From contig CAIJED010000004.1 in assembly GCA_903819595.1 (NCBI GenBank), positions 1-32,402 on the forward strand: DNA of 32,402 nt, written 5' to 3'. This document shows positions 1-32,402 of the stretch, piece by piece. Numbering within the stretch: the first letter of the stretch is position 1; each line of letters begins with the position of its first letter. The position numbers were made by a program, and so were the translations under genes. The notes beneath the pieces are model-generated. The model was given only the letters and a program-made list of their open reading frames with translations, made no database searches and was not told where the DNA came from. This DNA is from an uncultured Methanomicrobiales archaeon. Its GTDB lineage: Archaea; Halobacteriota; Methanomicrobia; Methanomicrobiales; Methanospirillaceae.

Positions 1-102
1 CTGATGGAAAAGTCCGGTTATTCCAGGTGCGCACACCTGAAAAATATCGGGGAAAAATTTGGAAAAATTCTCGATGTCGTTATGTACCAGAAAGAGATCT
101 GA
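1..102 (+). CDS. GNAT family N-acetyltransferase, C-terminal fragment
   Basis: Only the last 33 codons are in the window, read from base 1 in frame 1 to a TGA at 100-102. The visible end contains EKSGYSRCAHLKNIGEKFGK followed by LDVVMYQKEI. This matches the C-terminal signature of the phosphinothricin-acetyltransferase-like branch of GNAT enzymes, in which a Gly-Phe/Tyr segment is followed by a hydrophobic strand, a K-F-G-x-W/I-L-D-V-V motif and a final M-x-K. These enzymes transfer an acetyl group from acetyl-CoA to a small amine substrate in the cytoplasm. The acetyl-CoA binding motif lies upstream of the window and cannot be checked, so the substrate is unknown. The gene converges on the minus-strand gene ending at 160, and a T6 run at 106-111 follows the stop. 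Confidence 0.7.
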   Translation: MMEKSGYSRCAHLKNIGEKFGKILDVVMYQKEI

Positions 103-126
103 ATATTTTTTAAAAAAGTTTAATAC

Positions 127-139
127 AAAAAAAAAAAAA
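127..139 (-). terminator. T13 tract after the DUF5803-like gene
   Basis: Thirteen consecutive A on the plus strand give T13 in the minus-strand transcript, 20 bases after the stop at 160. Long T tracts are the usual archaeal termination signal. The opposite strand has its own T6 run at 106-111 for the converging GNAT gene. Confidence 0.6.
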
Positions 140-159
140 TATCCGGATGCCAGATTATC

Positions 160-795
160 CTATTTTTTTTGTTTTCGTCTCATTGAAAGAAGGAACGGGG
201 TCAGGAGGACGAATGCAATGATGAGCCAGAAATTTGCAAACATATACAGCAGGGATTCCCTGCCCTGGTCATAAAATCTCAGTTCAACGGATCTGGTGCC
301 GGTCCAGTTCACATTTACAGATGTATTATTTATCGCTGTTATTTCACCACCGGGACTAATAACGCCGAGGAACTGGTTCCTTACATCAAGTCCCCAAGGC
401 ATGACCACGGATACATTAGATGGCTGTTCGAATGAAGTGACGATATGGTTTTCATGGATCGGTCCCTTGTAGGAGATCGTGTAATTCCCTTCTGCGTACG
501 AAATCCCCGAATTTCCGGTAAGGTTGAAGGTGCAGGGGGAACATTCCCCACTGAGTGAGATATTTTCTACTTTTACAGGAAGGCGTTCTCCCATTGCCCC
601 GGTCTCGTAAAACTGATAACCAACACTCTTTTCCACCTGAACGGTACCTTCGTATGAAGTCCCGTTTGGGAGGACACGGTACTCAATGGAAAGCCCCTGC
701 ACCGGTACGATAACGGCAACTGCCAGCAGGCTTACAAGTGCAAGGCAGAGCAGAGGGACGCAAGGTCCGCGTCTATCTCGGTTGGGGGCTCGCAT
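160..795 (-). CDS. Signal-peptide membrane protein, DUF5803-like
   Basis: The product is about 211 residues. It has a basic N terminus, a hydrophobic signal segment (roughly residues 13-33), an extracytoplasmic beta-rich domain with many N-x-S/T sites, and a C-terminal membrane segment (about 185-204) followed by a Lys/Arg tail. This type I topology and the phrase GVISPGGEITAINN resemble the archaeal DUF5803 family, but I assign the family only tentatively; the function is unknown. I chose ATG at 795 rather than the longer frame from 846. A GGTGATC ribosome binding site, a perfect match to the archaeal anti-Shine-Dalgarno, sits just before 795, and the signal peptide then begins at the right place. 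The start lies 64 bases inside the end of threonine synthase, so the two genes are probably co-transcribed and translationally coupled. Confidence 0.75.
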   Translation of the reverse strand: MRAPNRDRRGPCVPLLCLALVSLLAVAVIVPVQGLSIEYRVLPNGTSYEGTVQVEKSVGYQFYETGAMGERLPVKVENISLSGECSPCTFNLTGNSGISYAEGNYTISYKGPIHENHIVTSFEQPSNVSVVMPWGLDVRNQFLGVISPGGEITAINNTSVNVNWTGTRSVELRFYDQGRESLLYMFANFWLIIAFVLLTPFLLSMRRKQKK

Positions 796-1937
796 TGTTT
801 GATCACCGTTTCCGGGTCTTTTAAGAGGTGGCCCGTAACCACGCAAACAATTCTTTCATTCCGGTCAATAATTCCGTCCTCAACAAGGCGCCGGACCCCG
901 GCTACCGATGCGGCTGATGCAGGTTCGACACCGATCCCCTCTTTCCGTGCCAGGATGCGTTGCATACTCAGTATCTCTTCGTCGGTAACTGATATCGCGG
1001 TCCCACCCGTTTTCCTGATTGCGGTCAGGGCTTTCTCGGCATTGACCGGTGCGCCGATGCGGATAGCAGTAGCTACGGTCTCAGGGTTCTTTTCCGGAAT
1101 TACTTCAGGAAGATTATTTTTTATCGCATTGACCACCGGTGCAGAACCTGCTGCCTGGATACCGGTCATCATGGGGAGGTGGTCTATAAAACCCAATTCA
1201 ATAAGTTCGTTTAACCCTTTATGGACTGCAGAGATATTCCCTGCGTTTCCAACAGGCAGTACGATCCGGTCCGGGACGCCACCAAGCTGGTCTATTGCTT
1301 CAAACCCGATCGTCTTCTGCCCCTCCAGTCGGTACGGGTTGACGGAGTTCAGCAGGTAGAGGCCATGTGAAAGGCAGAGGTCATGGACCATCTCAAGAGC
1401 CTTATCAAAATTTCCCCTGATAGAGATCACGTTGGCTCCGTGCATCAGGGCCTGTGCAACTTTTCCGAGAGCGACCTTCCCTGCAGGCAGGAGCACGACT
1501 GCCGGGATGCCTGCTTTTGCCGCATACATCGCAAGGCTTGCAGAAGTATTTCCCGTGCTTGCGCATGCAACATGGGTCTTTTTGAGCTGCAGTGCCATCG
1601 AAACCCCAACGGTCATCCCCCTGTCTTTGAACGAGCCCGACGGGTTCATCCCTTCATGTTTTGCATAGAGCTCGGGAAGGCCTAGATCCTTACCAATTGC
1701 CTTTAAATGGTAGAGCGGGGTCCCCCCTTCATTGAGTGTAACCGGGTCAATTGTGACTGGAAGTATCTCACGGTAACGCCAGACCGATAACGGCCGCTTA
1801 TTCCATTCTGATCTCGAAACTGAAATATTGTCAAGGTCATACTGTACTGCGAGCAGGTGACCGCACCGCCGGCAGTGATAGATGATCTCGTCAGGTGCAT
1901 ACTTCTCTCCACAATGGACGCACACGAGACGGTACAT
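732..1937 (-). CDS. thrC: Threonine synthase
   Basis: Converts O-phosphohomoserine to threonine and phosphate with pyridoxal phosphate, the last step of threonine synthesis, in the cytoplasm. The 401-residue protein has the long archaeal/plant-type layout. An N-terminal zinc-ribbon-like pair of CxxC motifs (C6, C9, C22, C25) is followed by the fold-type II PLP domain. The Schiff-base lysine is K104 in NPSGSFKDRG, and STGNTSAS follows as the phosphate-binding loop. The start codon is ATG at 1937 with no Shine-Dalgarno sequence. A TATA box lies 25 bases upstream, so the message is probably leaderless. The downstream membrane-protein gene begins inside this gene. No threonine-regulatory site was recognised. 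Confidence 0.95.
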   Translation of the reverse strand: MYRLVCVHCGEKYAPDEIIYHCRRCGHLLAVQYDLDNISVSRSEWNKRPLSVWRYREILPVTIDPVTLNEGGTPLYHLKAIGKDLGLPELYAKHEGMNPSGSFKDRGMTVGVSMALQLKKTHVACASTGNTSASLAMYAAKAGIPAVVLLPAGKVALGKVAQALMHGANVISIRGNFDKALEMVHDLCLSHGLYLLNSVNPYRLEGQKTIGFEAIDQLGGVPDRIVLPVGNAGNISAVHKGLNELIELGFIDHLPMMTGIQAAGSAPVVNAIKNNLPEVIPEKNPETVATAIRIGAPVNAEKALTAIRKTGGTAISVTDEEILSMQRILARKEGIGVEPASAASVAGVRRLVEDGIIDRNERIVCVVTGHLLKDPETVIKQCEPPTEIDADLASLCSALHL

Positions 1938-1962
1938 GTACAGAAATGGGTCTTCAGGGTAG

Positions 1963-1969
1963 ATATATA
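1963..1969 (-). promoter_or_regulatory. TATA box of thrC
   Basis: On the minus strand the sequence reads TTGTATATATC, with TATATAT ending 25 bases before the thrC ATG. The archaeal TATA box is centred about 26-27 bases before the transcription start, so transcription should begin at or next to the ATG. That agrees with the lack of a ribosome binding site. Confidence 0.55.
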
Positions 1970-2174
1970 CAAGGTTCTCCCCATTGTCCGGCAGGATGGA
2001 ATACCTGTTTTCCGGCCCGGCAGAAATTCCCGGAGGCCGCCTTACTGTTTATACCTGCCATTAACCACTATTCGAAAATCAGCAATTAAAACGATAAAAA
2101 GTACAACAAATTGGATCTTTAAAAATGCTACAATACGCTCTTACCGAATTCGGCCACCTCCTTAATTTTCCAAC

Positions 2175-2212
2175 GCACCCGGGGGTGCACCCCGCCGCTG
2201 TGGCGACCCCGG
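2175..2212. repeat. GC-rich nested inverted repeat upstream of thrC
   Basis: Within the 538-base stretch between thrC and the MerR gene (1938-2475) there is a GC-rich palindromic cluster. It contains the perfect 12-base palindrome GGGGTGCACCCC (2182-2193) and a CGCC/GGCG hairpin (2193-2205), enclosed by CCGGGG at 2179 onward and ACCCCGG at 2206-2212. No convincing protein gene was found in this gap. The structure could be part of an RNA or a protein-binding site. Confidence 0.4.
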
Positions 2213-2249
2213 TTGGGACCGTAACTATCCAATAACACTCTTAATTTAA

Positions 2250-2366
2250 CCGGTCTTCGGATAACCGAGCCCAAAGAATCTCTATATGGGGGAGGCAGGG
2301 TGGGGGGTGATCCCACCTCCTGTCTCTGCAGTTCTGTTAACCTTTTTATTATCCGAAGGATTTCCC
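2250..2366 (-). ncRNA. Candidate structured small RNA
   Basis: A perfect 10-base inverted repeat, CTTCGGATAA (2255-2264) and TTATCCGAAG (2349-2358), could close an RNA of about 110 bases. Inside it is a G-rich hairpin (GGGTGGG at 2298-2304 against CCCACCT at 2312-2318). On the minus strand a TATA-like GTATAT at 2391-2396 would place a start near 2367, just outside the closing stem. The preceding MerR gene ends with its own T7 tract, so this would be a separate unit. I recognise no known RNA family (not tRNA, RNase P, or SRP RNA), and no T tract lies right after the stem; the next T5 is at 2120-2124. This is inference from sequence structure only. Confidence 0.3.
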
Positions 2367-2465
2367 ATAAAAATGCCTGAACGGACCTCAATATACGGAG
2401 ATTCTGAACCCTGCATTATCATATTCCCTGTGTGAACTTCTGGTTCATGCGTTTTCTACAGATCT

Positions 2466-2472
2466 AAAAAAA
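2466..2472 (-). terminator. T7 tract after the MerR gene
   Basis: A7 on the plus strand gives T7 in the minus-strand transcript three bases after the TAA stop of the MerR-type regulator. It is a typical archaeal terminator and separates this gene from the stretch upstream of thrC. Confidence 0.5.
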
Positions 2473-2475
2473 GGT

Positions 2476-3321
2476 TTATTCTTTCAGCGGTATCTGGATT
2501 TCAGTCAGGAGTTCCCCGGCGGGTGTACCATCAGGATCGTTGAGGTACAGCTGACGATCCGGCCCTCCGGTTTCAAAGCCATTCTCCGCTGCAAATTTGA
2601 ATGCATTCTCAAATGCTACCGAAAAACCGTCATGTTCATACGGGCCTTTGTATACGACTGAAATGACCTTTGTTGCAGGCAGGGTCCTGGTACAATAGAT
2701 GGGATCATCAATAACGACCTGCCCCTGTATCGGCACTGCCATCTCGATATCGGCATCGGTCTCCCGGTACTCGTTGTCATAACATAATGACATACACGGG
2801 CCGGTTACCATCACCCCGCCCTTCCGGTGTACCGGGTTGAAAATAATCGCGAACAGTTCCTCCGAGACCTTCGAACAGACGTCATCGTAGGTTCCGATCC
2901 TCCGGCCGGACAGTATTCTCATGGCTGGTACATCCTTAATGACTGGTTTTGATACATTCATCTTAAACAACTCCGAAAAATCCCTGTTTTCCATTAAGAG
3001 ACAGGTGATTTTTTCCAGCCGTTCGATCTCTGCCACGGTTTCCCGGTGGCGCCTGGTCATGAACTGCCTGACCGCTTCATTATCCCCTGAATCGTGTGCC
3101 GACAGTATGACCGCAATATCCGAGAGCCCGAAACCGAGGCTACAGAGCGTCTTGATCTTTAATGCCGTTTCGATCTGGTTGATTGTGTAGTAGCGGTACC
3201 CGGTAATCCTGTCCCTGACCCCGGGAACGAGAATTCCTTTCCTGTCATAGAGCCGCAATGCTCGTTGCGAAAGATAGGCCAGGGATGAAAATTTCCCGAT
3301 AGTGATTCGATCGCCGGACAT
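2476..3321 (-). CDS. MerR-family regulator with GyrI-like ligand-binding domain (BmrR-like)
   Basis: A DNA-binding regulator of about 281 residues. The N-terminal part (about 6-75) is a MerR winged helix: IGKFSSLAYLSQRALRLYDR is the helix-turn-helix, and TGYRYYTINQIETA is the wing and second helix. A dimerisation helix follows (about 80-115), then a GyrI/AraC-effector-binding domain from about 125 to the end, containing the VVYKGPYEHDG segment typical of that fold. Known relatives such as BmrR bind hydrophobic cationic drugs and activate efflux genes, but no transporter lies next to this gene, so ligand and targets are unknown. I chose ATG at 3321; the frame continues to a TTG at 3330, which is less likely. 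A palindrome between the TATA box and the start suggests autoregulation. It is a single-gene unit with its own terminator. Confidence 0.85.
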   Translation of the reverse strand: MSGDRITIGKFSSLAYLSQRALRLYDRKGILVPGVRDRITGYRYYTINQIETALKIKTLCSLGFGLSDIAVILSAHDSGDNEAVRQFMTRRHRETVAEIERLEKITCLLMENRDFSELFKMNVSKPVIKDVPAMRILSGRRIGTYDDVCSKVSEELFAIIFNPVHRKGGVMVTGPCMSLCYDNEYRETDADIEMAVPIQGQVVIDDPIYCTRTLPATKVISVVYKGPYEHDGFSVAFENAFKFAAENGFETGGPDRQLYLNDPDGTPAGELLTEIQIPLKE

Positions 3322-3364
3322 GGTACACAATAGAGTTGTATCAGGGTTGATATAGTGGGTATTT

Positions 3365-3399
3365 CTCTCACATGGGTGAGAGTTAGTATCATATATAAT
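3365..3399 (-). promoter_or_regulatory. MerR gene promoter with palindromic operator candidate
   Basis: A TATA box (ATTATATAT on the minus strand, 3391-3399) is followed by the perfect 7+7 inverted repeat CTCTCAC-ATGG-GTGAGAG at 3365-3382. From the TATA position, transcription should start near 3368, so the palindrome covers the start site. This is a natural place for the encoded dimeric regulator to bind. The regulatory role is inference. Confidence 0.5.
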
Positions 3400-3483
3400 G
3401 GGCCAGGTCCCTCCTGGAACAGGTGGAATGGACGTTTATTTCACAATTTTCACCTGAGACTCACCCGGAGGTCTGAAAAGTGA

Positions 3484-4287
3484 TCATTTCTTTTTAACAG
3501 CCCTTGCCATATCATGATAGAGCCCGGTCTTCCGGTCCTCCTCAACATGCATTGCCTGGCGGGCTTCTTTGATGGCCATAGGATCAAGGTCTGCACAGGT
3601 AATCCCCTCCGCTTCACGTGCCCGGCTGATGATGGTACCAGATGGTCCGGCAACGATCGAGTTACCCGAATACCAGTCCACCGGGGTAATTCCAACGGTA
3701 TTGATTCCCGCAACAAATATCTGGTTTTCGATGGCACGCGTCCTGATGAAGAGCTCCCAGGCATCCATTCGTGAGGCGGGCCAGGCCGAAGGCACCAGTA
3801 TGCATTCTACCCCTGCAGTTGCATAGACCCGGAACAGCGGGGAGAAGCGGAGATCATAACAGATTGCTATCCCGAATGTCATCCCGCCAAGCTGAAATGT
3901 TACAATGTTATCTCCATGGTGATAGTTTGCACCCTCTTTAAGTGGTGAAAACAGGTGGATCTTCCGGTAGCTGGCCAGCAGTGTTCCGTCCTGGCCAGCG
4001 ACGACGCAGGTATTGAATAGTTTCCCCTCCCCAGGCAGGCGTAGTGAGCCCAGAACCGCAATATTATACTGTTTTGCGTAACCTGAAAGTGCGTGAAAAA
4101 TGTCACCATCCAAAGGTTGCGCGTTGGATGAAGAGCCCGGGTCCCAGCCGGTTGCGAATTGTTCAGGGAAACAGATTATCGTAGCCCCTTTCGCCGCCGC
4201 CTCTGCAATAAAAGGTTCAACCTTCTGAAGTGTCGCTATCGGGTCTTCCCATACCGGTGTCACCTGTCCAAGGGCAATCCTTACCAT
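3484..4287 (-). CDS. Carbon-nitrogen hydrolase (nitrilase superfamily, omega-amidase-like)
   Basis: A 267-residue cytoplasmic hydrolase that cleaves a carbon-nitrogen bond of a small amide or carbamoyl compound. The catalytic triad of the nitrilase superfamily is visible in full: E42 in FPEQFATG, K109 in SYRKIHLF and C143 in AICYDLRFSPLF. Length and motif spacing fit the omega-amidase/NIT2-like branch, which deaminates 2-oxoglutaramate-type substrates. The substrate cannot be settled from sequence, and an N-carbamoyl hydrolase remains possible. The start is ATG at 4287 with GGAGG about seven bases upstream. It stands alone, 159 bases after ndk and about 160 bases before the MerR gene, so no operon partner clarifies its role. 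Confidence 0.88.
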   Translation of the reverse strand: MVRIALGQVTPVWEDPIATLQKVEPFIAEAAAKGATIICFPEQFATGWDPGSSSNAQPLDGDIFHALSGYAKQYNIAVLGSLRLPGEGKLFNTCVVAGQDGTLLASYRKIHLFSPLKEGANYHHGDNIVTFQLGGMTFGIAICYDLRFSPLFRVYATAGVECILVPSAWPASRMDAWELFIRTRAIENQIFVAGINTVGITPVDWYSGNSIVAGPSGTIISRAREAEGITCADLDPMAIKEARQAMHVEEDRKTGLYHDMARAVKKK

Positions 4288-4414
4288 AACAACCTCCGTT
4301 CAGGGAAAAAGCCATTTTTTGGGGCTCATTCGTGCTATTGCGATGAGGGGCTGAACCATCCCCCTCAACATACGCGTTGATTTGCGCTTATTCGATAAGA
4401 GTATTGCTTTTTCT

Positions 4415-4421
4415 AAAAAAA
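4415..4421 (-). terminator. T7 tract ending the rpl7ae-ndk operon
   Basis: A7 on the plus strand, 26 bases beyond the ndk stop, gives a T7 run in the transcript. The intervening bases show no gene. Confidence 0.5.
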
Positions 4422-4446
4422 GGGAAAACGGACTGGATCCACCCAT

Positions 4447-4896
4447 TCACTCATAGAGGACCGGTTCATCGATCCGTGAATAACTAACAAGATGATCTCC
4501 CGTAAAGTGGATCGCAATTTCCCGGTTTGCACTATCCACAGAATCAGATGCGTGGATAACGTTTCTTCCGATATCAAGACCAAAATCACCACGAATTGTT
4601 CCTGGTGCAGCCTCTATCGGATTCGTCGCCCCGATCACGGTGCGTACGATTTTCACGGCATTTTTCCCTTCCCAGACCATGAGAACGACTGGTCCGCTCA
4701 TGATGTATTTTTTGAGCGAATTGAAGAAAGGTTTCTGCTGGTGTTCCTTGTACTGCTCTATCACACATTTGTCAGGCATCAGCTCGAAACGTGCCGCAAC
4801 AAGCTTCAGACCTTTAGATTCAAGCCGTCCTATGGCCTCGCCAATAAGTCCTCTCTGGACTCCGTCGGGTTTGACCATTACAAAAGTGCGCTCCAA
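4447..4896 (-). CDS. ndk: Nucleoside diphosphate kinase
   Basis: Transfers the gamma phosphate of ATP to nucleoside diphosphates through a phosphohistidine, keeping the nucleoside triphosphate pools balanced. The 149-residue length is normal for the family. The active-site histidine is H115 in the signature NVIHASDS, and the N terminus has the usual [14 protein letters not shown] strand and loop. The start codon is TTG at 4896, unusual but well supported: MERTF is the expected family N terminus, and GGAGTGAG lies five bases upstream. It is the last gene of the archaeal cluster rpl7ae-rps28e-rpl24e-ndk, six bases after rpl24e, so it is made together with ribosomal proteins. Confidence 0.96.
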
Positions 4897-4902
4897 ACCT
4901 GC

Positions 4903-5094
4903 TCACTCCTTACCGAGAGCCTTACGGCCAGCAGCAGTCCATGCAACTTTGCGGGCCACGCGGCCGAGCTTGTAATTCTTCTGGCATTTGGTGCTGCAGA
5001 AGTAAAACAGGCTTCCATCTTTCCGGACAAAGAGTTTCCCGGTTCCGGGTTCTACTGCTCCGCCACAGAATGTGCAGTTGCGCATCTCAACCAT
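4903..5094 (-). CDS. rpl24e: Large-subunit ribosomal protein L24e
   Basis: A 63-residue zinc-binding protein of the archaeal large ribosomal subunit. Four zinc ligands are visible as C7-x2-C10 and C33-x3-C37, with the conserved core [13 protein letters not shown]. The basic tail [16 protein letters not shown] is typical. ATG at 5094 is preceded by GGTGAG at a good distance. The gene sits six bases after rps28e and six bases before ndk in a conserved archaeal operon. The family is also written eL24. Confidence 0.96.
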
Positions 5095-5100
5095 TTCTGC

Positions 5101-5310
5101 TCACCGCCTCGACAATTTCTTTGCTTCGCGCTCAGTTTCGAGGAGTATCAGCACATCGCCTTCACGGATTGGGCCAACTGTATTGCGGGTAATGATACGA
5201 CCTTTGTTGATCCCGTCAAGGATCCTGCACTTTACCTGCATCGCTTCGCCATGCATTCCGGTAGAGCCGATCACCTCGATCACCTCCGCGGGTGTTCCTT
5301 CGTCTGCCAT
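5101..5310 (-). CDS. rps28e: Small-subunit ribosomal protein S28e
   Basis: A 69-residue OB-fold protein of the small ribosomal subunit (eS28). The family signature [12 protein letters not shown]-type segment appears here as [20 protein letters not shown], and the basic ending REAKKLSRR is typical. ATG at 5310 is preceded by GTGAGGAG. The gene lies seven bases downstream of rpl7ae and six bases upstream of rpl24e, in the order conserved in many archaea. Confidence 0.96.
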
Positions 5311-5317
5311 AATCTCC

Positions 5318-5686
5318 TCACGCTCTCAGGTCAGTGACCTGTTTAACGATATCATCAATAATTTCCTTTGCCTTTCCAGGCTTTACAATTGCAGCAGCAG
5401 CAGAGCCGACATCGAGACCGCTTGCGGCACCGAGGTCATTCTGTTTATTGATATACAGGTAGGGGATTTTTTTCTCATCACAGAGTGGTCCGAGGTGCAT
5501 GACGATCTCGGCCGGTTCCACGTCTGCACCGATTAGCACCAGTGTTGCGATGCTTCGCTCGATGGCTTTTGTTGCTTCGTTTGAACCCTTTTTGATTTTC
5601 CCTGTGTCTCTTGCGATCTCGAGCGCTTCAAGCGCCTTATTCTGAATCTCTTCAGGTACCTGGAATTTCACAAATGCGTTTGCCAT
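5318..5686 (-). CDS. rpl7ae: Ribosomal protein L7Ae (kink-turn RNA-binding protein)
   Basis: A 122-residue RNA-binding protein of the large subunit. In archaea it is also a core component of box C/D and H/ACA guide ribonucleoproteins and of RNase P, recognising kink-turn RNA. Visible family motifs are [20 protein letters not shown], which contacts the kink-turn, and [21 protein letters not shown] at 5686 has GAGGTGAG five or so bases upstream. It is the first gene of the rpl7ae-rps28e-rpl24e-ndk operon. Its leader contains box-C-like and box-D-like sequences in a possible hairpin, which raises the question of feedback by L7Ae on its own message. Confidence 0.96.
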
Positions 5687-5708
5687 AACTCACCTCATTC
5701 AGGAGTAG

Positions 5709-5739
5709 CGTCTCCCTCATCACTCATCAGTCAGCGACG
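5709..5739 (-). promoter_or_regulatory. Possible kink-turn/kink-loop in the rpl7ae leader
   Basis: On the minus strand, 23 to 53 bases before the rpl7ae start, a CGTC/GACG stem encloses two CTGA boxes and the perfect box C sequence GTGATGA. CTGA followed after a short loop by GTGATGA is the arrangement of the internal D'/C' element that L7Ae binds. Two upstream A/T-rich elements (5745-5760 and around 5772-5777) could be the TATA box. With the distal one the element is inside the mRNA, with the proximal one only partly. Binding is inference. Confidence 0.35.
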
Positions 5740-5885
5740 ATGTAGCCATATTATTTTAACAGGAGTGGCAATAAAGGTTTGTTATCCTCAACACCTGCAA
5801 CCATTTTAACCGGGCCGAAGTGGTATTTTTTTGCCATCAGTTCATTTTTCTTTCTTTGTCAAAGTCGTGAGAAATGTTTCAGAAT

Positions 5886-8027
5886 TTACGAACGGGGTGT
5901 AAAGATCTTCACACCATCCTGGTCATATACCGGGACGATATCCGCGGAATCAACGTTAACATGGTACCGTGACCGTTCTGATTCACCAACATATAACAAA
6001 GAGGCATTATATTTTTTCATCAGCGCTACGGTCTCGTTGGGGTTTTCATACATTGATCGGACGTCATTCATGCGACTACCATACCACCCTGACGTGTCAC
6101 CGCGCCACATAAACTCGTGGAATGGCCAGCCGATTACTGTGGGTATGCCGGTAAAAGAAGAGATCCGTGAATAGTAGGTATAGTCGCCATTTTCAGCTTC
6201 TACAAGAGAGAGATTCCCGGGAAGGGATCGGAGCCACACCACTGCTGCTGCATCTCCCGGATGACTGGCATTCACATAGGCGAGACCATCAAGGGATCGC
6301 GGGCCATCGAACATTGTGACCGGAACAGCCAACGGCAGGATAATAAACCCGATTGCCAGTAACAGGGTCAGAATAACCCGGGTACGGTGGAGGTTAATCC
6401 GTGGCGGGAACCACCTGGCCAGCATCATTCCAAGCATTGCAAACCCCGAAGCCCCAAGCAGGAGCCAGGCTGCAAAATAGAACTTGAACACGGTGTTCAT
6501 CCGGTAATAAACGTCTCCCATACTATCTTTGAGGTAGAAAAACTCGCAAAATATGATAATTACCAGCCCTGCAATTGCAAGAATTTCCACAGGGTCTGGT
6601 CTCCAGCGCGCAACAAGGTAGATCAGCGGTACCAATGCGACTGCAGCGGAGATGTAACCTGCCAGGGCAAATGGAATGACAATAAGGACAAGCCAGGGCC
6701 GCTTGACAATATCTCTCCACAGGTAGGCGATAAAGATCAAAAGAAATATACCATGTACAAGAAGGAATTCCGGCAGGCCTGTTGGGGATCGGACAATTCC
6801 GATTCCCTGGATACCCTGCGTGCTCAGCTGGAAATAGAACGGGGCCCATAAGAGGACCGAGAGGGGTGGTACAATGAACAGGAATCCCCAGCCGGTATCC
6901 GCAATTTTCCCTGGAGATTTTGTGAGCAGCGCGATACATTCTCTGATTGCTGCTGCCATGCATGCCAGGCTGGAACGGATCTGGAGAGATAGTCCTGCTG
7001 AACCTCCTGACATACCGTTACCGCCGGGGTCATGCGTATCTCCCTGGTGAGTGGTGAGATGCCAGACCAGTACTCCGATAAGAACCATGAATGGTGCGTA
7101 CAGGAGGATGTCCCAGGTATTGATCAGTGGCATCGCACCGAGCGAGAGGGAAGACAATACCACAATGCACCAGCGTCCCTGGCCGGAAAGATTTCCCCAT
7201 CGCTTCAGGGAAAACACCAGGAGAAATATGAAAAATACCTGGTTGAACATTCCGATAAGGTGGGGGTGGACGTCTCCCCAGAGGAGTGAAAAAAGTGGGA
7301 ATTCATTGATTGCATTGGGGATCGTCCTGGTACTGTTCCAGAATAGTGACCCGACGGGCGTTCCGCGAAGAGCCTCGTATAAAAATGAGGGGTTTACAAT
7401 CAGAAAAGTCGCCAGCGGGAGCCACCTGAACCGTTCAAGGAGCAGGTGACCAAGAGCGTACATGGTCACTGCCGAGAGGGCAAAAACCGTCGGGAGAGCC
7501 AGGTTGAACACGATATCCGATGGTGCCCCGCTCACAACACCTAACGCCCCGATTGCCCAGTACCCGAGGTAATAATAGACATTCATGTACCCACCGGAGA
7601 ACCACGGATCAAGTGGTGGCACTACGGGGTCACGCATTACCGAAGCAATGAAACCGTGGTCCATGAATTTCTCAGCAAAGGAGATCGATGGGTTTACGAA
7701 CCGTACATTAAGCATGAACAGGAAGCAGACCAGGAACAGGAACTCCCATTTCCACTCATTTTTAAGCCCGGTGCATAAATATTCACGGCGATACAGGGCA
7801 AAGAGGAACAGGAGGATAAACGGGGCTAACGCGATGTAAATCGGGACCCTGGCCAGTCCACAATACCATGAAATAAACGTGAATAATAAAATGGACGCTG
7901 GGAATGCCACAGGAAACGCCAGGTCGCCGATCGCTTTTTTCAGGTACGGCCAGAGTGAGAGCTGGAGGATGGTGAGGATGAGCAGCCACGAGATTACTGA
8001 CAGGACCTGGATATCAGCGCCCGGCAT
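5886..8027 (-). CDS. DUF2298 (YYY-domain) polytopic membrane protein
   Basis: A very hydrophobic protein of about 713 residues with many membrane helices and a soluble C-terminal region (about 590-713). It belongs to the DUF2298 family, whose signature is the triple tyrosine seen here as MNVYYYLGYWAIGALG. Family members resemble GT-C glycosyltransferases of the PMT/GT39 type and are usually found in envelope-glycan loci, but the reaction is not established. The start is ATG at 8027; the frame could extend to a TTG at 8048, but that would increase the overlap with the gene before it. It is the last gene of a four-gene operon and overlaps the flippase-like gene by 14 bases. No T-tract terminator is obvious after its stop. 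Confidence 0.85.
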   Translation of the reverse strand: MPGADIQVLSVISWLLILTILQLSLWPYLKKAIGDLAFPVAFPASILLFTFISWYCGLARVPIYIALAPFILLFLFALYRREYLCTGLKNEWKWEFLFLVCFLFMLNVRFVNPSISFAEKFMDHGFIASVMRDPVVPPLDPWFSGGYMNVYYYLGYWAIGALGVVSGAPSDIVFNLALPTVFALSAVTMYALGHLLLERFRWLPLATFLIVNPSFLYEALRGTPVGSLFWNSTRTIPNAINEFPLFSLLWGDVHPHLIGMFNQVFFIFLLVFSLKRWGNLSGQGRWCIVVLSSLSLGAMPLINTWDILLYAPFMVLIGVLVWHLTTHQGDTHDPGGNGMSGGSAGLSLQIRSSLACMAAAIRECIALLTKSPGKIADTGWGFLFIVPPLSVLLWAPFYFQLSTQGIQGIGIVRSPTGLPEFLLVHGIFLLIFIAYLWRDIVKRPWLVLIVIPFALAGYISAAVALVPLIYLVARWRPDPVEILAIAGLVIIIFCEFFYLKDSMGDVYYRMNTVFKFYFAAWLLLGASGFAMLGMMLARWFPPRINLHRTRVILTLLLAIGFIILPLAVPVTMFDGPRSLDGLAYVNASHPGDAAAVVWLRSLPGNLSLVEAENGDYTYYSRISSFTGIPTVIGWPFHEFMWRGDTSGWYGSRMNDVRSMYENPNETVALMKKYNASLLYVGESERSRYHVNVDSADIVPVYDQDGVKIFTPRS

Positions 8028-8991
8028 TGCCCCCCGCCCCTTCGCCAAGTTCCTTGTTGAATGCTGATTTTATTGTTGAGAGGACCCAGTCGCCGAGGTA
8101 ATAGATGGAAATAACTCCGCCGATAAGTGTTACCAGATTCTTGATCAGGTGGTCGGTCACTGCAATCAGAAATGCCAGTGCCGGTTCCACTCCCGCAAGT
8201 TGGAGGACGAGTGACACGGCAAGTTCATAGGTCCCCACCCCGCCCGGTGTCAGGGGAATTGCTTTCACAAGGTTTCCGATGACAATCGCCAGTACGATAA
8301 TTGGTATCCCGATATTCTGGCCAAACATGTACACAACAAAGATACATACACCAACGTCGAGCAGCCAGATAACGACTGATAATACCGAGAACTGAAGGAG
8401 TGACCTGATGCTCAGGGAGGCTTTCCGCACCTCATCAAGCATGGCAAGGATGAGTTTGATATATTTATTTTGGGATTTCACCCTCCCCAGTGCGACCAGG
8501 ATGATCATGAATACCGCCCCGATAATAAGCGGGGCAACAATGACAAAGTAAAACCATTGTGGTACATTCAGGACAAAGGGGAGCATGATCACTCCGAGGA
8601 GTGCGACCATGATGATATCAAAAAGCCTCTCAACAACAATGGAGGAAATGCCGGTAGATACCGACGTGTCATATTCATGCTTCAGGATGAAAACCCTGAC
8701 CAGATCACCGAGCCGGGCTGGGATCACGAGGTTGGCAGTCTGGGAAACAAATATACATGCTGTGGAGACCAACATCCCCGCCTTCACCTGGAGGCTTTTC
8801 AGGATACCCAGGTACCGGGCACCCCGTAGTATCCACGCCAGGAGACAGACCAGCACTGCCGGAACAATATAAAGCGGTATCACATGGTGAAGTGCCACAA
8901 GGAGCTCGTCCCATACGGAAAACAGCATGTAGATAATGATGCCGGCGGCGATCAGCGTTGGAATAACAATGGCACTAATCTTTCTGAACAT
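8014..8991 (-). CDS. Flippase-like integral membrane protein (lysylphosphatidylglycerol synthase TM family)
   Basis: A 325-residue protein with about eight predicted membrane helices, of the UPF0104/TIGR00374 type related to the membrane half of lysylphosphatidylglycerol synthase. Visible family features are the LRGARYLGIL segment, the FRxxxLVIPARLGDLVRVFILK-like region and, near the C terminus, TPGGVGTYELAVSLVLQLAG. Members are often annotated as flippases or as partners of glycosyltransferases, although the transported molecule is not proven. The start is ATG at 8991, with GGTGG upstream, inside the last 17 bases of the glycosyltransferase gene. Its own end overlaps the DUF2298 gene. These overlaps imply coupled translation and a shared pathway. 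Confidence 0.87.
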   Translation of the reverse strand: MFRKISAIVIPTLIAAGIIIYMLFSVWDELLVALHHVIPLYIVPAVLVCLLAWILRGARYLGILKSLQVKAGMLVSTACIFVSQTANLVIPARLGDLVRVFILKHEYDTSVSTGISSIVVERLFDIIMVALLGVIMLPFVLNVPQWFYFVIVAPLIIGAVFMIILVALGRVKSQNKYIKLILAMLDEVRKASLSIRSLLQFSVLSVVIWLLDVGVCIFVVYMFGQNIGIPIIVLAIVIGNLVKAIPLTPGGVGTYELAVSLVLQLAGVEPALAFLIAVTDHLIKNLVTLIGGVISIYYLGDWVLSTIKSAFNKELGEGAGGNAGR

Positions 8992-9691
8992 GGAGTCGCC
9001 ACCATAACCGCAATATCGATAGTCCCATACCTGTCACATCACTTTTACGAACGGTTGTGCCCGGTCCCTGCTCCCAGTTTACCGGGAATTCGAATATCCG
9101 GTATCCTTTCCGTTGTGCCCGGATGAGGATCTCGGTATCCCAGAACCAGTGTCGCTCCCGGACCTTTTCGGCAATTAATAGAACACGCTCACGACGAAAC
9201 GACTTGAACCCGCACTGGTGGTCGTGGAGCCTGCTCCCAAGGATAGTCCGGACGAGGAAATTGTATCCCCTGCTTGCAAATTCCCTCCCGCCAGTCCGAT
9301 GAATCCGGCTGTCCGGGAGAAGCCGTGATCCTGTTGCGATATCATAGCCATCCTGTATCGCATTTACCAGTTCGTGCAGATGTTCCATCCCGGTCGCCAG
9401 GTCAACATCATAATACAGGACAATCGGTGCAGATGTTTCACGAAACGCACGGTTCAGTGCCCTCCCCCGTCCAAGACGATCATCACTGTGAAGGAGGCGG
9501 ACACGCGGATTTTTCCTGCTTATCTCCCTGACCAGCTCTGCACTGCCATCCGTGCTACCATCCTCAGCGATGATCAGTTCAAAATCAGGGGTGATCTTTT
9601 CAAGATGTTGAAGGGAAACGGGGATTGCATGTTCCAGGGCCTTTCGGTCGTTATATACCGGTATCACGGCAGCGATAGCAGCGTTAGTCAT
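8975..9691 (-). CDS. Family 2 glycosyltransferase, dolichyl-phosphate glucosyltransferase (ALG5)-like
   Basis: A 238-residue GT-A glycosyltransferase, probably acting on the cytoplasmic face of the membrane. It has the family 2 opening AAVIPVYNDRKALEH, the EDGSTDGS nucleotide-binding segment, the metal-binding DVD in LYYDVDLATG, GSRLLPDSRI, and the late signature HDHQCGFKSFRRE. Together these match the ALG5/dolichyl-phosphate glucosyltransferase branch, which moves a hexose from a nucleotide sugar to a polyprenyl phosphate. Donor and acceptor here are inferred. ATG at 9691 overlaps the oxidoreductase end by eight bases; a TTG at 9709 is in frame but less likely. It sits directly before the flippase-like gene, as expected for making and moving a lipid-linked sugar. 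Confidence 0.9.
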   Translation of the reverse strand: MTNAAIAAVIPVYNDRKALEHAIPVSLQHLEKITPDFELIIAEDGSTDGSAELVREISRKNPRVRLLHSDDRLGRGRALNRAFRETSAPIVLYYDVDLATGMEHLHELVNAIQDGYDIATGSRLLPDSRIHRTGGREFASRGYNFLVRTILGSRLHDHQCGFKSFRRERVLLIAEKVRERHWFWDTEILIRAQRKGYRIFEFPVNWEQGPGTTVRKSDVTGMGLSILRLWWRLHVQKD

Positions 9692-10916
9692 TTCCAGGCC
9701 TCTGGTCAACTATATCGGCAACGCCGAACCCGGCCTGGACAGACCCTTCCATGCTCCTCTCGGGGTAATTTGGTGCTGAAAACATGCCCGCCATATACAG
9801 CCCTCTTTCTCCATATGATGGGATTAACCGGCGGAAACCGGTAGTATAGACTGGTCCGGCAAATGGATCCACAGCGAGTTTATGCCAGTGGATCGCCTCT
9901 TTCGGAATCGAAAATTTCCTGCAGAAGTCCCCGATCATTGCCTTGTCGAGACCAGGTCTGATGGCCCCTGAAAAATATGATGCAAGGTACAGGATATGCT
10001 CGCCATATCGTTCGACAGGGATGAAGTTTGTATGGGAAACAACCGCCCCGTAAGGGGCGTTATCTTTCATATTGAGCCAGTAAATATTATCTGTTACATC
10101 CCGGTCGAGGCCGATTGTCATGCAGGCGGCCCCCTGGTAAGGGATATGAGGCAAATCCGGTCCACCGATCTGCTGGAGCTGGTCCGGGGGTATTGTTGAA
10201 ATAACGGCATCATAGTCCGTGTCATTAACGCGCCAGGAGTCCCCGTTTTTTACCAGTCCTGTTGCAGGATTGTTATAAATAATACGAGTTCCCCGGCCTG
10301 AAATGGTGGAAACCAGCGAATCAACAAGCAGGTGGAAGCCGCCATTCAGATATCCGAGCCGTTCTCCTGAAATACCCCGATCTGACCTGATTTTTATCCG
10401 GCTTATCAGCCAGGCGGCAGAAACATCAGAACGGCGTTCTCCGAATTTGCTGCGGAGCAGTGGTTCGAAAAATGAACTGTACACTCGTTTCCCTACGTGC
10501 TGGAGGATGAAATCTTCTGCAGTGACTGAGTCGAGTGGCAGGGTATCCATTTTTTTGGCCTTCAGAGTCAGCCAGGCGAGTCTCACCTTATCCGCAAGGC
10601 CAAGGTGAGGATAACGGAAAATCTCTGACGGTGTTGTCAGGGGGTAAATTTTCCCATCCGCATAATATCCAGTTGTCCCGCTCCTCCATTCAAGGTTGTC
10701 TGCGAGGCCAAGTTGATCAAATAATGAGATCAGCTGGTGGTCTCCTGAAAAGCAATGGTGGTAATATTTCTCGATCCAGCAATTCCCTACTTCATACGAC
10801 GAGAGGCAGCCGCCTGGAGCGGAGGTTTTTTCGAAAAGGTCGATATCGTGCCGACCCGAAAGCGCATACGCCGCTGTAAGGCCGGTCAGTCCTCCGCCGA
10901 TGATACAGATCTTCAT
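9684..10916 (-). CDS. FAD-dependent oxidoreductase (amine oxidase / protoporphyrinogen-oxidase-like)
   Basis: A 410-residue flavoprotein. The N terminus has the Rossmann dinucleotide motif (MKICIIGGGLTGLTAAYAL), followed by the FEK acidic end of the second strand and the GGCLSSYEVG loop. The C-terminal FAD-contact motif is MEGSVQAGFGVADIV. The fold is that of the amine-oxidase superfamily, which includes protoporphyrinogen oxidases, carotenoid desaturases and UDP-galactopyranose mutase relatives; motifs do not settle the substrate. It heads an operon with an ALG5-like transferase, a flippase-like protein and a DUF2298 protein, so a role in prenyl-lipid or sugar modification is more likely than haem synthesis. 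That is inference from context. The start is ATG at 10916; the promoter region is shared with cetZ, which diverges. Confidence 0.85.
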   Translation of the reverse strand: MKICIIGGGLTGLTAAYALSGRHDIDLFEKTSAPGGCLSSYEVGNCWIEKYYHHCFSGDHQLISLFDQLGLADNLEWRSGTTGYYADGKIYPLTTPSEIFRYPHLGLADKVRLAWLTLKAKKMDTLPLDSVTAEDFILQHVGKRVYSSFFEPLLRSKFGERRSDVSAAWLISRIKIRSDRGISGERLGYLNGGFHLLVDSLVSTISGRGTRIIYNNPATGLVKNGDSWRVNDTDYDAVISTIPPDQLQQIGGPDLPHIPYQGAACMTIGLDRDVTDNIYWLNMKDNAPYGAVVSHTNFIPVERYGEHILYLASYFSGAIRPGLDKAMIGDFCRKFSIPKEAIHWHKLAVDPFAGPVYTTGFRRLIPSYGERGLYMAGMFSAPNYPERSMEGSVQAGFGVADIVDQRPGND

Positions 10917-11136
10917 GGTATTGCTGATACAACAGGAACTGCTGTTTCCTGCCTGATCATTCTCCCTATAGTATTAGCTAAACAAATGATAAAAAAGGCT
11001 CCGTCCATGCCTATTGACAAAATAGCGGCTTTCGGGTGTTTGGAGTGATAAGAAAGTATTTGAACTCCGGACAGATAAGTTCTTAGCAGATAAAACTGAT
11101 AATATAAGTCATAAACAGGCTGCCGGGTGTCATTTT

Positions 11137-12321
11137 ATGAAGATATTTTTCATTGGGTTCGGACAGGCGGGAGGAAAGATCGTAGATATGTTCCTCTCTC
11201 AGGACAAACGGCTCGGCACCCAAAGTTTCAGGGGAATCGTTGTCAATACCGCACGCACTGACCTGATGGGACTAAAGACGATTCCAATGCGTAATCGCGT
11301 TCTGATCGGACAGACCGTGGTGAAAGGTCACGGTGTCGGGACTGATAATGCTGCGGGGGCCAGGATCACCCTCGATGAGGTGGACGGTATCATGAGTGCT
11401 ATCGATCGCGTGGGGGCACACGATGTGGATGCATTTATGATCGTTGCAGGACTTGGGGGTGGGACCGGATCAGGTGGCACCCCGGTCCTTGCGCGAGAGT
11501 TAAAAAAAATTTATCAGGAACCGGTATATGTCCTCGGCATCCTGCCAGCCCCTGAAGAGGGGAGGTTGTATTCTTACAACGCCGCGAGGAGCCTGAAGAC
11601 GATCATCAACGAGGCGGACAATACGTTTCTGTTTGATAATTCAGCCTGGAAAAATGAGGGTGAAAGTGTTAAAACGGCGTTTCAACGTTTAAACGATGAG
11701 ATTGTGAGGCGGTTTGGGATTCTCTTCCGGGCGGGTGAACCAGGGAAGTTTGGTGTCGGTGAAATGGTTGTCGACTCAAGCGAAATTATTAATACACTGC
11801 GGGGTGGCGGTATCACAACGGTCGGGTATGCAATCAGCAGTGTATCTTCAAAAAAGAAACAGACCAATGTAGGCGCCTTTATCACTACAATAAAAGACAC
11901 AATTATCCGGAAAGATCGGGAAGATGAAGGCCTTATGGGTGAGGACAGAACGGCGAAGGTCATTTCGCTTGTGAGACGGGCGATGCTTGGCCGACTTACT
12001 CTCCCCTGCGATTTTTCAACCGCTGAGAGGGCCCTTGTCCTTGTTGCGGGACCCCCGAATGAACTTGACCGGAAAGGGATCGAGAAGGCCAAGAGCTGGG
12101 TAGAAGAAAATATTGCCGGTGTTGAAGTCCGGGGCGGCGATTACCCGGTAAACAGTGAACATATTGCCGTTGTCGTAGTGCTTGCGAGTATTGGAAACGC
12201 ACCACGAATCAGGGAACTTCTTGAAATTGCCACGGAGACAAAAGATGATGTATATAAACCTGATCGGCGAAAAAAATCAACAATGTTTGAGCAGGAGTCA
12301 ATTGAACCGCTGTTTGAGTGA
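11137..12321 (+). CDS. cetZ: CetZ tubulin/FtsZ-superfamily GTPase
   Basis: A 394-residue cytoskeletal GTPase. It begins MKIFFIGFGQAGGKIVDMFL, has the tubulin signature GLGGGTGSGGTP (about 105-116), and carries the CetZ-type segments NRVLIGQTVVKGHGVGTDN and EEGRLYSYNAARS. These match archaeal CetZ rather than division FtsZ, and it lacks the long FtsZ linker and FtsA/SepF-binding tail. CetZ proteins are best known from haloarchaea, where CetZ1 controls cell shape and motility; the role in methanogens is largely unstudied. GGGTGT lies seven bases before the ATG, and AT-rich TATA-like sequence lies at 11099-11107. A membrane-anchored protein follows 12 bases after the stop, suggesting a two-gene operon. 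Confidence 0.92.
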   Translation: MKIFFIGFGQAGGKIVDMFLSQDKRLGTQSFRGIVVNTARTDLMGLKTIPMRNRVLIGQTVVKGHGVGTDNAAGARITLDEVDGIMSAIDRVGAHDVDAFMIVAGLGGGTGSGGTPVLARELKKIYQEPVYVLGILPAPEEGRLYSYNAARSLKTIINEADNTFLFDNSAWKNEGESVKTAFQRLNDEIVRRFGILFRAGEPGKFGVGEMVVDSSEIINTLRGGGITTVGYAISSVSSKKKQTNVGAFITTIKDTIIRKDREDEGLMGEDRTAKVISLVRRAMLGRLTLPCDFSTAERALVLVAGPPNELDRKGIEKAKSWVEENIAGVEVRGGDYPVNSEHIAVVVVLASIGNAPRIRELLEIATETKDDVYKPDRRKKSTMFEQESIEPLFE

Positions 12322-12333
12322 GGAACGCGTTAT

Positions 12334-13509
12334 ATGAGCACATTGAAGATAAGCCTTATTGTTCTGCTGGTTATTCTTGCAGGCGTCACCGCTGCATCTG
12401 CGTCAATAAGTGTAAAAAACATTGCAATTACCCCGACTGGGGATCTTGTATCGGGGCAGAATCCGCCGAATCCGGTTACCGCATCTTTTGTGATCAATTT
12501 TAATTCAGTTGGTGGCGAAACGTTTCCGAGTAGTGAGACGCTCGCGATGTCAACTGACCTTGAAAAAGGACAATGGTCATATATTACTTCCCTCGATGGT
12601 AATCCGAACCCGGCTGTGACTGCCAATGGAAGAAATTTAAATATCAACGGGTGGGTTCTGTCTTACCCTTCAAAAAGGGACTTGTCAATGCGTGTTACCC
12701 TGAATGGTGAAGTCCCTACCGTGACTGCATCAGGGAATAAAACTATTATCCGGGTTTCCGAACTGGGTTCTCAATCCGAAGAGGTATCTGGTAGTGGGGT
12801 GACCAGGGAAGCGTATATCATCAATCCAACGGATAAAAAGAAGGCAATATCTGATGTAAAGACCACCCTTACGGCATTCAGATCATCAATAGACGAAAAG
12901 GCCCAGCAGGGCGTTGATACGACGGCCGCGATGGAGAAATATTCGGCCGCAAATACAGCAATTCAGAATGCCGATAAATCTCCTTCATTTTCCGCAGCCC
13001 AGACCTATATGACTAATGCCCAGGCACTGTTACAGGATGGCCAGACGGCACTGGACAGGGCAGTGGCCCAGCAGGTCATTAACGGGGCACAAACACCTAT
13101 TGACCAGACTGATGGCCTTATTACCTATTTCAAGGTAAACCGGAGCATGGGAAATGATCCGAGACTTGCCCCCATTATTCAGAAAAGGGATCGGGCCGCA
13201 GAGTTATTATCAGAAGCAAATGACCTTTTGCCGAAAAATGATTTCGCCGGTGCAAAAGAGAAGGCACTGCAGTCTGTCGATGTCGCAACTCAAAGTTATG
13301 ATGCGGCCCTTGCATTAAGGAAAGATATAGGCGAGGCCAACCCGCTGGATTCTGTCACAAAGGGATTCGGAGGCGTTTTTGGTAGTGCAGCCAGTGGACT
13401 CGGGCGCATCATTATTTATATCGTAATATTTGTAGTTATCGCGGTTGTCGTCATTGTCGGGATCATTCTCTATCGTCGCAGACGTTCGGATTGGGATGAG
13501 CTGGCATAA
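12334..13509 (+). CDS. Secreted, C-terminally anchored membrane protein downstream of cetZ
   Basis: I do not recognise a named family. The 391-residue product has a signal peptide (about 1-24, ending ASA), an N-terminal beta-rich extracytoplasmic domain (about 25-155), and an alpha-helical region rich in Ala, Gln, Lys and Asp (about 165-345) that may form coiled coils. The end is a strong membrane helix (about 357-380) followed by a short RRRRSDWDELA tail facing the cytoplasm. It starts 12 bases after the cetZ stop, with GAGG close upstream, and a T8 terminator follows. The topology places a short charged tail on the same side of the membrane as CetZ. A function as membrane anchor or partner of CetZ is a hypothesis from gene order. 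Confidence 0.85.
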   Translation: MSTLKISLIVLLVILAGVTAASASISVKNIAITPTGDLVSGQNPPNPVTASFVINFNSVGGETFPSSETLAMSTDLEKGQWSYITSLDGNPNPAVTANGRNLNINGWVLSYPSKRDLSMRVTLNGEVPTVTASGNKTIIRVSELGSQSEEVSGSGVTREAYIINPTDKKKAISDVKTTLTAFRSSIDEKAQQGVDTTAAMEKYSAANTAIQNADKSPSFSAAQTYMTNAQALLQDGQTALDRAVAQQVINGAQTPIDQTDGLITYFKVNRSMGNDPRLAPIIQKRDRAAELLSEANDLLPKNDFAGAKEKALQSVDVATQSYDAALALRKDIGEANPLDSVTKGFGGVFGSAASGLGRIIIYIVIFVVIAVVVIVGIILYRRRRSDWDELA

Positions 13510-13516
13510 TTCTTAA

Positions 13517-13524
13517 TTTTTTTT
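13517..13524 (+). terminator. T8 tract after the cetZ operon
   Basis: Eight T follow eight bases after the stop of the membrane-protein gene, flanked by AATTC (13508-13512) and GAATT (13525-13529). It is a standard archaeal termination signal for the cetZ unit. Confidence 0.6.
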
Positions 13525-13694
13525 GAATTGGAATAATCATCCTTTGGTCAGCATTGTCAACGACAGGGTAATTTATTCTGGGGATTTCTGTGCAATAGTA
13601 CCCAACTGAATGTTTCTATCATCGTTGGATATGTTACGCGGGGTTTCTTGGTAGGGAGGATAATTGTGAGCTCTTCCATCCATCCGGAATTTGA

Positions 13695-13715
13695 TTTTTT
13701 TCGCCGGGAAAAAAA
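13695..13715. terminator. Bidirectional T7/A7 hairpin between convergent genes
   Basis: TTTTTTTCGCCGGG followed by seven A forms an inverted repeat with T-rich arms on both strands. It lies in the 326-base gap (13510-13835) between the convergent cetZ and glycosyltransferase units, where a terminator working in both directions would be expected. I see no convincing gene in the rest of this gap. Confidence 0.5.
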
Positions 13716-13835
13716 TAATAGTTCAGAATCAACCCGGAGAATTATCAGCGGATCCCGGTGCGCAGAGTGACTCAAAAATTACTATTTGTCCCGGGGACTA
13801 CGACAATACCGTAGATATTTTCTGTAATATTGGGA

Positions 13836-15623
13836 TTAAATGCCTTTGATGCCCATTATCCTGGTCAGATTGGATAGTGGGTTAGGATATACCAAAGATA
13901 CAGGGGATCCTTTTTGGATCCCGGAACCGGTAGATAACGTGAAGTTCCAGGTTTTCCCCCCGCTTTCTGGTCCATTCATCATTACGTTATCTGCGTTCGT
14001 TCCGATCCGTGTAAAAATATCGAGGTTTATACTTCCCATTTTCCCATCCCTAAAAAAATAATATTCGGGGATCCGGTTCTCATTATCAATGACCGAGAAC
14101 CAGTAAGAGAGTTTGTAGGTCCTTTTATTGTATCCGGTAAGTTCCGGGTAACTCTCGAGATCATGGGTGATGACCATATCAGGTAATTGTTTGTAAATCT
14201 CATCGGTATTAAGGACCTCACCATAAAATTTGACTTTATCCCAACCATGTCCACGATCGTACCATGGAAGTGGCCAGTAATCTTTCGATACGATCATGAC
14301 AATATCTGCGGCATCAATAATTTTTATGATTGTCCGGACATCTTCGGAGTTTTGCACCTGTACGATTGGCTCGTTTACATCTGCAGGAACAAATGCAACG
14401 TGCCATGTCATGACAATGAGGAATAAACACGTGAGAAGTGCAACAGCCATTTTCTTCTTTGTCATCATGTAAACGGCAACGAAGATCATTGGTAACAGCT
14501 GGTGGATAATGAGCCAGGGGACTTTCTCACCGATTACCGCGTAGGCTGCAAGTGAAAGAATCAACCAGAACAGGCAGAATATAAAAAAATCATCCCGCTT
14601 ATCTTTAAAGATCGCACTGTCCCTGTGGGTTTCCAGCTGCCTGACACTAGCTCCCACAAGTTCACGTGTGGATAATTCAGGTCCTGGTTGCTTCCTGAAC
14701 CGGGATAAAGGTTCGGAAAATATTTTGATGGTATTTTTCAGCCTTGCTCCCGTTCCCGCGTACTGGATAATGCCCACAATCGCAAAGATGAAAATGGGGA
14801 CCTCGTAAAGCAGAAACAGGAGGATATAGAAGAACCATGGCCCACATATACGACACTGGCCGGACATCGCGGTCCAATGGTTCCAGGCATTAATCCATCC
14901 TGTTTCAAGGATCTCGAAATGTGTTCCAAAGGAAGAATACAGGGCTGCGAGAATAGCAACTGCTAGAAGGATACCGATCAAAGCGTCGCGTTTCCAGGTC
15001 TTTGGCAACACAATTTTCTTACTTGCAATAAGGTAAAGCCCGAAGACCAGAAAGATCAGGAGGAATATCGGCATATCCTCTTTGAGGGCCATCCCACCGG
15101 CCACCCCTATTCCGGTCAGCAATGCAAATCGCAGCTTTCCGGAATTCAGGTAATAGAGCAGGGCAACAAGGATCAACAAGGTAAAAAAAAGTTCGAAAAC
15201 GTCATGGCGGAGGAACCGAGAGAAAAAGACAAGGTCCGGTGAAATTGCGACGAACAGCGCCGCGACAATCGCCTGCTTCTCATCGAGGTACCCAAGCCGG
15301 TAAATATAATAAACGAGTGGGATTAGCAGTGTGCCAAACAGGGCTGGGAGAAGGCGGGCGATGAGGTCCGACTGGCCCAGCAACCAGAACATTCCAGCAG
15401 TCAGGTAATACAGTAGTGGACCGTGGTACATCGGGTCATAGACATATGCCCCCTTTGTCACGAGTTCATAGGAGAACCATGCGTGAATTGCCTCATCATG
15501 GTGGAAAAGTTTCAGGTCCAGAAAAGCGAACCGGAGTGTAATTGCGAGGAGTATTATTAAAATAAAGCATCGATTAAAAGAGAGCCTTTTTGTAATTCCA
15601 TGGAAAAAATTGGCGACTGACAC
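13836..15623 (-). CDS. GT39-type membrane glycosyltransferase, TIGR03663 (Agl23-like) family
   Basis: A 595-residue membrane protein with roughly eleven or twelve helices and a soluble C-terminal part (about 440-595). The first outer loop carries the acidic pair D43-E44 in HHDEAIHAWFSYELVTKG, followed by DPMYHGPLLYYLTAG. This is the signature of the TIGR03663 family, which is related to GT-C dolichyl-phosphate-sugar-using transferases and is called flippase-associated Agl23 in some annotations. It probably adds a sugar to a lipid or protein on the outer face of the membrane; the acceptor is unknown. The start is GTG at 15623, with GAGG upstream and only eight bases after the S10 stop, so it is probably co-transcribed with elongation factor 1-alpha and S10. 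Confidence 0.85.
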   Translation of the reverse strand: MSVANFFHGITKRLSFNRCFILIILLAITLRFAFLDLKLFHHDEAIHAWFSYELVTKGAYVYDPMYHGPLLYYLTAGMFWLLGQSDLIARLLPALFGTLLIPLVYYIYRLGYLDEKQAIVAALFVAISPDLVFFSRFLRHDVFELFFTLLILVALLYYLNSGKLRFALLTGIGVAGGMALKEDMPIFLLIFLVFGLYLIASKKIVLPKTWKRDALIGILLAVAILAALYSSFGTHFEILETGWINAWNHWTAMSGQCRICGPWFFYILLFLLYEVPIFIFAIVGIIQYAGTGARLKNTIKIFSEPLSRFRKQPGPELSTRELVGASVRQLETHRDSAIFKDKRDDFFIFCLFWLILSLAAYAVIGEKVPWLIIHQLLPMIFVAVYMMTKKKMAVALLTCLFLIVMTWHVAFVPADVNEPIVQVQNSEDVRTIIKIIDAADIVMIVSKDYWPLPWYDRGHGWDKVKFYGEVLNTDEIYKQLPDMVITHDLESYPELTGYNKRTYKLSYWFSVIDNENRIPEYYFFRDGKMGSINLDIFTRIGTNADNVMMNGPESGGKTWNFTLSTGSGIQKGSPVSLVYPNPLSNLTRIMGIKGI

Positions 15624-15631
15624 GCCGTCCC

Positions 15632-15940
15632 TCAGCTCTCAAGAACGATCTCAATGCCGATATCTTTCGGGACCTGTGTGCGCATCAACTGGCGGAGGGC
15701 ACGCTCATCTGCATCCATATCGATCAGTCTCTTATGGACTCGCATCTGCCAGCGGTCCCATGTTGCAGTCCCCTCTCCATCCGGGCTCTTCCTGATTGGG
15801 ACAACCAGTTTCTTGGTCGGGAGTGGGATAGGACCCGCCAGATTCACGCCTGTGCGTTCCGCGATCTCCTTGATACGGTTGCATACCATCTCTACTTTTT
15901 TAAAATCTGTGCCTGTCAGGCGTATTCTGGCTTTTTGCAT
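15632..15940 (-). CDS. rps10: Small-subunit ribosomal protein S10
   Basis: A 102-residue small-subunit protein. The family motifs are clear: [19 protein letters not shown] at the start, [20 protein letters not shown] in the middle, and [13 protein letters not shown] at the end. ATG at 15940 is preceded by GGTGA at seven bases. It follows elongation factor 1-alpha by 27 bases, the usual archaeal order, and is followed eight bases later by a membrane glycosyltransferase gene. Confidence 0.97.
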
Positions 15941-15967
15941 AACGTTTCACCAAAAAATGTATTGATA

Positions 15968-17251
15968 TTATCTCATCTGTTTGGGCTGAACCGCAATACA
16001 CATGCCTGCTGCAATTGTCTGGCCCATATCACGGATGGCAAACCTGCCTAGTTGCGGGAGATCCTTTACGTTCTCGATGACCATTGGCTTTGTGGGCTTG
16101 ATCTGAACAATTGCCGCATCTCCTGATTTCAGGAATGTCGGATTCTCTTCCTTGGTCTGGCCGGTACGTGGGTCAAGTTTCCGTTTCAGTTCGACAAATG
16201 TGCACGCGGTCTGTGTCGTGTGACAGTGGAATACCGGGGTGTAACCAACGGTGATTGCACTGGGGTGCTGGAGAATGACGATCTGTGCAGTAAATTCGTC
16301 AGCGACTGTCGGTGGTGCCTCGGCCGGACCACATACATCACCGCGGCGGATGTCCCCTTTACCAAGACCACGGACATTGAACCCGACGTTGTCACCAGGT
16401 AATGCCTGTGGGATTTCTTCGTGGTGCATCTCAATAGACTTGATTTCCCCGTCCTTGTTGGCGGGCTGGAAGGAAACCTTCATTCCTTTCTTCATGATGC
16501 CTGTCTCAACACGACCGACCGGGACTGTCCCGATACCGGAAATACTGTAGACGTCCTGGATTGGAAGTCGGAATGGCTTGTCGGTAGGTTTTTCCGGCTC
16601 TTTTAACGTGTCGAGTGCCTCGAGGAGTGTCGGACCCGTATACCATGGGGTATCTGGACTCTTTACCTTGAGGTTCGCGCCGGCAAGAGCGCTGATGGGG
16701 ATGAAAAGAATTTCCGCCGGCTTGTATCCAACCATCGAGAGGAGTGCCGAGAGATCTTTCTTGACCTCCTCAAACCGCTTCTGGTCGTAGGGCGGTTTAA
16801 GGGCATCCATCTTGTTGATTGCGATAATGAGCTGGGTGATACCGAGCGTCCTTGAAAGGAAAACATGCTCCTTTGTCTGGTCCATGACACCATCAGAAGC
16901 TGCGACGACAAGTACTGCCGCATCAGCCTGTGATGCACCGGTGATCATGTTCTTGACGAAGTCTCTGTGACCTGGACAGTCAACGACGGTAAAGTAGAAC
17001 TTTGCCGTATCGAACCGCTTGTGAGCGATATCAATGGTGATACCCCGTTCTCTCTCTTCCTTTAAGTTATCCATAACCCAGGCAAATTCGAATGTTGCCT
17101 TTCCTTTCGATTCGGCTTCTTTACGGTACCCTTCGATAATGTGCGCGGGTACAGCTCCAGTCTCGAACATCATGCGACCCACGCAGGTAGACTTCCCGTG
17201 GTCAATGTGTCCGATGACTGCCAGATTCATGTGAGGCTTCTCAGCTGCCAT
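15968..17251 (-). CDS. tuf: Translation elongation factor 1-alpha
   Basis: The 427-residue GTPase that carries aminoacyl-tRNA to the ribosome. All G motifs are present: GHIDHGKST (P-loop), DCPGH, NKMD, and ISALAGANL. The effector region RERGITID and the C-terminal beta-barrel domains complete a normal archaeal EF-1A. Two in-frame ATG codons are possible. GGAGG abuts the one at 17257, whereas it lies at a proper six-base distance from the one at 17251, so I chose 17251 ([10 protein letters not shown]). It heads the operon with rps10 and the GT39-type transferase. A TATA-like element at 17325-17333 may drive it. Confidence 0.97.
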
Positions 17252-17324
17252 AACCATCCTCCGATAAATATCCGACTGCCTCTCTACAGCCTATTTATGC
17301 GAGTATTACTTATTGGAGACGCAT

Positions 17325-17333
17325 GTATATTAA
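17325..17333 (-). promoter_or_regulatory. TATA-like element of the EF-1-alpha operon
   Basis: The minus strand reads TTAATATAC about 74 bases before the chosen start. It would give a leader of roughly 50 bases that contains the GGAGG site. Other AT-rich stretches nearby make the assignment tentative. Confidence 0.3.
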
Positions 17334-17425
17334 TCATTTCGATTAGCCCGAATGGCGGCAAATCCCCGGATTTTCAAGTAAACCGGTAGAGTGATATTTC
17401 GAAATGATGTATCTTCCGGGTAGCT

Positions 17426-17725
17426 ATGAAGACATTACCGATGCACCGTGAAGAAAAAAGAAGTGACATAACCGTTGAATGCAGCACTGGATTACTATCC
17501 GTGTACCGATACTGCGCATACTGCAAGCACTGCCATGGTGTCCGTATCGGACCACGGGTATACCCGTCACCCCAGGAACTGGTCTGGAATAAAATCCAGC
17601 GTGGTGCACCGGATGACGAAGGGCTGATGAATGCGGCCCTCCAGTTTAACCTGCTTGTCCGGGATGGTGACGCAATTGAATGTGGTGATGACGCGGGTGC
17701 CGGATATCAGAGTCGGTACAAGTGA
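17426..17725 (+). CDS. Small cysteine-containing protein of unknown function
   Basis: A 99-residue frame, ATG at 17426 to TGA, with no overlapping gene on the other strand. I do not recognise the family. The most striking part is YRYCAYCKHCHG (about residues 28-39), a C-x2-C-x2-C-x-G cluster with a histidine that could bind zinc or an iron-sulfur cluster; another two cysteines lie at residues 19 and about 86. The ribosome binding site is weak. It ends 11 bases before the end of the convergent sulfite-reductase-like gene. Its base composition and amino-acid make-up look protein-coding, so I regard it as probably real, but homology support is needed. Confidence 0.5.
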   Translation: MKTLPMHREEKRSDITVECSTGLLSVYRYCAYCKHCHGVRIGPRVYPSPQELVWNKIQRGAPDDEGLMNAALQFNLLVRDGDAIECGDDAGAGYQSRYK

Positions 17726-17736
17726 ATTTCCAGTGG

Positions 17737-18621
17737 TTATTCTATTTCGGCCATTTCTTTTTCAACTGCCATCTTTGATATGATCTCGGATTTGAACTTC
17801 TCGAACTGGAGTTCGTCCATCTGCTCATGGAGGTGCCTGCCACTCCAGGCCCTGCGGTAAATCCAGTTTATCACTTTTTCAACAACTACTACCACGTCTT
17901 CAGGTTCAGAGAGTGAGATTAACTCACGACCGATATGAGGGTGCCGTCCCCTGCGTCCCCCAACGGTAATCATGTAACGGACCCCCCTAGATTTTAAGAG
18001 GTCAAACGGGCAGGACCGGACGCAGGTACCGCAGCTGATGCACAGGTCTTCGTTCAGTACAGATATCCCATTTTTAATACTGATTGCCTCCTCCCGGCAA
18101 TACTCTACACAACTACCGCAACCGGTACAAAGCCCCGGAGTTCTCAGGGGGTCGACTCTGCCGCTGATACCGATTTCGTTCAACATCGGGCTTGTGCAGC
18201 CATTCGGACACCCCGAAATAGAAATCCGTACCTTCACTGGCATTTCCTTCCCGAAAAGGCGCTGGTCGATCATTTTTGCCAGCATACCCGAATCGATATT
18301 TGCAAAAACACAACGTTCGAGGCCTGGGCAGGCAACAATATTTACCACTTCGTCCCGTTCAGATCCAATTGGAGTCCCGTTCTTTTCAAGGTCTGCTGCA
18401 AGTTTTGGTAGAATTTTTGGATCCACATGCGGGATCTCGATCGTCTGCCGGGTAGTAAGGTGGACCATGTCCTTACCATATCGTTTCATGATTCTGGCAA
18501 TACCCCTGACCTGTTCCAATGTAATAATTCCTGCTGGAATTCGCGTCCTGACGGTACAGAAATCGGCATTCCGCTCGGTTATCACACCGCCTTTCATATG
18601 TATCTCGGTATCACGCTTCAT
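17737..18621 (-). CDS. Dissimilatory sulfite reductase-like protein with siroheme and two ferredoxin clusters
   Basis: A 294-residue redox protein. After the nitrite/sulfite reductase half-domain come the siroheme-[4Fe-4S] ligands, C98-x5-C104 (ACPGLERC) and C138-x3-C142 (SGCPNGCTSP). A ferredoxin insert with two complete [4Fe-4S] motifs follows (C165, C168, C171, C175 and C194, C197, C200, C204). Compact single-subunit proteins of this design are common in methanogens and are known as Dsr-like proteins. Some relatives reduce sulfite, but for most the substrate (sulfite, nitrite or another) is not established. ATG at 18621 is preceded by GTGATCC, matching the anti-Shine-Dalgarno; a GTG at 18630 is the alternative. 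It is followed on the minus side by no partner, and a cobalamin cluster lies upstream. Confidence 0.88.
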   Translation of the reverse strand: MKRDTEIHMKGGVITERNADFCTVRTRIPAGIITLEQVRGIARIMKRYGKDMVHLTTRQTIEIPHVDPKILPKLAADLEKNGTPIGSERDEVVNIVACPGLERCVFANIDSGMLAKMIDQRLFGKEMPVKVRISISGCPNGCTSPMLNEIGISGRVDPLRTPGLCTGCGSCVEYCREEAISIKNGISVLNEDLCISCGTCVRSCPFDLLKSRGVRYMITVGGRRGRHPHIGRELISLSEPEDVVVVVEKVINWIYRRAWSGRHLHEQMDELQFEKFKSEIISKMAVEKEMAEIE

Positions 18622-18686
18622 CTGGATCACTCTTTTTTTTATATCGTTCTTAAACTGTGTGATAGTTCTGGCTGTTTTTCCTTAGA

Positions 18687-19403
18687 TCAGATTAGTACTA
18701 CGGCGATAATGACCAGGGCCCTCGTGATCTCATTTGAGGCACCGACAACATCCCCGTTCACACCGCCAAAAGCCCTTGTGGCGACAGACCGCAGGATAAG
18801 TGGCACAACTACCATGGATACGGCGGCTGCAGCTAGTTTCAAGGGTGAGAGTGGCAACAATACAAGGGGAAGGCAGAGAATAGCGGCGTACAACACAAAT
18901 CCCGGATGGCTCTGTTCGTGGAGGTATGCATGGATGCCCTGCCGGAACGGTTTACCTGACACCGTGAGGAGGGCCATCGAAAATTTTGCGCACACCTCTG
19001 ACAGGATCAGTACCCAGATGATCGGATATGCCGCTTGAAGGCCCGCCCAGGTGATTAGGACAATTGAAACGGCGAGGGCAAATGCACCTGTTCCAATCTG
19101 CCGATCGGTGAGAGCGCAGATACGTTTTTCTTTCCCCCCGTGCGCCATCAGGCCATCACCAAGGTCCAGAAGCCCGTCAAAATGGTTGCAGCCTGTAATC
19201 AGAAGGAGAGCTGCGATGGCAACCGCAGCTGCGATGGCTGGGTCAGTTATCCAGAAAGATACGAGTGCGGCGAACCCTCCCGTCACGTAACCTGCGAGAG
19301 GGTACAGCCACGTCCTTTTTGCAAACAGGAGAAACGCCTGTGGTTTCCCAAGCGGTAGGACTGTGCAGAACTGCAGCAGGGCGATGATCGATTTCACGCA
19401 CAT
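18687..19403 (-). CDS. cobS: Adenosylcobinamide-GDP ribazoletransferase (cobalamin synthase)
   Basis: A 238-residue integral membrane enzyme that joins adenosylcobinamide-GDP to alpha-ribazole (phosphate) in the last stage of cobalamin synthesis. The metal-binding motif is visible as GCNHFDGLLDLGDGLMAHG (H74, D76, D80, D83), and several hydrophobic helices follow. The length is slightly short of the bacterial enzyme but normal for archaea. ATG at 19403 lies inside the last ten bases of cobZ, so the two genes are translationally coupled. Methanogens need cobamides for methyl transfer by the Mtr complex, which explains a complete lower-ligand set here. Confidence 0.93.
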   Translation of the reverse strand: MCVKSIIALLQFCTVLPLGKPQAFLLFAKRTWLYPLAGYVTGGFAALVSFWITDPAIAAAVAIAALLLITGCNHFDGLLDLGDGLMAHGGKEKRICALTDRQIGTGAFALAVSIVLITWAGLQAAYPIIWVLILSEVCAKFSMALLTVSGKPFRQGIHAYLHEQSHPGFVLYAAILCLPLVLLPLSPLKLAAAAVSMVVVPLILRSVATRAFGGVNGDVVGASNEITRALVIIAVVLI

Positions 19404-19843
19404 TCAAAACATTCTGTATAGAGGCGCGAGGTGCATCCTGCAATTAGTCCTGCCACGGCATCATCAAGGAACGGTCCCAGCGTGCTGAGAATGCCTGGCT
19501 TTTTCTGGTCATAGCGGGTGAATTCAAACCGGGCGTAAGTTCCGCCGATACATTCGGCAATTGCCATGCCAATAATCTCATCCGCGAGGAGGAAGACCGG
19601 GTCGTCTTTTATCTCAGAGTTCTTCCGCTTCAAGTAAAGTTCGTCCTCGAGAAGGATGGCACCGAGTAACAGGGAAGATACATTCGGGTCATTGTAACTC
19701 TTCAGGATCTTGTCGTGCAGTACACCACGTGCATCGGCAGCCTCCATTCCATGTCCCACGTACAATTCCATCGCACTTTCAACGATTGCCGTCGTGGTTA
19801 TTCCTTTCTCCAGCAGGCGCTGCTCAATTTCAAACATTACCAT
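19394..19843 (-). CDS. cobZ: Alpha-ribazole phosphatase CobZ (PgpA-like fold)
   Basis: A 149-residue protein of the phosphatidylglycerophosphatase A-like fold. Archaeal CobZ, characterised in Methanosarcina, removes the 5'-phosphate of the alpha-ribazole moiety. Conserved acidic residues are seen in LEDELYLKRK, ADEIIGMAIAE and GPFLDDAVAGLIAGC. ATG at 19843 was chosen because GGGAG lies eight bases upstream; another ATG is at 19837, and the frame extends upstream to 19882 without a good site. It overlaps cobS by ten bases. Position next to cobS and divergent from cobT favours the cobalamin role over lipid phosphatase activity. Confidence 0.88.
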   Translation of the reverse strand: MVMFEIEQRLLEKGITTTAIVESAMELYVGHGMEAADARGVLHDKILKSYNDPNVSSLLLGAILLEDELYLKRKNSEIKDDPVFLLADEIIGMAIAECIGGTYARFEFTRYDQKKPGILSTLGPFLDDAVAGLIAGCTSRLYTECFECA

Positions 19844-20010
19844 AATAGTTCTCCCGCCAGTAATTATACGGTGCGATTGCATTGCAGGTGAGTAGAACTT
19901 CTGCTTGGCCCGGGATTTTTTTGGACTCCCGGGAAACCTTGATGGTTAAAAACCAATGATAATAAAGATGCGATAGAGTAAAGGCACCATCGTCTTTAGG
20001 TATGATAAAA

Positions 20011-21021
20011 ATGGTCTTCGTTAATCGTTCAGGTTTGAAAAAGGCAGATGCCCCGCTTTTCGTTGGTATTCTTGCTAATACAATGCTTTCTGTCGTTCCG
20101 GGTGTTTCCGGTGCCGGGCCAACTGCAGAAAAAACCCTTCTCACACCGGTGCTCGACGCGGAACTGATTACAAACGGGGCCATCACCAGTATGCCTGTCA
20201 GGCCGAATACCCCAACCGGCTGCCCGACGCCAGCCACGATTACAAGGGCGATGATGGAGCTCCTTGGCATGACTCCCGTTTTTGTCAATGCAGGGCTCGT
20301 GCATACTCCAACGGTCCCCTGTCTGGAAATCTATAGTTCTCCTGGAGGCGACCCCCGGTATTCTGACGCTGTGCCTGATGCAAATAATATATTTTTAAAA
20401 GGCGAGTCCGTTGGCAGATTTCTATCGCAGTATTCAGATCTTCTCGTCATCGGGGAGTGTGTCCCTGGTGGAACAACCACCGCGCTCTGCGTGTTACGTG
20501 CCCTGGGTTACCCGGCCCGGGTAAGCAGTAGTTATGTGATGAACCCGGTCGGGATCAAAGAGGAGATCTGGAATGCTGTGCAGGCGCGGGTTGGAACCTT
20601 AGGTCCGGGAAATCCCATTGATATAGTCCGGGCCACCGGCGACCCCATGATGGCTGCGGCTGCCGGAATAGTAAGCGGCTGCAAAGGGGCCGTGCTCCTT
20701 GCCGGGGGTACACAGATGCTCGCTGTTGCTGCGATTTTAAAAGCAATGGGTAAAGAAATTCCTGATATTGCGATGACCTGTTATGTCAGGGACGACCCGT
20801 TAGCAGATATTACGAGTACAGGGCAGGCTGTCGGAGCAAGAATTTTCTCCGTTGATCCGGGATTTGAGCAAATCGGTCACCAGGGGCTCGCCCGTTATTG
20901 CATCGGAGAGGTGAAGGAGGGTATGGGTGCCGGAGGCGCGATGTTTCTGGCTCATTTGCAGGGGTTCACTCCTGAACAGATCCGGCACCAGATCTTCTCT
21001 ACTGTCAGCAGGTACCAATGA
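20011..21021 (+). CDS. cobT: Nicotinate-nucleotide--dimethylbenzimidazole phosphoribosyltransferase, archaeal type
   Basis: A 336-residue enzyme of the archaeal CobT (TIGR00303) family. It makes the alpha-ribotide of the cobamide lower ligand from nicotinate mononucleotide and a base. Recognisable segments are GVSGAGPTAEKTLLTPVLDA, NAGLVHTPTVPCLEI, VIGECVPGGTTTALCVLRAL, and a C-terminal GMGAGGAMFLA glycine-rich motif. Two starts are possible, ATG at 20002 and ATG at 20011. The AGGT upstream is too close to the first, so I chose 20011. A TATA-like AT-rich stretch lies around 19957-19966. The gene diverges from cobZ-cobS; the three together cover synthesis and attachment of the nucleotide loop. 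Confidence 0.92.
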   Translation: MVFVNRSGLKKADAPLFVGILANTMLSVVPGVSGAGPTAEKTLLTPVLDAELITNGAITSMPVRPNTPTGCPTPATITRAMMELLGMTPVFVNAGLVHTPTVPCLEIYSSPGGDPRYSDAVPDANNIFLKGESVGRFLSQYSDLLVIGECVPGGTTTALCVLRALGYPARVSSSYVMNPVGIKEEIWNAVQARVGTLGPGNPIDIVRATGDPMMAAAAGIVSGCKGAVLLAGGTQMLAVAAILKAMGKEIPDIAMTCYVRDDPLADITSTGQAVGARIFSVDPGFEQIGHQGLARYCIGEVKEGMGAGGAMFLAHLQGFTPEQIRHQIFSTVSRYQ

Positions 21022-21061
21022 ACAGGAATTATTATCCCTTACATCCAAACTTCTACCGCGA

Positions 21062-21625
21062 ATGCTCCCTATCTATGTAGTCAACAATTTCGGGCAGTTC
21101 AACCACCTGATCCAGAGGATGCTGCGAGACCTTGATATTGACTCGGTGATGATTGGCAATACAACATCCCCTGATGATGTGGGCAGTTCCTGCCGAGGCA
21201 TCATCCTCGGTGGTGGCCCGTCGATTGAAAGGGCTGGTAACTGTAGTGAATACCTGAAACTTGGCCTTCCGGTCCTGGGGATCTGTCTTGGACTCCATGT
21301 GATCGCCACTGCATTTGGTGGAAAAGTTGAACCCGGCAGGTCTGGTGGTTATGGTGCAGTGGATGTTGAGATCATTGATGCCAATGGGATCCTTGCAGGA
21401 TATCCTGAAACGATCAGGGTATGGGCATCTCATGCCGATGAAGTCATCATGGTCCCCCCGGGGTTCACAAGGCTCGCGAAATCTCCAGTCTGTGGAAATG
21501 AGGCTGTTGCGCTTCCGGAAAGGCATATTTATGGTCTTCAGTGGCATCCGGAAGTGAGCCATAGCGAGAACGGGCGTCTGGTATATGAAAATTTTAACTG
21601 CATTACACTCGGAGAGCGTACGTAA
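21062..21625 (+). CDS. guaAA: GMP synthase (glutamine-hydrolysing), amidotransferase subunit A
   Basis: A 187-residue class I glutamine amidotransferase that supplies ammonia to the separate ATP-pyrophosphatase subunit, converting XMP to GMP in the split archaeal enzyme. The catalytic triad is C75 in LGICLGLH plus H162 and E164 in QWHPEVSHS. The N terminus LPIYVVNNFGQFNHLIQR is the family start, which fixes ATG at 21062 although the frame is open further upstream inside cobT. No ribosome binding site is seen. AATTATTA about 30 bases upstream may be a TATA box, suggesting a leaderless message. The partner subunit is not in the window. Confidence 0.94.
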   Translation: MLPIYVVNNFGQFNHLIQRMLRDLDIDSVMIGNTTSPDDVGSSCRGIILGGGPSIERAGNCSEYLKLGLPVLGICLGLHVIATAFGGKVEPGRSGGYGAVDVEIIDANGILAGYPETIRVWASHADEVIMVPPGFTRLAKSPVCGNEAVALPERHIYGLQWHPEVSHSENGRLVYENFNCITLGERT

Positions 21626-21866
21626 GGACCCCCGCGGGTGACAATGGAAAATGAAGTACCACCCTTGTCTGATCATTCCTTTCTCATTTTTACCCAAAAA
21701 CAATTGGGGCATTTTTCGGTTCTCTTCGATTGTGAGGCGTGAGGTCACAAGAAGGAATCCGTCCTTATTTTTCAATGTACTCCATTCCGGAAACCCGTGC
21801 AATTATGGAAACAACCGATGATGCCGGGATTATATCGTAGGCCCATTTCCGGAGTTAGTGGCGCGT

Positions 21867-21888
21867 AAGAAAGTCTGTGCACTTTCTT
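21867..21888. repeat. Perfect 8-base inverted repeat in the guaAA-traB gap
   Basis: AAGAAAGT-CTGTGC-ACTTTCTT forms a clean hairpin with a six-base loop. It lies in the 581-base gap 21626-22206, where I see no convincing gene. The only short frame with a nearby GGTGA is 32 codons at 21644-21742, which I do not trust. The hairpin could be an operator or a remnant; no T tract follows it directly. Confidence 0.35.
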
Positions 21889-22163
21889 CACCGAATGGTT
21901 TTTCCGAAGGAATGATGACGAGGGTTCTTCCAGATTGTCCAAGCTCTTAAAAATTTACAAACCACCCCTCCTTAATTTGCAGGGCCCGTTGATTATCTCC
22001 CAATTCCGATAGTACTGGTGTACCACCTGGTTACTGATCGGGGCAGTTATGTGCTATAACGTGGCATGTGACGTTGCAGTAGTTCTGTCCGTGAAACAAA
22101 ACGACGAAATAGCCGGGGAACATATAGATGAAGAATTGTTCAAAAGGCACAACGTTGCCATCA

Positions 22164-22172
22164 GGTATAATT
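22164..22172 (+). promoter_or_regulatory. TATA box of the TraB-family gene
   Basis: GGTATAATT ends 34 bases before the ATG at 22207. It would give a leader of about ten bases. The fit in sequence and distance is good, but no experimental support is visible. Confidence 0.4.
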
Positions 22173-22206
22173 GCCGTATCAACAGTCAGAGAATCAAGGG
22201 TCATCC

Positions 22207-23406
22207 ATGAGTGAAATAAGAATTGTCGGGACTGCACATGTCTCGCAGAAAAGCGTCGAAGAGGTCCGTGAGGCGGTCCATGAGTTCAACCCGGATGTGA
22301 TCGCCGTAGAACTTGATCCCCCACGTTATGCTGCCTTGAAAAAACAGGCTGCTACACCGAACGTTTCTGAGGTTATTGAATCAGGGAACTTTAACCAGCT
22401 GCTCGTGCAGTGGATACTATCCTATCTCCAGCGTAAGGTTGGGCTGGATGTCGGGGTTGAACCCGGTGCAGAGATGAAAGCGGCTATACAGGAAGCAGAG
22501 TTTCGGGGGATTGGTATCGGGTTAATTGACCGTGACCTCCGTATCACGCTCCGACGTTTCTGGCATGCGCTGTCACTCCTTGAGAAGATCCGGATGGTCT
22601 ATATTCTTGCCGTTTCTGTTCTATCGACCAGTGAGGAGAAAATTGACGTCGAGGAACTGAAGAAACAGGACGTGATGGAGATGGCAATGGCTGAATTCAG
22701 GAAGTTCTCTCCGAATGGCGCCAGGGCACTCATTGATGAGCGCGATGCCTATCTTGCAGACCAGGTCAACAGGCTTCGGATGAATAACGAGCGTGTCCTT
22801 GTTGTTATCGGTGCCGGTCATGTCGAAGGTGTAAAAAAGTATCTAGATGCGCCTGAAACACTCCCGCCCATCGAAGAGCTCGTAAAAGACATCAAACCCG
22901 TCCCGTGGGGAAAAATATTTGGTATTGTGGTTACCCTGGTATTTGCCCTGTTTATCGTGGCGATTGCGTACTCGGGGGTCGGGATGGAAGTACTCATCAT
23001 GGCCCTGATTTACTGGGTTGTCATTCATGGGGCGCTTACAGCAGTTTTTACACTCGCAGCCAAAGGGCATCCGCTTTCTGCACTGACCGGGTTTTTAGTG
23101 TCCTGGTTTACTGCTTTAAATCCACTTATTGCAGCAGGGTGGTTCGCAGCCATTGTAGAGGCAAAGATTCGGAAACCTGCCCCTTCAGACTTCAAAAAGA
23201 TTTTCGAGGCAGAGAGTTTCACAGAAATGTGGAAAATACCGTTATTCCGGGTTGTCATCGTTGCGGCGATGGCAAACGTGGGGAGCACGATCGGTACCAT
23301 CGCGTACATTTTCTTCATTATCCCGATCCTCCATGTGGATCCGGCTGTCATCGTTACTCAGGGCTTTGGAAACATGTGGGTGGCGTTCACGTCTTTGTTC
23401 AGGTAA
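22207..23406 (+). CDS. TraB/PrgY-family membrane protein
   Basis: A 399-residue protein of the TraB/PrgY (TIGR00261) family. The N-terminal soluble domain starts with the family motif RIVGTAHVSQKSVEEVREAV and has the second conserved histidine in VVIGAGHVEGVKKYL (about residue 212). About four or five membrane helices follow (from about residue 235 to 395). The bacterial founder limits sex-pheromone activity, and the fold resembles Tiki/EreA-type metalloproteases, so a membrane-bound protease role is possible but unproven in archaea. ATG at 22207 fits the family start. The gene is flanked by long non-coding gaps, so it is probably transcribed alone. Confidence 0.88.
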   Translation: MSEIRIVGTAHVSQKSVEEVREAVHEFNPDVIAVELDPPRYAALKKQAATPNVSEVIESGNFNQLLVQWILSYLQRKVGLDVGVEPGAEMKAAIQEAEFRGIGIGLIDRDLRITLRRFWHALSLLEKIRMVYILAVSVLSTSEEKIDVEELKKQDVMEMAMAEFRKFSPNGARALIDERDAYLADQVNRLRMNNERVLVVIGAGHVEGVKKYLDAPETLPPIEELVKDIKPVPWGKIFGIVVTLVFALFIVAIAYSGVGMEVLIMALIYWVVIHGALTAVFTLAAKGHPLSALTGFLVSWFTALNPLIAAGWFAAIVEAKIRKPAPSDFKKIFEAESFTEMWKIPLFRVVIVAAMANVGSTIGTIAYIFFIIPILHVDPAVIVTQGFGNMWVAFTSLFR

Positions 23407-23649
23407 TTCTGTTCAAAACCTGGGCCTATCATTTTTATGACAGAGTGTTCCGGCGAAAACCCATCATTACGGCAAACTGATAATTTTCGCATTCTTTGGG
23501 CAGAATGCATGGTGATTGTGCGGATGCATGGCATGATATCATTTTGAATCTTTCTTTTACCCATCCGGTAGAAGAATGTATATTCTAATGCGGACTTATC
23601 CAGTCAGTACCAGGTGACGGACCAAGGGGAATTCCTGGGATGTGAGGAC

Positions 23650-24672
23650 ATGAAAGACCAATATAGGAACTATTTCATCGCTTGTATTATCGTGATCTTA
23701 TTTCTGGCAATGCCGGTCACAGCGGCAATTACTACGGTCCCCCCGGGTGGGACCGCGTTTATTGGTGAGGAGGGGCTTGATATCAGCCAGACCGGAGTTA
23801 CCACGGGTTCCACGATCGCATGGTTTGGAAATGCAAACGTGCAGACCGGGGCGCCAACAACGACGTACCTGGTTGATGATGCCAGGAACTATTATATCGC
23901 CCCATCATCATTTATTGGGAAAACCGGGTCATGGTACACCTTTCCTGCAAGAAAACTTGCATTCTATGTTGAAGAACCCAGCCTGACTCTCCAGATGTAC
24001 GATGAGACCCTGGACTTTCAGGTGGTGGGGACAACCCGCTGGGTTCCAAAAGGAGACACGATTGGGTTCCGGATTGTATCGAACCTCTACCAGATGGTAA
24101 ACCGGCCAGGTGCAGCGGGTGCGCCGGTTACTATCCGGATACGCACCCCGGATGGTACAGAATATACATCGGTATCTGGTACCAGCCTCGTTGATATTCC
24201 TGTGGGGACCTCGCCGTACTCCACCGGTCCTGTATGGAATACCGGGTCGTATACTTCCGGGACATATTCGGTATGGGCAGAATGTAACGCAAATAGTATG
24301 CACGATAATTATGATGTTCCCGGGAAGACGATTACGCCGGTTGAACCCAGGGGAAACCTGTTGATACAGAGTGTCAATCCACTTATTACATCATCTCTGA
24401 CACCCACAACGGTGGTATCCATACTGACTACTCAACCAATACCCGTTACCACAAGAGCTATCGTTACTATGCCTGCTACAACCGTTATGACCCATGAGGT
24501 GACACCGGTAGTAACAAGTCCTGTACTATCGGTCACAGTCCCGCCTGCACAGTCTCTCCCACAGTCTCCTGTACCGGCGTCTACCACGAATATTCCAGCC
24601 CCTGGAGTAATTCTTGTGATCGGCTGTATTGGTGCCGGCCTGATCTGCCTGAAATGGCAGAGACCACGGTAA
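23650..24672 (+). CDS. DUF3821 surface protein with C-terminal membrane anchor
   Basis: A 340-residue exported protein. Residues about 1-26 form a signal peptide (AMPVTAA cleavage region). A DUF3821 domain begins ITTVPPGGTAFIGEEGLDIS and continues through SFIGKTGSWYTF and RIVSNLYQMVNRPG to about residue 235. A Thr/Pro/Val-rich stalk (about 245-315) and a final membrane helix follow (about 317-334). DUF3821 proteins are typical of Methanomicrobiales cell surfaces; their function is unknown. The stalk is a likely site of O-glycosylation. ATG at 23650 is preceded by GTGAGG; the frame continues upstream to a GTG at 23614 that would misplace the signal peptide. A TATA-like TGTATATTC lies about 70 bases upstream. 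Confidence 0.86.
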   Translation: MKDQYRNYFIACIIVILFLAMPVTAAITTVPPGGTAFIGEEGLDISQTGVTTGSTIAWFGNANVQTGAPTTTYLVDDARNYYIAPSSFIGKTGSWYTFPARKLAFYVEEPSLTLQMYDETLDFQVVGTTRWVPKGDTIGFRIVSNLYQMVNRPGAAGAPVTIRIRTPDGTEYTSVSGTSLVDIPVGTSPYSTGPVWNTGSYTSGTYSVWAECNANSMHDNYDVPGKTITPVEPRGNLLIQSVNPLITSSLTPTTVVSILTTQPIPVTTRAIVTMPATTVMTHEVTPVVTSPVLSVTVPPAQSLPQSPVPASTTNIPAPGVILVIGCIGAGLICLKWQRPR

Positions 24673-24743
24673 TCCCCACCGTTCACCATCACCGCAGTAA
24701 ATGATTCACTAACCTTTTTTAAAAGCAGGATCAATTGGATTTC

Positions 24744-25250
24744 ATGAACATTGGTACGACAATAATAAAATGCCGTCATAGCGTCAGGAAATTCAAAGAT
24801 ACCAAAATTGAAGATTGGATAATCCAGGATGTACTTGAATGTGCCAGGCTTGCCCCCACGTCCATGAACCTCCAGCCATGGCTTTTTGGTACGATAACAG
24901 ACCCGGAACTGAAGAAAAAAATAGCGGGGCTCACCGATCATGGAAAATTTATCGCCGATGCCCAGGTCTGCTTTGCAATATTCGGTGAAAAAAGCGCAAA
25001 ATACTATCTGGAGGACTGCTGTGCAGCAACTGAAAATATGATCCTCGCACTTCAGTCGTATGGTATCGGATCATGCTGGGTTGCAGGAGATAAAAGAGAT
25101 TACGCAGAATCCATACGGTTACTACTCCATGTGCCTGAAGCGTATACCCTTGTTTCTCTTCTGCCTGTCGGGTTCGCCGCTGACATCACCCTCCCTGATA
25201 AAAAGGATATCCGCGCTGTGACGTTTTCGGATATCTACTCTGAGAACTGA
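24744..25250 (+). CDS. Nitroreductase-family FMN oxidoreductase
   Basis: A 168-residue FMN-binding protein of the nitroreductase superfamily. The flavin phosphate-binding motif RHSVRKFKDTKI is at residues 11-22, PTSMNLQPWLFGTI forms the second flavin contact, and IGSCWVAGDK lies in the C-terminal half. Family members reduce nitro-compounds, quinones or flavins with NAD(P)H, or have specialised roles; the substrate here is unknown. ATG at 24744 was chosen over a TTG at 24735. A T6A4 element around 24716-24726 lies at promoter distance. It is shorter than classical two-domain nitroreductases, as expected for this archaeal subgroup. Confidence 0.87.
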   Translation: MNIGTTIIKCRHSVRKFKDTKIEDWIIQDVLECARLAPTSMNLQPWLFGTITDPELKKKIAGLTDHGKFIADAQVCFAIFGEKSAKYYLEDCCAATENMILALQSYGIGSCWVAGDKRDYAESIRLLLHVPEAYTLVSLLPVGFAADITLPDKKDIRAVTFSDIYSEN

Positions 25251-25323
25251 GCAGCCGGTTGATGGGGGAGCAGGGTGATCCTGGATACACACTATTGGTG
25301 CCACCATCAAAAGACATCCAGGA

Positions 25324-25551
25324 TTGCCGGGGACTTTATCGACATGGTTGTTCTCCCTGATCAATGGTGAATTTACTAAAGGATTCTTTCCTATTGACCT
25401 CTTTTCCTTCCGGGAATTTATGCAGTTCTGTATTGAGAAGGAAACTACCTTTCGATTCTTTCAGCATGTCATCACATATGGCAGGTTGAGCTTCCCGTTT
25501 ACGATCCTCTTTGTTGTGGCGCCTGAATGCTTATCCGGGAAAATGCCATGA
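25324..25551 (+). pseudogene. Fragment resembling an AAA ATPase with DUF4143 domain
   Basis: An open stretch of 75 codons reads FFPIDLFSFREFMQFCIEKE and then HVITYGRLSFPFTI. In DUF4143-type archaeal AAA ATPases the matching order is a strand ending in L-S-F-R-E-F/Y-L, followed by a Y-G-G-L/F-P motif. The ATP-binding part and the rest of the C-terminal half are absent, so this would be a decayed remnant. It lies in the 743-base gap between the nitroreductase and HPS genes. The remaining part, 25552-25993, shows no recognisable gene. The match rests on two short motifs, so I am only moderately sure. Confidence 0.4.
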
Positions 25552-25993
25552 ATTGATGAGGGGATGTAGTTTTTTACGGTTAGAATATCATCGGTGGCAT
25601 GATAGTCTGGAAAGAATCAGGTCTGCCATATGAGTCCTGACATAAAGTTTTTCAAATCTACGAATAGGTGAATGCACGGTGTGTAACCTGTCACGTTCCG
25701 GATGAAAAACACAATATTTTTCACTACTTGGAAGATAGCGGATATCAGCAGATAACAACTCCTGAATCGGAAAATTATGGTCGTTCTTGTATTTAGTGTG
25801 AAATCTGAAGATTTTATTTTGGTTTGCCTGATACGGACGTTATGGTATTTTTTTCTGTGCAGGAATCCTTTCCTCCTTTGAGGACAGGTGTGGCCCGTTG
25901 AATCATTTTTGGTGATCCAGCTGAAGCGGGATGATATACCCGCAGATCCAGGTTAAGTAAGGCTTAACACTATGCAGTTCACATTCCTCTTGG

Positions 25994-27283
25994 ATGAAGA
26001 AGCCCGTTCTGCAGGTGGCGCTCGATCTTTTAGAACTGGACCGGGCACTGGTAATTGCAAAAGAATCCGTTCTTGGCGGGGCTGACTGGATTGAGGCTGG
26101 TACTCCACTTATAAAAAGCGAGGGTATGGCGGCAGTCCGCGCCCTGGTAAGGCAATTCCCGAATAATACTATTGTCGCCGATATGAAGGTGGCAGATACC
26201 GGTGCGATGGAGGTTGAAATGGCTGCAAAGGCCGGTGCAACCGTGGTCTGCCTGCTCGGTGATGCGGATGATGCGGTCATCGCCGATGCCGTACGGGCAG
26301 CGTCGGCGTTTGGTGTCAGGCTGATGGCAGACCTCATTAATTCCAGTGACCCGGTGACCAGGGCGAAAGAACTTGAGATCCTGGGTGTGGATATGATTGT
26401 TGCCCATGTAGGGATTGACCAGCAGATGGTCGGGAAAAGTTCCCTCAGTCTCCTCTCCTCACTGGCCGGAAGTGTTACGGTCCCCATCGCAATTGCCGGG
26501 GGGCTTGACAGTGGCTCTGCAGCAGAGGCAGTTATGTCAGGTGCTGATATTGTCATTGTTGGTGGGTGGATCACCCGTTCTGCTGATGTGAAATCCAGCA
26601 CCGCGCTGATAAGGGCTTCAATTGACTCTCCCGGGGATATTGTTCTAAAAAGAACCCCTGTCAGTAACGAAGTCCGGCGGATCTTTGAGAAGGTCTCGTC
26701 CCCGAATATATCCGATGCAATGCATCGAAAAGGGGCGATGAATGGCATTTTTTCGGTCTGCGGAAATGTCAAAATGATTGGACGGGCAGTTACTGTGCAG
26801 ACGTTTGCCGGGGACTGGGCAAAACCTGTTGAGGCGATAGACGTCGCAGGTCTAGGGGACGTGATTGTGATAAATAATGATGCCGCAACCCACGTTGCTC
26901 CCTGGGGGGAACTTGCCACAATGAGTTGTGTGACAAAAGGAGTATCAGGCGTGGTGATTGATGGGGCCGTCCGTGATGTTGACGATATTAGGCGGTTACA
27001 CTTCCCGGTCTTTGCAAAGGCAATTGTCCCGAATGCCGGTGAACCAAAGGGACTTGGGGAGATTAATGCAGAAATTTCATGTTGCGGGCAGACAGTCAGA
27101 CCGGGTGACTGGATTATCGGGGATGAGAGTGGAGTTGTAGTTGTGCCAAAAGAACGTGCCTATGAGGTTGCCCGCCGAGCTCTCGAGGTGAAAAAGACTG
27201 AAGAACGGATCAGGGAAGAGATCCGCCGTGGTAGTACCCTGTCGCAGATTTCCGCGCTGACAAAGTGGGAGAAAGAGAGATAG
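25994..27283 (+). CDS. Bifunctional hexulose-6-phosphate synthase / RraA-like protein
   Basis: A 429-residue fusion. Residues about 1-212 form a hexulose-6-phosphate synthase (orotidine-5'-phosphate decarboxylase superfamily): [15 protein letters not shown] at the start, the catalytic D-x-K-x-x-D as D63, K65, D68, and [12 protein letters not shown] near the end. Residues about 222-410 are an RraA/HMG-aldolase-like domain with [22 protein letters not shown] (R327, D328) and [10 protein letters not shown]. The HPS domain interconverts ribulose-5-phosphate plus formaldehyde and hexulose-6-phosphate. In methanogens this usually runs toward ribulose-5-phosphate for nucleotide synthesis. What the RraA-like domain does in the fusion is unknown. 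ATG at 25994 has a weak ribosome binding site. The gene stands alone between two large gaps. Confidence 0.92.
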
Positions 27284-27519
27284 CATGACTGGTGATCCCG
27301 CCGACCCGCGCCCTTGCTAAAAGGAGGCGTGTTTTACCTTTATTTCCTGGAGATCTCATGAATGCGAAGACATTGGCTCCATAAGTTCCATTAAACTACT
27401 GAGTAATTTACAGGTTATCGCAGGGTTGATGTCACAGGCTGGCTATGCAATTGTTTCAGGTTTCTCATTCATTCTGAACATCAGGGGTGCATTAAACCGG
27501 TCCTGTTACGTGCCCGGAT

Positions 27520-27645
27520 ATGACTAATAAAAGGCTGAATCCGGGTTATTTAATAAAGAGGCTGACAATCGAATATTTACGGAAACTGGCTAAAATAGTG
27601 GCCGTACCAACCAAAAATCCGGGCATTGTCAGGTACTGGTTATAG
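27520..27645 (+). CDS. Possible 41-residue small open reading frame
   Basis: In the 524-base gap 27284-27807 the only frame worth noting starts at ATG 27520 and ends at TAG 27643-27645. It encodes a basic peptide (MTNKRLNPGYLIKRL, then EYLRKLAKIVAV and a short tail). No family is recognised and no clear ribosome binding site is present. It may be chance or a gene fragment. Nothing else recognisable was found in this gap. Confidence 0.15.
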   Translation: MTNKRLNPGYLIKRLTIEYLRKLAKIVAVPTKNPGIVRYWL

Positions 27646-27807
27646 TATTGGGTGGTGGAACGTGGATACCCTGCTTATCGTTGTAATAATGGGCTCGAAA
27701 AAAGGCTGGATTCCCCGGCAGCATACCTGTATTGGGGAAGCGTCCCTGTCAGATTATTAGGGTACTGTTTAATAGGATTCTGAAGGATTCTATTTCCAGA
27801 ATATTTT

Positions 27808-28242
27808 TCAGATAAATACTTTCGATTCAAGTAATGACCCTCCCCTGGAGAGGATCCGGCTGATGGCCTCTTCGACAAGGTCAACCCTGATAATCAGAAC
27901 TGCCGCATCTTTTCCGGTGTATGCATATGCATACTCCATATTGATCTCGGCCTCTCCGAGGAGTTCTGCAATCTCATGCAGGCCCCCGGGCTCGTCCTTC
28001 ATTTTTACCGCGATTACATCGGTGAACGCCACGTTATAGCCAAGGGATGTAAGTTTTTTAAATGCTTTATCAGGCTGGTTGACCAGCGCACGCACGACGC
28101 CGAACCCGTCTGCTTCGGCGATAGAAAATGCGAGAATATTAATTTTTTCCTCCCTGAATGCCTTTGCAATGGCAGCCAGCCGTCCTGGTTTGTTCTCGGA
28201 GAAGACCGAGATCTGTCGGATTATATAATTTTTGATCTCCAT
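27808..28242 (-). CDS. Tandem ACT-domain protein
   Basis: A 144-residue protein made of two ACT domains (about 6-70 and 73-140). The first begins RQISVFSENKPGRLAAIAKA and the second FTDVIAVKMKDEPGGLHEIA, each with the ACT motif of a strand followed by PGxL and a helix. ACT pairs bind amino acids and regulate enzymes. The gene starts two bases after a phenylacetate-CoA-ligase-type gene and has no catalytic domain. It may therefore sense an aromatic or branched amino acid and control the neighbouring ligases; that link is inferred from gene order. GGAGG lies upstream within the end of the ligase gene. Confidence 0.9.
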   Translation of the reverse strand: MEIKNYIIRQISVFSENKPGRLAAIAKAFREEKINILAFSIAEADGFGVVRALVNQPDKAFKKLTSLGYNVAFTDVIAVKMKDEPGGLHEIAELLGEAEINMEYAYAYTGKDAAVLIIRVDLVEEAISRILSRGGSLLESKVFI

Positions 28243-28244
28243 GG

Positions 28245-29546
28245 TTACAGATTCCTCCTGTCAATAACCTTCTTTGATTTCCCTTCGAACCTTGGGAGTG
28301 ATCCTGGTTCGACTAACTCTACATTTACTCCAACATTCAGCGCGTTACGGAGTTTATGCTCTACTTTGGCCCTGATCTTCATTAAATCATTGATTTTATC
28401 AGAGAATGCATTTTGTGATATCTCGACCCGTACAAGCATATCATCCAGAGCTCCCTGACGGTCGACAACAATCTGGAAATGCTGCCCGACTTCGGAAATT
28501 GACATCAGGGTGTGTTCCACCTGGGATGGGAAGACGTTTATCCCCCGTATAATCAGCATATCGTCCACTCTGCCCTGTATACGCCTGATACGCGGGTGGG
28601 TCCGGCCACATGGGCAGGGGTCGTCATCAAGGATTGATACATCACCTATGCGGAACCTGATCATCGGCAGTGCCTCTTTCTGGAGCATTGTAATCACAAG
28701 TTCTCCCCGCTCTCCCTGGGCAATGGGCTCACCGGTATCTTTGTCAAGCACCTCGACAAGGGCCAGGTCAGACCATACATGAAATCCTTTCTGCTCCGTG
28801 CATTCTGTGAACATGGGGCCAGAAAGTTCGCTGGTACCATAGACGTCATACGCCCTGATCCCAAGCCATTCCTGTATCCGGAAACGCATTAAGTCAGTCC
28901 ATGGTTCTGCGCCAAGTACCCCTATGGCAAGGTCCGTATCATTTTTGATGCTTACACCCATTTTCTCGGCAACTTCCCCCATGTGGAGAAGGTACGAGGG
29001 GGTACAGCAGATGGCAGTTGCGTGAAGGTCCTGCATCAGTTCAATCTGTCGCTCTGTATTCCCGACACTTGTAGGGAGCACTGTTGCCCCGATCCGTTCT
29101 GCGCCATAATGGAGTCCAAGGCCCCCCGTAAACAAGCCATACCCGTAACTGACCTGTATCACGTCGCCTCGTCCGAGGCCGCATGAGACAAGGCCTCGTG
29201 CAAGTGAGGTTGTCCAGTTATCGAGGTCATTTTTTGTATATCCGACAACAGTTGGTTTTCCGGTAGTTCCTGATGAGACATGATACCGGACGAGATCATC
29301 CCGGGATGCGGTGAAAAGGCGATCCGGATAATTATCCCTGAGATCGGCCTTGTACATAAATGGAAGTTTTTTAACGTCGGCAAGGGATGTGATGTCATCG
29401 GGATGGACATTTGCCTGTTTCATCCGTTCGTGATAGAATGGTGAAAAACTGTATAACCTGTATACCTGTGTCTTGAGCAGGCGGTACTGAAGTTTCCGGA
29501 GATCCTGCGCTGGCATTGTTTCTATCTGCTGATCCCACATTACCAT
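28245..29546 (-). CDS. Phenylacetate-CoA ligase-type acyl-activating enzyme (copy 1)
   Basis: A 433-residue member of the adenylate-forming family in the short PaaK form. It activates an aryl acid, probably phenylacetate or indoleacetate, to its CoA thioester with ATP giving AMP. The phosphate-binding loop is SSGTTGKPTV (about 91-100), followed by VYGTSELSGPMF and the C-terminal GRVDDMLIIRGINVFPSQVE hinge. A CPCG motif near residue 310 is also typical of PaaK. ATG at 29546 has GGTGAG seven bases upstream and lies one base after the second ligase's stop. In methanogens such ligases work with indolepyruvate oxidoreductase in aromatic amino-acid synthesis from aryl acids; the oxidoreductase is not in the window. 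Confidence 0.9.
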   Translation of the reverse strand: MVMWDQQIETMPAQDLRKLQYRLLKTQVYRLYSFSPFYHERMKQANVHPDDITSLADVKKLPFMYKADLRDNYPDRLFTASRDDLVRYHVSSGTTGKPTVVGYTKNDLDNWTTSLARGLVSCGLGRGDVIQVSYGYGLFTGGLGLHYGAERIGATVLPTSVGNTERQIELMQDLHATAICCTPSYLLHMGEVAEKMGVSIKNDTDLAIGVLGAEPWTDLMRFRIQEWLGIRAYDVYGTSELSGPMFTECTEQKGFHVWSDLALVEVLDKDTGEPIAQGERGELVITMLQKEALPMIRFRIGDVSILDDDPCPCGRTHPRIRRIQGRVDDMLIIRGINVFPSQVEHTLMSISEVGQHFQIVVDRQGALDDMLVRVEISQNAFSDKINDLMKIRAKVEHKLRNALNVGVNVELVEPGSLPRFEGKSKKVIDRRNL

Positions 29547-29547
29547 G

Positions 29548-30837
29548 TTACATCTCACCCCTTCGATCGATGACCCGTTTCGCTTTCCCTTCAAACCTTG
29601 GGAGAGACCCTGGTTCTACCAGTTTTACCGATGTCCTGAGTTCTAGTACATCCCGCAGTGCTTTTACCACTCTTCCCTGGATCCGGGCAAGGTCCTGGAG
29701 TTCGCCGTGGAAATACTCACGGTTCATCTCGACTTCAATTGACATCTCATCAAGATGGTTCACCCGGTCGATATATACCATAAACTGGTTGCCCACCTCA
29801 GGAAGCGAGAGGAGGACGTGTTCAATCTGTGAAGGGAAGACGTTTATTCCCCTGATTACAAGCATATCATCACTTCTGCCTGTAATCCTCCCGATTTTCT
29901 GCATTCTCCCGCAAAGGCAGCCATCTTCCATCCTGAAGGTTACATCACCCGTCCTGTATCTGATCAAAGGCATTGCCTCCTTCAACAGGGGTGTGACAAC
30001 GAGTTCTCCCCTTTCTCCGTCATCAAGTACTTCACCCGTCTGTGGGTTAATGATCTCGACGAGATAATAGTCATGCCATATATGAAGGCCGTCCCGTTCC
30101 ATGCATTCGAAGGCGACCCCGGGTCCGAATAATTCAGAAAGGCCATATGAGTCATATGCTGTGACCCCGAGTTTTTCCTCCAGTTCAGCTCTCATTGATT
30201 CAGACCATGGCTCGGCACCGAAGATCCCCGTCTTTAAAGAAGGAAATTCCATATGCCGCTCTTCGGCGACTTCTGCCAGGTGCATCGCATAACTGGGTGT
30301 ACAGTGGATTGCCGTGACACCGAAATCCTGAATCATCTCAATTTGCCGGGTGGTATTACCTGTTGCGCTTGGGATTACGGTCATCCCAGTCTTTTCAGCC
30401 CCGTAATGGAAACCGAGGCCCCCGGTAAACATGCCATAATTTACCATGTTCTGGAATACATCGTCCTCACTGAGTCCAATCATGGTCATATTTCGTGCGA
30501 TAAGTTCTGCCCATGCATCCAGGTCATTCCGGGTATAAGCGACTACTGTAGGCTTTCCGGTTGTTCCGGAGGTGGTATGGATCCGGACCACCTGTTTTAG
30601 GGGTACTGCCAAGAAACCAAAGGGATACCCGCTCCGGAGGTCCTTTTTCTTTGTAAATGGAAGTTTTCTGATATCATCAAGGGAGCGGATATCGGATGTC
30701 TGGATGCCTGCATCGGAGAATTGTTTTTTGTAAAATTCTATACACTCGGCGCTTTTCAACGTTTTTTTAAGCCGTTTAAGCTGGAGATCTGCCAGTTCAT
30801 CCGGCGAAAGCGTTTCTTTACCTTTATCCCAGAACAT
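29548..30837 (-). CDS. Phenylacetate-CoA ligase-type acyl-activating enzyme (copy 2)
   Basis: A 429-residue PaaK-type enzyme, clearly paralogous to the downstream copy along its whole length. Motifs are TSGTTGKPTV (89-98), YDSYGLSELFGPG, the CLCG segment, and GRSDDMLVIRGINVFPSQIE. The two copies differ in the regions that line the acid pocket, so they may activate different aryl acids, or one may be a spare. ATG at 30837 is preceded by GGAGAGG. It is the first gene of the operon ligase-ligase-ACT. A strong TATA-like element lies about 145 bases upstream, giving a leader of roughly 120 bases that contains an inverted repeat. Confidence 0.9.
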   Translation of the reverse strand: MFWDKGKETLSPDELADLQLKRLKKTLKSAECIEFYKKQFSDAGIQTSDIRSLDDIRKLPFTKKKDLRSGYPFGFLAVPLKQVVRIHTTSGTTGKPTVVAYTRNDLDAWAELIARNMTMIGLSEDDVFQNMVNYGMFTGGLGFHYGAEKTGMTVIPSATGNTTRQIEMIQDFGVTAIHCTPSYAMHLAEVAEERHMEFPSLKTGIFGAEPWSESMRAELEEKLGVTAYDSYGLSELFGPGVAFECMERDGLHIWHDYYLVEIINPQTGEVLDDGERGELVVTPLLKEAMPLIRYRTGDVTFRMEDGCLCGRMQKIGRITGRSDDMLVIRGINVFPSQIEHVLLSLPEVGNQFMVYIDRVNHLDEMSIEVEMNREYFHGELQDLARIQGRVVKALRDVLELRTSVKLVEPGSLPRFEGKAKRVIDRRGEM

Positions 30838-30931
30838 GACTGGCCTCTCCTCCCGGAACTAATCTGCCTGCACATGATCTTCCGGTTGTTGTTCGGATTT
30901 TCATTCCTTCACCAGACCAAAAATACCTGTT

Positions 30932-30988
30932 AAATCCTATCGGATTTCGGTTATATCTCAAAATAATATTATCGTGACGTGTATAAAA
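30932..30988 (-). promoter_or_regulatory. Promoter region of the PaaK operon with inverted repeat
   Basis: A TATA box (TTTTATAC on the minus strand) lies at about 30981-30988, followed by the inverted repeat AAATCC-TATC-GGATTT at 30932-30947, near +10 to +25 of the predicted transcript. The repeat could be an operator for a dimeric repressor. The 402-base gap 30838-31239 between this operon and cas1 also contains the cas1 promoter and a tiny frame upstream of cas1. Confidence 0.4.
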
Positions 30989-31152
30989 GGTTGTCAAAAG
31001 TTAGCATAGCCACGTGGAAAGGATATGACACCCGTTCAATGAATCTTTTTCCGGAAGAATTGGAAAGTTGCCAATCAGTATGGGATTATTTCCCTGGCTC
31101 TTCCCCGGGGTGATATTTCATAAATAGTTACCAACCTTTGCGGGATGTGAAA

Positions 31153-31227
31153 ATGTCAAAAAACGATGCTTTAATTTATTGGTATCACGCTTTTAATAGT
31201 TATAGAGCCCGGAAATTGGCTTTTTAG
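31153..31227 (+). CDS. Possible 24-residue upstream frame before the cas1-like gene
   Basis: ATG at 31153 to TAG at 31225-31227 encodes a short basic/aromatic peptide beginning MSKNDALIYWYHAF. A TATA-like CATAAATAG centred near 31124 would place transcription start at about 31151, making this a leaderless frame. Its stop codon overlaps AGGAAAGG, the ribosome binding site of the cas1-like gene. The arrangement would suit translational coupling or control of cas1, but a chance frame of this size is quite possible. Confidence 0.25.
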   Translation: MSKNDALIYWYHAFNSYRARKLAF

Positions 31228-31239
31228 GAAAGGAATCAC

Positions 31240-32166
31240 GTGGATGTCCCATGGCTTATAGTGGCTGGTTTCGGTGCCCATATCAAATCGACACGAAACA
31301 CACTGTTTGTACAAAAAGAAGGCGATATTAAGGAATACCCGATTGAGTCCGTGCGCCACCTTTTAATTATCGGTGGCCATACCCTGCACACCCCTGTCAT
31401 TGCATATCTCATGAACAAAGGAGCCTGTATATCATTTTTCGAAGCAGATGGGAAGCCAGTCGGGACGATACGTCCGTTCAATATCCCCCATATAGTTAAA
31501 ATTTCGGAAATCCAGAAGAGTGCACCAAATTACCGGTACGCGGTTTCGATTGCAAGGGCTTCGATGAAATCCAAAACACTTTTTATTGGAAGACTCGGTG
31601 AAATAGTGGGACGTGAGCTTTTTTATGAGGGTGAATTGCAGATTTTTTCGAATGCATTTACCGAACTTGAATACCTCATTAAAATCAGCGAAATCAGGAG
31701 GATTGAGCGTCTGACCGCCGATATGTACTATGAGGTCATTTCCCGTGCCCTTCCCCCGGAATTTGGGTACAGGCGGCGGACAGGCAGGCCATACCATGAC
31801 CCGGTGAATGCAATAATCGCATTCGGATATGCGATGTTGTTTGGGAATGTCATGATTTCGGTGACAGGGGCCAACCTTGATCCCGATATCGGGATGTTAA
31901 AACGGGGTCAGTCATCCCTGGTCTATGACGTTATGGAACCGCTCAAGGTTGATATGATCGACCGGGAAGCGATCAGGTTCATTAGGGAGGAACTTCACGT
32001 AGAGGATTATGAATGTGGCCCTAACCGGTGTAGTCTCTCAGATCTCTGTATAAAAAAACTAATCCAGCTGTTCCACCGGACCATTGATCAGGATATCATT
32101 GATCGCCAGGTGGCAGCTCTTCTTGAATCTCTTGAACAAAAAACAGAATATATCATTGAGCGGTGA
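31240..32166 (+). CDS. cas1: Stand-alone Cas1-like protein with altered active site
   Basis: A 308-residue Cas1-family protein. The N-terminal beta domain (about 1-85) includes SVRHLLIIGGHTLHTPVIAY. The helical integrase domain has RRIERLTADMYYEVISRALP, RPYHDPVNAIIAFGYAMLFG, and LDPDIGMLKRGQSSLVYDVMEP. The expected metal-binding Glu is present (E156 in RRIERLTADMYY) and so is the Asp (D230), but the position of the catalytic His in the usual G-x-L-H motif holds K221. A C-x4-C-x5-C cluster (C259, C264, C270) lies near the C terminus, where typical Cas1 has none. It begins with GTG at 31240 after AGGAAAGG. No cas2, effector or repeat array is in view, so it looks like a Cas1-solo gene rather than part of a CRISPR locus. 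Integrase activity is uncertain. Confidence 0.9.
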   Translation: MDVPWLIVAGFGAHIKSTRNTLFVQKEGDIKEYPIESVRHLLIIGGHTLHTPVIAYLMNKGACISFFEADGKPVGTIRPFNIPHIVKISEIQKSAPNYRYAVSIARASMKSKTLFIGRLGEIVGRELFYEGELQIFSNAFTELEYLIKISEIRRIERLTADMYYEVISRALPPEFGYRRRTGRPYHDPVNAIIAFGYAMLFGNVMISVTGANLDPDIGMLKRGQSSLVYDVMEPLKVDMIDREAIRFIREELHVEDYECGPNRCSLSDLCIKKLIQLFHRTIDQDIIDRQVAALLESLEQKTEYIIER

Positions 32167-32240
32167 CCTTTTTCCCTGTCATCTTCGTACCACGCGGTAT
32201 AAGAAACCATGCCAAACTGTTCGGGGCCATCCGGTTAGAA

Positions 32241-32254
32241 ATTTTTTAAAAAAT
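32241..32254. terminator. Palindromic T6/A6 terminator after cas1
   Basis: ATTTTTTAAAAAAT is a perfect palindrome 75 bases after the cas1 stop and just beyond the end of the converging gene. It offers a T6 run on both strands, so it can end both transcripts. Confidence 0.5.
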
Positions 32255-32293
32255 GTAAAAAATGGGCGTAATCATAAAAAAGGTAATCAGTCA

Positions 32294-32402
32294 TCAGGCA
32301 TTTGGCTTTATTACCGTGAACTCATTAAAATTCTCGAATTCCCGATCTATCATCTTCATATCCCTGATAACCGCACGTGGGCACCCGTAAATCATCGAGG
32401 CA
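32294..32402 (-). CDS. Unidentified gene, C-terminal 35 codons
   Basis: The minus strand is open from the window edge to a TGA at 32294-32296. It reads ASMIYGCPRAVIRDMKMIDR and then REFENFNEFTVIKPNA. I do not recognise the family from this short end. The gene converges on cas1, with a shared palindromic terminator between them. Its identity could matter for the cas1 locus and lies beyond the window. Confidence 0.55.
   Translation of the reverse strand, partial: ASMIYGCPRAVIRDMKMIDREFENFNEFTVIKPNA

Follow-up and report, generated by a model that had tools for sequence, protein, structure and literature searches.

Archaea of the order Methanomicrobiales encode, directly after the gene for CetZ, an archaeal tubulin with a role in cell shape, an exported protein that is held in the membrane by a single C-terminal helix and ends in a short, strongly conserved cytoplasmic tail. 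Well beyond this order, too, cetZ is followed by a gene of this kind, and the arrangement as a whole spans methanogens, archaeoglobi-like archaea and roughly half of the sampled haloarchaea. The partner is proposed, with a probability of about 0.5, to serve as a dedicated bitopic tether or signaling link whose tail docks on CetZ.

The cetZ Gene and Its Downstream Partner

The window (the whole 32,402-nt stretch of DNA analyzed here) carries a cetZ gene of the Halobacteria-like, or CetZ1, type (394 aa; 11137-12321, forward strand). The gene product includes (i) a tubulin GTPase domain (Pfam PF00091, 106.5 bits versus a cut-off of 33), (ii) a CetZ_C domain (PF21011, 238.5 bits versus a cut-off of 21.6) and (iii) the GGGTGSG loop, present as GLGGGTGSGG. 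The top match in the PDB is 4b46 (E 2e-121), which is labeled there only as 'cell division protein FtsZ' and which we take to be CetZ1 of H. volcanii, while FtsZ entries match at about 1e-13 or weaker. The NCBIfam ftsZ model (TIGR00065) scores 74.5 bits, under its cut-off of 295.2. By these comparisons, the protein is nearer to the structures of CetZ1 than to those of FtsZ. Its conserved C-terminal peptide, ESIEPLFE (12295-12318, forward strand), includes three residues (I389, L392 and F393) that are invariant in alignment A3. The same genome encodes a second CetZ-like protein (L004 from position 1495; G000:C304) with a long C-terminal extension that is probably unstructured and from which the PLF end is absent.

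The partner gene (391 aa; 12334-13509, forward strand) is separated from cetZ by a 12-nt spacer (12322-12333), the TGA of cetZ being at 12319-12321 and the ATG of the partner at 12334. Both open reading frames and the spacing are as described in an earlier note made from the letters of the window, and the T8 run reported to follow the partner is present at 13517-13524 on the same strand, where it is a predicted, probable terminator of the pair. The two genes may be co-transcribed. The earlier note had also read a signal peptide, a beta domain, a helical domain, a membrane helix and an RRRRSDWDELA tail from the protein. Hydropathy analysis, which detects a signal peptide and one further membrane segment, and an AlphaFold2 model built from 56 Methanomicrobiales partners (mean pLDDT 89, with a low-confidence linker at about 343-358) agree with this reading. 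The signal peptide (about residues 1-24/28; 12334-12405) forms a helix at residues 3-20 of the model and is followed by an outer beta-sandwich domain (residues 25-163; 12406-12822) and an outer helical domain (residues 165-331; 12826-13326). The membrane helix (about residues 357-380; 13402-13473) coincides with a hydropathy peak of 3.6 at about 359-379 and with a model helix at 357-386, and the tail (13474-13506) includes a WDEL that is invariant in alignments A1 and A2; all of these features are on the forward strand.

Partner proteins found elsewhere vary in size from about 248 to 431 aa. Scans of Pfam and NCBIfam match no family to the window partner, the 56 Methanomicrobiales partners have only scattered weak matches to Pfam, and a Foldseek search with the model returns a generic beta-sandwich likeness of low TM-score. 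Two paralogs (G000:C110:3795-4271 and G000:C39:10644-11096) share only the beta-sandwich part of the partner, and relatives of this domain recur across many Methanomicrobiales genomes.

Pairing of cetZ and the Partner Within and Beyond Methanomicrobiales

The CetZ_C domain is detected in 148 of 150 Methanomicrobiales genomes and the partner in 138 of 150, including 107 of the 109 that are near-complete. In every Methanomicrobiales locus examined with enough downstream sequence, the partner gene directly follows cetZ, bar L035, which is a second cetZ copy in a genome (G018) that also has a paired copy. Second cetZ copies in family f6 are without a partner. The distance from the cetZ stop to the partner start is mostly -4 to +17 nt, with a few larger overlaps. 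The genes around the pair are conserved too, each in 39 or 40 of the 40 full-length loci; thus, with the wider region syntenic, adjacency within the order is on its own weak evidence. Surface-glycan genes flank the pair on the reverse strand of the window (5886-10916 and 13836-15623). The set includes DUF2298, flippase-like LPG_synthase_TM, glycosyltransferase 2, FAD oxidoreductase and mannosyltransferase-like PMT_2 proteins, and homologs of most of its members are near cetZ across Methanomicrobiales (DUF2298 was left out of this comparison). At the end of the window (31240-32166, forward strand) is an ORF that by eye resembles CRISPR Cas1.

Linkage outside of Methanomicrobiales is stronger evidence than linkage inside the order. 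Of 20 CetZ loci drawn from nine further families of the phylum, 16 are directly followed by a gene whose product combines a signal peptide with one C-terminal helix. When applied to all ORFs of 40 outside loci, a hidden Markov model (HMM) of the Methanomicrobiales partner selects the cetZ-adjacent proteins as well as unlinked homologs, with second copies also found beside two of the latter. The downstream proteins of the outside loci, being selected by this HMM, form one homologous family. The flanks of the pair differ by group and, as named by eye, include epimerase-like and cofC-like genes in Halobacteria and a flavin-prenyltransferase-like gene in some f9 genomes. Chance adjacency is ruled out by conservation of the pair across classes with different flanks. 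The gene order on which the earlier note had staked its proposal is, therefore, conserved not only in Methanomicrobiales but well beyond, and the recurrence of the pair across the order and in other classes makes it more than a coincidence. In several other families (L206, L207, L208, L222, L223 and L224), two genes of about 300 and 210-290 aa are found just upstream of cetZ in constant order.

Among the Halobacteria, the partner is present in 51 of 98 genomes. Comparison of coordinates places it against a cetZ1-like gene in each of these 51, either abutting it or overlapping with it, commonly by 23-41 nt. The partner is absent from the remaining 47 genomes, most of which retain CetZ1; none of the sampled f21 genomes yielded it, and neither did several f23 genera. 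In genus g112, two genomes encode a CetZ1 that is 98.0-98.7% identical to 4b46, and both have a partner ending in TTYDKLG; the partner is very likely present in Haloferax. One genome has another strong match to the partner of haloarchaea (G465:C7:103927-104679; E 1e-62), located away from cetZ1. The pair, which the earlier note had discussed for methanogens, is not special to these organisms, as members of the partner family also overlap cetZ1 in roughly half of the sampled Halobacteria. Finally, roughly one in three of the named loci has the partner in the reading frame of cetZ, counted through the stop, as expected by chance, and so no claim of read-through is made.

The Cytoplasmic Tail

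The tails of 107 distinct Methanomicrobiales partners have W in 106 (Y in the other), followed by D, E and L in 107 of 107 and then by G (104) or A (3). Mean conservation reaches 98.9% in the last five residues but 43-52% in the signal, beta, helical and membrane segments, and WDEL[G/A] is the only block that is near 100% conserved in this fast-evolving protein. An outer part that drifts and a cytoplasmic end that is constrained form a pattern suggestive of constraint from a partner inside the cell, for which CetZ is the obvious candidate. At the DNA level, 18 of 21 genomes have exactly one occurrence of the tail pattern, and a reversed control has none. The pattern is absent from G047, G077 and G152, of which G047 and G077 have partners ending in YDELF and YYDELG, respectively. 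The near-unique occurrence of the pattern in each genome renders a generic sorting tail unlikely.

Beyond the order, related ends are common. Partners of families f9 and f31 end in WDEL[RK] or FDEL[RK], those of f16 in WDRLG, f18 in WDKLGR (one of two genomes), f19 in WERL and f11 in WGRL, while most partners of Halobacteria end in YDKLG, YDRLG, YDKLR, FSKL or EYSKL. Six f9 genomes have a homolog that is apart from cetZ and still ends in KWDEL[RK]. In some f9 genomes (L226-L228), an unlinked WDELR homolog has a PGF-CTERM-like surface protein on one side and, on the other, a second protein of signal peptide plus single helix, which ends in DKW. Deviant tails include those of f10 (RKRGI[FY]), in which the pair is still adjacent, f24 (RRPPLG), f26 (GGFQRL) and a few haloarchaea. 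Distant homologs from five f12 genomes end in RAKL, RSKL or RKKL, without the aromatic-acidic motif, and a CetZ_C match is absent in these five genomes.

This distribution bears on whether the pair is instead an operon without contact, in which the partner would be an envelope protein (e.g., an adhesin, surface-layer or glycan-binding protein) that is merely co-expressed with CetZ in the same growth states. The close or overlapping genes do suggest coupled expression, and the glycosyltransferase, flippase-like and mannosyltransferase-like neighbors in Methanomicrobiales fit a surface role. However, co-expression leaves unexplained why conservation is highest in the cytoplasmic tail, why the tail is near-unique per genome and why it is retained where the gene is apart from cetZ; this explanation is, on the whole, rather unlikely.

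The C-terminus of CetZ mostly has a PLF or SLF end across the phylum. This end is also retained by CetZ1 proteins that have no partner and, thus, is not specific to the bitopic protein; the idea that a PLF end in CetZ always goes with a WDEL tail is for the same reason unsupported. That the tail and the CetZ end do not strictly covary would fit a tail that binds some other cytoplasmic protein (e.g., a MinD-type ATPase or a membrane protease) or acts as an insertion or turnover signal, with only an indirect link to CetZ. Further players are known inside the cell, as CetZ1 localization in H. volcanii depends on MinD2 and MinD4 (PMC11621097) and CetZ1 is degraded by LonB (PMC9263693). Yet the tail is confined to the partner in each genome, unlike a general signal, and the gene neighbor across classes is CetZ itself, which makes such binding improbable. 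That the partner is a sensor and not an anchor, with outer domains that bind a ligand or the surface layer and a tail that regulates CetZ assembly, would suit a beta-sandwich resembling many binding modules and a CetZ1 that can exist without the partner, as a dispensable regulator would allow, but is most improbable for an outer part that is fast-evolving, variable in size and in which no conserved binding site was seen.

A Proposed Link Between CetZ and the Cell Envelope

In the favored reading of the partner as a CetZ tether or signaling link, the protein would be exported via its signal peptide such that the beta-sandwich and helical domains reside outside of the cell. The single C-terminal helix would hold the protein in the membrane, with the tail, [W/Y]D[E/K/R]L plus one residue, exposed to the cytoplasm. 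There the tail would most likely dock on CetZ polymers, either on the body of CetZ or on its conserved C-terminal peptide, and so join the cytoskeleton formed by CetZ to the membrane and the surface layer. Such coupling could serve to anchor filaments or to place the surface protein along them, and may have a role in cell shape. That the outer part touches the cell wall, as raised in the earlier note, is a guess.

The interpretation of the earlier note is partly supported overall. Its suggestion of the tail as a CetZ tether gains indirect support, since no other part of the protein is as conserved and since the tail pattern is nearly unique within each genome, while docking itself is a prediction. 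Confidence in docking is limited because many haloarchaea keep CetZ1 without the partner and because family f10 alters the tail yet keeps the pair. A model of CetZ fused to the partner (in-frame read-through with TGA as Gly, code 25) is of low confidence (pTM 0.36, tail pLDDT about 46) and is not counted as evidence on the complex.

Comparison to Known Systems

MapZ, a streptococcal bitopic positioner of FtsZ, crosses the membrane with one helix and combines an outer domain with a short N-terminal cytoplasmic part that contacts the tubulin-family protein. The partner would share this outline, but in the opposite orientation, as its cytoplasmic part is C-terminal. The NCBIfam MapZ profile has no match in the window partner and, among 22 haloarchaeal partners, has one weak match (E 5e-5) that is below the cut-off. 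In kind, the partner resembles envelope-spanning FtsZ partners such as MapZ, without membership of their families. Archaeosortase substrates of the PGF-CTERM type are likewise exported and have a C-terminal hydrophobic helix with basic residues. The partner differs from these substrates in the acidic-aromatic end beyond its basic residues, which to our knowledge is not part of the PGF-CTERM-type sorting signal, and scans of Pfam and NCBIfam match no archaeosortase-type sorting-signal family to the window partner. SepF, the membrane anchor of FtsZ in archaea (PMC8178401, PMC8187382), acts on a tubulin-family protein in the way proposed here for the partner, but serves FtsZ; a SepF domain is not found in the window partner by Pfam or NCBIfam.

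The cetZ neighborhoods surveyed by Brown and Duggin in 2023 (PMC9856176) concern the same cetZ genes, and in the part of the survey available the cetZ1 regions, with an epimerase upstream and cofC nearby, match the haloarchaeal loci described here. That part names epimerase, cofactor and nucleotide genes as neighbors of cetZ1, reports few similarities among the cetZ regions of Archaeoglobales, Methanomicrobiales and Methanosarcinales, and makes no mention of the downstream membrane protein. A search of the main texts of papers, largely open-access ones, found no mention of HVO_2203 or HVO_2205 (the loci whose numbers adjoin that of cetZ1) and, among accounts of a CetZ anchor or interaction partner, no description of the partner gene. 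Within these bounds, the CetZ partner family appears new to the literature.

Implications for the CetZ Cytoskeleton

As to how CetZ filaments are joined to the membrane and surface layer of archaea, a review and a vesicle study go no further than placing CetZ at the envelope or at membrane that is curved (PMC7617429, PMC10927574). The partner, conserved from methanogens to haloarchaea, would be a concrete candidate for this connection. More broadly, and tentatively, the partners may form a family of membrane-spanning CetZ receptors, old within the Halobacteriota, that ties the tubulin-like cytoskeleton to the surface layer via a C-terminal [W/Y]D[E/K]L peptide, which would explain the action of CetZ1-type proteins at the envelope. 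The very likely presence of the partner in Haloferax would make it testable in a model organism.
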